Below are positions 1 through 64,000 of a stretch of DNA of 64,000 nucleotides, one piece after another. The DNA is taken from the NCBI GenBank assembly GCA_037178675.1, contig JAYMGJ010000555.1:1-64000 (forward strand), given 5' to 3'. This DNA comes from Scleroderma bovista (lineage: Eukaryota; Basidiomycota; Agaricomycetes; Boletales; Sclerodermataceae). The position numbers were made by a program, and so were the translations under genes. The notes under the pieces were generated by a model. The model worked only from the letters and a program-made list of their open reading frames with translations. It was not told where the DNA came from and did not search any database. Position 1 is the stretch's first letter. Every line of letters starts with the position of its first letter.

Positions 1-136
1 ATCAGACCCTCGGTCGGCCTTCCTAATACTCGGGAAGCACGACTACGCTACGTAGCATCTCGGTCTTACCGCTAGACCAACCCCTGACCCCCAGACCCCT
101 TGTAGAGATCAGATCGGTGAAGAACCGGTCTTGACA
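1..136 (-). mobile_element. LTR fragment (TGTCAAGACCGG family), cut by the window edge
   Basis: The reverse complement of this stretch matches the first ~135 bases of the complete solo LTR at 6632-7255: it starts TGTCAAGACCGG and shares the TAGCGGTAAGACC and CTACGTAGCGTAG blocks. It is therefore the 5' end of the same LTR in the opposite orientation. It abuts the KDZ transposase reading frame at base 137, so it interrupts that gene. The rest lies outside the window. Confidence 0.85.
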
Positions 137-1178
137 GGCATAGTCCATGTTGGCATATCTGTATTTATCTGAATTAGATCCATCCAAGTAGGAAATTACT
201 GTACAAATACCTTTCACCCTTCTGTAAATCAACAACTCCATTTGGACACTTAAAATTGTATTGTGCACAAACAACTGACCCAACTCCTGTAGTCGCAAGC
301 CCACAATTGGACTTGGAGTTGGCCATGTTGACAACATTATGGCTGGAGCATGTACTTTTCTGGACAGTGTTTAGTGTATTGGGAGGTTGGAGTGTGGAAT
401 GCATACATACCTCTTGAATGTCATGCTGGCACTCATTAAGGAATGTTCTGTATTGACTATCCGCAACAAAGTAAGCCCAGCCACAACTGAGGCTGGGGTC
501 TGTTGCATTATTGGAAACATTCTTGCACTTCAGATGAAAATTGGGATTGATAGTGACAAACCCTGCATATAGCCATCTATTGGTGATGTCAGTAGAGGTT
601 GTCACAAGACACGACCAATAGACGTACTGTTTATCAGGTGGGGCACTCTCCCAGTCATCTGGTAAATTTATCCCAGGGTGGGGACATGCTGGGCAAAGGA
701 CCACACACTCCCCTGTTGCTGTTTGGGCAATCCCAGCTGGATCATGGCCACAGCCACTCTGTATTAGCATTCTAAGGTGGCACCATTCACAGATGGAGTG
801 TATGAATGACTCATAATGATCCTGCACATTGACAGCTCCATCAGTAACCAATAGCATAAAAAGAATAAATAAAAAGGGATTACCTTGATGTCAATAATTC
901 CATTGTTGTCACTGTTATGTGCCAGGGACTGATAGAATTCATAGGCTGATACCTTGGACTCGAAAGAAAGGAGCTGGAACTCTTGGAGGAGATGAAAGTT
1001 TGTCACAGAACAAGGGTTGACAGTCATTGATGGAAACCATGAATATCATAAATACCATAAAAGTTGTTGGACTGGACTTTTTGCATTCACGCAGTCACAG
1101 TAGTCTAGGGCCACACTATGGATGCCATGGCTGTCCATGATGGTAAAGTCATCATTGAATGCATGTTTAGGGTTACTG
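137..1178 (-). pseudogene. KDZ transposase, central part (degenerate)
   Basis: This is the continuation of the KDZ (Kyakuja-Dileera-Zisupton) transposase whose N-terminal part lies at 3280-3948. In order it shows the end of the CxC2-like domain (HGIHSVALDYCDC near 1110), the block CPACPHPGINLPDDW near 650, the segment LKCKNVSNNATDPSLSCGWAY near 500, and the core block NMANSKSNCGLATTG near 320. The reading then goes through GERY and, after a probable short intron (about 150-210), NMDYAC, where the LTR at 1-136 cuts it off. The catalytic C-terminal part is missing. The family identity rests on remembered motifs. The copy is dead: it is interrupted by LTRs on both sides. Confidence 0.8.
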
Positions 1179-3279
1179 CTGTGAGTCAAAGTGTGGATTT
1201 GGGTCGGAGTAATAATCCAAACACAACACCAACAAAGGACTACAAAAATGTGCAAGTGGTGGTTTACCTCTGTGGTGTCCAGAGAGGATGTGCTGAGGAG
1301 GGGGGAAGGGGATCTACACCAACAGGGTGATGCAGACGATGATGCAGGATACTCCTGGGGTACAGGAGCAATAGATGATGAAGGGGATAGGGGTCTAGAC
1401 TCTTCCTAAAGCCTAGGAAGTGTCAAAGCGGGGATTGGGCTGACAGAGACTGAAGTAGCAATACCACACCTAGAGGTTGGTGCAGCAAAGGGGCAGAGAT
1501 GCCTCAGATGTTCAGAGGCGAGGAAGATTGACTGGTATGAAGCCTAGACTCCGCTTGAGCCTAGTACAAAGAATAGATCTTGAATAACTTGGATAAACTT
1601 GACAATATTGAGCCTTTAGACCTTCACTGAAGCCTACAAGGACTCAAGGACTGAAGGGATACTGATTGAGAGAGTCTGAGAGAGGGATAATTTCATGCAA
1701 TTGGGTCTCTCCTCACTGGGCTGAGCCCAGGGGTTTAAATACATGGGGGGGCACAGCATTAAAGTACAAAAAGAGAAGGGAGTAAGCAGAATTTGTCAAG
1801 GATTGGTAAGGGATTGGTAAGAGCTTTGTAAGGGGTTTGTAAGCGACCAGTAAGCAATGGATAAGCAGGAATGAGTAAGCATAGGGAGCATGAATAAGCT
1901 GCTGAGTAAAAGAATGAGTAAGCTGCATGACAAGATTGATTGGTAAGGGAGTGAGTCATCAGCTGAGTAATATACCAAAAATGCAAAAGGGATAGAGTAA
2001 TACTGATGACAAGAGAGCATCAGTAAGCAAGGGATGAGTCACTGCACAGCAGAAGGAGTCATCGATGCACAGCCTAAGAAGTTTGATGGGGGGCTGTGTA
2101 CCATTAGGAATTTGATGGGACAACAATGGGGAAGATCTGAGATAAACAGGGGGATTGATCTGAGACAAAACAGCCACAAGAAGGGTACCAGGGGTCCAGA
2201 GGTCTTTTGGGGGGTCAGCATACACTAAGGTATAGTGCATGTGTTCTAGCGCCACTGAAGCGCAACCATGGGCTCCCTTGACGAGCTCTCTTCTGGGAAA
2301 GAACAAGAGAGGGTTCTTCTTCCTAATAGCACTATAAAGTGGGGGCATAACTGTCATGGGGCTTGGGGACGTTGTCTGAAAGTGGGGAAGCGGATAGAGT
2401 ATTGAATTCAATGCATCCAGGGAAGCGAGATGAACAACAGAGGAAGATGGACATGGCAAGTATCTGGGAGGAAGGGACCATAGGCTGAGGGCTCAGGGGA
2501 CACAGAGACGACCAGAGAAGACTTATCAAGCTTGACAATAGACCTAAGATGACCAAAGTATGTCCTTCATGCAGGACTAACAAGGAGAACACACTGATTG
2601 AGAACAAGAGGGACTGAGGGAGCAGGCTGGGAAGATATGTGCCAGGCAGTGCATGGGAACTCTGGGAGAGGGTGTCCTAAGAGCAGGACATAGTGGAGAT
2701 CTGCAGCAATAGTGGAGAAATGATCCAGAGAAAATATGGACTCCATAGTGAGCGATGAAGCAAATGTCTGGATTGTGGGGGGAATATCTCCATGGGAAAT
2801 GAACAGATTTGCATCGGAACTTGACAGGTAGATAGACCACGTTCTAGGCTCTCTGATGGCATAGTCACATGCCTGATAGCTTTAGAAACGATGGAGCTAT
2901 TCAAAATATTGGAATGCCAGCACTGGGCACCTAAAAATGACATTTGGGTGCTAAAAATCATTTCTTCTCTTTCTCCTTTGTTTCTCCATCAATTCTTCGG
3001 CTTCTTTGATCATTCTGGTATGGGAGTTGGACTGCAGATGTGTGCATTCCTTTCTCATACCACAATTGACGTTATTCCTTCAGTTTCTTCTGCTTCTTGG
3101 CAGTTCTTGTGCGAGGGATGACTGCCAGACGTTGGCATTCATCTCTTGCTCCAGGATAGTCTTCTTGTGCAATAGATGGCTACAATGAGGGTCCGTCATG
3201 CTTATCCTTGGCATAAGGATCATTCGATATAGGCATTATCTTCCATGTTCACTGTACCAAACCTGTTTGGTTTGTGACA
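1179..3279 (-). mobile_element. LTR-like element E1, complete copy, inserted in the KDZ gene
   Basis: A 2.1-kb unit with ends CTGTGAGTC...TTTGTGACA. Read on the minus strand it begins TGTCACAAACCAAAC, like the other TGTCA LTRs of this window, and has a TATA-like TATTTAAACC near 1735. It is present again in part at 17513-18369, 23417-24222 and 45150-45520, and related to E2 at 27135-29417 and 57161-59504. It splits the CxC2 region of a KDZ transposase exactly between GHPPGQTC and the downstream NPK block. The middle holds many short GGTAAG/GTAAGC repeats (1795-2035). I see no clear target duplication here. A solo LTR of a long-LTR retrotransposon is the simplest reading; a non-autonomous DNA element is the alternative. 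Confidence 0.75.
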
Positions 3280-3948
3280 CCGCATGTCTGCCCCGGGGGG
3301 TGTCCTAGTTGAATGTGCAATCCAATGTTTTTAAGTGATGTCATCTCAAAAAAGTGCCATTCCAGCACTGCATGTTCATGAGACTCAGACAAAGTTAATG
3401 AGATTAGGAACTCACCTCTAAGTGGTGCAGCGGAGCAAATGTATGTCTCAGAACAACACACTGCTGGCATAGCAGCTGCACCCCAAAACAGTCTTTACAA
3501 TGGAACAAATTTGGTGGACTATTGTTGCATACTGGGCATTTATCAACCTCGATGAAATTGCCCCTCCCTTCCAGCCAAAGAATCTCCTGCAAATATATTT
3601 CACAATGGGTCCCAAGCCACATAAGTAGAGGATAGTCCTAAAACTGTCAATTGATTACAATGCAGTGGTAAGATGCAGTTTACTTACTCTGGTGCCTCTC
3701 GCATGTTGAGATGGATTGAATTGATCTGGGGATACATCCTCTGGAAGTGAATCAATGAGTTCTGGGTTCTCGGGATTGGGGATATCTTTGTCAAGGAGTA
3801 TGGCATTTATTGCAAGTTGTTTTGAAATAAACTTCTTCATGTATGCTGCCCTGGATGTTGTGGCAATGAATTTCGAGTGCTGATGGGTTGCACCCTTCTT
3901 CAGCAGGGTGATATTCTCTCTCAAGTATAACTTCATCGCTGGCCTCAA
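3280..3948 (-). pseudogene. KDZ transposase, N-terminal CxC2-like part
   Basis: Minus-strand exons encode the CxC2-like cysteine cluster typical of basidiomycete KDZ transposases. Residues seen are WLGTHCEIYLQEILWLEGRG, then CPVC, CKDCF and CQQC pairs in the normal spacing (3404-3622), then LKNIGLHIQLGHPPGQTC (3280-3360). An upstream exon (3655-3948) carries the leader with ISKQLAINAILLDKD and ENPELIDSLPEDV. Introns of ordinary size separate the pieces. The gene is broken at 3279 by element E1 and resumes at 1178. KDZ elements move by cut and paste; the cysteine cluster is presumed to bind metal. Confidence 0.8.
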
Positions 3949-4423
3949 CTTTTTATGTTGTCATTGTACCACCACCATTTTGCAATGTAGCCATGCCTCT
4001 GAGTCATTCCTGTGAACATGTGAGCTTTATGATGTAGAAAAAGCATGGATCAAGGACTCACTAGGCTTTGGAGAGGCAGGTCCTGTTCTGTCCATCTCTC
4101 CAATAACCATTGTGTGGGCACAGATACACCTGCACCCACTTTGCACATAACAAAATGTGTATGATGCTGCACACATAGCAGTGCAAGTCACTCAAGGAAT
4201 ATCAAGTCCCGGATTGAGGTGAGCTGTGCATGAGCATAACGAGCGCTGCTCCAGCACTGCAGTCACTTTGGTCTTGTTTGTTCACTGATCTTTGCTAATA
4301 AGCCAAATGCCCATTCAAACTGGCAAAACCCCTTCCTTTCACCTTTCTGAGAAACATTCTGGAAAGTCACCATTCTCAACAGAGTACTGCACTTCCCAAA
4401 TTTATCACACCATTTATGCAGTC
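3949..4423 (-). other. Unassigned transposon-like remnant upstream of the KDZ gene
   Basis: The minus strand gives short coding-like stretches with stops between them (for example FEWAFGLLAKISEQT near 4300 and MTQRHGYIAKWWWYND near 3990). They look like decayed transposon coding sequence, but I cannot name a family. The piece ends at the target duplication CAGTC of the solo LTR. Confidence 0.3.
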
Positions 4424-5656
4424 TGTCATATCCATACTTTTCCCAGTTGCAACTCCGGTCTAACCCTGGCCCGCCTGACCTCTCCTTAGGCATAGATGCA
4501 ACTCTGGATCTAGTCCGGCCATCTCCAGCCTCATAGCTGCACTCCAGCTCAACTCCGGTCACTACATCCATCTTTGCCTCAGGACTAACCCCTGTCTCCC
4601 TGCAGACAGATATGCGGTCTAACTCCTCCATGTCAGACCTGTACCTACCATTAGTTGCTACTCCAGTTTTAGTCCAGCCACTCCCTTTGTCTGGTCTGCG
4701 ATCTAGCCCAACTCCAGCTGGTACATCCAACTCTGGCTCAGGTCTGCTCCTGTTCCACTCCACTTCCCCTGATAGGTCCACCAATGGCTTAGGACATTTC
4801 CATGTCCAACTCCAGACCTTCCTCCAGCTACTCCGCCCTTCCTCCACCTGTGCACTCCCTCCACTCTTGCACTTCCTCCGGTTCCACTTCCTCCGGTCCT
4901 GGACATTGCTCTGGACTTAACATTAGTTAAGTCCACCTCTGACCCTTACCTGTCCTCTTCCAACCTAGTTCCCTTTACTTCACTTGTCCCTGCATCTGCT
5001 CCGTCATCCCTGTAATCCTAGTTCCCCATGTCTGCTCCCGCTCCAGTTTATTTTCCTGTACCTGCTTTATTTTCCTGTCCATTTCTGCTCCATCCCTTGT
5101 CCCAACTAAGGTGTTTACTTGTCACTGTATATACTCACCTCTAGTCTTGTTACTATATAAACTACTATACTCTGGCCTAGTAGTTTCCTTAGATCAAATC
5201 TCGACTAAGATACTCCCCACTCTGTACTACCCACTATGCTCTCCTAATCCATCTGTTCACCTGAACTCCTGAACTCCGGTCAACTCTGGCCTCCGTCCTA
5301 TCTTGTCCCCTTGGTCCTATGTCTGATCCTAGCAAGTCTCCTACTCACACGAGGGCAAAAGCCACCTCTGTCCCAGACTCGACGCTAGACCTCTCAGGAC
5401 TTATCCCACCTCTGGGATGTCCTTCACTCCAGACAAGCTGTGCTCAACTCCGGACCACTTTCCCGCAGTCCGGACTTACTCCACAAAAACCCAGACTTAC
5501 TCCCTGTGCTTCTCTAGTGCCTGGACTTCGTTCGTTTGACCCAGACTTGACTCTCCGCACTAACTGGCACCTACTAGTGTCTGGACTTACCTCCTCATTA
5601 GTTCCCTGCACCTCTGGACCTCCTAGTAAGATCATTGAGGAGAACCAGTCTTGACA
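4424..5656 (+). mobile_element. Solo LTR, 1233 bp, target duplication CAGTC
   Basis: Starts TGTCATATCC and ends GTCTTGACA, flanked by perfect 5-bp direct repeats CAGTC at 4419-4423 and 5657-5661. A TATA box (TATATAAA, 5154-5161) supports plus orientation. The interior is C/T-rich with many CTCCGGTC-like words and looks like the LTR at 54505. No internal retrotransposon sequence remains, so this is a solo LTR left by recombination between two LTRs. Open frames inside it are chance. Confidence 0.85.
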
Positions 5657-6045
5657 CAGTCCCATCATGATTGGCAAGTCCTTTGTTGATTTTCAGCATG
5701 CCATTGAGTGAGTAGCCTCATTTCTTCTCTCAAACACTCTCAGATGATCCCCCTAATGGAGTTGTCCAGCTCCCCAACCCAGATAAAGGGCAAGCTGGGA
5801 TCCCACATCATGTTCTGTCTGCTTTCTTCCCCTCCTTTCTGTCTACTGAAAATGTCCTCCCCAAACAATCAGCCCCAGCATGGCCAAGTATGTGAAGGCA
5901 AGGTTGATATGGTTGTCATTGGTAAAGCCATTGAATGCTCTTCATTTGACTGCTCCTTATATTCTATGCAGATGACCTAGTTGGAATTCTGTCTGGGCTC
6001 ACACTGAATTCAGAGACTGCTAATGCTGCAATCAGAGAAATTATC

Positions 6046-7346
6046 ATGCAAGTGACAGATGATTCCTCATTCTGCACCCCTCCAACTTTGCCAGAGTCGT
6101 CTCTGTCCCCCTCTGACTCCATATCGAGCTCTTCCAGAAGCTACCAGCAGTACTGCCAAGCTACCTTCAGTGTCACTTCTGTTCCTGTGGCTTCTGCTCC
6201 ACTTGCCTATGCTTCAGTTCCTATCATTCTGGCCTCATCAACTCTGCCTGCACCAGAGGCTAAATCTCACTCTGTCCCCGGTAGCTCTGTGACTGCTAGC
6301 ACTGATGGGAACACACCTTTGCATGAGGTTCGCTATCCAGTTTTACCTGAAGCTCTCCAGATGCTCCCAGTGGTGGGGAACCCAAAGCTCCTGACATTCA
6401 CACTCCAGACACCCAAGGGAGAAAAATGCTGGCAACAGCTGTACAAGGGTGTCTATTTTGATGTCCCTGGCCCCAATGTGAGTGGCCCATATTATCTCAT
6501 AACAAGGGGTTCCTGGATTGGCATCCTTGCAACATGGTAAACATGTGTTCCTTGTAGAATTCCAGATACTAAAGGTTTTTCATTATCCAGGCCCAGAACA
6601 GCTCCCTATGTCATCAGGGTAAAGGGGTCCTTGTCAAGACCGGTTCTTCACCGATCTGATCTCTACGAGGGGTCAGGGGGTCAGGGGTTGGTCTAGCGGT
6701 AAGACCGAGATGCTACGTAGCGTAGTCACGCTTCCCAAGTAATAGGAAGGCCGACCGAGGGTCTGACGGAGAGTCCGAGGGTAAACGGTCTACGACCGAG
6801 TGCTTGCACAAGACAGAGATGGAGAGTGCGAGGGGAGAACAGATGAGAAGTATCTTATTTGATATTCGAACTGAAACTACAACAGACCGAGTATCTAGGT
6901 ATTTATACTGAGTGGGACAGATGAGGCAATGTACGGGAAGTCGGGATTACCAACGAATGACGAGCACAGTCGCACTGCACGCTGAGTAAGTACTGTAAGT
7001 GCGATAACCGGATTACCAATGAGTATCGTATTAGTAATGCAACAGGACAGGAATGTATAGTAACTGGAAACAAGAAAGGAAACATATTAGGTAATCGTAC
7101 AGGGAGACAGAACGGACAACACGCTCACCGATCGGTGGCGATACAGGACAGATAGAGAGAAACGGAAAGGGAGTACATACAATAAAACGGGTGGCGAATG
7201 CGTGGACGCGATCGGACAATAGGGTACAGGGTGATCAGATGCCACAGTCATGACAGTCCTGCTACATGGGTGTGTCTTCTGTCATAGAGGGAGTTGAACG
7301 CATCCTCAAAGCCATCAAATTGGGTGAGGCCCAGCTGGTAGTGTAA
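6046..7346 (+). pseudogene. Protein with RNase H1 N-terminal (hybrid-binding)-like domain, broken by a solo LTR
   Basis: A Ser/Pro-rich N-terminal part (from ATG 6046) leads into a block reading GPYYLITRGSWIGILATW (about 6478-6537). This fits the pattern YYxVxxGxxxGIxxxW of the RNase H1 N-terminal/caulimovirus VI-type domain found in many agaricomycete proteins. After the inserted LTR (6632-7255) the same gene resumes: MGVSSVIEGVERILKAIKLG (7266-7325), ending at TAA 7344-7346. A small intron or indel probably lies at 6537-6600. The domain binds RNA/DNA hybrids in RNase H1, but I see no nuclease domain here. Coding-like sequence upstream (5662-6045) may hold earlier exons. The domain call is from pattern memory only. 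Confidence 0.45.
6632..7255 (+). mobile_element. Solo LTR, 624 bp, target duplication GTCCT
   Basis: Starts TGTCAAGACCGG and ends CAGTCATGACA, with perfect inverted ends TGTCA/TGACA. The direct repeat GTCCT sits at 6627-6631 and 7256-7260. A TATA-like TATTTATAC lies near 6899. It interrupts the RNase H1-N-like gene. The same LTR in reverse is at 1-136. Confidence 0.92.
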
Positions 7347-7890
7347 CGTCTGTCAACTACATTCCATAACTGCCATGACTGTCATGTATTTCTCGTGTGT
7401 TCCATGCATGATTGAATTAAATTGCTCAGTTTGAATTCGCAATGGGTGAATACCACAAAGTTGAGTTGACAATGTGACTCCTTCACTCACATAGGTTATG
7501 GATTTGGACCATGCTCATGCAGAAACATGGACAACTATGAAAAACACTCTAACCCCCCTGCCCCCTATTATGTCTCGGTGGTGTGACTAAAATGTGCAAA
7601 GGGGACGCAGTGGACCATTGAGGGACCTTACAGTCCTGGCCAGTGGGGCCTTAGATACATACTCAAGTGCAATATCATAGGCATGACTCACCCCATGAAA
7701 GCACTAATTCCAATTGAAAAAAAGGTTATGGGCATTTGAGGGAAAGGTCTGAGCAAGATACACCAAGATACATGAAGCAAGTGTGCTATCTACAGTCATG
7801 CATCAAGAAATTAATGTACTACAGGTGGTGATAAGAAGTGATATGAAGTTGAAACCAAGGGTAGCAAGACAATGGTGGTGGTGAGTGAAC

Positions 7891-7936
<46 letters not shown>

Positions 7937-9377
7937 TGAAGACAAAGTTATCCTTCCGGATGGTGGGTTTCAACTTACTGTAATAGTATATTTCTACCAA
8001 CATGGAGACCGCCAGACTAAGGAATCAATAGTACTTACAATGTTGTAGCTTAAGTTAAGTTATAGCAAGCATGACTTCATCACAAATATTGTAGCCTAGT
8101 AGCCATTGACTCCAATGGATTGGCAGGGTCCATTACCAGAGGAGACAGACTATTCCTACAGCAAACAATGTCAACATTCTGTTCAATTTGTCTGACTGAT
8201 AGTAGTCTCAACTGTAATATATCTAGTCACTCAGGGATTCTGCAGAGCTAGTACACCAACACCAAGTTTGGACACTCAAACTTTTCAGATCAAAGATTGT
8301 CCATTTATTGAGTGAAAGCAGCAAGTAACTACTAGTACTACAACATGTCGACAATGAGTAGCATACTGAAGTTATTTTATTAGCCCACATCATTGTCATT
8401 GTTGTACTAGCTCGTCTGTCATTGGATGCATTGGGCGCTGGTGTCATCATCATACTACTAGTAGCATCACATATCTGTCATCATCACTGTGTTATGGGTT
8501 GACTTTGTGCACTTGGCCACCATGAGCACTTTAGCCTCTAGTATTACTGTCACCTTGTTCAAAACAATGTTGTGAGGGCCAATAGTACATACTACACTCT
8601 TTTTTTGCTTTGGACATTGTTGGACTATCATGACATTGACAAACAAAAGTCTGGATCCTATAATACTCTGTCAGCCTGTCTTGTTGACATCTTGCTTAAA
8701 TCTCCCACTTCAAATTGTCCGTCACACTCTATGATCATTTGTTACTATCACAATGATCTCACCTGCTTCAACTCAATACACCATTATGTTTACAACCAAT
8801 CATATCACTAGTAAGGGTCATTCTCATGCTCAGTATTGCTGATTGCTGCTACAACCAATAGATTCAAGTCAAGTCCAAACTATCTTTGCATGCAATAGGT
8901 CCACAAGGTGAACTTCAAAACTCAGGTTATGTAACATGCTTTAAGATCTGAGCATTCTGAACATTCTTGCTAGGAAAGTTCGCTTGTCCATGGTATTGGT
9001 GAGACATCCCTACTCTCAAGAAGATTCCAGATCATGTCGTTCACTTGCATGCACCTGGCCATATTGGGGAACAGAACAATGCATGTTTGGGTAATTCTGG
9101 CACACTGACCAAACTTCTCACTACCTGCCTGTCAACCTGGTCCTGGTCAAAGTTCTCCACTGCCGGTGCAAAAAAAGGAATCCCATGTAGCATTTTGGAA
9201 TGGTCTAGCACCACAGCCCTTGTGTGGGACATGTTATGGTGGGTATTTACATCTAGTCTGTATTTTTTTTGCACACTGGGTATCTTTTTGATTTGTATCT
9301 CGGCATGTTAACATCCATCGCTTCAAGTCACTATGCCCCATCATGGTTGAACAACACCAGCACAACAGGATTGGCTG
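7347..9377. other. AT-rich stretch without recognisable genes
   Basis: I find no domain, no conserved frame and no transposon end here. Open frames are short and of biased composition. The only structure is the AAT microsatellite at 7890-7935. Confidence 0.5.
7890..7935. repeat. (AAT)n microsatellite, about 15 units
   Basis: An uninterrupted run of AAT triplets. Its length is likely to vary between strains. Confidence 0.95.
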
Positions 9378-10300
9378 ATGGAGAAACTACCCAAGTATCA
9401 GGAATTCAGTCAAACAAAGAGTTATTCATTATTTTGGCCATCTTGTTTTGAGACTTGGTTTAAAAAATGGCCAGAGAGACTGGATGCATTTCCTGACATC
9501 CCTCTGGATCAGCAGTTGACTGTAGAGCAGTTGGCGGTGGTCAGTAATGCCATTAAAGCACGCAAAGATGTAAGTGTTCCACTCAATTCCCCACCCACAC
9601 CATTGACATGCATCCAGCAAATTTGAAGCAGGTTTCAATGGTGTACAAACAGCTCTCAAACCAATCACCTCACCCAGAAACAGTGCAGCATACTTGTTAG
9701 CATGGCAGAGCCAAAAAACCAGTGTTCTCTCAGTCAGTCAGAGGTATACTTGAAGAACTACTAAAAGCAATGGATTAAACCTGCTGTGGACGCTGAAATT
9801 AAAGCTGGCAACATAGAAGACACCTCAAGCACTTGACTTTCTATGGGACACAAACTCTTGAAAAAGCTATTGGCTGAAGAAACAGACAATGTTAAGATGG
9901 TAGTTGAAAGGCTTCACAGTGAACAGAAAGTGGATATGTCAGACCTGATCGTTATGGAGACTGATCCAACGAGGATGTTACAGTAAGTATCTGACCACAA
10001 ACATTTTCATGCTCACATAGTTCACAGAAACATCAATGACTTGCCTCTCCTTTTTGACTGTGTTGGGGAATTGATTTATCACAGGACTGGGTTCATTGTC
10101 ACATTTCTTTGTGCAGGCCCAAACCCACAAAATGACTGGAATATATCTGCTACAAGGTGAGCCAATCTTGGTACAACTACAAGAAAATATTTACAGACAT
10201 TATAACCAGCTACCACATTGGAAAAACACGACTTCTCTGATGTATATCCAGCAGTGGATAATGATGTCTTGGTGTCATTCATCGACTTTGCAGAGCTAGT
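9378..10300 (+). pseudogene. Decayed transposon-linked hypothetical protein
   Basis: The first part (9378-9560) reads WFKKWPERLDAFPDIPLDQQLT followed by EQLAVVSNAIKARK. It resembles a family of agaricomycete proteins of unknown function often found among transposons. Homologous-looking text continues out of frame: VYKQLSNQSPHPE (9640), LTFYGTQTLEKAIG (9838), VERLHSEQKVDMSDLIVMET (9905) and FIVTFLCAGPNPQN (10090). Several stops and frame changes lie between, so it is a pseudogene. I know no function. Confidence 0.4.
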
Positions 10301-10797
10301 GTACTGTAAGTGTTGATCTACTAATTACAAATTGTTCTTATGTGTGTCTAGCCCCTGACCAGCAGAAGTTACCAAGGCAGGCATGGCCAGTTGGCCCTGT
10401 GGCTGGCAAGGACTCCAGCCACTGTGACAAATTGAAGGACAGTAAGCATGGTGTGTGTGGAGAGGAAGCTGAGGCAAGAAGGGGGGCACAGGGGTGCAGT
10501 CTGCATCAGCAAAAAGTGTCCCACCAAAATAGCTGTCAGCCAGGATACATAGTCTGTATTGACATGTATAGACCATGTAGTGGCCCCAGGGCCCATTGTA
10601 GACTTCCATAGTATATATAGCTTACTCTGTATAGTATAGACTCCCATAGTATACATAGTTCATTCTGCACAATATATAGTATAGGTAGATATCCCAAAGC
10701 TCTGTGGTCCACATACACCTACATGGGCTATGAAATTCATAAGGACCAGCCTGGTCATTGTCAGACTTTTCAGGTCTCTAAGCCAGCCAGTCTACAA
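10301..10797. other. Spacer with short TATAC/CCATAGTATA repeats
   Basis: Bases 10605-10700 hold repeats of CCATAGTATA and related words. No gene is recognised. A weak copia-integrase-like reading at 10340-10600 is too decayed to call. Confidence 0.4.
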
Positions 10798-13700
10798 TTA
10801 CATTGTCACTGTACCCTCCAGAGTATGAAAAAGATCCAGATCTATGTATTTATTGAGTAAAAACTTGTCTACCTCATCCCCACCTATGTTTCCACTGTGC
10901 CAATGCGGGATGAGATGAACAGGTCGACATATGCGGTCGACAGGAATTACCTCCGCATTGGGACCGTGCTGCTGGGATGACGGCACAAGACGAAACATTT
11001 GTGTCACATGGTCGACACTTTGAAGGGGGCGAAACCAATGGACATATGCCAATGGATGTCTGGTCTTCCCGACAAGTGGACCAACATTGAATATTACCTT
11101 AATTTGCCCCACTTGCAGCCCTATTTTCACCAAGCGTCAAATGGTTCCTCTAGATATGCGAACAAAGATGGATTACCTTCGATCCCATGACTTATGGCAT
11201 TTGTGTCCGCATCCTTCAAGAAAAGTGCACTATCGAAGACCGCGGGCGACGGGCCCTTACGATTATTGTGAGAAGGGACGCTTGGGGTCACACGAAGCTT
11301 GAAGAACCGTTTTGTATTGCTCACATGTTGCTTCGGAGGAGAGAGTATCGTTATATATTTGTATACGTCCAGTCGATCAAAAGCGTGTATCCTATGATGG
11401 TTCCGCAGGGCTGCGAAGTTGGTAGCAAAAAATGTTTCGAGGGCTTCTAGTAGGAGGGGGGCGCCGTACTGTTCTTGAATCTGTGAGATGGGTAATCTGG
11501 GCAGAGGACAACACGCCGGTAAATAATATCCTTGTTCTGAGGCGAGCATAACAAAACGAGATAGTTGCCGTTGGGCTGTTCCTCCGTGGGCCGAGACAAG
11601 TCTTTTTTGGTTGGATTGCGCCGCCACTGCAATGGGATGTTAATATGAATACACTTGACAATGACTGGTGCCTTACAGTCTGAGTTGTCCGAGGAATCGG
11701 ACAATCCATCTAAGTTGCAGTGGTCAGTGTCACGAGCGACAGTATCGTCAGAATGACGATTGTCGCGGTACCAGGTGAGAAAGGACTCTTTCAAGTAGAT
11801 GGCATCTTGTCGACGTAGCCATGTAGTCATCTGGTGAGTATAATCCCATTTGTTGCTGGATCGATAAGCCTTTTTTGCAAAATCGATATGGAGTCGCTCT
11901 GGAAGCTCCGTGTTGAAGCCATCCGTGCTGCCAAACAGACGAACCAAAGCTGTGTAGTGTAGCATTGAATGGATCTTAGGAATAATTGAAATTATTGCGC
12001 ACGCCAAGGTCGACGAAGATAGCCTTGTGTCGATGAAACGAACGTAGCGCAGTGTCCATCTTCTTCAGCATTGCTTCGGTGTGGGATTGATATTGGGCGT
12101 AGTACGTGAAGTCCAAAATCCCACGCACTGCTATCACCGCACACTCATCCAGCAACCCAGCTACTACACCGAGAAAAACTCGCTCCAACTCCTTGTGATC
12201 AGATCCGGTCCATTGTTTGCGACTTGATATTCCCTTCTTGAAGTGACGAAGACCCGAGTAAGATGTCATCGCCCGAAATCGTGCATCCAGTGCGTCCTCC
12301 CCGATTATTTGCGAACACCAACTCACCAAATGATCCTTGAACACGCCTTTGTGGAGCTGGTGCAGGATATCCGGTGTAATGCACATAAAGATGTCGCAAT
12401 GAGGGAGACTGGCCCAGAACGGTTTGTATACAGCCTGCAGACCGAGATTTCCATCAAATTCTTCTTTCGAGATCTCACCATTTTCGTACTTCTTTAGGGA
12501 CTTCATCGTTTGGCGTTGAACACGGGCAGAGGACCTGGTCGACTCTCCACGTTGATCTCGTGCGACCATACACTTCGGGCATCTACTTTCTTTGCAGCAA
12601 GCGACCAGGCACTGCTCAGGAAAATCTGCAACATACACAGCCAAAATCGGGAAGACGCGCCGCACAAGCCCATCGGGACACGTCATCAGCACCCCCTCTT
12701 TTCCACAAACTACTAACGGTTGCAGGATTTGGGTCATACAGTAGTGGAAGAGCCTGTACCGTTCGACTGAACGCCGACCACTGGAAAAGCACTCCAGTTT
12801 GGCAGTTGGTAGGTATCCCAACAGGACGCATGCATGCTGTGATGGCTGACGACGCACATCTTTAGATATGTTCCCGATCGTCATGTAAACAGGCCAGGCC
12901 TCTTGATCGCCTCGAAACTGGGATAACGAGGTCTTATCAGAAGCCAGTATGACTGGTGCGATCACGGCACCAGGCGGCAAGCGACCCTATTGATTCACAC
13001 ATGTAAGCTGCACGTCCCTTTGATTTAAGCTGGCTGACCTGTACTTCCCACCACCAGTCTCCCGTCCACATTTCGTCAAAGCGTCTCTCTCGCCCTGCTT
13101 CATCATCAAAAACCTTTTGGGGCTCATATGAAATCGCATCCGCAAAATTTGGATTTGCCAGGAGCTCGCGTATGCAATCGAGTGGGTTGCGCATCCAGAG
13201 CTCAACCTCCTCAGTGAGTGGCTTCCCGTCTGTGCCAAGTATGTCGCCCTCAACCTCGACCATCTTTAGTGACCACTCAGCGCTCCGTGGCAGACTGTCA
13301 ATCGCTTTCATGAAGGTATGCTTGCTTTTGAACGACATGTTGAGCTTATCTGTCTGATGTAGGTTACAGGTTAAATCATCGGCAGTACTGAGTCACCACT
13401 TACAATGGCTAACCTGGTAAACTCCTCGATACCTGTCTGTGAGACATTCTTAATTAACCATTTTGCCAGGTCCCATTCCTCCTCGTTGTCAAAGGGTGCA
13501 GCTGGGTTATTACCCTGCATGTCCTGTTCCTTGCGGATCATATCGAAAAGAGTGTCGGCCTCTCCGACCACGGTAGCGACCGGTCCTGGATATGAGTGGA
13601 TAAACCGTGGGCATTGCCTGCTCTGACTGTTTGTAGGCGGCTCAGGAATCCTATTTGGTGGCACAGGCAATGGATCAACATTCGAAGGTATGCTGTAATT

Positions 13701-13922
13701 TAGATCTCCTTCGTCGAGGTTACCAACATCCTCGGTGTAATAGGTGATTCCCGTGTCTGCTTGGCTCGGTGTTAGGCCAGGTTCGGTGCCCGTGCGAGGA
13801 TTGAAATTAGATCGCGCTGCGCGAAGCTTATCTCCACAGGAAGAACTCTGGCCAAGATGTAGGCTGAGTCCCTTGCTAGTGGGAAACACGAGGTGACAGA
13901 AAGTGCAGACGTGGCCCGGCAT
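10798..13922 (-). CDS. Plavaka transposase (CACTA-like), multi-exon, nearly complete
   Basis: The ATG at 13922 starts a C2H2-type finger (MPGHVCTFCHLVFPTSKGLS with a downstream H and C). It is followed by the Plavaka signature YPGPVATVVGEADTLFD and the NPAAPFDNEEEWDLAKWLI block. After an intron with donor GTAAGTGG near 13405 come MSFKSKHTFMKAID and DEMWTGDWWWEVQ. After another intron (about 12980-13045) come PPGAVIAPVILASDKTSLSQ, CPKCMVARDQRG, DIFMCITPDILHQLHKGVFK and FRAMTSYSGLRHF. A further exon carries GFNTELPERLHIDFAKKAYR, and the C-terminal part has IKVIFNVGPL, LAYVHWFRPL and the final YIDLDLF. These occur in the family's usual order. Some frame changes near 11100-11630 may be introns or damage. 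The enzyme would cut and paste the element. The divergent neighbour at 14214 may belong to the same element. Confidence 0.88.
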
Positions 13923-14213
13923 AATACCCAGGAGTAAGTGCTTTCTTGCGATGAGCTGCGCGCCCTGATGAACTCAAGAGATGAACTCAACGTCTTATGT
14001 TTTTTTTTTTGGTTCGGATGCAGGCACCCGGAATCCATATCAACTTATCACGCGGACGCATGTCAAGTTGTTTATGGTCCGTGCACCAGAAGACATCAAC
14101 TGCGCTCTGTTTGTCACCATTTTTTTTTTCATGGCTAATGTTCTTTTAGCCCTCTCAACCTTCGTCGAGTATTAGATCTACGCACGGTTTTCCCTTCATC
14201 TTTCTATCTGCTA

Positions 14214-16542
14214 TGTCTTCATTACCCCCTTCTAAAGGTTCTCTTAACAGGGCCATCACGAGCCAAGCTGGAGAGCCCCCCATTCATGCCCGGCCAGCAC
14301 GAGCGTCTCGCCCTACGGAACGAGCACTGTATGTAGGTGTGTAGACAAATCCTCTTCCTCATGCAGGCACAGATTCATGTTTGCAGAGGATGAACGTCGT
14401 GATCGCGAAAACAATCGAGCCCGTTTGAAAGAGAAGTCGACTCAACGCAAGAGCAATCCAGAAAGTGGAGGCAAGTTATACGTTCCAATGATTTGATATT
14501 GATCGTTAATGGCAACCTTATTGTACAGCTCCACGGGCAGGACAGGCAACGGCTCGTGCAACGGTGAGCTGACATAGCATGTTTCATTTTATTTCATATT
14601 CACTAACATTTGGGCCAAATAGTTCTCTGCCCGTGACGTCAATCCTGACGGGGCCAGAGGGACACCACAGCTTGACTTGCGGCCGCAAGTTGGTCGTGTT
14701 CCCCCCAGAAAGGTGGGGAACATTACCATTTTGATAGTTTCCCTCACGAAGCTTGTATATAGGCATACTATGGAAGCTCACCGGTTGCTGATGATCCCTT
14801 TACACGGGTGACGTCTTGCACCTTTTGTGTTGTATAGATTATTGACTGTTCTGTCTAGCCCTCTGGGTTATTCAACTCATCTATGCAACATCGCTACCAG
14901 TCCAGTGGCACTCCGGCGGCAAGTAGGTCTGGTGTTGGTCAGCAGCGCCCGTCAACAGTGAGGCTTTTTGGCCATGTCTTACGATGCTTACTATCTAGCT
15001 TTTATACAGAGTGCTGCTGGACCGCCAGCTGCACGTTCGACCGAATCGAGGCAACACACACCCAGTCAACCATCTGAGATTATGCAGAGCAGGGCAGACG
15101 TTGCACATGATCTTTTTCCTTCTGAGGAAGATGATCTGGGTGACGAACCACAGTAAGCATAACGCCATTCCCTTAATGTCTCGATGTTAAGTGAAAGCAG
15201 GCACCAATACGGCAATATAGATGACCAGGAGCCAACAGATGACTATGACCAGCAAGGCCAAGAAGAGGAAGATGGCGATGGCGGCAACGAGGATGACTTA
15301 TATGCTTCTTCTGGTAACATTTTACCTACAATATTCCAGTGACAACTAATGGAGTTACAGATACAACAAAACACCTCCGAGAAGAAGATATGGACAACTA
15401 TTCCCAGACTGGCAAACGGTCACGCATTTCGTCGGAGCCTACTACAGAAGAAGACGGCGAAGATTGGCGCCCACCGTGCAAGATCCAGGAAACCAAGGGG
15501 CGTGTTGCAGCACGCGATTACGAACTGGCGGTGCGCCAGATCCTCAAACGGGCGACGGGCTTGTTTCGAGCCTGTCTTGTTGCGAAGGGTATATATCCTG
15601 ACCACATGACGGCGATATCCTGGGCACAAGAAGCATGGACAGAGGCGTGCACCCACGTCGAAGCCAAGGTCAAGTACAACGATGAAATTATCCAACTAGT
15701 AAGTCCCTAACCTACTACCATCTATACCTATGTTTGATAGTACTGTCACAGATTACCATGCGCACATGGCAGTTAACGGGGGAGCTCAAGGCCAAGATCC
15801 GCCCCCTCGTCGAAGCAATGTACGGCTTCGAGGAGAGCTTCGATGAGACTTCTAGTACCACCAAAAACCGCGGGCTGGTGGCACGACTGAAGACGAATCT
15901 AGGATTCTGTTACAAGGTATCTAGTTCTCACTTGATTTGTTCAGTCAACCAAGCATATATTTTCAGAGCCTCGGAGACCCTGCGAAGGATAAACCTCGGA
16001 AAGGACTGTACCAACACCCTATTATCCAAAAGGCGGCGAATATTGCATTTTATGCCAATAAGCGGGACGAAGGGGTCCGATACCCCCAGCATTTCAGTCC
16101 TTTTCCACTCACCGGCATGGCTCTTTTGCTCACTGTGGTACGGATGTGGTATGTTTGTTGATTACTTAAAGTGCTAACCATACCATGCTAGATTGAATGC
16201 TGCATCGACGAATGGGCAGACGGGAACAAAACGGACGTCTCGTTCACGGAACAAGCATACAAGGACGTCTATACCAAACATGTCAACAACCTCAAGCAGT
16301 TCCATGCGAGATCAGAAGCTCACGGAATTTTGCCATCAATGCTCAAAAAAATAGACGAGAATGGACGGTATGTGTCACATAGTGGTGTGGCTACTTTACT
16401 GACTCGTACTTGCAGCTTACATGCGAAAGTAGCTATGGATGTTGAAGATCGTCTGGCGGATGACTTAGGTAATGATGCCATTGATGCAGCAATTCGAGAG
16501 TTCGAGGAGGGCAATGGTCATCAGAGTGAGGATGATGTGTAA
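14214..16542 (+). CDS. DUF6532-type protein, divergent partner of the Plavaka transposase
   Basis: A gene of many small exons starting ATG 14214 (MSSLPPSKGSLNRA) and ending TAA near 16542. The N-terminal half is low complexity, with acidic runs (SEEDDLGDEPQ near 15150). The C-terminal half matches my memory of the DUF6532 pattern: helical block ELAVRQILKRATGLFRACLV, AQEAWTEAC, then ELKAKIRPLVEAMYGFEES, NPIIQKAANIAFYANKRDEG read as HPIIQKAANIAFY, YPQHFSPFPLTGMALLLTV, IECCIDEWADGNKTDVSFTE and YKDVYTKHVNNL. Introns are 50-60 nt, for example 15701-15752 and 15917-15965. No function is known to me. The head-to-head arrangement with the transposase (292 bp apart) suggests a shared promoter region and perhaps one mobile unit; that is inference. 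Confidence 0.75.
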
Positions 16543-16917
16543 GGTATTCTGTCTAGGCCATTGAATTAAATACATTCTGGAATGAACTGGTTACTGTTAT
16601 TGAAGTGCATTGATAGTGGGGCAAAGTGAGCAGAGATGCAACATTGTAGTACAATTGAAGAGATAAAGTGGTACTAAACCCTGCTACACAGGACTTTGCC
16701 AGCTCTATGTTGAACATCAATAGTATTCTATAGTACTTGATAGTGTCCATATGGGTACTTTATGGTGTGTTGCATGTTTACATTGTGATACATAGACCCA
16801 CATAGCTCCTAATAGCGCCACATAGGTACAAGTCATACAATAAAGAGGGGACTATGCATTGAAGCTACTATCACTATAGAGGCTACATAACCCTATGTTG
16901 CATCCCCATTTTTTGCT
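16543..16917. other. Spacer with short CATAG-type repeats
   Basis: Repeated words such as CCACATAG and CCATATGGGTAC occur between 16735 and 16880. They could be subterminal repeats of the Plavaka element, but I could not find matching inverted ends. No gene seen. Confidence 0.35.
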
Positions 16918-17387
16918 GATGTGGTGTTGCACCATGTTTAGAAGAAAGGTCGACAGCAATATCATCAGGAGAGGTAGGCTTGTGCACCAATGATCAGTCC
17001 ATAAGTGTAACAGTCTGGCTTTTTATCTTATCTAATCTCTGATTAGATGACATCTTATCTTATCGTAGCATAGTATCTTATCTAGTGCATCTTATCTGTA
17101 GGTCTGTCTGGACCACAGCCTTGTGCTGTGCATGCTGTATCCCTTGATGTCATTAGCATAGCCTTACCACAGGATGGCAGCTGTGTTGACTGCCTTGTAC
17201 AGCGTGCAGCCTCATGGATAGCCTTGCACAGGACACATGTAGTACAGTATATATACTGTTGCAATCCAGCACCCAGAGGCTCTCCATTCAAGCTCTCTTT
17301 GGGTCTTCACTCTAAGATCTCTAGTCCTATTCCTCCTCAGAGTCCCGTGTGGTAGTTCTTTGGGTTGTTGCCCTTAGGGTTGTCTCA
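16918..17387 (+). mobile_element. GATA-palindrome LTR (family G), copy 1, with 88 bp of internal sequence
   Basis: The LTR runs from TGTAACAGTCTGGC (17006) to GGTTGTCTCA (17387). The 88 bases before it (16918-17005) are nearly identical to those before the copy at 63840, so they are the end of the internal region and this is a 3' LTR. Near its start lies an inverted repeat ATCTAATC...GATTAGAT with several GATAAGATA words, and a TATATATAC box is near 17251. Other family members are at 23073, 49103, 50348 and 63840. Confidence 0.8.
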
Positions 17388-17512
17388 CTAGAGCTCGAAT
17401 CTACCCATTCACACTTTGTCTACCACGCACTGTTCCCCAGCCTTATAAAGGGAGCTATACCCGGACTCCAGGGTTAAGGAGCTTTGTTTCAAACCTTTCA
17501 CATTCATACACG

Positions 17513-18369
17513 GTGTGAGTCAAAGTGTGGATTTGGGTCGGAGTAATAACCCAAACACAACACCAACAAAGGACTACAAAAATGTGTGAGTGGTGGTTTA
17601 CCTCTGTGGTGTCCAGAGAGGATGTGCTGAGGAGGGGGGAAGTGGATCCACACCAACAGGGTGATGCACACGATGATGCAGGATACTCCTGGGGTACAGG
17701 AGAAATAGATGACGAAGGGGATAGGGGTCTAGACTCTTCCTAAAGCCTAGGAAGTGTCAAAGTGGGGATTGAGGTGACTGGGACTGAAGTAGCAATACTA
17801 CACCTAGAGGTTGGTGCAGCAAAGGGGCAAGGGGGCTCATGATGTCCAGAAGCAATGGGATATGAAGGATAGACAGGCTAGACTCTGCTTGAGCCTAGAG
17901 AAATACTTGGACTTGAATAGATTGAATAAAACTTTGAATATCAAAGTCTTTAGACCTTCACTGAAGCCTACAAGACTCAAAGAGCTGAGGGGATACTGAC
18001 TGAGAGAGTCTGAGAGAGGGATAATTTCGTGCAATTGGGTCTTCTTTTACTGGGCTGAGCCCAGGGGTTTAAATACATGGGGGGGCACAGCATTAAAGTA
18101 CAAAAAGAGAAGGGAGTAAGCAGAATTTGTCAAGGATTGGTAAGGGATTGGTAAGAGCTTTGTAAGGGGTTTGTAAGCGACCAGTAAGCAAGGAATAAGC
18201 AGGAATGAGTAAGCATAGGGAGCATGAATAAGCTGCTGAGTAAAGGAATGAGTAAGCTGCATGACAAGATTGATTGGTAAGGGAGTGAGTCATCAGCTGA
18301 GTAATATACCAAAAATGCAAAAGGGATAGAGTAATACTGATGACAAGAGAGCATCAGTAAGCAAGGAAT
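17513..18369 (-). mobile_element. Element E1, second copy, one half only
   Basis: Nearly identical to 1179-2035 of the complete copy, from GTGTGAGTCAAAG to GCAAGG. The other half is absent here. It includes the TATTTAAACC box and the GGTAAG-repeat block. Confidence 0.9.
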
Positions 18370-18539
18370 GGGTAATTTCCCACACCTCCCATATGTTATT
18401 ATGACCAGATATGGTAATGTCTTGGCAATAGTGGTGCTTCCAGAGCTTATCTAATCAAGGCACAACACATTTGCTAATCAATACTACACATTTTTGGTAA
18501 TCAACACTACCTCACACTTCCTAATGGATACCCCGCAAT

Positions 18540-19240
18540 TTTGGTAATAAATATTAGCACACTTTTGATACACTTTTACTACACTTTTACTACACTTTTT
18601 TTGTACACTTTTATTACACATTTTGATACACTTTTACTACACTTTGGCAACACTGTTACTACGCTATTTTGGTACACTTTTATTACACTTGTTGATACAT
18701 GCTTACTACACTTTTTGTTCCACTGTCACTACGCTTTTTTGGTACACTTATATTACACTTTTTTGATACACTTTAGGTGGACTTTTATTACACTTTCACT
18801 ACGCTTTTTGGTACACTTTATTACACTTTTTGGTACACTTTGATTAAACTTTTTTGATACACTTTGGGTACACTTTCACTACACTTTTTGATACACTTTT
18901 ATTACAGTTTTGGTACACTTTCTTTACACTTTCACTACGCTTTTTTGGTACACTTTATTACACTTTTTGGTACACTTGTACTACACTTTCACTACGCTTT
19001 TTTGATACACTTTTGGTACACTTTTATTACACTTACATTATGCTTTTGTGGTACACTTTTTGTACACTTTTACTACACTTTTGGGACACTTTTATTACAC
19101 TTTCACTATGCTTTTTTGGTACACTTTCACTACACTTTCAGTACACTTTTATTACACTTTTTGATACATGTTTACTACACTTTCTGGGTACACTTTCATT
19201 ACACATTTTTGGTACACTTTCACTACACTGTTACTACACA
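18540..19240. repeat. Minisatellite of TACACTTTTATTACACTTT-type units
   Basis: About 700 bases of imperfect ~12-24-bp units made of TACACTTT and ACTACACTTT with interspersed TTTGGTACA. The open frames across it (up to 159 codons, Tyr/Thr/Phe/His-rich) are a by-product of the repeat. Related loose copies begin near 18475. Confidence 0.95.
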
Positions 19241-19514
19241 CAAAGTAGACAAAGTACACCTAATCCACATTCCACAACATTAGCTAATCAGGACTACCCA
19301 TTTTTGGTAATCAATATGATGCCACCAATATAGATAGGGGCTATTTGCATATGTTATTTTTACCACTTCAGGTCTTACTAATGATTATAGCTAATGATTA
19401 GTAGAGTCTGTTCATGGTCTTACATAAGCAATGGATTAAAATTTAAAAGAGTTATGATGAAAATAAAAAAGTTGCATGCGAAAAGTTTTTTGTGTAACAC
19501 CCAACTCATGTTGG

Positions 19515-19835
19515 TGATTCACCAGCCCTTCATGGTGATTCACCAGCCACCCATGGCGATTCACCAGACCTCCATGGTGATTCGCCAAACCTTCATGGTG
19601 ATTTGCCAGACCTTCATGGTGATTCACCAGCCACCCATGGTGATTTGCCAAATGTTCATGGTGATTTGCCAGACCTTCATGGTGATTTGCCAGCCCCCTC
19701 TGGCGATTCACCAGACCTCCATGGTGATTTGCCAGCCACCCATGGCAACTCGCCAGACCTTCATGGCAATTTGCCAGCCACCCATGGTGATTCACCCACC
19801 CCCATGGCAACTTGCCAAACCTTCATGGTGATGGT
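19515..19835. repeat. 21-bp tandem repeat (ATGGTGATTTGCCAGACCTTC type)
   Basis: About 15 units of 21 bp. Because 21 is a multiple of three, both strands stay open (repeat HGDLPDL on plus). No start context or flanking coding sequence supports a gene. Confidence 0.95.
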
Positions 19836-21180
19836 CCATTTTCAGCTGGTGAAAGTCCATATAGCCCTTGTTAAGGTTCATTTCCAGCTGGCAAAAGTCC
19901 CTTATAGCACCTGTTAAGGTCCATTTTCAGCTGGTGAATGCCCATACAACCCCTGTTAAGGTCCATTTTCAGCTGGTGAAAGTCCCATATAGCTCCCATT
20001 AAGGTCCATTTTCACCTGGTGAAAGCCCATATAGCCCTCATTAAGGTCCATTTTCAGCTGGTGAAAGTCCCATATAGCTCCCATTAAGGTCCATTTTCAG
20101 CTGGTGAAAGCCCATACAGCCCCTGTTAAGGTCCATTTTCAGCTTGTGAAAGTCCCATATAGCTCCCATTAAGGTCCATTTTCACCTGGTGAAAGCCCAT
20201 ATAGCCCCCATTAAGGTCCATTTCCAGCTGGCAAAAGTCCCTTATAGCACCTGTTAAGGTCCATTTTCAGCTGGTGAATGCCCATACAACCCCTGTTAAG
20301 GTCCATTTTCAGCTGGTGAAAGTCCCATATAGCTCCCATTAAGGTCCATTTTCAGCTGGTGAAAGCCCATACAGCCCCTGTTAAGGTCCATTTTCAGCTT
20401 GTGAAAGTCCCATATAGCTCCCATTAAGGTCCATTTTCACCTGGTGAAAGCCCATATAGCCCCCATTAAGGTCCATTTCCAGCTGGCAAAAGTCCCTTAT
20501 AGCACCTGTTAAGGTCCATTTTCAGCTGGTGAATGCCCATACAACCCCTGTTAAGGTCCATTTTCAGCTGGTGAAAGTCCCATATAGCTCCCATTAAGGT
20601 CCATTTTCACCTGGTGAAAGCCCATATAGCCCTCATTAAGGTCCATTTTCAGCTGGTGAAAGTCCCATATAGCTCCCATTAAGGTCCATTTTCAGCTGGT
20701 GAAAGCCCATACAGCCCCTGTTAAGGTCCATTTTCAGCTTGTGAAAGTCCCATATAGCTCCCATTAAGGTCCATTTTCACCTGGTGAAAGCCCATATAGC
20801 CCCCATTAAGGTCCATTTCCAGCTGGCAAAAGTCCCTTATAGCACCTGTTAAGGTCCATTTTCAGCTGGTGAATGCCCATACAACCCCTGTTAAGGTCCA
20901 TTTTCAGCTGGTGAAAGTCCCATATAGCTCCCATTAAGGTCCATTTTCACCTGGTGAAAGCCCATATAGCCCCCATTAAGGTCCATTTTTAGCTAGCGAA
21001 AGTCCCATATAGCTCCCATTAAGGTCCATTTCTAGCTGGCAAAAGCCCATATAGCCCTCATTAAGGTCCATTTTCAGCTGGTGAAAGTCCCATATAGCTC
21101 CCATTAAGGTCCATTTCTAGCTGGCGAAAGTCCCATATAGCCCCCATTAGGGTCCATTTTCAACTGGCGAAAGCCCAGCA
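19836..21180. repeat. 42-43-bp satellite (GGTCCATTTTCAGCTGGTGA type) with higher-order structure
   Basis: About 31 units, each containing GGTCCATTTTCAGCTGGTGA followed by AAGTCCCATATAGC or AGCCCATACAGCC and ending TTAA. A diagnostic variant unit (TTTCCAGCTGGCAAAAGTCC) recurs at 19881, 20221, 20476 and 20816, spaced 340, 255 and 340 bp. That is 8, 6 and 8 units, so blocks have been duplicated as groups. The first half of each unit resembles the 21-bp repeat just upstream (GGTGAATTGCC/GGTGA words). Confidence 0.95.
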
Positions 21181-21331
21181 CAATCCATATTTGGTTGCAT
21201 TTATCACATAAGAATAGGTCTATTTTGTCTGGAGAAACTCCAGGAGAGACCCCTGCCACTAACTTATATTGCAAAAATTATTATTATTTTAAACATAATT
21301 CATTTTGCCAACCTCATATTTTGATAGCACT

Positions 21332-22032
21332 TGTCAGAACCGGTTCCTCCGACGAACTCCGACATGAGCGGAGATAAGTGCGAAGGGTTGTTGACGATAG
21401 GCGGAGGAGATGCAGAGGTGTTGAGGACTTTGGCTTCAGCGTATGTGCTGCGCCCTTGCAATACCTGTGTCCTCTTATTTCGGAGGACTTAAGGACAGAG
21501 AGACGGAGGTCCGATGAAGGTCGGAGTTGCCAGAAGGCGGAGGAGACAGAGGAGAACAGAGGGGAGTTTGCAGGAAGTATTCAAGATGATATTCGAACTG
21601 AGGGACAATCCCCTCAGCGTTCGGAGTACTTATACTTTACATTGGATATGTACAGTAACCGAGAAGCAGAGAGAGACATAGCAGAGATGTAGCTAAGAGT
21701 CTGCAGATGACAAACGGATGAGTAACATACACGGAACGGAGATCAGTGATAAGCGTAATGGATCAAAAGGTTAACGGGACACAACTATGAGTAATCAGAT
21801 CTAATCTAAAATGGGAACAAGGGAAGCAGGAACGGAAGCGGAACGGAAGCGGAACGGAAGCATACAATAACTGGAGGTGTAAGCGCGGAACTATTTACTA
21901 AAAGGAGACGGAGCGTCAATTGTCGGAGCAGAGACAGATACGTAACATCGGAGGTGTCCAATGGCGATCAGACTTCAGTTTACAACAGACTAGAGGCCTC
22001 ACAAAGTCTGGCAGTGTTACGTGGTTGTGACA
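21332..22032 (+). mobile_element. Ty3/gypsy 5' LTR, 701 bp
   Basis: Starts TGTCAGAACCGG and ends GGTTGTGACA. Flanks are GCACT (left) and GTACT (right), one mismatch. It is followed directly by a gypsy protease frame, so it is probably the 5' LTR of a shortened element rather than a solo LTR. A TATA-like ACTTATACTTT is near 21630. Confidence 0.75.
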
Positions 22033-22066
22033 GTACTGGCGAAATGTTGTTCCCAACTGTGCACCT

Positions 22067-22660
22067 ATGGAGGCCCGACTCAACACAGCCGCTCTTTCCG
22101 ACCCCAACTCTCTCCGACCTCAGGTTACCATCAGTGACTGTGATATACAGTCTTTCCCTGCGTTAGTAGATTCGGGTTCCACCCACTGTTTCATAGATCT
22201 GTCTTTTGCCAATATGAACACTCTTTCATGCTACTCGGTATCCCCGATCATTCTCCGTCTATTCAATGGTACCACCACCACCATAATCACCGAAGCAACT
22301 GATCTACCTATCCGTTTTCCCTCTGGTGACGTCACCCTGATGACATTTTATGTCACCCCATTGGACTCTGACTGTAAGATCGTTCTCGGACACAACTGGC
22401 TCACCCGATACAATCTGTCGATTGACTGGGTACTGAGCAGTATCAAGTTCAGAACATCTACGCAGCAAGTGCCAACCCCAAGCTCACTCCCTGACCCTGT
22501 AGCGCCCTCACCAAGCGTGCTGAGGCTCGACGCTACGTCAGTCTCGTCTCCTTCTCCGACCGACTCACCTCAGGCTCCCGGTCTTCGGGCACCACCTATT
22601 GCTCTCATCAATGCTGCAGCCTTTCTAAAGGCCTGCCAGCTCGATGGCTCTCAACAGTTC
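22067..22660 (+). pseudogene. Gypsy retropepsin fragment
   Basis: The frame encodes LVDSGSTHCFIDLSFA (active-site DSG, here DSGS), followed by IRFPSGDVTLMTFYVTPLDS and IVLGHNWLTRYNLSIDW, the usual retropepsin-to-RT linker of gypsy elements. Gag is missing between the LTR and this frame. The frame runs to INAAAFLKACQLDGSQQF and then abruptly meets an inverted RT fragment at about 22660. Confidence 0.85.
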
Positions 22661-23072
22661 TCTAGGTCGGAGATGAGAGGTAGAGGGTACCGATCCTTCT
22701 TTGATATTTTGTTGAGTCCTCAGTAGTCGACGCAGAGTCGGAGAGAGCCGTCCTTCTTCTTGACGAAGAGGACAGGGGCTGCATGGGAGGATGAGGTCGG
22801 ACGGATGAAACCAAAGCGAAGGTTTTCGTCAATGAATGCCTGAAGGGTTTCGAGCTCGACGGGGGAGAGAGAGTAGAGTCTTCCAGGCGGTAAAGGCGCT
22901 CCTTCTTCCAGTTCGATCTTGAGGTCATGTTCCCGATGCGGCACGAGTACCAATGCTTTCGCCTTACTAATGACATCGGCAAAGTCGTGGTATGCCTCGG
23001 GGACAGAGGAGAGGTCAGGAGCAGTGTTGATCGACGCAGCGCGAAAGCTACTGTCAGACTTCAGCTGGCCAA
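22661..23072 (-). pseudogene. Gypsy reverse transcriptase N-terminal fragment, inverted
   Basis: Minus-strand reading has FADVISKAKALVLVPHREHD, LKIELEEGAPLPPGRLYSLS, FGFIRPTSSSHAAPVLFVKK and DGSLRLCVDY, then a TGA stop, then GLNKISKKDRYPLPLISDL. It is the natural continuation of the protease at 22067 but lies in the opposite orientation. The stop sits where Arg is usual (CVDYRGLN), consistent with CGA to TGA. Confidence 0.85.
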
Positions 23073-23416
23073 GGACCTGACCACACACTAAGACTCTGAG
23101 AGGATAGGACATGAGTATCTAGAGCAAAGACCCAAGATGAGCTCAAATGGGGAGCCTCTGGGTGCTGGATTGCACTGTATATAAACTACTATACATGAGG
23201 GCTACGCGAAGCTATCCATGAGGCTACATGCAGGTAGAAGGCTATGTAATGACATCACTGTGGAGCTAAGGCTATGCGTAATGATGTCAAGGGTGGCAGC
23301 GTGTACAGCACGAGGTACAGGTCTAGACTAGGTAGATAAGATAGAGGCTGTACACTAAGATAAGATAAACACTATCTAATCGCAGATTAGATAAGATAAA
23401 AAGTTGGTTCGTAACA
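23073..23416 (-). mobile_element. Family G LTR, copy 2 (truncated at its 3' end)
   Basis: On the minus strand it starts TGTTACGAACCAAC and carries the ATCTAATC/GATTAGAT palindrome with GATAAGATA words. It is nearly the same as the solo LTR at 49103-49472 but lacks the last ~30 bases. It fuses to the inverted RT fragment at 23072 and to element E1 at 23417. Confidence 0.8.
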
Positions 23417-24222
23417 CATGGCAAGTATCTGGGAGGAAGGGACCATAGGCTGAGGGCTCAGGGGACACAGAGACGACCAGAGAAGACTTCTCAAGCTTGA
23501 CAATAGACCTAAGATGACAAAAGTATGTCCTTAACACAGGACTGACAAGGAGAATGCGCTGACCAAGAATGAGAGGGACTGAGGGAGCAGGCTGGGAAGA
23601 TATGTGCCAGGCAGTGCATGGGGACTCTGGGAGAGGCTGTCCTAAGAGCAGGACATAGTGGAGATCTGCAGCAATAGCGGAGAAATGATCCAGAGAAAAT
23701 ATGGACTCCATAGTGAGCAATGAAGCAAATGTCTGGATTGCGAGGGGAATATCTCCATGAGAAATGAATGGATTTGCATCAGAACTTGACAGGCAGATAG
23801 ACCACGTTCTAGGCTCTCTGGGTATAGTCATGTGCCTGATAGCTTCAGAAACAATGGAGCTATTCAAAATATCGGAATGCCAGCACTGGGCGCTAAAAAT
23901 CATTTCTTCTCTTTTCTCCTTTGTTTCTCCATCAATTCTTCGGCTTCTTTGACCATTCTGGTATGGGAGTTGGACTGCAGATGTGTGCATTCCTTTCTCA
24001 TACCACAATTGATGTTATTCCTTCAGTTTCTTCTGCTTCTTGGCTGTTCTTGTGCAAGGGATGACTGCCAGACGTTGGCATTCATCTCTTGCTCCAGGAT
24101 AGTCTTCTTGTGCAATAGATGGCTACAATGAGGGTCCATCATGCTTATCCTTCACATAAGGATCATTCGATATAGGCATTATCTTCCATGTTCACTGTAC
24201 CAAACCTGTTTGGTGTGTGACA
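23417..24222 (-). mobile_element. Element E1, third copy, other half
   Basis: Matches 2454-3279 of the complete E1 copy, ending GGTGTGTGACA. Together with 17513-18369 the two halves would make a whole element. It keeps a minus-strand frame (read about 23830 to 23430) that is also open in the E2 copies. Confidence 0.9.
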
Positions 24223-25255
24223 GCGCCCAACTTTCATCCCTAGGAACCCAACAAAATGAGCAAAATGAGGTATGATAGGTAGCTGGTCCCACCTTGTAAG
24301 CTGGTTCACTCTGCAGCAGCAGAGTGAGTGACCACAACGGTATCAAATCTACCTGTGTCCCCTGGCTTTGCCTTGATAGTCTCCTTTCCCTCCTTCCAAT
24401 CTACATCATTCCCCAACTCATCCATCTGTAGTCTATAGCTGTGCCAGACATCAAAACATTCCAGGACTAGGCCCAGGTCCAAGTACTGTAGCTGTGCATG
24501 AGAGATTGCTTGTCCTGGAGGCAAGAGAGAATTGAGGAAGCGCTTGAGATCTCTTGAAAAGTACTGTGCTGAATGAAGGACCTTGATTGAGCAGATGGAC
24601 TGGGAGCACACTATGGGATGCTTAGCTAGTATTATCCCAACTGTCTGTGTGAGCAGGTCATCGCCCTCTTCCTCTTCTAGTGAGTGGCCAACATACCACC
24701 CAAATATCTCTATTTTCTCCAGCCTCTCCAGCCACTTTGTCATCTGCGGGAGCGCATTTCTTGTGTTAGATGCCCTCCAACCCTCCTTGGCTAAATCTAT
24801 GTGAAGGCGCTCAAATGCCTTGGTGTTGTAGTTGTCAGTAGTACCATACAATTTGATACACTCCACATAGTGGAGCAGGCTGTGAAACTTCAGGATGTTG
24901 AAGTGGTCTCTTATTCCAAGGGTAGATATCTTCTTCCACTCATATGTCTTCCTCCATGTATTCCTGGATCTCCTCTACAGTGCGATGTGAGTATCTGCAG
25001 TGAGTTCACACTACAAATATTGTACTTACCTTCCACCTCTGGGTCCTGAACCCTATTTGAAGTGTCCTGTGGGATGAAATCAAAGAGCCAGTCATACTTC
25101 CCCTGGGCTGACTTCCCTGTCCTGGTTGTGGTGTACCAACTCCTTGCATCAGCAACATGACAATTTGTCTGGACTGACTTACAGTGTCTGGGGTGTCTGG
25201 AATCAGATAGTTCAGATGAATAAGTCACATCAGCCAGCCAGACCATTTCAGACAA
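24223..25255 (-). pseudogene. Plavaka transposase C-terminal fragment
   Basis: Minus-strand reading contains LGIRDHFNILKFHSLLHYV, ECIKLYGTTDNYNTKAFERL and HIDLAKEGWRASN, then QMTKWLERLEKIE. This is the standard Plavaka block corresponding to 11700-12000 of the copy at 10798. The upstream transposase core is gone. A segment GKYDWLFDFIPQDTSNRVQD (about 25070) is unassigned. Confidence 0.75.
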
Positions 25256-25587
25256 TCAGCACAAGATGGTGTCTGAAATCAGATGGCCAGACAGCCAGAC
25301 CTTCAGGCTTTCAGACATGTCAACTGATAAGACCTCTAGCTGGACAGGAAATAAGACATATAAGACTGCTCAGTCAAGTAGACCCTCAGGCTTTCAGACA
25401 TGTCAACTGGTAAGATTGCTAGTTTCCCAGGCCATAATACATTTCAGACATATAAGACCACTCAGTCAGGTGGACCCTCAGGCTTTCAGAAATGTCAGCT
25501 GGTAAGATCACTAGTTTCACAGGCCATAATACATTTCAAACATATCAGCTAACAAGACTTCTATCTGGACAGGAAATAAGACATATA
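25256..25587. repeat. 85-92-bp tandem repeat, left part, interrupted by a mariner insertion
   Basis: Copies of CTCAGGCTTTCAGACATGTC start near 25303, 25388 and 25480, each followed by GGTAAGA..CTAG and AGGAAATAAGACATA or a variant. The array continues, more diverged, at 29458-29990 on the far side of the mariner. Confidence 0.85.
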
Positions 25588-25938
25588 CAGTGACTCCAAA
25601 AACCCTTTCCATAACTAACCCTAATGGCAGTGCGCGAAGCGCACTGCCAGACACATGGAAAATAACACTAGGCTTTGGTGGAGTTGTAAATAGTACATGC
25701 TCTTGGCTACAATATTTCCCCCTAAGTCATGTGATTTCGTTCACACAGTCCAGAGATATGGGCATTTTAAAACAACAAGTCCATGGAAAGGGTTTTTTCA
25801 CTTTTGAATTGGTAACTAGGATCTCATTCAAAACAGTCTATAATTGCTATTGTTTGTTGATACAAACAAAGATACACATCTAACCAATATGTCTGAGCTT
25901 AAAAAAGTTCACACACTTCTTTGTTTTCAACCACCATC

Positions 25939-26630
25939 ATGGTCAGATCCCTCTCTCGTACTCAACAAAACACCATTCTCTCTTTGGTTGACTCTGGCAA
26001 TTCTGGTGAAGCTATTGCCAAGAGAGTTGGTGTCAGCCCCTCTGCTGTATCTAAAACTTGCTCCAAGAAGTGTTCTGCCCTTCCTAAAGCCATTGGAGGG
26101 CATTTTTCCAAGCTTTCTCTTGCCAATATTTCCCATGCTCAACATCTTATCACCTCTGGCAAGGCTGAAAATGCAGTTCAAGTCACAAAAGCCCTTTCCA
26201 ATATCATTGACCAGCCTTCCTCTACCAATACTGTTCATCTTCACTTGCAGAAATCTGGTATAAAGGCTGTAGTCAGGACCAAATGCCCTATTGCTCACTT
26301 CGATTTTGCTTATACCCACAAGGACTGGACTATAGACAACTGGAAGAGGGTTGTATGGTCTGATGAAATCAAAATCAATGACCTAGAGTCAGATGGACAC
26401 AAGTGGGCTTGGAAAAAGGCAGGTGAGGTACTCAATAATAAGCTGGTACAGGGAATTCTGAAGTTTGGAGGTGGTTCCTTGATGATGTGAGGTTGCATGA
26501 GTTGAGAGGGTGCTAGCTATACTATCAAGATTGATGGTAGGATGGATGGGGACATTTACCTTCAGATTTTGAAGGATTAGCTTCAACAAACATTGAAGCA
26601 TTATGGTCTCAATCCATCTGATACTGAAAA
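25939..26630 (+). pseudogene. Tc1/mariner transposase, truncated, with stops
   Basis: ATG 25939: MVRSLSRTQQNTILSLVDSG is an HTH region, with a second helical part VGVSPSAVSKTCSKK, then the catalytic-domain start WTIDNWKRVVWSDEIKIN (first Asp of the DDE/D triad) and GILKFGGGSLMM. The first stop (TGA near 26490) replaces the Trp of the family's MVWGCM. A second TGA replaces the next Trp (CMSWEG), and a TAG follows. Reading continues as YTIKIDGRMDGDIYLQILKD and HYGLNPSDTE, then meets the inverted arm. The second and third catalytic residues are absent, so it is inactive. Confidence 0.88.
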
Positions 26631-26836
26631 TTGGTAGAAGAAAGCTTGGAAGGATGCCCTCCAATGGTCTTAGGAAGGGTAGAATGCTTCTTAGAGTGAA
26701 GTTTGGATACAGTAGAGGGGCTGACACCAACTTGCTTGGCAATAGCTTCACCGGAATTGCCAGAGTCAAGCAAAGAGAGAATGGTGTTTTGTTGAGTATG
26801 AGAGAGGGATCTGACCATGATGGTGGTTGAAAACAA
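26609..26836 (-). pseudogene. Duplicated N-terminus of the mariner transposase, inverted
   Basis: The minus strand encodes MVRSLSHTQQNTILSLLDSG, GEAIAKQVGVSPSTVSKLHS and IGGHPSKLSSTN, the same start as the plus-strand copy with a few substitutions. It is part of the right inverted arm. Confidence 0.88.
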
Positions 26837-27134
26837 AGAAGTGTGTGAACTTTTTTAAGCTCAGACATATTGGTTAGATGTGTATCTTTGTTTGTATCAA
26901 CAAACAATAGCAATTATAGACTGTTTTGAATGAGATCCTAGTTACCAATTCAAAAGTGAAAAAACCCTTTCCATGGACTTGCTGTTTTAAAATGCCCATA
27001 TCTCTAGACTGTGTGAATGAAATCACATGACTTAGGGGGCAATATTATAGCCAAGAGCATGTACTATTTACAACTCCACCAAAGCCTAGTGTCATTTTCC
27101 ATGTGTCTGGCAGTGCGCTTCGCGCACTGCCGTT

Positions 27135-29417
27135 GTGTGCCTAAGTGAGGGAAGAGGTCAGAACAACCAACAACCAACACCAAATGACAGCAATATGCGA
27201 GTGGTGGTCTTCCTTTGCATTTCTGGTATTTAATCTCCTCAGGGGGATGTGCTGCACACCTTCAGGCAGGATGCAGGAGGGAAGGGAAGGGCTTCTGATG
27301 GGGATGGAATGCGACTTGTGATGGTATTGACTCCTCTTCAGCCTACCACAGTGGTTAGGAAGAGTCCTGCAATAGAAGAGTGATGATAGATTGATGATAG
27401 GGGTGTAATAGCAGTGATGGAGCAGAGGGGAAGCAAGGGGACAGGGTTCCTGCTTCAGAAATGCGATGAACAGTGATGGGATGGAGTGGACAGAGATGCT
27501 AGACTGTGCTTGAGCCTAGAGAAATGATCAGATACAAGATATATCTGATAAACAGCAATATAGGAGCTTTAGGCCAGCACTGAGTGACCTACAAGTCCAA
27601 AGACAGAGATAAAGCTTATAGACAGTGAGGGAGAGTGAATGTGGCCGCTTTATTGAGGGGGAAGCAGACACTTCCTTGCAGCCTTTGGCTGCTGGTTTAT
27701 ATACAGGAGAGGCTGTGGCCCTGTAAGCACAAATGACTAAGTGCTTGGTAAGAGATTGGTAAGAAATTGGTAAGCAATTGATAAGCAGTGTAATAAGGCT
27801 GAGTCATCGATGGGGAGAGCCTGAACAAGCTGCTGAGCCAAGGGAAAGAGCAAAAACATAGGTAAAAGGGGGTGCATAATCAAGAATATGGAAAGATCAT
27901 TGCATGGGGCCCAAAAGAGAGGGGGGGAAAGCATGGGATGAGTAGATTGAAGCTAAATGAGCATATGCGATGACATAATGCATATGAATCATAGGGGCAT
28001 GAGTCATGAATTGATAAGCAGCATGATAAGCATGATTTGAAGGATGATTGGTAAGTGATTGGTAAGGGGAGTAATGGGGATTAGTAATGCCAAGAGGGGA
28101 TGAATAATGCACAGCAGAGTGAGTCAGAGTGAGCCAGAGTGACTCTGTGTGACTCAGACAGAAGGGAAGCACAACCTGTGATTGATTGAACTTTAGATCT
28201 GGAGATGAGCTTCTGAAGCAGTGCCACTGATGGGAGTGGCTGGGGGATAATAAGAGAATTGATCCGACCAAAAAAGCAGTGTCAGGGGGCCTGGAATGAC
28301 AAGTAGAGTCACAGCTGGTCACAGAGTGTCACAAATCCCTTAGATTGAGCTTCTATAGAGCAAAAATGCGAAATTTGGTGCTCCTGAAGTGCAGTCTTCC
28401 CTTGAGCAGTAAGGGGAAGGTTCTGTACTCTATTAGGGCTCCTAAGAAGGGTTCTAGAGCACTGTTTAATTTGTGTTTGTTGCAGGATAGCAGGGAAGTG
28501 AAACGTGAATAGTGGATTTGATGTGTCCAGGGAAGCAAGATGAATGATAGATGGAGATGGATGTGACAGGACTCTGGGATGAAAGGACCATATGCAGAGG
28601 ACTCAGGAGACACAGAGACGACCAGGTATGAATTTTCAAGTCTAACGATAGACTTGAGATGACCAAAGTATGTGCACGACACAGGACTGACGAGGAGAAT
28701 GCGCTGACCGAGAACAAGAGGGACTGAGGGAGCAGGCTGGGAAGATGTGTACCAGACAGTACACAGGAGCTCAGGGAGAGGCTGTCCCAAGAGCAGGACA
28801 TAATTGAGGTCTGCTGCAATAGCGGAGAAACGTTCCAGAGAAAATGCGGACTCCATAGTGAGTGATGAAGCAGGTGTCTGGATTGCGGGTGGAATATCTC
28901 CATGGAAAATAAACAGATTTACGTCAGAACTTGACAGCCAGATAGACCACAGTCTAGGCTCCATGATGGTATAGTCACATGATTGATAGCTTCAAAAATG
29001 GCGGAGCTATTCAAAATATCGGAATGCCGACACTGGGTGTCTAAATTTGACATTTGGGCGCTAAAAATGATTCTTCCTTTTCTTCTTCATTTCTCTATTG
29101 TTTCTTCTGCTTCTTTGGTTGTTCTGGTATGGGAGTTGGACTGCAGTAGGTAGCATTCCTCCCTCATACTGAAATGATCATCAATCCTCGGATTCTTCTG
29201 CTTCTTGGTGGTTCTTGTGTGATAGATGACTACAACGAGCTTGTATTCATTCTTTGCATAAGGATAGTCTTGACTTTGCGTGATATGGATAGCAAGGGCT
29301 GTCTGTATCCCTCAAGTTGGGACAATCTTTCAACAGATCTTGGGTGTGTTCTTCGCATTAATTTCATCAGCTAACTTTCTCCATGTCCACAGTACCAAAC
29401 ACGTTTGGTGCGTGACA
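27135..29417 (-). mobile_element. LTR-like element E2, copy 1, target duplication CCGTT
   Basis: 2283 bp from GTGTGCCTAAGTGAGGG to GTGCGTGACA, flanked by perfect 5-bp repeats CCGTT (27130-27134; 29418-29422). It sits inside the mariner's right end: removing it restores GCACTGCCGTTAGGGTTAG, matching the other end. On the minus strand it starts TGTCACGCACCAAACG and has a TATATAAACC box near 27695. It shares layout and patches with E1. A minus-strand frame (28353-28964) is open. Confidence 0.88.
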
Positions 29418-29457
29418 CCGTTAGGGTTAGTTATGGAAAGGGTTTTTGGAGTCACTG

Positions 29458-29990
29458 TAAGACCATCAGTTAGCCAGACACTCAGTCAATAATTCTTTTA
29501 AAACCACTCAGTCGAGTAGACTTTCAGATCATCAGACATATCAGTCAATAAGGCTATTAGCTACACAGGAAATAAGACATACAAGACCAGCAGCTAACCA
29601 GGTGAAGTTCAGCTCAGCAAATTCTCAGATCCCAAGACCTTTAGAAAGGTCAGACTGCCAGTTTGTCAGAAAATCATGTATGCAGAAGCCTCAGACACTC
29701 AGACACTCAGAATATCAGAATATCAGAGGTTTTAGCTCAGTATATTGTCAGGCCCCCAGATCTTCAGACCAGGTCAGACTACCACCTTTTCAGAAGATTA
29801 TGTGTGCAGAAATTTCACCACCCAGACACTCAGACACTGAGTATATCAGAATTTCAGATATTTCAGCTTACCATATCCTCAGATTGTCAGGAAATCAGTA
29901 AGCTCAGATACTTGGCTACTCAGTAAATCAGAACATTAGAGGTTTCAGCTTGGCATATGTGCAATAGATGAGATTATCAGCCAATCAAAT
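29458..29990. repeat. Tandem repeat, right part (diverged CAGACA-rich units)
   Basis: This is the continuation of the array at 25256-25587. AGGAAATAAGACATACAAGA recurs, with many ACTCAGACA and CAGATC words. No gene seen. Confidence 0.75.
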
Positions 29991-30089
29991 ATTTATATTA
30001 GACAGACTTATAATGGGTAGCAAAATCAATTACACTAGTACATTGAATGTAATTATTATTATATCACTACTATCAAATTAATACATTGC

Positions 30090-30431
30090 TACTATTGAAT
30101 TAATATTAGCTGGCAAGCCTCATCAGTAATAGGGAGTGGTTGTGTTGTGAATGAGAATGATGCTGGTGGTGGCCACATCGGTGATGCTGGGGGGTTGGTT
30201 GTGTCATTGTTGTTGCTGGTGGTGGTCACGTCATTGACGCAGGTTGGGGGTAGTTGTGTTGTTGTCGACAGTGATAGGGTGGTGGTAGTGGCCATGTCAT
30301 CGTCATCGACAGTGGTGGGGTGGTGGTGGTAGCCATGGCATTGAGGCAGGTGGGGGTGGAGTGGTCGCATTGTTGTCAATATTGGTGGGGTGTTGTCACT
30401 GGTGTTGGCCCCCACTCTGTTTATGGGGGAG
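30090..30431. repeat. GGTGGT/GTTGT-rich low-complexity tract ending in a polypurine tract
   Basis: Imperfect trinucleotide-like G/T repeats. It ends in ATGGGGGAG (30423-30431) directly before the LTR at 30432, as a polypurine tract before a 3' LTR would. Open frames here are compositional. Confidence 0.7.
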
Positions 30432-30723
30432 TGTTGGAGATAAACAGACTGTTATGGTTTGTTTATATACTTACATAAGCTTTCATCGCACTATACAGTA
30501 GAGTCTATTACCATAGTTCCCTCAGTAGCTTGCCAGACTACTGAGGGTGAGTACCATCTACTAACCACCACACATACTTACTGATACCTTGTAGTTACCC
30601 TACAGGTATATACTAATATAAAGTAGCTTGCCAGACTACTGAGGTTACCCTACAGATCTCCTTCTCCTCTTCTTCTACAGGCTAGACCTTCCCTGTGCAG
30701 ACCACCACCTTTCTATAGGTACA
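30432..30723 (+). mobile_element. LTR starting TGTTGGAGATAAACAG, copy 1
   Basis: Nearly the same as 56832-57113. It begins TGTTGGAG after a polypurine tract and ends near TTTCTATAGG. It interrupts a hypothetical gene on its right (30724 onward). Copia-like by its start; the right boundary is uncertain by a few bases. Confidence 0.75.
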
Positions 30724-31523
30724 TGCTCACTAGCATTGCCATCAAGGGTTGTCGCCGATCCAGTCGTGGTTGCTGTGGGACCAACACCACAAAGAACAGC
30801 TGTTGGTGGTGGGCATGCTGTCACTGTGGCAGCTGTATTAGTAGCAGCCTTTTTCTGTCGCTTTGGTGCCACTGCTGCCTTTTGAGGTGCCTTCCGTTTT
30901 TGTTTCATGGTTGGCACAGATGTCACCGATCCAGGTTCACCAGCCTGCTGCAGTGGCGCTAACTCATCCAAGCCAGTGAGGGGGGTTGGTGGGATGGTGG
31001 GAGTCCTGCTCAAAAGTAGAGATGCATTCGGAACTTGGTAAATCGAAAGTGAGGTTACATGATATGATTCGGGGAGGATCATTGCTTGAGGAGCTTGAAA
31101 TGGGCTATAAAAACCAGTGGCAGGATCACTGGCAGGGAAAGGACTCGGAGCAGGCATTACGGGCACATATGACCCATGGGGTGCACTGCTAGTATTTGTT
31201 GCACTGTGTGGCAGATGTGCATACTGCGTGTAGTACACCGGGCTGCCTTGAGCAGCAGTAGGTGCATGAGTAGAAAGATTCCAGTGATTCATTGAACTCA
31301 CCGTTGTCTTTCGCACTTTCACAGTTTTTATATGCAAGCCCTCGCCTACGATGAGGTGACAAAATGTGCCGCCTCCGGTCAGAAAACTTGTGCACACATG
31401 AATGCAGTACTCCAACCAAGAGCGATGGCAATGCAGAACTAATCGAGCAGCAAAGTGCAACTTGTTGTCAGTCATAGTTACATGAATTGTACAACATACA
31501 CTTGTTACAATACGTTGGAGCAC
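30724..31523 (-). CDS. Hypothetical Pro/Thr/Ala-rich protein, 3' end lost to an LTR
   Basis: A minus-strand frame with a Ser/Pro-rich middle (SPFPASDPATGFYSPFQAPQ), a basic patch KQKRKAPQKAAVAPKRQKK (about 30870-30930, NLS-like) and CPPPTAVLCGVG. Similar basic/Ala patches occur in agaricomycete transposon-associated proteins. The frame passes into the LTR at 30723 and is therefore truncated. The upstream part (31430-31523) is less convincing and the start is uncertain. No function inferred. Confidence 0.4.
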
Positions 31524-31756
31524 TCTCCTCGGTGGTTGAGTGTTGAGTGCCCAGTGGCACCGTGCATATCCAATCTACAATCTGATCTATCTATGTACCT
31601 CGGCAGCAATATCACAGTGGCGATAACTTAGCTCGTTTCGGTTCGCACACCCTAGCTCATTCGAGTCCATCGTACCGAACTCTAACGAACCTCTGCATTT
31701 CCGAACCGAATCCGAGCTTACTTCGAGTTGAGTTCGGTTCGACGGCAACACTAGCT

Positions 31757-31899
31757 GTAATCCATACGTCTGTTCGACGACTGTATGCGCCGTGTCCCTG
31801 ATCGCTTTCAGCAGGGGAACATGCCCACCTCGCAAGTCGCGCATCGATCGGATAGACGGGTCCTGCACGATCGCAAGCAGGTACAGCGCGCTCAGCGGT
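31757..31899 (-). pseudogene. DcpS duplicate, fragment A
   Basis: The minus strand encodes LSALYLLAIVQDPSIRSMRD followed by LRGGHVPLLKAIRDTAHTVV and EQTYGL. It is almost identical to the intact DcpS gene at 37240-37385. Only this exon piece is present. Confidence 0.9.
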
Positions 31900-31904
31900 T
31901 AGTT

Positions 31905-32063
31905 AATTATCAGTCGTACGTCTTATTGTAAGTCAATTCAATTATCGTGCATGTGTATATGCGAGCCTTGACGAAAATTACTTCGAAGACCATTTCCACG
32001 TACATATTGTGCATGCATCTCAGAGCGGTATACTGGGCATGACTGTGGGACAGGCTCATTTAA
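31905..32063 (+). pseudogene. DcpS duplicate, fragment B, inverted relative to fragment A
   Basis: The plus strand carries the next DcpS segment: end of one exon, the intron (GTAAGTC...TTCGAAG), and the HIT-motif exon (HFHVHIVHASQSGILGMTVG, about 31992-32050), ending at GACAGGCTCATTTA. Relative to fragment A it is inverted, with the breakpoint at about 31900-31904. Differences from the parent are mostly C/T and G/A changes. Confidence 0.9.
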
Positions 32064-32892
32064 GCCATTCGAACTTACATAGACAGAAAGACAGACCAGC
32101 CTACAGTGCTACAGAGATGCTTCATGTTGAGCCCAGTGGTCATAATCCCACTACGCCATAGTCGTAGGAGAGGGTGGAGAACGACAGGGCGAGGGCGGGG
32201 TATGCGGAGTGCGCGAGGAGAGTAAGGAGTGTGGTGGTGGTGATCAGGGAGTACATGGTTAGCGGGCGATGCGCCGATGTTGTTATTAGGTTTGTCGTAT
32301 GGGCCCCGTTTTATACGCTGGAAAGGTCAGTTATTACGCACCATCTCTTCTTGTCCAAAGATAAAGTGTTGCATGGACTGTATTTCGACTCTCGAGAGCA
32401 CATGATGTTTTGGCGAATCTAGTTTGTTTACTATTTCGAGGGACTTTGAACATGAATGCCCTGAGCCGCTGCCCGTGGGGTATGGTTGGAAAGAGCCAAG
32501 TTGCGAATAGTTCCGTGGGTATATGTCGCCGACGCCACGAAATCGTGAACTCCCATCCGCTGTGCAACACCGCCTCCTCAGCAAACCCATTTCTTCGAGG
32601 CTTGAACTTCCCGATATGAGTTTGGGATCAGCGAGTACACGTGTGGGGAGCCCAGACGACCTGCACGTGTATTAGTCGAAGCACTCATCGGAGAAGATTA
32701 CATCCGAGGGGAATCCAGCACTTGCCATCTACGCTCTCTTGTCTCCCTGCACAAGTCGTATCCGACCAATCGTACACCAGAGCACCCTTGGTCGACTCGC
32801 GTGGCCCCATCTTCCAGGTATTTCCGCTTCCCTGAGCAGTCGATCATCATCATCATCAGTTGTGCACAGTCTCGCGTTGCCCCAGCCTCGTC
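32064..32892. other. Spacer upstream of the hypothetical gene
   Basis: No convincing gene. 32170-32330 is G-rich and looks non-coding. 32740-32892 is probably the 5' untranslated region and promoter of the gene at 32893. Confidence 0.4.
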
Positions 32893-35187
32893 ATGTCAGC
32901 CTCACGGCCTCTCGACGGTTTAATGTCCGATTCTTGCACTCATGCCATGTCTGCCACCAGTTTCACTAGTCCCAGTCCTCAGCCCCGCTCCTTGACTCCA
33001 CCCGTATCCATGCCAGCGCCGCCCTCTACGCCGACTCCATCGACACCTCGCCGCTCCAGCATGCACGCCCTCGTATCATGGCTTCGCTCACCAACGACCT
33101 TCATTGGCCTGCGCCCTCCACTCATTACCAGCATCGCCCGGCGTTCTCTGAAACGTCCTCGCCCGTCTTCTGCGCACGCTGCTGGCTCTCTCCCCGCTAT
33201 CGTCCTCCAGACCTATTCTGCCTCCACGGAGGGCATCATACTCACCGCCCTCCCCACTGCACCGTTCTGCTGCCACGAAGACCTCCTCACTATGCCCCGC
33301 GAACGGCTCGAGGGCGTCGTGCGCACGCTTAACGAGAAGCTGCCCCGCCGCATGCGGATCGCCGGGTTGGATGACGACCCGATGGGCTGGACGAGCAGCG
33401 ACGATGATGACGACGCTGACGACGACGATGGGGAAGGCGACGTCGGCGCTGCGATTGCGAGGATGTCGGATGCGGAGATGAGGAAGTGGGTCGAGGAGTT
33501 GGTCGGGATTAGACGAGTGGACCCGGGGAATCTGAGTCTTTCTGCGCTTGACCTGGGCACCCGCACCCTCGTTGGGATGGATGTGTCTCCACCCACACTG
33601 GCCTCGTCCCCAGCGCCGTCACCACGCACCCGCAACATCGTGTGGCCCATAGAGGACATGGTCTCGTCAGACATGGACACGGACACGGACGGCAATGACG
33701 ATGCCATAGACGGGGTCGGCCTTGGAGTCGACGCTGGGTTGCACAGCAGAGCAGACGACCTCAGCGAAGACGCCGCCAACTTACTCGCACCCTCCAATGC
33801 CTTCACCATGTGCTCGAGAACGTATTCTCATCCACGTGGGCGCGGAAATTTAGCTATGCCGCTTGCAGCCCTGAAGGAAGAAAACGAGCCGGAGGAGGAG
33901 CATGTCGGGGGCGAGGCCGTCTGCAGCAACGTGGATGAAGACGGAGGTAGAGACGAAGGCGAAGCAGGGGAGGCTGTCCATGTGGCCAAGCGTCGTCGTG
34001 TCTTATTCAGCGAAGACGAGCATGTGTCCGCCGCTTCTCGCCGTGTCCCAACGGCCCAAGGCTCCCGCCTTCTCGAAGACCTCGATGTCTCTGCATCTCC
34101 AATATTCGATTGGGACGCCGACGATGACGACTTGCGTGGTCGATCCTCCACCAAGCCGGCGATCGGTGCTAGCCCCAACAAGCAGAAGCGCCCCGCGAAC
34201 AAATTGCGGCGTCGACCGCGGAGCGCCCGTGTGCCAGAGCGTGAACGCGTGGACAGTCAGCCCGCATCGGTACACAGTGCTACGAGGCCAGTCTCGTTCC
34301 CTCCGTGCCACTTTAGCATATGCAGCTCTCGTTCCCGCTCTAGCTCGTACGAGGCTCCGCTGCCACATAGCCCCAGCCCAACCACGATTCCCATCCCCGC
34401 AAGCACAAGCGACACCACTAGCGAGCGCTCTTGCAAACCCGTCGAGCCTCGTATTCTGCGCTCGCCATCCGCCCATGCCGACACGCATACCCAACACACG
34501 TCTCCATCTGTAGACCCCGATCACGCGTCGTCTACTATGGCAAGGTCCCAGTCTGAGCGGGTGCCACGTCCAACGGATATAAATGCTACGCTTGTTCCCT
34601 CCCAGCCCCAATCACCAACGCCATCGCGGTCCAGTTCCCGAACACGCTCCAGCTGGCCCCGCTTCGGCAGGACACGAACGCGGGAAAGTGAAGAATGCTC
34701 TCTGACTGCGGGTACCCCTCCAAGCATTACAGATGGTCCTTTGCCATCGGGCGATGTCGATGTGTCCTCCCGGACGTCCTTGTCCTCTTTCGTAGCGGTC
34801 CCAGCCCAGAGCCAGAGCCAGTGCCAGGATCAGATGCGCGCTGCCAGCAGTGGCAGGGACGACACACGTCACGGTGCGCTGTCCAGCCCTACCTCGGCCC
34901 CTACTACATGCGCCAGTATCGCCCCGTCCACCCTCACGTCTCCGTTTTCATTTTTGTCGTCTACGCCGCGATCGAGGGCGCGTTCGGTGAGCAGCAGTGT
35001 TGTGTCTCGTTCGCGTTTCGAGAACGAGCACGAGCACCAGCAAGCACGCGAGAACGAACAGGCTGCGTCTTCGAGGGACAGCGGGTTGGGAAATGTGGAT
35101 CTGGGTGAGGGTATCGTTGAGGGGATATGGACGGCGCTGGGAAAGATGGAGGTAGATGTGGCATCATCGTCGGTGGAGTGCCAATAG
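32893..35187 (+). CDS. Large Ser/Pro-rich hypothetical protein with acidic tract
   Basis: A single open frame of 764 codons from ATG 32893 (MSASRPLDGLMSDSCTHAMS) to TAG 35187. I prefer this ATG because the frame upstream has no other ATG. Visible parts: a basic Ser/Pro-rich N-terminus (RRSSMHALVSWLRSP), a globular-looking block MPRERLEGVVRTLNEKLPRR, an acidic run of Asp (33395-33435), EMRKWVEELVGIRR, a possible nuclear signal AKRRRVLF (33985) and NKLRRRPRSAR (34200), then a Ser/Arg/Pro-rich disordered tail and the end LGEGIVEGIWTALGKMEVDV. GC content and codon use differ from the transposon regions, which supports a host gene. I do not recognise the family; it is likely a disordered nuclear or regulatory protein. 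Confidence 0.75.
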   Translation: MSASRPLDGLMSDSCTHAMSATSFTSPSPQPRSLTPPVSMPAPPSTPTPSTPRRSSMHALVSWLRSPTTFIGLRPPLITSIARRSLKRPRPSSAHAAGSLPAIVLQTYSASTEGIILTALPTAPFCCHEDLLTMPRERLEGVVRTLNEKLPRRMRIAGLDDDPMGWTSSDDDDDADDDDGEGDVGAAIARMSDAEMRKWVEELVGIRRVDPGNLSLSALDLGTRTLVGMDVSPPTLASSPAPSPRTRNIVWPIEDMVSSDMDTDTDGNDDAIDGVGLGVDAGLHSRADDLSEDAANLLAPSNAFTMCSRTYSHPRGRGNLAMPLAALKEENEPEEEHVGGEAVCSNVDEDGGRDEGEAGEAVHVAKRRRVLFSEDEHVSAASRRVPTAQGSRLLEDLDVSASPIFDWDADDDDLRGRSSTKPAIGASPNKQKRPANKLRRRPRSARVPERERVDSQPASVHSATRPVSFPPCHFSICSSRSRSSSYEAPLPHSPSPTTIPIPASTSDTTSERSCKPVEPRILRSPSAHADTHTQHTSPSVDPDHASSTMARSQSERVPRPTDINATLVPSQPQSPTPSRSSSRTRSSWPRFGRTRTRESEECSLTAGTPPSITDGPLPSGDVDVSSRTSLSSFVAVPAQSQSQCQDQMRAASSGRDDTRHGALSSPTSAPTTCASIAPSTLTSPFSFLSSTPRSRARSVSSSVVSRSRFENEHEHQQARENEQAASSRDSGLGNVDLGEGIVEGIWTALGKMEVDVASSSVECQ

Positions 35188-36040
35188 ATCAGGGTGTGGG
35201 TTGTATTTATGTTTTTCTCTCTCGCTTTTTCTTCGTTCGTTTGTTTCATTCGTTTCAGCGATTGGGACGGTCATGGATAGATCATAATTTGTAGCTTTGT
35301 TGGCCATTGTATCTGGGTTTATGTATAGGCGACCAGGAGCGCATTTTAGTGTACTTTCCCCCCTAGTATTCTCTCGACATGTATCAGTTACGATTCTGTT
35401 TTTTTACGAGTATCAGGACCTGTATTTTCCCTAGCACTTTGCAAGTGGTGAACACTCGTACTCAGTACTCTACCTCCAATGGTACAAACCAAGCGTGGCG
35501 GGTTACATTATCCTGAGACGCGGCCGTATCATTTGACCACCCCAAAAGTCGAAAGGATGGTCGCCACCCGCTGATCCGCACAAGAAACCCAGGTTCATAT
35601 CGGGGACTGGTGCCCGTTTTACGTCCACCCTCGAAGCGACAGTTTTGCTGAAGAGGCGGTGATGAAACTCTACCGGGCAATGGGCCCACCGAGTTGTACA
35701 TCGTGTTGCCCTTTGACCAACCGCCGTGTGCACCACCGTCGAGCAATACTCTATGCACGGTGTTTCCCAGCCGCGATTTTATTTACACACCCGCGAAGGG
35801 ACATTCTATCCCGCCAAGTGTCCGACAAAACCCATCGAGTTCTCACAACGAACCGTGCGTTTTCATCTCAATTTTCATCCTCGAGTAGTAATGACCGTAT
35901 GTTTCGTAAGGCCATTCCCGCAGTTGCTCGGGCATCCCTTCCCGATCAGTGAAAGGCCGTGAAAGAAGGTCCTCGCGTAGGATAACCTATTCCTGGGACT
36001 CTGGGGCGCGTCCCACACGAGCTGACCCCTGGCAGGACAG
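35188..36040. other. Intergenic region between the hypothetical gene and the cerato-platanin
   Basis: Holds the 3' end of the upstream gene (T-rich 35195-35250) and the promoter of the downstream one. No coding call. Confidence 0.5.
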
Positions 36041-36049
36041 TATATAAAG
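36041..36049 (+). promoter_or_regulatory. TATA box of the cerato-platanin gene
   Basis: TATATAAAG lies 46 bases before the ATG at 36095, a normal distance for a compact, strongly expressed fungal gene with a short leader. Confidence 0.75.
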
Positions 36050-36094
36050 CGGTTCGAAACCACCCAGATCGCCAGCCCCAACCAGACTCTAGAC

Positions 36095-36556
36095 ATGTTC
36101 CTTAGCTCTCTCTCCACCAAGTTCGCCGCCTCTGCCCTCCTCATCGCCCTCTCCCCACTCCTTGTGCTCCCCACACACGCCCAGACCTCATCCTCTCTCT
36201 CCTACGACCCCGTCTACGGCACAGACACGACACCCCTCAGTAGTCTTGCCTGCTCGAACGGGGCGAACGGACTAGGCACAAAATACCCCACGCTCGGCTC
36301 GCTGAAGAACTTTCCTAATGTCGGCGCGGCACCTACCGTGTCGCAGTGGGGCGACCCCAATTGCGGGAAATGCTACACGGTCACATATGCGCCGACTGGC
36401 GTCAGTGTCAGCATCGTCGCTGTGGATGTGGGGCGGGGCGGGTTTGTGGTGTCTCAGCAGGCGATGGATACGTTGACGGACAACCAGGCTTTGTTCTACG
36501 GGAGGGTCAATGTCACGTATGTAGAGGCGGATCTGAGCGCGTGTCAGTTGCCATGA
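36095..36556 (+). CDS. Cerato-platanin family secreted protein
   Basis: 153 codons without introns. Residues 1-29 are a signal peptide (MFLSSLSTKFAASALLIALS then PLLVLPTHA, cleavage after AHA/HAQ). The mature part has the family pattern: LSYDPVYGTDTTPLSSLACS, a Gly/Lys loop ending in FPNVGAAPTVSQWGDPNCGKC, YTVTYAPTG, SIVAVDVGRGGFVVS, and the end ADLSACQLP. Four cysteines are placed as in the family and should form two disulfides. The length is typical. Cerato-platanins are small wall-associated or secreted proteins with an expansin-like barrel, known as elicitors and surface-active proteins. This is an intact host gene with its own TATA box. Confidence 0.95.
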   Translation: MFLSSLSTKFAASALLIALSPLLVLPTHAQTSSSLSYDPVYGTDTTPLSSLACSNGANGLGTKYPTLGSLKNFPNVGAAPTVSQWGDPNCGKCYTVTYAPTGVSVSIVAVDVGRGGFVVSQQAMDTLTDNQALFYGRVNVTYVEADLSACQLP

Positions 36557-36887
36557 GGTGTAGGTGAGTGGGTGGCGGAATTGACATCGATGTGTCAATA
36601 TTGTGTATGCTGACATTTGATGCAGAAGGGTCGATGGCCTTCGATTTTTAGAACATGAACGTTTGAACAATATGGATGTTGTACGCATTAGAATGTTTCA
36701 CTACGGACATTTGACAGTTGCCGTTACTCTGTTCAAATCGATATGGATGTACCTTGCGATTTGTATTGTGATCTTTTCATATCAAGGCTTCTATGAACGA
36801 CATCGCTAGTGTTGCCAGGGAACTTCTAAGACATAACGAACGAAACCCTCATTTGCGCGGTATCATGTGTGTGGGTATGTACCCCTT

Positions 36888-38214
36888 CTATTCCAGCTTC
36901 GCCTGTGCAGTGACCATGGGCTCGTACAGCCCATGCTGAGATCCTAGCCCGTACGTGAACGTGAGCAAAGACATGATATCAGAAGAAACAGTGAGCTAGA
37001 CAACGTATCAGTATATCAGGGACCACACATGAACGCAGACTGCGCACCATCGAGATAATATCGTCTAGTAAATGAGCCTGTCCCACAGTCATGCCCAATA
37101 TACCGCTCTGGGAAGCATGCACGATATGTACGTGGAAATGGTCTTCGAAGTCATTTCGTCAAGCCTCGCATATACACATGCACGATAATCGAGTTGACCT
37201 ACAGTAGGACGGCTGGTAATGCACGTACAGTCGCACATTCCCCTTCGTTAATCCATACGTCTGTTCGACGACTGTATGCGCCACGTCCCTGATCGCCTTC
37301 AGCAGGGGAACATGTCCACCCCGCAAGTCGCGCATCGACCGGATAGACGGGTCCCGCACGATCGCGAGCAGGTACAGCGCGCTCAGTGGTGCATTGGAAG
37401 CGTCCCATTTCATATCGGGAAGGATGAGAAACGAGGGGGATGTATGCAGAATTGTCTCGGATGACGTGCCATCTAGAATATCTCGGACCCTACATATGCG
37501 TGATGTGGGTAAAGACTGAATATTTAGCGCAGGCATCGAGCATCGAGAACGCACCACTGCGTTCGCGAGGGCGGGAAAGCCTCTATATACGGTTTAACCA
37601 CCGTCTCGTACAATTCTGGCGTCTCGTGTACCATGAGGGTGTCCTGGCGGGAGTACTGGTACCATCATAGCATGTCAAATTAATCAGCTGCAGGTGTCGC
37701 AGGACCGGGAACTGAAGTACAGACCTTGCGCACATGCACGTCTGTCGCGGGGAATATCACGCTGATCTTGAGATCTGGAAAATCTGCACGACGGCTTATC
37801 CAGGCGTTCCTCCACGAGTACTATGCGATCAGCATATCACGAAACGAGGTGAACAATTCAGCCAAGGAGTGAGTGAGTGTATTAGGGACAGGTTTTACTG
37901 ACTATATCAGAGGCTCCAAGGACCTTGGTGTCTTCAAGCCCAGATGCGAGTTCGGGCGGGAACGTTGAAGGGAACGGGGTGCGTTCGAGTCGAAGGATCG
38001 CTGGGAGACGGGATGGGTTGGTGGGAGCTGCCGACGGTGGCTCGGGCGGCGCTGGGAGCGTCCCGAGGACATTCATCGTGCGGAAATATGGATCTACACT
38101 GGCGGGGTTGAGCGTTATGGTACATGCAGCGACTAAGGAATGAGAAATTTAGCACGGGATCGTACTTTCATCGAGAATACGTTCGAATTGAAAGTGTTCG
38201 AGATCAACAGACAT
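36888..38214 (-). CDS. DCS1: Scavenger mRNA decapping enzyme DcpS (m7GpppX diphosphatase)
   Basis: An intron-rich gene from ATG 38214 (MSVDLEHFQFERILDE) to TAG 36888. Exons in order: NPYFRTMNVLGTLP...LPAILRLERTPFPSTF (38093-37903); WRNAWISRRADFPDLKISVI (about 37815-37725); QDTLMVHETPELYETVVKPY then IEAFPPSRTQW (about 37645-37560); VRDILDGTSSETIL, LILPDMKWD, LYLLAIVRDPSIRSMRDLRG and VHYQPSY (37485-37203); then the HIT exon with HFHVHIV (37120-37140), the catalytic histidine triad, and GMTVGQAHLLDDIISM; a last exon reads LTFTYGLGSQHGLYEPM. All elements of the family are present, so the gene looks intact. The enzyme hydrolyses the cap left after 3'-5' mRNA decay. The symbol follows the yeast name. 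Part of this gene is duplicated at 31757-32063. Confidence 0.93.
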
Positions 38215-38394
38215 CGTAGTGGGTTAGGGATAAGACTTCAGAGTATTACATAATCGCAGGTTGCGCTGACAAGGGCTCTCATTCTCGTCGGACGTCAAGA
38301 TGAGATCTGTTGACGACTGACGAGAATGAGCGCCTTCGATGCATCTACACTGCTGCTCAAGGATTTCTCCCTGAACCCTACAACACCATGAACT

Positions 38395-39420
38395 CATTTC
38401 TCAAGTACCACACCTTTGTTCTCGGTCTCAAACCTGCTCATTTCATTATTCTTTAATGTGATCACACCCCACGGAATAGTCCTCCTTTCTGATACAGATT
38501 CCAAGGTGTGTCGAATGCCTGCGGGGAGACGGTAAGTTGATGGCAGCATGAGGTACGCAGTGCATAAATACGAGCTCACAGCTACAGAACCAGCGTCCAT
38601 CACGAGGACGCGGTCATATGAGATGATGGTACGTAGTAGACGATCTGAAGTTCCGCATCAACACCTGGTGGACAAACGAACCTCCAAGGTTACACGCACG
38701 AGGAATGCATAGAAGGGTGCGGTTTCTGAACTCGGTTTTGATGGTATGCTGAATCTTGTTGTCAGTCTCCAGATCGACAGATGCGCTAATAGGTGGTCAT
38801 CATTGTACAGTGAAATATCCAACTTGATCGACGAAGTGGCAAAGAACTCACGTAGCTTCATCGAGAACGACAACTTTATAATCCTTCACCGGCGTGCGCA
38901 CGTCCCAGGCTGAGCAATGAGCGTTCCCCAACACTGAGATTGGCGCCCTCTCGATCACGCTGTCCAGTGTATGCTGGTTCACACCGCCTACCATTTTGTT
39001 GAACGGGTCAAGGTTCGACCGAATCGTTCCTGTAAGTGCCAATTTGGCCGAGAGCCTATTTAAATGCATTGACAAGGTACGTACCACTGAAGAGAAAAGG
39101 CTGTAATGCAATGATCAGTCTAGGTCGATTCTGTATAGCGTGAACGTACACCTTGAGGTATAGTGGATATCTTAGTGTCAACGTCCTCGAGGCCGATTGT
39201 TGATATATCATTGCTGAGGGAAAGGAGTAGCTCAGTCAAAGTACGACGAGAGTATCTCAGCTTACCCATCAAGGAGAATGGATCCGCCAGACAACGTACA
39301 ATGTCAACATCAACGACGATTTTCCAGCACCCGTTCTGCGCGCCCGTCAGCACTCTTGTCATCATCCCACGACTTAGTGAACACCCGAAAAAGCGGACAG
39401 CGTGCATTAGCGAGCAGCCA
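38395..39420 (-). pseudogene. ABCC-type (MRP) transporter, second nucleotide-binding domain, degenerate
   Basis: Reading exons on the minus strand gives Walker A RTGAGKSSL (39310-39336), SGGSILLDG, NDISTIGLEDVDTKISTIPQ, FLFSG, TIRSNLDPFNK, the signature VGERSLLSLGRA (about 38910), Walker B KDYKVVVLDEAT (38848-38885), then ASVDLETDNKIQHTIKTEF, RTLLCI, RLRTIISYDRVLVMDAGSVA and AFDTPWNLYQKGGLFRGV. These are the classic C-terminal blocks of an ABCC exporter. Walker A, the signature and Walker B lie in different frames (at least two single-base shifts), so the gene is broken unless introns that I cannot see explain this. Membrane segments are not found upstream. Confidence 0.82.
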
Positions 39421-40551
39421 TGAGTGGAAGTGAGATCGAGGAAGCCGACCACATGGAAGGGGAAGGAAGAAAGAAGTGATGGTGAGGTCACCTTTACGAC
39501 AAAGCAATCTCCACCGAGGGCCATGATACGATGTGCGAGAATGGGTGGTACTCGAGCATCCTATGACAGACGGAAAATAAGCCCAAAAATCGATGGGTGA
39601 AAAGGAACGCACTTGATAAACTTCTTGACGAAATCGCCCGTCGATGGCATGTTATCATCGCTGTCCTTTTGACGTGGTTGTGGGGGTGGTGGCTGAGAGG
39701 ATTGCAGTTGCTCGGCTTTGAGTTGTCTCGTCTCCATGGTACTGGATGCATTTTGGTGATGTGGGTGTTGTTGGTGGTGTGGGCTGTATGAGGGGAGCGT
39801 GTCGTCGCGGGAGATGGATGCCCAGGGGATGGAAGTGGAGGAGGAGAGGGCAGTGGAGGCGTGGAGACGGATGCCGGTGGGTGGGATAAGGAGACATGCG
39901 GGACGAGCTTCCTACAATGAAGTCTAACTTGTGTCGAGCTGCCCAATCCGCAAACCTCTCTTGCATGGTGAGTGCTCCTCGTGCCCGCGACGTTCAATAT
40001 CCGCACCGTCCCTGAGGGATACAGTATAAAGGAGGTTAATTTATATGTGAACGATTTCGACAGAGTACCACGCACCAGTGCGAGTGCTTTGAAGTCAAGC
40101 AAGCGGTGTTCTGCGAGGACGTTCATCATAGGAAATACAACAATGATGGTGCTCAGCTCCTTCAGTTGCAGTGGTAGCGAACAAAAGTACGGCCATCGGC
40201 CATTCAAAATATGGATGTGGGATAGTAATGGTGGTATCCATCATGGTACCTTCGACGGTGCCACTGATTGCTGCACCTTTCTCACCAATCGGGTCACTGA
40301 ATCTAAGCTAGGAGGGAATGAGTTACTTGGCTTGTCTTAGGAGAGGGCAAGTGCTGTCGAGAAATCCATTCAGCCATCATGACGGCACCTAGTTTCACTG
40401 ATCTGAGTAGAATCGGAATGCACCGTGTTGCGCCTCGTTGAGTCAATGAGGCTGCCCGATAAGCGCCCTGATAGCGTCCTTGTCTTGCGACGCTTTCAAT
40501 CCAACCACCACACACCCACCTCCGCTCGACACACAACTTTTCCTGACAACC
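39421..40551. other. Region between the ABC pseudogene and the GTPase gene
   Basis: 39640-39960 is G/T-rich low complexity. 40000-40210 holds a minus-strand frame (LPLQLKELSTIIVVFPMMNV) that could be older exons of the ABC gene, but the match is weak. 40440-40551 should contain the GTPase promoter. Confidence 0.35.
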
Positions 40552-42324
40552 ATGGTTCCTAGAGTCATCAACAAAGTCTTGGCTTCTCTGCCATTCAAGA
40601 ATGCGGGGAAGCATGGCGCAAACCCCAGAGCAAGTGCGTATATATGATTCATTGGATAGCGTACATTAGCAGTGTGGTCACCGACTCCTCTCTACAGGTG
40701 CTGACGATGTGCATCACATAGATCCTATGGACGTCAGAAACCCTAAGCATCATGACGCGGGCTCCAGCGCAGGTGGGTGCTTATGTCCAATATCGTGAAC
40801 CGAATAACATACATTAACAATTGGATGATGATCGGCTTGTTTCTCCAGGTGCTAACGATACACTTCGAATGGACCCTGCGGACGTCAGCAAGACTGAGCA
40901 GCCAATTTCCAGTGCAGGTGAGTCCTTGTGTCCGATATCATGGTCCGGACGGCGTACATTACCAAGTTGGCGACTAACTCCTCTCACAGGTGCTGATGAT
41001 GTGCTTCACATGGATTCTGCAGACGTCAGAAACACTGAGCAGCGTAACCTGGGATCCAGCGCAGGTGAGTGCTTATGGCCAATGTCATGGACATTAACGG
41101 CATGGTGACCAACCACTCTAGGTGCTGATGATATGCTTCGCATGGATCCTAAGACCATCAGAAAGCACTTCGACCGTATTGGTCGCTTTAGAGTCCTCGT
41201 CATCGGCAGATCCAATGCTGGTAAAACCACTCTCTTACAGCGCGTTTGCAATACTACAGAGCTCCCCGAAGTCTTCAATGCCAAAGGTGAAAAGGTAGGA
41301 TGTCTCGCTGCACAATATTGGAAGGTAATTGATGAATATTCTCAGCTTGATCCTACGGTTGTGCAGGGATCTCTGGAGGTGCATTTCACGACTCTGGGAC
41401 ATGACATTAACAAACTAATAATGCCCAGAGGGGATATCATGACATTGAGAATGAGTTGATTTTTCGGAGCAATCCAGGCTTTGTCTTTCATGACTCACGA
41501 GGATTCGAGTCAGGCTCTGTGAGCGAATTAGAGATGATGAAGAAATTCATCGCAGACAGAGCTATGAAAAAGCAGTTAGCAGAGCGGATCCACGCTGTCT
41601 GGTGAGACTATGTTACCAAATCTGATCAAGTAGCTAAAATTTAGAATCTAGGTTTTGTATTCCAATGGATGAGTCTCACAGGGCAATTTTGACTGCAGAA
41701 GAACAATTCTTCAAAGAGTGCAATACTGAACATGGTGAGAATCTCCATTATGGTTTGTAATACATGGTCTGAATAATTATTGTATAGTCCCAGTGATTGT
41801 GTTGTTGACAAAAGCTGATGCAATGGAGGGGATGGCAATTGGGAGGCTTAGAGATGAAGGTATACAAATGAAAGATGCAATGGAAATGGCTGGGGACTTG
41901 GGAAAACAAATTCTGAGTGAGGTTAGCACAAAAATCAAAATCCAATTGAATGGGTGCAAGTACCCACCAAAGGACTATCTGTCACTGCATGGTAAGATAT
42001 ATCATCTGGACCTTTCCTGTGAGTATGCTAATGGTGCTGTTTTATGGAGGTATGAACAGAGAAGGTGCAGATTGTGATTCACTTATAAGATGTACCACAA
42101 GTGCACTTGATGGGGTTGAACTACAGAAGCTAGTGATATCAGCACAACAAATCAATTTTGATCTGAATATTGAATTTGCTATTAGGTGAGTGAATTATGT
42201 GACAAACTGGAAGATAGATGATATTTTAATGGTTTGCAGAAGGATCATAAACATGGCAAAGGGAGAAACCTTTCACAAGGATTTTCTGGAATATGAAATA
42301 CTTGCATGGATGCCAATGTTTCCA
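40552..42324 (+). CDS. AIG1-like P-loop GTPase of the fungal expanded family, N-terminal exons
   Basis: Exon 1 starts ATG 40552 (MVPRVINKVLASLPFKNAGK). Three short repeat exons follow, then 41122-41294 with the G1 loop VLVIGRSNAGKTTLLQRVCN; 41346-41378 (LDPTVVQGSLE); 41429-41601 with FVFHDSRGFESGS (G3, DxxG); 41652-41734 (CIPMDESHRAILTAEEQFF); 41788-41991 with VPVIVLLTKADAMEG (G4 TKAD); 42050-42185 (GMNREGADCDSLI...LQKLVISAQQINFDLNIEFA); 42240-42324 (RRIINMAKGETFHKDF). All splice junctions are GT-AG and in phase, with introns of 50-71 nt. The family is expanded in agaricomycetes and its role is unknown. The last donor (42325 GTAAGA) leads into the 81-bp array, so the 3' structure is uncertain; possible later exons are at 44360-44739. 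Confidence 0.88.
40698..41064 (+). repeat. Tandem duplicated exon-intron units in the GTPase gene
   Basis: Three exons, 40698-40772 (75 nt), 40849-40917 (69 nt) and 40990-41064 (75 nt), plus the start of the next exon (41122), are copies of one unit encoding GADDVLHMDxADVRxxxQ...SSAG. Introns between them are also alike (GTGAGTGCTTATG... CTCTCACAG). Every unit is symmetric phase 1-1, so any number can be kept or skipped without a frame change. Confidence 0.92.
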
Positions 42325-42390
42325 GTAAGAGGGTTATACTAGGTTTGGACATTGATATAAGATAATTCACAACTCTGGTCCTGTTGGCTT

Positions 42391-44018
42391 GACAGGAAGT
42401 GAGTGATTTCATGGCAGGTGCAGCTGGGTCTGTTCTCACTGCCTTCACTGCTACTCTGGTCCTGTTGGCTTGACAGCAAGTGAGTGATTTCATGGCAGGT
42501 CCAACTAGGTGTCTTCTCACTGTCTTCACCCCCACTCTGGTCCTGTTGCCTTGACAGGCTGTGAGTGATTTCATGGCAGGTCCAGCTGGGTCTGTTCTCA
42601 CTGCCTTCACTGTCACTCTGGTCCTGTTGGCTTGACAGTTGGTGAGTGATTTCATGGCAGGTGCAGCTGGGTCTGTTCTCACTGTCTTCACTGCCACTCT
42701 GGTCCTGTTGGCTTGACAGTTGGTGAGTGATTTCATGGCAGGTGCAGCTGGGTCTGTCCTCACTGCCTTCACTGCCACTCTGGTCCTGTTGGCTTGACAG
42801 TTGGTGAGTGATTTCATGGCAGGTGCAGCTGGGTCTGTTCTCACTGCCTTCACTGCCACTCTGGTCCTGTTGGCTTGACAGCGAGTGAGTGATTTCATGG
42901 CAGGTGCAGCTGGGTCTGTTCTCACTGCCTTCACTGCCACTCTGGTCCTGTTGGCTTGACAGCAAGTGAGTGATTTCATGGCAGGTGCAGCTGGGTCTGT
43001 TCTCACTGCCTTCACTGCCACTCTGGTCCTGTTGGCTTGACAGTGGGTGAGTGATTTCATGGCAGGTGCAGCTGGGTCTGTTCTCACTGCCTTCACTGCC
43101 ACTCTGGTCCTGTTGGCTTGACAGTTGGTGAGTGATTTCATGGCAGGTGCAGCTGGGTCTGTTCTCACTGCCTTCACTGCCACTCTGGTCCTGTTGGCTT
43201 GACAGTTGGTGAGTGATTTCATGGCAGGTGCAGCTGGGTCTGTTCTCACTGCCTTCACTGCCACTCTGGTCCTGTTGGCTTGACAGTTGGTGAGTGATTT
43301 CATGGCAGGTGCAGCTGGGTCTGTTCTCACTGCCTTCACTGCCACTCTGGTCCTGTTGGCTTGACAGTGGGTGAGTGATTTCATGGCAGGTGCAGCTGGG
43401 TCTGTTCTCACTGTCTTCACTGCCACTCTGGTCCTGTTGGCTTGACAGCAAGTGAGTGATTTCATGGCAGGTGCAGCTGGGTCTGTTCTCACTGCCTTCA
43501 CTGCCACTCTGGTCCTGTTGGCTTGACAGTTGGTGAGTGATTTCATGGCAGGTGCAGCTGGGTCTGTTCTCACTGCCTTCACTGCCACTCTGGTCCTGTT
43601 GGCTTGACAGCGAGTGAGTGATTTCATGGCAGGTGCAGCTGGGTCTGTTCTCACTGCCTTCACTGCCACTCTGGTCCTGTTGGCTTGACAGTTGGTGAGT
43701 GATTTCATGGCAGGTGCAGCTGGGTCTGTTCTCACTGCCTTCACTGCCACTCTGGTCCTGTTGGCTTGACAGCGAGTGAGTGATTTCATGGCAGGTGCAG
43801 CTGGGTCTGTTCTCACTGCCTTCACTGCCACTCTGGTCCTGTTGGCTTGACAGCGAGTGAGTGATTTCATGGCAGGTGCAGCTGGGTCTGTTCTCACTGC
43901 CTTCACTGCCACTCTGGTCCTGTTGGCTTGACAGCAAGTGAGTGATTTCATGGCAGGTGCAGCTGGGTCTGTTCTCACTGCCTTCACTGCCACTCTGGTC
44001 CTGTTGGCTTGACAGCAA
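42391..44018. repeat. 81-bp minisatellite, 21 exact-period units, intron-like
   Basis: TTGACAG recurs every 81 bp, with GACAG at 42391 to 44011 and no length change. Each unit is GTGAGTGATTTCATGGCAGG ... CTTGACAG (78 nt) plus three bases. The triplet between ACAG and GTGAGT is the most variable part: GAA, CAA, GCT, TTG, CGA, TGG. The minus strand stays open for 609 codons because the period is a multiple of three. The array follows the GTPase donor at 42325 with an intron-sized gap of 71 nt. Confidence 0.97.
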
Positions 44019-44739
44019 GTGAGTGATTTCATGGCAGGTGTAGCTGGGTCTGTTCTCACATTATAATTTTTCAATTTCTTATAGCAAGTAAGTTAACAAC
44101 ACATCATCTCACAATCTAATGTAACAGTCATTAGGATGTTGGTCATATCATATATTTTCTGCCAAAATGTTGCCTGATTTCTCATTTTCAATCCATTAGC
44201 AGGTTAGTTTTATTTTCTATATTCCATCATTTTCCTCACCTTGACAATTAGGCATTAGTGTGTTATCAATATTTACCTTTTCTATATATCTTAAATTTTG
44301 TAGATGGTATGATGAATTTCTATTTATATCTAAAAGTGATATATCTAATCAAATCCTAGCAAATGCTTGATATTAACACATCTTTCAAAGTTCCTTTGAT
44401 GTTTCCTGGATCTATTGTCTCTTCTATGCATAAGTGCATCATTCATGGTGTTGGTGAGCAAATTATATTGCCCTTCTAGTATTTACCATAATGGTCAAAG
44501 GATGTCTCATTGTTTATGAGTACTCCTACTTCCATTTACAGGCCAAGGGAAATCCCCAAGATGTTATTGCATTTGCTGTCAAGAAGTATGAAGACTCTGG
44601 AACACAAGCCAATGTTTTCCATAGCCTTCAGCAGGTGCTTCAGCAGCACGATTGTGCTTCTGTTACATTGCAAAAACTCATATTTGATATTATTCTGAGG
44701 AACCGCATGTGTCAGTTTCTGATCTTCAATAATATTTGA
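44019..44739 (+). other. Possible 3' exons of the GTPase gene
   Basis: After the array, a TTTCTTATAG acceptor (44084), CAA and a GTAAGT donor (44088) continue the same acceptor-CAA-donor pattern outside the repeat. An exon-like piece follows at 44360-44453 (MLDINTSFKVPLMFPGSIVS), then an exon after CATTTACAG (44542 onward): AKGNPQDVIAFAVKKYEDSG, VFHSLQQVLQQHDCASVTLQ, ending TGA 44739. Phases between these pieces do not fit perfectly, so the true gene end is unproven. Confidence 0.4.
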
Positions 44740-45149
44740 TCTAACATTTTTTATAGCCAATAGGTTCAAATGATGAACCATTGTTTATTGTTTTTGTTGT
44801 CAATAGTCATTCTATACATTTTTGCAAACCCCCTTAGGGTTAGGGAGTGCTAAGGTAGAGTTTTGTACCCCAATATGACACAAATCATGGCTTAGGATGA
44901 TTTGCACAGTACATATGTACTATGATATTTGATTTGCATGACATATTTGTTCCATATTTTCATGCAAATTGACTGGGTCCATTGTTTGCACAAGTGAATG
45001 GAATAAAAATGTGCAAATCAATTGGGTCTCCCATTTTCACATTTTGACTATTTGACAATGCTGACAACTATTCTATACATTTTGCAAACCTCCTAACCAA
45101 CTACTCTGTCACATAAACTGTCATTCTATGTCCCTTTTGTGTAAGGTTG
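44740..45149. other. AT-rich spacer
   Basis: No coding or repeat call. A pair of similar words (TATTCTATACATTTTGCAAAC near 44811 and 45071) suggests a small local duplication. Confidence 0.4.
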
Positions 45150-45520
45150 GTGTGAGTCAAAATGTGGATTTGGGTTGGAACAATAACCCAAACACAACAC
45201 CAACAAAGGACTACAAAAAATGCAAGTGGTGGTTTACCTTTGCAGTGTCCAGAGAGGATATGCTGAGGAGGGGGAAGGAGGATCTACACCAACAGGGTGA
45301 TGCAGACAATGATGCAGGATACTCCTGGGGTACAGGAGCAGTAGATGATGAAGGGGATAGGGGTCTGGACTCTTCCTTTAGCCTACTAGGAAGTGTCAAA
45401 GTGGGGATTGAGTTGACAGAGACTAAAGTAGCAATACTACACCTAGAGATTGGTGCAGCAGAGGGGCAAGGGGGCTCCTGACATCCAGAAGCAATAGGGG
45501 ATGAAGGATTGACAGGCTTT
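45150..45520 (-). mobile_element. Element E1, fourth copy, short piece
   Basis: Matches 1179-1540 of the complete E1 from GTGTGAGTCAAA to GACAGGCT, then stops. More diverged than the copy at 17513. Confidence 0.88.
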
Positions 45521-46019
45521 TTTAGATTCTCCTCCATCAAGCAAGGGTTCTGCTGATGGAGGCAGCACTTTGAGTCTGTCACCCCATAAATTGTGGGAAC
45601 ACCGCCCCTAACATTCTGGGCTTTACCACCCTCTACTTATCTACCTTCTAAGTTTGCCATAGTTGCTTACTGCAATGTGGTTTAATACAGCATCATATGT
45701 ACAAGACCACCCCACCAAAGACAACAACAACAACAACAACTATCTGCATCCCACAGAAGCATGGCCACAACTATGACCTCAACCACCTATGGACCTGCCA
45801 CATGCAGAGGCATGGCAATGACACCTGCCTGCAGCAACGACAATGGCTGCCTACAGCCACCCCACCATGATGCCCGGATCTGCAGTCCAGTGGAATGATG
45901 GTGATGTCACAGCCTTGTGCCATCAGTTGAGCATCTGGTCGTGATTGGTGATCCTCTTCAACTTCAACCCACATTGAACAACTTCTGTGTGTTTGCTAAC
46001 CCAACTCTTGAGCTCCACT

Positions 46020-46816
46020 GCTAACTCTAGTTTTTAGGCCTCTCAATGGACAGTAGAAGTGGCAGGGAATTCTTCAGATTTGATATGTCTCAGATGGAAT
46101 GTCTTTCAAGTTCTGGTTTACCAGTGTTGCCACTCAATGTGCAGTGGCACATGAGACCTTCCATTTCTAGTTTGATCCAGTGAGTTCGGTTTCACTTCGT
46201 CCATACTGCCATTTGTTCAATCCGCATTCCCTAGAAATATGTTGTACCCTGGATCACAGGACACAAGCTAGTACTCAATTACCCTGATGTCCATGGTATG
46301 AAAAAGAACTTGTTCTTCATTGGTCATAACCACAAAGAGAATGGCAGAGCAGATGACACTGCAAGCAAGCATAATACATATGAGGTAAGCTCACTGTCAA
46401 TACTTCTTACTCAGGAGTTGACCTGGGTAATGATTGAAGGTGGAAATGATCCACAACTTGGTCTTGTACTTGCTCAGGTGGGGTTCCAGATCTGCACTGG
46501 CAGTATCATAAATGTAATCATTTTCCCCTCTAGGCAAGGTTGTTATACAGAGGAGGGTGATATTGTCGTCTTATGCATGTACCTTGGACAACTTGCCCAG
46601 CTACGAGATGCCTTTGCAGGCAAGGTCATCACTGTCATTGATGAACATGATCAAGCAGTCCTTGCTGATCAAGAGGCTGAGGTTGAGAATGATATGGAAG
46701 GCACAGGTATCGAGCAGATCAGAGTCATGAAGTGGGTAATGCATGTCCAATACACTATACTCATTGTTCTTACCCTGCTGCAGGTGAGATTGCACAGCTT
46801 GCCTGTGGAACATTAA
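46020..46816 (+). pseudogene. SF1 helicase fragment A (NFX1/ZNFX1-like), RecA2 part
   Basis: Plus-strand pieces read LSMDSRSGREFFRFDMSQME, LPVLPLNVQWHMRPSISSL, YPDVHGMKKNLFFIGHNHKE then SKHNTYEV, and after an intron (acceptor CCCCTCTAG near 46530) QGCYTEEGDIVVLCMYLGQL, RDAFAGKVITVIDEHDQAVL. This is the order of the second RecA domain in the UPF1-like superfamily 1 helicases related to ZNFX1. MRPSI is motif IV-like. The first RecA domain with the Walker A motif is absent, so only a fragment remains. A transposon-borne or duplicated copy is likely. Confidence 0.75.
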
Positions 46817-47169
46817 AAACAACATCTACCATGTAGGCAGTATGCAGAGGCATGCCTGACAACAATGATGCCCATGAACAGCCACTGCTGCTGTGGATCA
46901 TCGACAATGTCTACCTGTAGCAAGACACACCAATGACGCCTGCTTGCGGCACCATATGGCCTCTACTGATGTGGGACATCATGCGAACTAGTGATATACC
47001 CCTTGATATGCCCTTAGGGGCTAAGTACCCATGTAAGGGTAAGAAACATCTTGCCAACATATTTGATCACACAAAGGAATTGTACCACAGCAAGGTGGCC
47101 TGTCAAATTGTCAATGAAGCCCTAGATGACACTACTCCCAGCATCATGGATGCAGTGGAGTGCTGAAGC

Positions 47170-47815
47170 AATGTGGGTCTTCTTCTTATTAGTATTTGCA
47201 GACAATAACAACCCAGCTTTTGACAGATCACTTGAATCCAAATTGTTAAGGATGGCATCCATCTCATTCCTTAGTTCATCGTGGAGCAGCAATAGTTGAC
47301 CAAGGTAAGGTGTCAAGATGATGATGATGTCACTTCCATACCCCTGCTGAGCTAAATAATGCACTACTTTGAGCACCATCTTCACCTCGAACATGTTATG
47401 TTTTGACAACATTGCACCTCTGTTGGCATGGTCCAAAATCCACTTGTCATCATCTTCTGGGTGGGTATGATTGAGGAAAATGATGTTACTTTGCAAACCA
47501 CAAATGTTCTCCCTGTTCTGTGTTTGAGGTGAGTCTTGGAGAGTTGGATATGTGAGTGAACATATAAATTCAGATATCTCAGGACACATGCAGTGCTGAA
47601 CAGAAAGGGTGTCATGAGGGAAGCCTTTCTGCACCAGGTGTTTGAAAAGCGACCTGTTCAAGTCAAATTCTTCGCCTTTTTCCACTGTCAGATTATAGTT
47701 GTTCACTTTTGGTCACAGTTGCCTGTGGACATGGCAATTAGCGCATCGTCAGGCATAGTGAACAAGTAGACATTACTGGTGGTCACCAATAAGAATCATC
47801 TGCTTAGTGCTCAGG
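47170..47815 (-). pseudogene. SF1 helicase fragment B (NFX1/ZNFX1-like), opposite strand
   Basis: The minus strand reads QMILIGDHQ (motif III GDxQ-like, 47790), then after stops PKVNNYNLTVEKGEEFDLNR, HDTLSVQHCMCPEISEFICS, NIIFLNHTHPEDD, SKHNMFEVKMVLKVVHYLAQ, IIIILTPYLGQLLLLHDELR. It is a different family member from fragment A. RMxP of motif IV is changed to CMCP. The stop codons and missing N-terminal domain mark it as a relic. The two fragments face each other about 350 bp apart. Confidence 0.75.
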
Positions 47816-47835
47816 CCCAAGGCCAGGCTATAGTG

Positions 47836-47985
47836 TCACTTTGATGCATCAATTAACTGTAGTAATTGGGCAGGGTGTGGTGCAAGAACCCTTACAATGA
47901 ACCCTAGCATTGTAATGCATCAGTGATGCCACATCTGTGATGCATCATGCCGCATCAATAGTCTGATGCATTGCTCCCCATTATA
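47836..47985. repeat. Cluster of TGATGCATCA palindromes
   Basis: Full or near matches at 47841, 47917, 47938 and 47970 in a 150-bp stretch. The same word is clustered again at 63418-63760. Confidence 0.8.
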
Positions 47986-48129
47986 GCAATCTCAACCACC
48001 CCAATTTGGCACAACTGTTGATGCCATTGGATCTCCCAGCAGATCTGCACCTTTTTGTGGCTTTGTTTCCCCATGTCCCTGACAACTTCCACACATGGCT
48101 GTCTTTCTATTAGTCAGCTGAGGGCAGAA

Positions 48130-48790
48130 ATGTGAGGGTTGTCTTCTTGCTCTTGCCCTCCACAACACCTGTCTTTTCTTTTGCATGCATGCACCTTTTC
48201 TCCTCTCAGGTCCGGGGTAAGCATGAAACATTAGCCATCTTTTACCATGGTTTTGACATGTGCCAGCTCAGCTGCATTGGTGTCAGTTGTTTTGAACCAG
48301 AAACCCCTCCAGGTTGGCTCCAGCATTCTTCCTCTCACCCACCACCACCTCCTGCACTATTCCCTGTGGCGCCTGTCATTTCTTTTGCACCCACCCAACT
48401 CTCCTGCTCCCAGCCACCTTTCCCCATGTTTTTGACATGTGCCAACTCAGCCGCATTGGTGTTAGTTGTTTTAAGCTGGGAACCCCTCCAGGTTGGTTTC
48501 AGCCTCCTCTTCCTCTCACCCCTCACCACCACGTCTAGCACTACACCCTGTGACCTTGGAAAGCCCATCATTTCTTTCACATTCACCCACCCCCCCTCTC
48601 CTAGGTCTGGGCTAAGCATGAAACATCAGCCAGCCACCTTCCACCTTCCACCCTTTGCCTGACACAACTCACTCAATATTCTGTGTTTTTGACACACTAA
48701 CCTGCTGGGTTCCCATCCTGCCCTCACAGTTCAGCAGCATTGGTGTTGGTTGTTTTGGGTGAGAAACCCCTCTGGGTTTCGCCCAAGTCC
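48130..48790. repeat. Imperfect ~180-bp tandem repeat, three units
   Basis: Units begin at about 48250, 48428 and 48640. They share TTTGACATGTGCCAGCTCAG, GCATTGGTGTCAGTTGTTTT, AACCCCTCCAGGTTGG and CTCACCCACCACCAC words. They contain open frames, but similarity extends across all frames, so I read this as repeat DNA. Confidence 0.8.
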
Positions 48791-49102
48791 AGTCTTTTTG
48801 ACTTCTCACTCTACTACCTACCTGTACTGACCTCCAGTAGTTAGATTTGCCTTCTTTGCCCCTGTCAGATCAACTAAGCATTGAACAACATAGAATACTC
48901 TCTTGATTGATATATTATGATTAAAGAATGAAACATTTGTTATGCTGTTTTCAACGTCCCAAATACTGTCTATTTTATGTCAGAGAGTAGTATGGCCTTA
49001 CAAACCATTATTTTACTTTGAACTCAGTCTCAAATTTAGAGCTATGTCAACATGCTTTCCTGTCAGAATATCAGCATGCAATGTAGTTGGTATGTCACAC
49101 AC

Positions 49103-49472
49103 TGAGACGACCCTAGGCAGAACACCAAGGACCCAACCACACGCTAAGGCTCTGAGAGGATAGGACGCGAGTATCTAGAGCAAAGACCCAAGATGAGCTT
49201 GAATGGGGAGCCTCTGGGTGCTGAATTGCACGGTATATATACTACTATACACGAGGGCTACGCGAGGCTATCCATGAGGCTACGTGCAGGTAGAAGGCTA
49301 TGTAATGACATCACTGTGGAGCTAAGGCTATGCGTAATGATGTCAAGGGTGGCAGCGTGTACAGCACGAGGTACAGGTCTAGACTAGGTAGATAAGATAG
49401 AGGCTGTACACTAAGATAAGATAAACACTATCTAATCGCAGATTAGATAAGATAAAAAGTTGGACCGTAACA
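49103..49472 (-). mobile_element. Family G solo LTR, 370 bp, target duplication CACAC
   Basis: On the minus strand TGTTACGGTCC...GGTCGTCTCA, flanked by CACAC at 49098-49102 and 49473-49477. It contains the GATA palindrome (AATCGCAGATT with flanking AGATAAGATA) at 49430-49455 and a TATATATAC box near 49235. Confidence 0.9.
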
Positions 49473-49477
49473 CACAC

Positions 49478-50245
49478 TTACTTAGATTTGGTGTGCTCCA
49501 CACCAGCAGAAGGGGCAGAGCATTTCTTGCAAGCTTGGGGATTTGAGCCAATTGCATGCATGATCTGCTCTCTTGTAGACTTCTTTGGAACATGAGCAGA
49601 ATGCTGCATGTCAACCACATTGGATTCAGCAGCATGTTGCATGTCTGAATTTTCCAAACTGTTCACTCCTTGTTCAAACACAAGCTCCTTGCCATGGAGG
49701 TTGGCATACCGATCCTCTTGCATGTCCTCACTTGCAGGCGATGTATCAGGCAGATCAGATGTGGGGTTGCAAGGTGGTGCATCTGTAATGGCTGTTGTGA
49801 GTGACTCTGAGGGAAAGTTAAACTGTGGCAGCTGGTACCACAATGGGAACTCACAGTTCTGGGTGGCCGGGGTGGCAAGATTAACAGGAGGGAGGCCAGA
49901 TGTGGATGGAATTGATGATGTAATGAACAAGTCATCATGCATGTCTGAGCTGAATGTTGAATGCTTGGCTGATGTCCTGGGAGGTGTGCAGGAGAGACCC
50001 CCACCATGTAAGGGGGTAGGGTTCTGTAGATTGCCCATGTCAAGCCCCAAAGCATCAAAGTTTCCTACTGAAAAATCACTGAGACAAGAGTCTGAGATAC
50101 CACTACCAGGAGTTGAGTATCCTGATGAACTCCAATCAAATGGTAACAAAGTGCCCATATTATCATTAGCATCCCAGCTGAAGGTGCTAGTAACAGGGGT
50201 TGATGGATGGTGAGATGAGTCTTGTGGCATGTATTGGGTAAACAT
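49478..50245 (-). CDS. Hypothetical Ser/Pro/Thr-rich protein
   Basis: 255 codons, rich in Ser, Pro, Thr and Asp: WDANDNMGTLLPFDWSSSGY, SCTPPRTSAKHSTFSSDMHD, and the end IMHAIGSNPQACKKCSAPSA. It ends at a possible donor (AAGTAAGT) right beside the solo LTR's target site, so the gene may once have continued. No domain recognised; it may be transposon-associated. The two LTRs on either side make it a sandwiched remnant. Confidence 0.4.
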   Translation of the reverse strand: MFTQYMPQDSSHHPSTPVTSTFSWDANDNMGTLLPFDWSSSGYSTPGSGISDSCLSDFSVGNFDALGLDMGNLQNPTPLHGGGLSCTPPRTSAKHSTFSSDMHDDLFITSSIPSTSGLPPVNLATPATQNCEFPLWYQLPQFNFPSESLTTAITDAPPCNPTSDLPDTSPASEDMQEDRYANLHGKELVFEQGVNSLENSDMQHAAESNVVDMQHSAHVPKKSTREQIMHAIGSNPQACKKCSAPSAGVEHTKSK

Positions 50246-50347
50246 TTGTGAGGCAATGGTTCAGATATCACTGACCTAGAGTGATAAAGTCAGTTTGGCT
50301 GCCATTGACACTGCACACACTGTTAGACCCATCTCTAGGTCTCTTAC

Positions 50348-50729
50348 TGAGACAACCCTAAGGGTGACAACCCAAAGAACTACCACACAGGACTCTGAGG
50401 AGGAATAGGACTAGAGATCTTAGAGTGAAGACCCAAAGAGAGCTCAAATGGAGAGCCTCTGGGTGCTGGATTGCAATGGTATATATACTGTACTACACAT
50501 GTCCTGTGTGAGGCTATCCATGAGGCTGCATGCTGTACGAGGCAGTGAACACAGCTGCCATCCTGTGGTAAGGCTATGCTAATGACATCAAGGGATACAG
50601 CATGCACAGCACAAGGCTGTGGTCCAGACAGACCTACAGATAAGATGCACTAGATAAGATACTATGCTATGATAAGATAAGATGACATCTAATCAGAGAT
50701 TAGATAAGATAAAAAGTCAGACCATTAAA
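50348..50729 (-). mobile_element. Family G LTR, 3' LTR of the chromodomain gypsy element
   Basis: Minus-strand start TTTAATGGTCTGACTTTTTA directly follows a polypurine tract (AAGGGGGGAG, 50730-50743), and it ends GGTTGTCTCA. This fixes family G as the LTR of the pol genes at 50741-54481. The GATA palindrome is at 50690-50710 and a TATATATAC box near 50482. Extra sequence to 50321 (TGTTAGACCC) may belong to it. Confidence 0.85.
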
Positions 50730-50740
50730 CTACTCCCCCC

Positions 50741-53554
50741 TTAGGTGCAGGATTCCAGACTGCAAAAGGTAGGTTCGCATACGGTGAGGTTCTCGGGGAT
50801 CCAAGTAAATAACAAGTTGAAGTCCGACTGCGCCATGCGAAGCTTTTGAGGGGCAGAGGAATTTTCCTTATAAAAACACTTGACTACCAGAGGAGAATTT
50901 TTCAGATTTGACGAGGGTTCCCACATTCTTTTGTGTTCTTCATACCCTTTCCAATGTACCAAGTACTGGAGCTGGCGTCTATAAATATGAGATGCTACAA
51001 TATAGTCCACTTCATACTCTTCATCGCATTCTTCAGAAACGTGTACTGGTCCGGGCCAAGGAACGGGTTGTCCAGGGAGTGGACCTAAATAAGGTTTGAC
51101 TCAGGAAACATTCACTACCAGGTGAATGCAAAGAGTTTTCGGGAGCTTAAGCTCAACCACGTTTGGGGTTACACGAGTGACCTCATAGGGGCCAATCCAT
51201 TTCTCTGTGAGCTTCTTAGAAGCATGATTTAACATATGAAGGTTGTCTGTTGACAGCCAGACTTGCTGACCGACAGTATAATCTGGGGTGAGATTTCTAT
51301 GCTTATCCGCCTGAAGCTTCATGTTGCGTTTAGCCTTCTCAGAAGATTCAATGACTTTGTTAAATATGGCAGCAAAGTCCTTAGCTGCTGGGGCTACTGT
51401 CTGCACTGGTTCTATACCCATACATGGGGAATAACTCCGGGTAATTCCAAATGGGGAATTGGTGGTAACCTCCAAGACTGTGTTGTTCCAAACAAATTGG
51501 GTGGTCTTGATCCACTTGGCCCAATCGCTTTGGTGGTTGTTAACATAAGTTCGAAGGTACTGATTGATTTCATGGTTTAACTGCTCTGTTTGACCATCAG
51601 TTTGAGGGTGAAATGCAGTAGACATCTTGTGCTTTATGCCTAAGAGTCTGTACAACTCCCCCAGGAAGTTGCTCACAAAGATTGATCCACAGTCTGAAAC
51701 CACAGTGCTAGGAAGTCCATGTTGGCACCAGATGTGGTCTCTAAATAACTCAGCGGTTGTCAATGTGGTTTCCTCTTTAGTGCATGGCACAAAGACTACT
51801 TCCTTGGAGAACCAATCAACAACCACTAATACATAGTTATAACCAAGGGATTCCGGCATCTTGGTAAAGTCCATTGTGACATCAAGCCATGGTCCTTCTG
51901 GGACAGGGAGAGGGAGGAGGCTTCCAGAAGTCTTCTGATTCGAAACTATTGACTGTTGGCACTTTTGACAGTGCTTTACATAGGTCTGGATCTGCTCTTT
52001 CATCCCTTTCCAGGTATAGTGCTTCCTGAGTGCATTAAACGTGGCCTTGACACCCTTATGTCCAGCAACAGGTGTGTCATGAATGTCCGTGATTAGTGAC
52101 TGGTGCTCCTCATAAGTCTGATCTGTAATGTTGATCAATTTGATAGATATGGGGTTTAACAAGGTTTGATCCTTGTTGTTGTCAGAGCTCAAGACATAAT
52201 AGTCCGATCGCCTACTGAGCAGATCTGCAACATGCATCTGGGTTCCTTTCTTATAAATTAACGAGTAGTTGAAGTGCGTCATCCACATCTGCCAGCATGC
52301 TTGGCGCTTGGAGAGATTCTGTGACTTCATGAAATATGTTAAGTTATGGTGGTCTGTATAAATCTCAAGGGCATAAGGAGTGGCCTCAAGATAATGGTGC
52401 CAGGCCTCTGTTGCTTTTATAATGGCCAGCATCTCTTTGTTGTGAATAGGATAGTTGCATTCTGGCAGGGTCATAGAGTGCAATATGTATGCTACTGGTC
52501 TGAATTTGCTGTCCTCGCACTTAATGGATATCACTCCCCTGATGGCAAACTCAGACACATCAGTTTCAAGGCAGAATTCATGGTCCTGGTTGGGGTACTG
52601 AAGTACCAGTGCATGAGTAAAAGCAGCCTTCAAGGCTTCAAACACAACATGTTCCTTATCACTGAAGTGGAACACAACATCTTTACACATTAAGTCTGTC
52701 AGTGGCCTAGCCATGATCACATAGTCTTTAATAAAGCATCTATAGAAGTTGCCACAGCCTAAGAATGCTCGAACCTGTTTGACATTCATTGGCTCAGGCC
52801 ACTTCAAAATAGCATTAACCTTTTCAAGGGCCATCTTTATTCCATCACGTGAGACTATCATTCTGAGGAAGTCAACTTTGGTAACGTGGAAGCGACACTT
52901 CTCAGGTTTGACAAATAAGTCATTGTCACGTAAACATTTTAAGACTTCAAGCACGATCCTGTCATGCTTGTCCTGATCGTCTGTGTTCGTAAATATCATC
53001 AGGTCGTCAATGTACACCATGCAAACACCCGACATATCATGGAAGATTTTGTTCATCATCTTCTGGAATGTCGCAGGTGAATTACATAGACTGAAATACA
53101 TAACAATAGGCTCAAAAGCCCCTTTGTGCGTTACAAATGCAGCTTTCCACTCATCGCCCTCCTTGATCCAGACATTATTATATCCCCAACAAAGATCCAT
53201 TTTTGTGAAGAGTTTACATCCTTTCAGCTTGTCAACAAGCTGACTAATCAGGGGTAGTAGATAGCTATTTTTAACAGTCCACTCATTTAAATAGTGATAG
53301 TCCTGAACCATGCACTTCTTGCCATCTTTCTTGGGGACAAAGAAAACAGGGGAAGTCTGAGGAGAGATGGATGGGCAAATATATCCTTTTGCAAGTTGAT
53401 TGTCAACAAAGTCTTCAACTTCCTTCTGTTCATCCACCAACAGGGGTATCAAACGCCCTTTCTTAGGTGAGAAGTCCTCCCTGAGATCTATACCATGATC
53501 CCATGGCTTCCTAAGCGGCATGCATTCAGACGACTTCTTCGAGAAGACATCCAA
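50741..53554 (-). pseudogene. Ty3/gypsy chromovirus pol: RT, RNase H, integrase, chromodomain
   Basis: A long minus frame (53554-51101) with RT blocks FVPKKDGKKCMVQDYHYLNE and the catalytic YIDDLMIF; RNase H LETDVSEFAI and YTDHHNLTYF; the integrase zinc part HDTPVAGHKGV...HCQKCQQ; DDE core MDFTKMPE, VVSDCGSIF and HPQTDGQTEQLNHE. Past an in-frame TGA (51101) the protein continues KPYLGPLPGQPVPWPGPVHV, EVDYIVASHIYRRQLQYLVH, WKGYEEHKRMWEP: a chromodomain that would steer insertion to modified histones. Upstream two more TGA stops (53571 area and 53651) separate it from the protease, in the same frame. All three stops fit CGA to TGA. Otherwise the element is well preserved. Confidence 0.93.
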
Positions 53555-53650
53555 ATACTCGCAGTACTCTCAGGGCACAAGCTTCTGGGCTTCTTCGAGG
53601 GTTGTCTCATCAATAGCAACCTTTGATTTGTGAGCCTTTAAAGCCTGAAT

Positions 53651-54481
53651 TCAAGTTTCCTGAGATTCATTCTCACGTAATAATTTAGCAAAGCATGTCT
53701 CTAAGAGTGACTTGCACTCAGGAGGACACCTAGTTAAATTAACTTGTCCAGTTACCCAATCAATATTGGGGTTATGCTTTCTAAGCCAGGTGTGGCTGAG
53801 GATAAGGGGAACCTTTCCAAGGCAAGTGACTGCACACCAAAGCTTTTCAGTGTGTTTCCCAATACCAACTGTAAGTAATGCATAATGTGTGATATTGCCT
53901 TCCTGGTTCCTGATGCCATCTACATTAAGCACTGAAACAGGCTTTACCAACTTAGATAACTGCAAGCACCTATCAAGAGCCCAGCTCTTGTCAACAAAAC
54001 AACTGGTAGCACCACTGTCTAGCAGGGCATCTACTTCAATAGTGTTAAGAGGTCTGTGAATGCAGATGGGTACCATCACTTCACGTTCCAAGGTGAAGGA
54101 CCTTTGTAAGTCCAAGAAAGAAACTTCTTCGGTTCCAGTGGGGCTTTCTGGTTCCTCAGATGCCAAAGAGGGGGAAACAACACTATCCAACAGGGAATTA
54201 AGCACACATGATTTAACCTCTGGTGCCAAGCCCTTTGCAGGGACTCCCTTAGAGGGTACAGCAATAGATACAGGAGAGTTGTTACAGTCTATACTATCTA
54301 TGGTCAAGACAGAGTACTTGTTGAAGGAGACAGAAACAGGAGAGACTACAGAAGAAGATTTTTTGTAGGTTTTCTGTATTTTACGAGAGAGAAGAGAGAT
54401 GCAGTATTTATAAATATCCTGTGCTTCAGGAGATTTAGCACAAGAGAGACAATAGTCCAAGATTCTTACTGCAGTGTCCAA
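53651..54481 (-). pseudogene. Ty3/gypsy gag-end and retropepsin of the same element
   Basis: The minus frame starts inside gag-like sequence (AVRILDYCLSCAKSPEAQDI) and includes the protease IEVDALLDSGATSCFVDKSW (catalytic DSG) with LSHTWLRKHNPNIDW. It is in frame with pol through two TGA codons. The 5' end of gag and the 5' LTR are missing because another LTR starts at 54505. Confidence 0.88.
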
Positions 54482-54504
54482 TTCAGACTCGAGAGTGAGG
54501 GTGC

Positions 54505-55190
54505 TGTTACGACCATGTCCAACTCTGGATCTTATCCGGTCACTCTGGTCGCATCACAGCTCTCTAACCCAACTCCGGTTGCTCGTCACTTGCTCTGGTC
54601 ACGGATGCGCAGATAACCTTCCATTAAGTACGACCCTTGGTCTATACCCCATTCACTCTTACTACACTTTGCCGTCTGCCCTGCCTTGACGTGAGTTCTC
54701 CGTGAACTCAATATATCCTAGACCTTGTAGTATTTTCACTGGACCTGACTTTATTTTCACTGGACCTGACCTAGTCCTAACTCCAGTCATCCCTTGTCCT
54801 CTATTAGGTTGTTTACTTGTCACCGTATGTACTTGACCCTAGTTTCTACTTAGTATAAGTACCCTCTAGTTTACCTTGTACACCTCAGTCTGAAATCATC
54901 TAAGTCACTACTCCTGTTCCTCTGTCTGTCTCTGTCTCCATCTCCGTCTGACCAGAATCTATGCAAGGGATCAATGCTCGCCATCCTTGTCATTGAATCC
55001 AAACAGTCACAACTCCGCCTGGGCCCTGGGCTAACCTCTGCCCAAACCTCTGACCTCCCCTCTCATCCGCTTTTGTCTGGACTTGACTGGACCCCCTACC
55101 GGAGTAGACCTGGACTTGACAGTATTTCAGACTCACACTTGTGTGGGTTCACTATACAAAAAACCTTGTATGCAAACTAGTTTCCATTTC
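54505..55190 (+). mobile_element. 5' LTR of a second gypsy element
   Basis: Starts TGTTACGACCATG after the truncated gypsy gag. C/T-rich with TCCGGTC words like the LTR at 4424 and a TATAAGTA box near 54856. The 3' boundary is uncertain; a gag frame follows. Confidence 0.6.
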
Positions 55191-56316
55191 CTCATGACCA
55201 TGACTATGTGCTCTTGTGCTCGTACTGCTGCCGCACTTGCTGAAGAAGCAGGTGCAGTAGACAACCTTCACCTTTCTGCCGCCCAGCAAGCCCTGTCTAA
55301 CCACAGGCAACCTCCAGCTTCTGTAAGCCAATTCTGGAGCTTTACAGCTTGAAACCCCACAGCATCTTTGACTCTCTGTTGAGATGCTGTGTCTCAGAGC
55401 CTTCGCGGTTCTGCAGACTTAGGTCGCCATGACTCTGTTTCTGGTGACAGGTTTCCCTACCATCACGAACCCGGTCACTTCCAATGGTTCGGCCCTGAGG
55501 ATGGTCCTGGAGATGATCTGGATAACCCCAGAGATGACGACAATGAAGATGACAACAACAACAAATTTCTCAATGCTATGGAAGAGCTAGACCCTAGTCT
55601 AGCTGTCTTTCACAATCTCGCTATCACCATCAACCGTCTCTCCCACTCCTCCTGCCATTCTAACAACTCCTCTTCCTCCCGTGCCAAGGTCCGTGAACCA
55701 GACACCTTTGATGGCACGGACCCCAAAAAACTCCGGACCTTCTTGGTCCAGTGCGAACTGTGCTTCCAGGATCGCGCCAAGGCTTTCTGCCAGGATAGGG
55801 CAAGGGTAACATTCGCCCAGTCCTACCTAAAAGGTATGACTCTGGAATGGTTTGAACCGGACCTCCTCAACTCCGGTAATCCAGCTGACTGCCCATGCTG
55901 GATGGACAGCTGGGTCCACTTCATCGCAGAACTCCAGAGTACTTTTGGTCCTCACAACCCAGTTGCTGATGCTGAGCACCAGCTCAAGCATCTCTGGATG
56001 AAAGACTTGTACCGTGTTACACAGTACATTGTACATCTCGCATCACAGGTCCAGGACTATGGAGATGGCGCACTCCATTGCCTATTCTACTCCGGTCTCC
56101 CAGACCGCCTCAAGGACGAGATTGCTCAAGTCGGGAAACCCCTGACTCTAAATGGGCTAAGGGCCCTTTGTCAAGAGATTGACGTGCACTATTGGGAGCG
56201 CAAAGACAAGATCTCTTGTATGACGAAGAGCCAGCCCACCTCGTCCTCCACCAAGCCCTCCAACTCCGGAGGCAACTCCCCCAAGCCTGGTCCAGCTAAG
56301 ACCAGCAACTCCCCCA

Positions 56317-56519
56317 TGTTAAATTTGGGTCATGTGACCTCAGGGCTAACTAAACCCCCTGTTGCTTAGGCAGTGCACAATTACAGAAAAATATGACCAA
56401 GCCAGGATTTGAACCCAGGACCTCCTGGCATATACCCAGGTGCTCTAACCACTGAGCTACTGGGCCACAGGTACTCTAGGGCACTTCTAGGATTAGTGCA
56501 GAACATACACTTTCCAACA
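56317..56519. mobile_element. 203-bp LTR-like element carrying a tRNA-like sequence, target duplication CCCCA
   Basis: Ends TGTTAAATTTGGG...TTTCCAACA (TGTT/AACA inverted ends), flanked by perfect 5-bp repeats CCCCA (56312-56316; 56520-56524), inserted in a gypsy gag. More than a third of it is a 72-nt tRNA-like sequence. It is too short for coding. A TRIM/SMART-like solo LTR with a captured tRNA, or a tRNA-derived SINE with LTR-like ends, are the options. Confidence 0.88.
56395..56466 (-). tRNA. tRNA-like sequence (anticodon ATA position), probably not a functional tRNA
   Basis: The minus-strand 72 nt fold as a cloverleaf: acceptor GGCCCAG/CTTGGTC with one mismatch and one G-T pair, D stem GCTC/GAGC, anticodon stem CCTGG/CCAGG around loop GTATATG, variable loop AGGTC, T stem CTGGG/CCTGG with two G-T pairs and loop TTCAAAT. 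The A box TAGCTCAGTGG and B box GGTTCAAATCC match the Pol III consensus. The ATA anticodon is odd for a working tRNA. Confidence 0.75.
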
Positions 56520-56602
56520 CCCCAGCTCCGCCAACACCTCTGGCTCGTCTAAGGCAACCAGCAACCAATCCTCGTCTGGTTCCAAACCGGACTTGACCAA
56601 CA

Positions 56603-56826
56603 AGCTGACCATCTTCTTCTTTTTCTGCTTCTCCCCTCCTTGCGGCGATGTTGGGACCTCTTTCACCTTGCCCTTCCCTTTGTCCACTACTGCACCTGGA
56701 CCTCCTACCAGCGGCCACTTGCACCACTCTTTGAGCCCTGTGCACTTCATGCATGCATGCTGCTTGGGCTTCTCTGGGTCCCTTTCACACTTGACCTTGT
56801 GCTTCACACAGCAAACACATCTGCCA
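56603..56826 (-). pseudogene. Second exon of a Cys-cluster hypothetical protein (chimeric with the gag at 59505)
   Basis: Minus strand after an acceptor CTCCTGGCAG: CVCCVKHKVKCERDPEKPKQ, HACMKCTGLKEWCKWP, KGKGKVKEVPTSPQGGEKQK. The paired cysteines look like a zinc-cluster-like motif seen in repetitive agaricomycete proteins. The intron between this and the exon ending at 59505 holds the solo LTR at 56832. It is truncated at 56602 by fusion with the plus-strand gag. Confidence 0.5.
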
Positions 56827-56831
56827 GGAGG

Positions 56832-57113
56832 TGTTGGAGATAAACAGACTGTTATGGTTTGTTTATATACTTACATAAGCATAAAGCGCACATACAGTAG
56901 TTTCTATTACTACAGTTCCCTCAGTAGCTTGCCAGACTACTGAGGGTGAGTACCATTCCTACTGACTACTTACTACTTACTGATACCTTGTAGTTACCCT
57001 ACAGGTATATCTAATATATTAGTAGCTTGCCAGACTACTGAGGTTGCCCTACAGTTCTCCTTCTCCCTTCTTTCAGGCTAGACCTTCCCTGTGCAGACCA
57101 CCACCTTTCTATA
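56832..57113 (+). mobile_element. Solo LTR, 282 bp, copy 2 of the TGTTGGAGA family, target duplication GGAGG
   Basis: TGTTGGAGATAAACAG...CCTTTCTATA flanked by GGAGG (56827-56831; 57114-57118). Closely similar to 30432-30723. It lies inside an intron of the minus-strand gene. Confidence 0.85.
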
Positions 57114-57160
57114 GGAGGTTAATAAAAAATCATAAGAAAGGATAAAACAATTACTTACCG

Positions 57161-59504
57161 GTGTGCGCCTAAGTGAGGGAAGAGGTCAGAACAACCAACA
57201 ACCAACACCAAATGACAGCAAAATGCAAGTGGTGGTCTTCCTTTGCGTTTCTGGTATTTAATCTCCTCAGGGGGATGTGCTGCACGCCTTCAGGCAGGAT
57301 GCAGGAGGGAAGGGAAGGGCTTCTGATGGGGATGATATGCGACTGGGGATGGTATTGACTCCTCTTCAGCCTACCACAGTGGTTAGGAAGAGTCCTGGGA
57401 TTGAAGAGTGATGATAGATTGATGATAGGGGTGTAATAGCAGTGATGGAGCAACAGGGAAGCAAGGGGACAGTTCCTGCTTCAAGAATGCGATGGACAGT
57501 GATGGAATGGAGTGGACAGAGATGCTAGACTGCACTTGAGCCTAGAGAAATGATCAGATACAAGATATATCTGATAAACAGCAATATAGGAGCTTTAGGC
57601 CAGCACTGAGTGACCTACAAGTCCAAAGACAGAGATAGAGCTTATAGACAGTGAGGGAGAGTGAATGTGGTCGCTTTATTGATGGGGAAGCAGACACTTC
57701 CTTGCAGCCTTTGGCTGCTGGTTTATATACAGGAGGGGCTGTGGCCCTGTAAGCACAAATGACTAAGTGCTTGGTAAGAGATTGGTAAGAAATTGGTAAG
57801 CGATTGATAAGCAGTGTAATAAGGCTGAGTCATCGATGGGGAGAGCCTGAACAAGCTGCTGAGCCAAGGGAAGGAGCAAAAACATAGGTAAAAAGGGGTG
57901 TATAACCAAGAATATGGAAAAATCATTGCATGGGGCCCAAAAGAGAGGGGGGGAAAGCAGGGGATGAGTAGATCGAAGCTAAATGAGCATATGCGATGAC
58001 ATAATGCATATGAATCATAGGGGGATGAGTCATGAATTGATAAGCAGCATGATAAGCATGATTTGAAGGATGATTGGTAAGTGATTGGTAAGGGGAGTAA
58101 TGGGGATTAGTAATGCCAAGAGGGGATGAATAATGCGCAGCAGAGTGAGTCAGAGTGAGCCAGAGTGACTCTGTGTGACTCAGAAAGAAGGGAAGCACAA
58201 CCTATGATTTATTGAACTTTAGATCTGGAGATGAGCTTCTGAAGCAGTGCCACTGATGGGAGTGGCTGGGGGATAATAAAAGAATTGATTCGACCAGAAG
58301 AGCAGTGTCAGGGGGCCTGGAATGACAAGTAGAGTCACAGCTGGTCACAGAGTGTCACAAATCCCTTGGATTGAGCTTCTGTAGAGCAAAAACACGAAAT
58401 TTGGTGCTCCCGAAGTGCAGTCTTCACTTGAGTAGTAAGGGGAAGGTTCTGTACTCTATTAGGGCTCCTAAGAAGGGTTCTAGAGCACTGTTTCATTCGT
58501 GTTTGTTGCGGGATAGCAGGGGAGAGAATCGCAAGTAGCGGATTCGACGTGTCCAGGGAAGTGAGATGAATGATAGAGGGAGATGGATGTGACAGGACTC
58601 TGGGATGAAAGGACCATATGCAGAGGACTCAGGAGACACAGAGACAACCAGGTATGAATTTTTAAGTCTAACGATAGACTTGAGACAACCAAAGTACGTG
58701 CGCGACGCAGGACTGACGAGGAGAACGTGCTGACCGAGAACGAGAGGGTCTGGGGGAGCAGGCTGGGAAGATATGTACCAGACAGTACACAGGAGCTCAG
58801 GGAGAGGCTGTCCCAAGAGCAGGACATAGTTGAGGTCTGCTGCAATAGCGGAGAAACGTTCCAGAGAAAATGTGGACTCCATAGTGAGTGATGAAGTGGG
58901 TGTCTGGATTGCAGGTGGAATATCTCCATGGGAAATAAACAAATTTACGTCAGAACTTGACAGGCAAATAGACCACAGTCTAGGCTCCATGATGGTATAG
59001 TCACATGATTGATAGCTTCAAAAATGGCGGAGCTATTCAAAATATCGGAATGCCGGCACTGGGCGCCTAAATTTGACATTTGGGCGCTAAAAATGATTCT
59101 TCCTTTTCTCCTTCGTTTCTCTATTGTTTCTTCTGCTTCTTTGGTTGTTCTGGTATGGGAGTTGGACTGCAGTAGGTTGCATTCCTCTCTCATACTGAAA
59201 TGATCATCAATCCTTGGATTCTTCTGCTTCTTGGTGGTTCTCGTGCGAGGGATGACTGCCAGACAATGGCATTCATCTCTTGCTCCAGGATAGTCATTCT
59301 TGTGCGATAGATGGCTATGACAAGCTTGTATTCATTCTTTGCATAAGGATAGTTTTGACTTTGCGTGATATGGATAGCAAGGGCTGTCTGTATCCCTCAA
59401 GTCGGGACAATCTTTCAACAGATCTTGGGTGTGCGTTCTTCGCATTAATTTCATCGGCTAACTTTCTCCATGTCCACAGTACCAAACACGTTTGGTGCAT
59501 GACA
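57161..59504 (-). mobile_element. LTR-like element E2, copy 2
   Basis: From GTGTGCGCCTAAGTG to TTTGGTGCATGACA, about 96% like the copy at 27135 by eye. A TATATAAACC box lies near 57720. Flanks share only CCG, so the duplication is unclear. It separates the two exons of the gag-like gene and lies right at the exon end (GAGGAAGCCCG/GTAAGTAA). Confidence 0.85.
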
Positions 59505-60111
59505 CCGGGCTTCCTCACTCCAGTCTCCACTTGGACCTGCCTCCAGCTCTTCCCTTGCTCTTTTCTTTGACACCTCCTGTGCCAGTGCCCTCTGCCTTGC
59601 AGTGACCTCTGCAGCCCTCCGCTGCACCTCCGCCCTGTCTGGCAGGGAACTCGAATCCAGCATCCTTCAGGTAGGTGAAGTGGCTAAGCAACTTCATAAT
59701 CATGGGAGCGGGATGGGAGCCAGTGGGAATGTTGGTGGCCAGGAGCTTGCTAAGCTCAGCATAGGCAGAACCGATACTAGGGGCACCGAAGTTCTTTTTT
59801 AGGTAGTCCCAGACATCCTTAATGCTGTTGAGATTCACGATGGTGACCTGGATCGAGGGGGCAAGGCACAAGGTGATGTTACCAAGTGCTCTCTCGGTGT
59901 TATCGTCCCAGTCCTTTCGGTCATCATGGCCATCAGCAGGTTGAGTGGTTGAGTAAACAAACCATTGGCCCTGGGCCCAGAGGTAGGCTTGCATGGCGGT
60001 ATGCCACTGCTGCCAGTTGGAGCCAGTGAAGAGGGGAACCATCTTGTCAAGAGCACTGAACATGGTGATATTCTGTTGGGAGTCAATGGAGTCAGCAAGT
60101 GAATGCGACAA
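59505..60111 (-). pseudogene. Copia-type gag (UBN2-like) fused to a coiled-coil hypothetical segment
   Basis: The minus strand reads LDKMVPLFTGSNWQQWHTAM, AYLWAQGQWFVYSTTQPADG, LNSIKDVWDYLKKNFGAPSI, MIMKLLSHFTYLKDAGFEF, the gag core of copia elements. After GFEFPA the frame shifts by one and the second frame gives AEVQRRAAEVTARQRALAQE, VSKKRAREELEAGPSGDWSE, a Glu/Arg/Ala coiled-coil typical of another repetitive family. So two genes seem to have been joined. The 5' LTR is at 60161. Confidence 0.75.
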
Positions 60112-60160
60112 TGGACAAGCAAGAAAAGAAGAAACACTTGAGTGCTAGTGAAAGCACTTC

Positions 60161-60632
60161 TGTCAACAGCTAACTCATGACTAGGTCATGCCAGCGCAAG
60201 TTGTCGGCGATGTTCACCATGGTTGGCACAAGTCATCAACGAACTTTGCCTGGGACAATACAGGTGCTCAACTGGGAGCTCACTGTCTGGTGCAAGTTGT
60301 TGACCGACTTCACCTTGTGGCTGTCCAGGGGCTCAGCTAGGAGCTCACTGTGGTCCACAGCATCAAGCTAGTTAAAGTGACACTTAGGGAGCTGGAGTGC
60401 TGTCTGATGCATTGCTGCACACAGTGTGCTCACAGGGCTCATAACCTGTTGAAGCAATACCTATATATGTAGAGGAACTGCTACTCCAACTCACCTGTTG
60501 GGTGGAGTGCACAACCAGAGATGGTAGCAGTAGCTGGTCAAGAGCTGCTCTATTATATAAGTGATGTATGCTGTTTATATACAACAAATAGTGTCACATG
60601 TGACTGTGATGCGTGACATGTGACATGTAACA
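60161..60632 (-). mobile_element. Probable copia 5' LTR
   Basis: Minus strand TGTTACATGTCACATG...AGCTGTTGACA, 472 bp, with a TATA box (TGTATATAAACAGC, near 60575) and directly upstream of the gag frame. I see no second copy in the window, so the ends are inferred from TG...CA and position. Confidence 0.55.
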
Positions 60633-60679
60633 TCTACTCTAAAGAGGACTATTACTAAGTCTACACTAATATGGGTCGC

Positions 60680-61982
60680 AGTCTTGTGCGCACTTCATTG
60701 ACAGTTTACGCCAGGTGCATGTGCAACTTCAAACAGGCTATCGATCATTCAATGACAGAATCTCAAAATTGAAACAGGTCACTGGTCATGACCACCATGC
60801 TGTCCAGCACTACCTTATTGGTGCTGTAGCTGGGAGTGTCCCACACAGATTCCTCATTTCCATTCACACACTCCTTGATTTTCACTATCTTGCACAGGTG
60901 CTGTCATTCATCACCCAATCCATTGACAGTGTCACTAGTGCCCTACAAGAGTTTCACGACCACAAGGAGGCTATCCGGGATCAGGGTGTGCAATATAACT
61001 GGCATATACCTAAGCTTGAGCTCCTGCAAAGCGTAGTCTCAAGCATCAGTCAATCCAGGGCAGTGATGCAGTGGTCAGCTGATGTTACTGAACATGCCCA
61101 CATCAGTGAAATCGAAGTTCTGGCTTGGTCAGGCAAACAACCAAAACTACTACAGTCAAATAACACATCATCTCAACCAGTTGGACAAGTGTTTCCATTT
61201 TGACTTGGCAACTTACATTGCAGAGCATGTGGATCAAGTGGAGGCTCAAGATGATGGTTTTTCTGACTCTGACTCTGAAGAACATGAACCAGATGCCAAG
61301 AAGGACCACCTCTCTGAGTATCACACCCCAGTCTGTCAAACCCCCAACTATTTCTCTATCTCGTCTGCTCTCCTCCTTTGTGCAAAACCATCTGCTCCAA
61401 GACCATATCGCACATTTGTGACATCAACAACTGGATTCCATCTTGCCATCAAACCCTCACTGCAAGTGGGCATTGACAAGGCCGCCACCTTGTACCAACT
61501 TCCTGACCTCAAGGATGCTATAACTACATTCTTCGCTAGTCAAGGTCTTCAACTTTGTGTTGATAGGCTCCAAGTGTGGCATAAGATCTGCATACAACAG
61601 TTGGCATACCACAACAGGAAAAACCCCTTAGCGCTGCAGATGCTCTGTGCTGCCCCCCCTTCAAACACCAACCCATATGGACAGCATGACACAGTCATCA
61701 TCAGTCCACAGTCGCAGAGTGACTGGCTGGAGAGTGGATTAAGAGGTCATTCCGTGGCCCAGTTGTGGATAATCTTCCACCTTACGCACTCAGATCATTT
61801 CCTCACTTATGTCCAGCACTTTACTGTTGCTGCTCACTCCAATCCCAGTCTGGTGACTGGCATGCATAAGTTGCAACAGGCGACAAGGAGGAATGGCAAG
61901 CATATTGGTTGTTATTTTACTTACCCAGATTCGATCACCAGCACATCTTATCTCAAACTTCGGCAATGAAGCCCATTCTCAT
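60680..61982 (+). pseudogene. Plavaka transposase fragment, C-terminal half
   Basis: Plus-strand frames read YRSFNDRISKLKQVTGHDHH, ISIHTLLDFHYLAQ, ALQEFHDHKEAIRDQGVQYN, WHIPKLELLQSVVSSISQS, MQWSADVTEHAHISEIEV, then after a one-base shift FDLATYIAEHVDQVEAQDDG, HLAIKPSLQVGIDKAATLYQ, LPDLKDAITTFFASQGLQLC, VWHKICIQQLAYHNRKN. These are standard Plavaka C-terminal blocks from a lineage different from the copy at 10798. No N-terminal part, frameshifted, hence a relic. Confidence 0.85.
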
Positions 61983-61984
61983 CT

Positions 61985-62772
61985 CACAAATTTGAGTAGC
62001 TATGAACTGACCAATGAATTCTGGCTAAACAAATATTGGACAAAAGAGTTGTACTATGCACTGTCTTCATCCTCTTCTGTCCATTGGTTTGTGCAGGCCC
62101 TTGCTTTGCACAATTCAATATGCATTGCATCAAGTGACCCTTTCTGATCATTGTCATCCTGGGAAGCACCATGAACCCTCCAGATCCACAAAAAGGTCTG
62201 GTGGCCTTCTGTGTCACTGTCCAGCATGACCATCATTGAACAAATATCCTCTGGTTTGAGGATGTGGAGAGATGTCTCCCACCAGTTTTATTCAGAAGTG
62301 GGGCAAGGGATGTGAGCGCAGCATGTACCACATGGTAGCATAGTGTTGTGGTGGAAATCTTAGCCTCAACACCTTTCAGTGTAGCATGAGCATGGGTATT
62401 CAAACCCTGACCAGTGAGGTTTTGGTCCTTGAATTTCAGTAAGTAGGATCAATAACATAAAGTCTGCTGGAGGGAATGCAACACATCATGAGCTTGGGAA
62501 TGACAAAGTTTCCATTCATGATTCATCAATGTTTTGTCACAGGTAGCATCTGCAGCTACAACTGCAGACAGTAAGCAGAGAGGATAGTCTTCTGGTTGGT
62601 CAGTTGCTATGTTTGTGGCATTGAGGCATTCACAAATAACACTGACAACTGGCATGTACAGCTGTTGAATTATTGTCCACGAATCTATACAGCACTGTAG
62701 CAAAATATGTTTCTGAAGTAAGGTCCCTTCCTGACAATCTGTGGGATGGTTTCCTAAGGAGGCCTTATCCAA
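61985..62772 (-). pseudogene. KDZ transposase C-terminal fragment
   Basis: Minus-strand frames read GTLLQKHILLQCCIDSWTII, QQLYMPVVSVICECLNATNI, DQPEDYPLCLLSAVVAADAT, HSLQQTLCY, TLKGVEAKIS, LDSDTEGHQTFLWIWRVHGA, MHIELCKARACTNQWTEEDE. This is the conserved C-terminal tail of basidiomycete KDZ transposases and matches the part missing from the copy at 137-3948. It converges with the Plavaka fragment. Confidence 0.82.
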
Positions 62773-62830
62773 ACACAGATGGTGCCTGCCAATAGTATGA
62801 GGTAGTTACATTACAAACAAACCAAAGGTA

Positions 62831-63383
62831 CTAGAGTTTAAAAGTCCAGTCCAGTCCGGTTTTTTTGCCTTTTTTGGAAGAGGACCGGACTGGACCGCTT
62901 TTGGAAGCCTGGGAATGGTTCATGGACCGCTTAAAGACTGGTCCAAAGTGGTTGCAACCGGTTTTCAAAAAGACCGGTCCAAAACTGCTAAAAAAAACCA
63001 GTCCAAACCACTAAAAAACCGGTTTTTTTGCATTTTATTGATGTTTTTCACATCAAAGGTGTGTCAGATAGCATCTAAATACTATTTATAGACTGTAGTA
63101 ATTATATACAAGTCATTATATATTTATTTGTGCCATATTTCATCCAAAAAGATCAGTTTTACACCCCTTAAGACCCACTGCAGGCCAAAATTAGCCTGTA
63201 ATATAGGGGTTTTTATACCATATATGTATTGCTTACATAATGCGGTTGCAACCGGTTGCAACCAGTCTTTTTCATCATTCTCAAAAGTAGGCAACTGGCA
63301 ACTGCAGTCCGGTTGCAACCAGTCCAGTCCAGTCCAGTTTCTGGTCTTTTTGCGGTCCTATGGACTGGACTTTTAAACTCTAG
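62831..63383. mobile_element. 553-bp MITE with TA target duplication
   Basis: Perfect terminal inverted repeats CTAGAGTTTAAAAGTCCAGT... and its reverse complement at 63362-63383, flanked by TA (62829-62830; 63384-63385). Internal parts repeat GGTTGCAACCGG and CCAGTCCAGTCC. No transposase. TA duplication points to mobilisation by a Tc1/mariner-type enzyme. Confidence 0.9.
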
Positions 63384-63385
63384 TA

Positions 63386-63751
63386 TTGAGGGCCTTTATA
63401 GGTTTGATGACGAAGATGATGCATCACTGGCAACAAAAGGTCTTGATGTGGTAAGTGGATGTGATGCATCACTTGGATCTTTTCTGATGCACTAGTCCCT
63501 TAGGCTGTTGGTAATATTTCAGAGCTTACGGAGTCCCACACATGCAATAATAAGAACAATCATGTGACAGTAAGTAATTTTGATGCATCATTCTCTCATT
63601 ATTCTCTCATACTGATGCACAAATTCCTAGCAATCTGTTGACACTGGCCCAACCTTGATGCAACAGTTCACAGCAACCCACATGTTGTGCACTCACACCA
63701 GGTGTGTACTAATTCTCCATTGATGCACTGTTATTGATCTCATTCTGTAGC
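63386..63751. repeat. Second cluster of TGATGCATCA-type words
   Basis: TGATGCATCA or TGATGCA at 63418, 63461, 63484, 63580, 63611, 63657, 63722 and 63750. No gene seen. Confidence 0.75.
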
Positions 63752-64000
63752 TCCCTGGTGTTGCATCATGTTTAGAAGAAAGGTCAACAGCAATATCATC
63801 AGGAGAGGTAGGCTTGTGCAGCAATGATCAGTCCATAAGTGTAATGGTCTGACTTTTTATCTTATCTAATCTCTGATTAGATGTCATCTTATCTAGTGCA
63901 TCTTATCTGTAGGTCTGTCTGGACCACAGCCTTGTGCTGTGCATGCTGTATCCCTTGATGTCATTAGCATAGCCTTACCACAGGATGGCAGCTGTGTTCA
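63752..64000 (+). mobile_element. Family G LTR, copy 5, running off the window
   Basis: 63752-63839 repeats the 88-bp internal tail seen at 16918-17005. The LTR starts TGTAATGGTCTGAC at 63840 and carries the ATCTAATC/GATTAGAT palindrome. Confidence 0.88.

Follow-up and report, generated by a model that had tools for sequence, protein, structure and literature searches.

The question raised by this locus was whether an 81-bp tandem array within a predicted GTPase gene is a non-coding expansion or a run of introns separated by exons of a single codon each. The window, which is the whole 64,000-nucleotide stretch of DNA that was analysed, corresponds to contig C554 of a genome of 51.8 Mb in 850 contigs, and this genome was searched. 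An initial annotation had described the array as 21 introns separated by single variable codons, with an intron that had expanded from one unit as the other possibility. The analysis favoured the first description, and we consider it probable from the sequence patterns described below that the 78-nt units are working introns, that the triplets between them are one-codon exons, and that the gene encodes a GTPase with a hypervariable insert.

A pattern count in the window detected 21 plus-strand sites of the form CAG-NNN-GTGAGT at 42396 to 44018 with a spacing of exactly 81 bp. Tandem Repeats Finder reported an array at 42372 to 44059 with a period of 81, 20.8 copies, 96% matches, 0% indels, and a score of 3019, and the annotated 81-bp period without slips was thus reproduced. 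The 78-nt bodies between the triplets were nearly identical. The triplets were, in order, GAA, CAA, GCT, TTG, TTG, TTG, CGA, CAA, TGG, TTG, TTG, TTG, TGG, CAA, TTG, CGA, TTG, CGA, CGA, CAA, and CAA; only GAA, CAA, GCT, TTG, CGA, and TGG were used, and none of the 21 was a stop codon. In the model of the locus, the 21 putative one-codon exons (42396 to 42398 and then every 81 bases to 44016 to 44018) had 20 introns between them, each 78 nt long, all on the plus strand. They were preceded by a first intron of 71 nt (GTAAGA...ACAG; 42325 to 42395, + strand), which in its 3′ part matched the corresponding part of the repeat unit. A branch-point-like CTCAC was present at unit positions 37 to 41 of the first full unit (42435 to 42439, + strand) and recurred in the units. 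The intron after the last triplet was diverged, with a length of 66 nt and the end TTATAG (44019 to 44084, + strand).

The pattern continued past the array. The acceptor TTATAG, a CAA codon, and a GTAAGT donor had already been annotated there, and two further sites had not been listed. These three predicted one-codon exons, CAA at 44085 to 44087 (AG-CAA-GTAAGT), CAG at 44200 to 44202 (AG-CAG-GTTAGT), and ATG at 44304 to 44306 (AG-ATG-GTATGA), were all on the plus strand and lay in intron sequence unlike the array units. When the window and five close copies were aligned (six sequences), AG-CAA-GTAAGT was identical in all six, the CAG site was kept in five of the six, and the AG and GT of the third site were also kept in five of the six, with ATG in four sequences and CTT in one (L012). 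With all codons included, the window array would encode EQALLLRQWLLLWQLRLRRQQ, followed by Q, Q, and M from the three sites outside it.

The gene holding the array was modelled by hand with GT-AG introns, from an ATG at 40552 to a stop codon ending at 44739 on the plus strand, and its exons had matches in paralogous loci. The GTPase motifs G1, G3, and G4 are defined as GxxxxGKT, DxxG, and TKAD, and translations of the window gene contained GRSNAGKT, DSRG, and TKAD. The P-loop GRSNAGKT lay in a G-domain exon at 41122 to 41294 (+ strand), and TKAD lay in another G-domain exon at 41788 (approximate start) to 41991 (+ strand), which gave a 68-residue match in paralogues with up to 99% identity. 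A Pfam scan was performed on a 372-residue exon-joined window protein that contained only a portion of the last exon and neither the microexons nor a 12-nt exon. MMR_HSR1 (PF01926) was detected with an E value of 1.7e-7 and 31.7 bits (curated cut-off, 21.9), and neither NACHT nor ankyrin families were found in this protein at an E value of ≤0.1. In the genome, NACHT had 70 matches. The last ordinary exon upstream of the array (RIINMAKGETFHKDFLEYEILAWMPMFP; 42241, an approximate start, to 42324, + strand) ended in phase 0, as had been annotated together with the 71-nt size of the intron that follows it. The first ordinary exon downstream of the array (QMLDINTSFKVPLMFPGSIVSSMHKCIIHGV; 44360 to 44453, + strand) started in phase 0 and had matches in paralogues, and the last exon (44501 to 44739, + strand) comprised a conserved C-terminal stretch (QAKGNPQDVIAFAVKKYEDSG...) and the stop codon.

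Tandemly repeated small exons of 69 to 75 nt each (ADDVHHIDPMDVRNP..., GANDTLRMDPADVS..., and GADDVLHMDSADVRN...) were observed in the 5′ part of the window gene at 40698 to 41121, followed by the G-domain exon beginning GADDMLRMDPKT..., which suggests duplication of exon-intron units in this part of the gene as well. There may also be a 12-nt exon (GGATCTCTGGAG) at 41367 to 41378, between two ordinary G-domain exons.

Searches of the genome for the pattern AGNNNGTGAGTGATTTCATGG with two or fewer mismatches detected 1,147 sites compared to 0 for a control pattern, which argued against a chance origin of the window array. Near-identical introns gave 394 matches, and the last exon gave 41 matches at an E value of ≤0.001, partial ones among them. 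Individual positions were listed for approximately 150 of the 394 matches and for 100 of the 1,147 sites. The loci compared were the window, 20 loci drawn from the array matches, and six picked by exon matches. The counts exclude L001 to L008, each a short segment surrounding a match on a contig that was already in the sample. All 27 loci examined belonged to one gene family, six of the 27 having been selected by the exons of that family. G-domain exons were found in 19 of the 20 loci taken from array matches and the C-terminal exon in 19 of the 20, in the same orientation as the array; L020, at a contig end, had no G domain, and L027 had no C-terminal match. The flanking exons contained no internal stops, and their pN/pS values (uncorrected, from pooled pairs, with loci lacking an ungapped match over at least 80% of the length dropped from the 27) were 0.23 for the P-loop exon (26 loci), 0.27 (26 loci), 0.44 (19 loci), and 0.57 for the last exon (21 loci). 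The flanking exons thus evolve under constraint. The number of units with intact sites, as counted in sequence, ranged from 15 to 76 per array, with 76 in L025.

One copy, L011 (C708:36500-46499), was 99.4% identical to the window gene over 1,080 bases upstream of the array and had approximately 2 kb of extra sequence within the intron preceding the array. The stretch matching approximately 44172 to 44502 of the window was absent from L011, and with it both the CAG and the ATG site as well as the exon at 44360 to 44453, so some copies may not be functional. The contigs C554 and C708 were collinear, with approximately 96% identity over most of 40243 to 48318, and may represent either two haplotypes or a duplication. 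Elsewhere in the window, the segment at 35000 to 36500 had no second full copy in the genome, and that at 52000 to 53500 was a piece of a retroelement with many copies.

Splice signals were examined across the loci in units anchored on an internal 9-mer, GATTTCATG, in order to limit circularity. Among 951 anchored units from the 27 loci, GT was present at the expected place in 928, and 912 of these had an AG exactly 3 nt before the GT. The remaining units with GT, which count against strict constancy of exon length, had exons of 2 nt (n = 4), 4 nt (n = 3), or 5 nt (n = 3), some of which are perhaps assembly errors in G runs, or had no AG within 12 bases (n = 6). Four units of L020 carried AA instead of AG. 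Entropy was 1.87, 1.86, and 1.51 bits at the three positions of the triplet, 0.12 to 0.54 bits in the 12 bases downstream (partly the anchor itself), and 0.26 to 0.64 bits in the 8 bases upstream. Analysis of indels detected 8 columns in the 3 triplet positions and 313 in the 78 intron positions, and these values (2.7 versus 4.0 per position) gave no clear difference between triplet and intron and no clear support for constancy of exon length.

Conservation of individual positions was determined by aligning 908 units from the 27 loci to a consensus. In five loci hand-picked as the most diverged (L029 to L032 and L034; 183 units), the top seven of the 78 intron positions were G1, T2, G5, T38, A40, A77, and G78, with values of 0.978 to 1.000 compared to a mean of 0.835 and a maximum of 0.973 for the remaining positions. 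The same seven led when all 27 loci (908 units) were included, with A18 just behind T38. When five less diverged loci (167 units) were taken as a second set, these seven positions had values of 0.994 to 1.000, and the non-splice positions A13 and A18 also reached 1.000. T38 was present in 897 of 899 aligned letters and A40 in 899 of 899, or in 0.988 and 0.990 of the 908 units when gaps were counted as misses. The branch-point motif is yUnAy, and T38 and A40 fit it, a reading made post hoc, after the counts. On sequence grounds, G1, T2, and G5 would form the donor of each unit and A77 and G78 its acceptor. The search anchors spanned unit positions 7 to 15 or 1 to 16, and the conservation of G1, T2, and G5 is therefore partly built in, whereas T38, A40, A77, and G78 lie in positions 17 to 78, outside the anchor, and are not products of the search. 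An AG at unit positions 42 to 75 was rare and occurred in 4 of the 764 units of full length. A plain non-coding satellite was rejected, as the splice positions had outlasted the rest of the unit in the diverged loci. The pattern of conservation is that expected from single-unit splicing and would not be required for removal of the whole array.

The triplets were then considered as codons. No stop was present among the 912 triplets with an AG-3 nt-GT arrangement, in line with the earlier claim that the variable triplet is never a stop. A total of 34 codons were in use, and the commonest were GAA, CAA, TTG, CGA, TTT, TGG, and TAT. Taking the absence of stops alone as proof was rejected as too strong, since the expected number of 136 stops presumes independent positions, and the strength of the test is easily overestimated, given that the loci share a small codon palette inherited via duplication. 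Under a one-step mutation model, the probability of 0 stops was 0.005 to 0.03. The loci mostly used one codon per residue, with 208 residues from 223 codon types summed over the loci compared to 185.9 for shuffled codes (standard deviation, 11.4; highest, 215), and this is weakly consistent with coding. Synonymous choice varied by locus: CGA occurred without AGA in 15 loci, AGA without CGA in 8, both in 1, and neither in 3. TCT was found in five loci, all of which had AGA. Codons that end in C or AG or start with GT accounted for 17 of the 912 triplets, a scarcity that would be expected if such codons disturb splice sites. When translation was continued in frame from the codon into the intron (42399 to 42476 and other units), a hydrophobic stretch, VSDFMAGAAGSVLTAFTATLVLLA, was observed ahead of a TGA near the 3′ end, and, of 764 full-length units, 747 remained open as far as codon 24 in this reading. 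If introns were retained, truncated proteins with a membrane-like tail would result.

These data supported the annotated series of one-codon exons in which the codon is hypervariable, through the conservation of splice signals and the stop-free variable triplets over 27 loci, the in-frame exons on both sides wherever these were found, and the maintenance of the pattern outside the array in the six aligned copies. The best of the competing explanations, which we nevertheless consider improbable, is that the array is one large non-coding intron that was expanded in tandem and is removed whole from 42325 to 44359. The whole-array junction between 42324 and 44360 (MPMFP/QMLD) is also in phase 0, and the gene would therefore work without microexons; moreover, the number of units varies as widely between loci, from 15 to 76, as is seen with expanding repeats. 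Removal as one intron leaves unexplained, however, why the bases of the donor, branch-like site, and acceptor persist longer than the others in diverged loci and why the triplet between AG and GT is the most variable part of the unit and yet contains no stops in 912 cases. Neutral homogenisation would have levelled the triplet too. The annotated possibility of an intron expanded from one unit held in part, in that the array grew by tandem duplication, but the drift of a dead intron fails to explain the kept splice signals and the stop-free triplets.

A recursive splicing ladder with no coding purpose, by which a long intron would be removed stepwise with the triplets left behind or mostly skipped, was judged to be rather less probable again. 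The splice positions were the best conserved within the units and the AG-NNN-GT form regenerates a donor, both of which would suit such a ladder. Classical recursive splice sites have the form AG/GT and leave zero bases, whereas here three bases would be left at every step, and these are hypervariable and free of stops. The low number of synonymous codons per array also fits coding, weakly, rather than this alternative. Serial insertion of introner-like or other mobile intron units was very unlikely. Such units could account for the many near-identical introns in one genome, with 394 matches, but in the 20 loci taken from array matches the units adjoined exons of one gene family, and their regular spacing in one orientation points to tandem duplication. 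No three-base target duplication was seen, as the triplets flanking a unit often differed, and introner dispersal was set aside within this sample of the matches, in which the examined loci (27, including the six picked by exons) were one family. An antisense gene encoding 27-residue repeats with one variable residue each was the least credible alternative and was also set aside, since, even though two minus-strand frames of 609 and 559 codons were open through the window array (42245 to 44074) and a frame was open over 99 to 100% of the array in 6 of the 27 loci, the longest frame covered just 13 to 88% of the array in the other 21 (13 to 37% in five of the six exon-picked loci), many array periods were not multiples of three, and the arrays ran in the direction of the GTPase gene wherever exons were found, the long antisense frames being a by-product of the 81-bp period.

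The turnover of the codon strings was examined within arrays and between loci. There were 2,683 within-array pairs of units with identical introns, and the codon differed in 2,118 of these pairs, at all three bases in 961. Units with the same codon had introns that were more alike on average in 20 of 27 loci for the downstream intron and in 21 of 27 for the upstream intron, with P values of <0.05 (200 shuffles) in 6 and 10 loci, respectively. The greater similarity of introns in same-codon units indicated that whole units are duplicated and that codon and intron are partly uncoupled. Codon strings were compared in 11 pairs of loci with 500 shuffles. For the window gene and its C708 copy, the likeness of the strings did not exceed that from shuffling (0.41 versus 0.44; P = 0.70), and the strings of the C298/C127 pair, which was 98.0% identical, were also not above shuffling (P = 0.116). 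Strings were shared in 3 of the 11 pairs, L014/L015 and L017/L018 (both P = 0.000; upstream identities of 99.7% and 98.5%, respectively) and L019/L020 (P = 0.026). L014 and L015 were located approximately 99 kb apart on one contig, C271, as nearly identical genes with almost the same codon string, in contrast to most of the other close pairs. Turnover is thus fast in some pairs but not always, since a pair with 99.4% identity had unrelated strings and 3 of 11 pairs shared theirs.

For the reading of the triplets as one-codon exons, the following mechanism is proposed. A 3-nt exon is too short for its donor and acceptor to be bound simultaneously, and sequential splicing from the 5′ side is therefore expected, so that the units would be spliced one by one, probably 5′ to 3′. 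Removal of an intron would fuse the codon to the upstream exon, where it would abut the next GTGAGT donor, and each step of this recursive ladder would add one residue and recreate a donor. The predicted product is a hypervariable insert between the G domain and the conserved C-terminal segment, with a length of 21 to 24 residues in the window gene and up to approximately 76 in other genes. The reading frame would survive any skip, since each exon consists of a single phase-0 codon. Tandem duplication and unequal exchange would grow and reshuffle the arrays and homogenise the introns, while selection would maintain codon diversity and purge stops; we infer a selective pressure for such diversity. 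The position of the insert is plausible for a loop contacting a ligand or partner, and a recognition role may be suggested by analogy with fungal nonself receptors. A more tentative extension, which we regard as possible but doubtful, is that the approximately 40 dispersed GTPase genes form a germline and RNA-level repertoire of codon strings that are reshuffled more rapidly than other parts of the gene and use a small, lineage-specific palette, in which in-frame skipping of any subset of codons would generate many inserts (up to 2^21 for the window gene) for self/nonself or partner recognition.

The window proteins included Plavaka, KDZ, and DUF6830, and there were 47 matches to DUF6533 in the genome; all four are typical of Agaricomycetes. 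Arrays of one-codon exons are already a known kind, as passages in three papers citing Iotti et al. (2012) describe NACHT-ANK (nank) genes, or NLR sensor domains, of Tuber melanosporum as diversified via alternative splicing of 3-bp microexons, with "tens" of codon-sized microexons in one citing wording (PMC3689799, PMC4986451, PMC10197012). The genes examined here resemble those described in these passages in having tens of 3-bp exons between introns (by sequence, 21 in the window and up to 76 in L025), in belonging to an expanded fungal family, and in the diversification of a protein stretch. They differ in that the carrier is a GTPase of the MMR_HSR1 type and not a NACHT-ANK receptor, and in that alternative splicing is reported for Tuber, whereas the present arrays are known from genome sequence alone. 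The carrier is probably also in a different phylum. The open-licence PMC literature, to the extent of the passages available, yielded no description of arrays of one-codon exons from either a GTPase or an agaricomycete. A 2024 abstract states that functional microexons have not been described in filamentous fungi (PMC11121469), which does not fit the passages on Tuber.

Other systems had partial similarities, as far as the cited passages describe them. The NWD/HET-D/HET-R WD-repeat genes of Podospora have repeats of high internal conservation (PMC4986451), and they share with the present arrays near-identical tandem repeats, concerted evolution, few hypervariable positions, and exchange within and between genes. 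In Podospora, however, the repeat is a WD protein repeat that varies in ordinary coding sequence, whereas here the repeat would be an intron with one coding codon per unit. The micro-exon genes of Schistosoma mansoni also have consecutive very short exons, the lengths of which are mostly divisible by three, but with introns of 100 to nearly 5,000 bp, most exons of 15 bp, and secreted products (PMC10526429); the introns here were not long but 78 nt. The 1-nt exon of Fusarium CYP621A (PMC12940212) and the 3-bp exon of Drosophila homothorax (PMC7392893) indicate that exons of 1 to 3 nt can be spliced, but these are single exons and not hypervariable arrays. Stwintrons of fungi likewise involve consecutive splicing reactions but are nested introns removed whole, with a splice signal of one intron interrupted by the other and no codon kept between two excisions (PMC9024468), whereas here every unit carried a donor, a branch-like site, and an acceptor of its own, and neighbouring units lay 3 nt apart.

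If transcripts confirm the one-codon exons, a hypervariable stretch would be assembled codon by codon from such exons in two unrelated fungal protein families. The approximately 900 natural introns with free exon triplets would then provide a test bed for the action of the spliceosome on 3-nt exons, and the GTPase family would be a candidate recognition system. Genes of this type are probably misannotated, since ordinary gene finders are expected to omit 3-nt exons.

A scan of viral contigs for the unit pattern found nothing. Three adjoining minisatellite arrays were also observed in the window at 18554 to 21177, with periods of 11/57 bp (18554 to 19239), 21/42/84 bp (19512 to 19832), and 85 bp (19833 to 21177; 15.8 copies, 88% matches).
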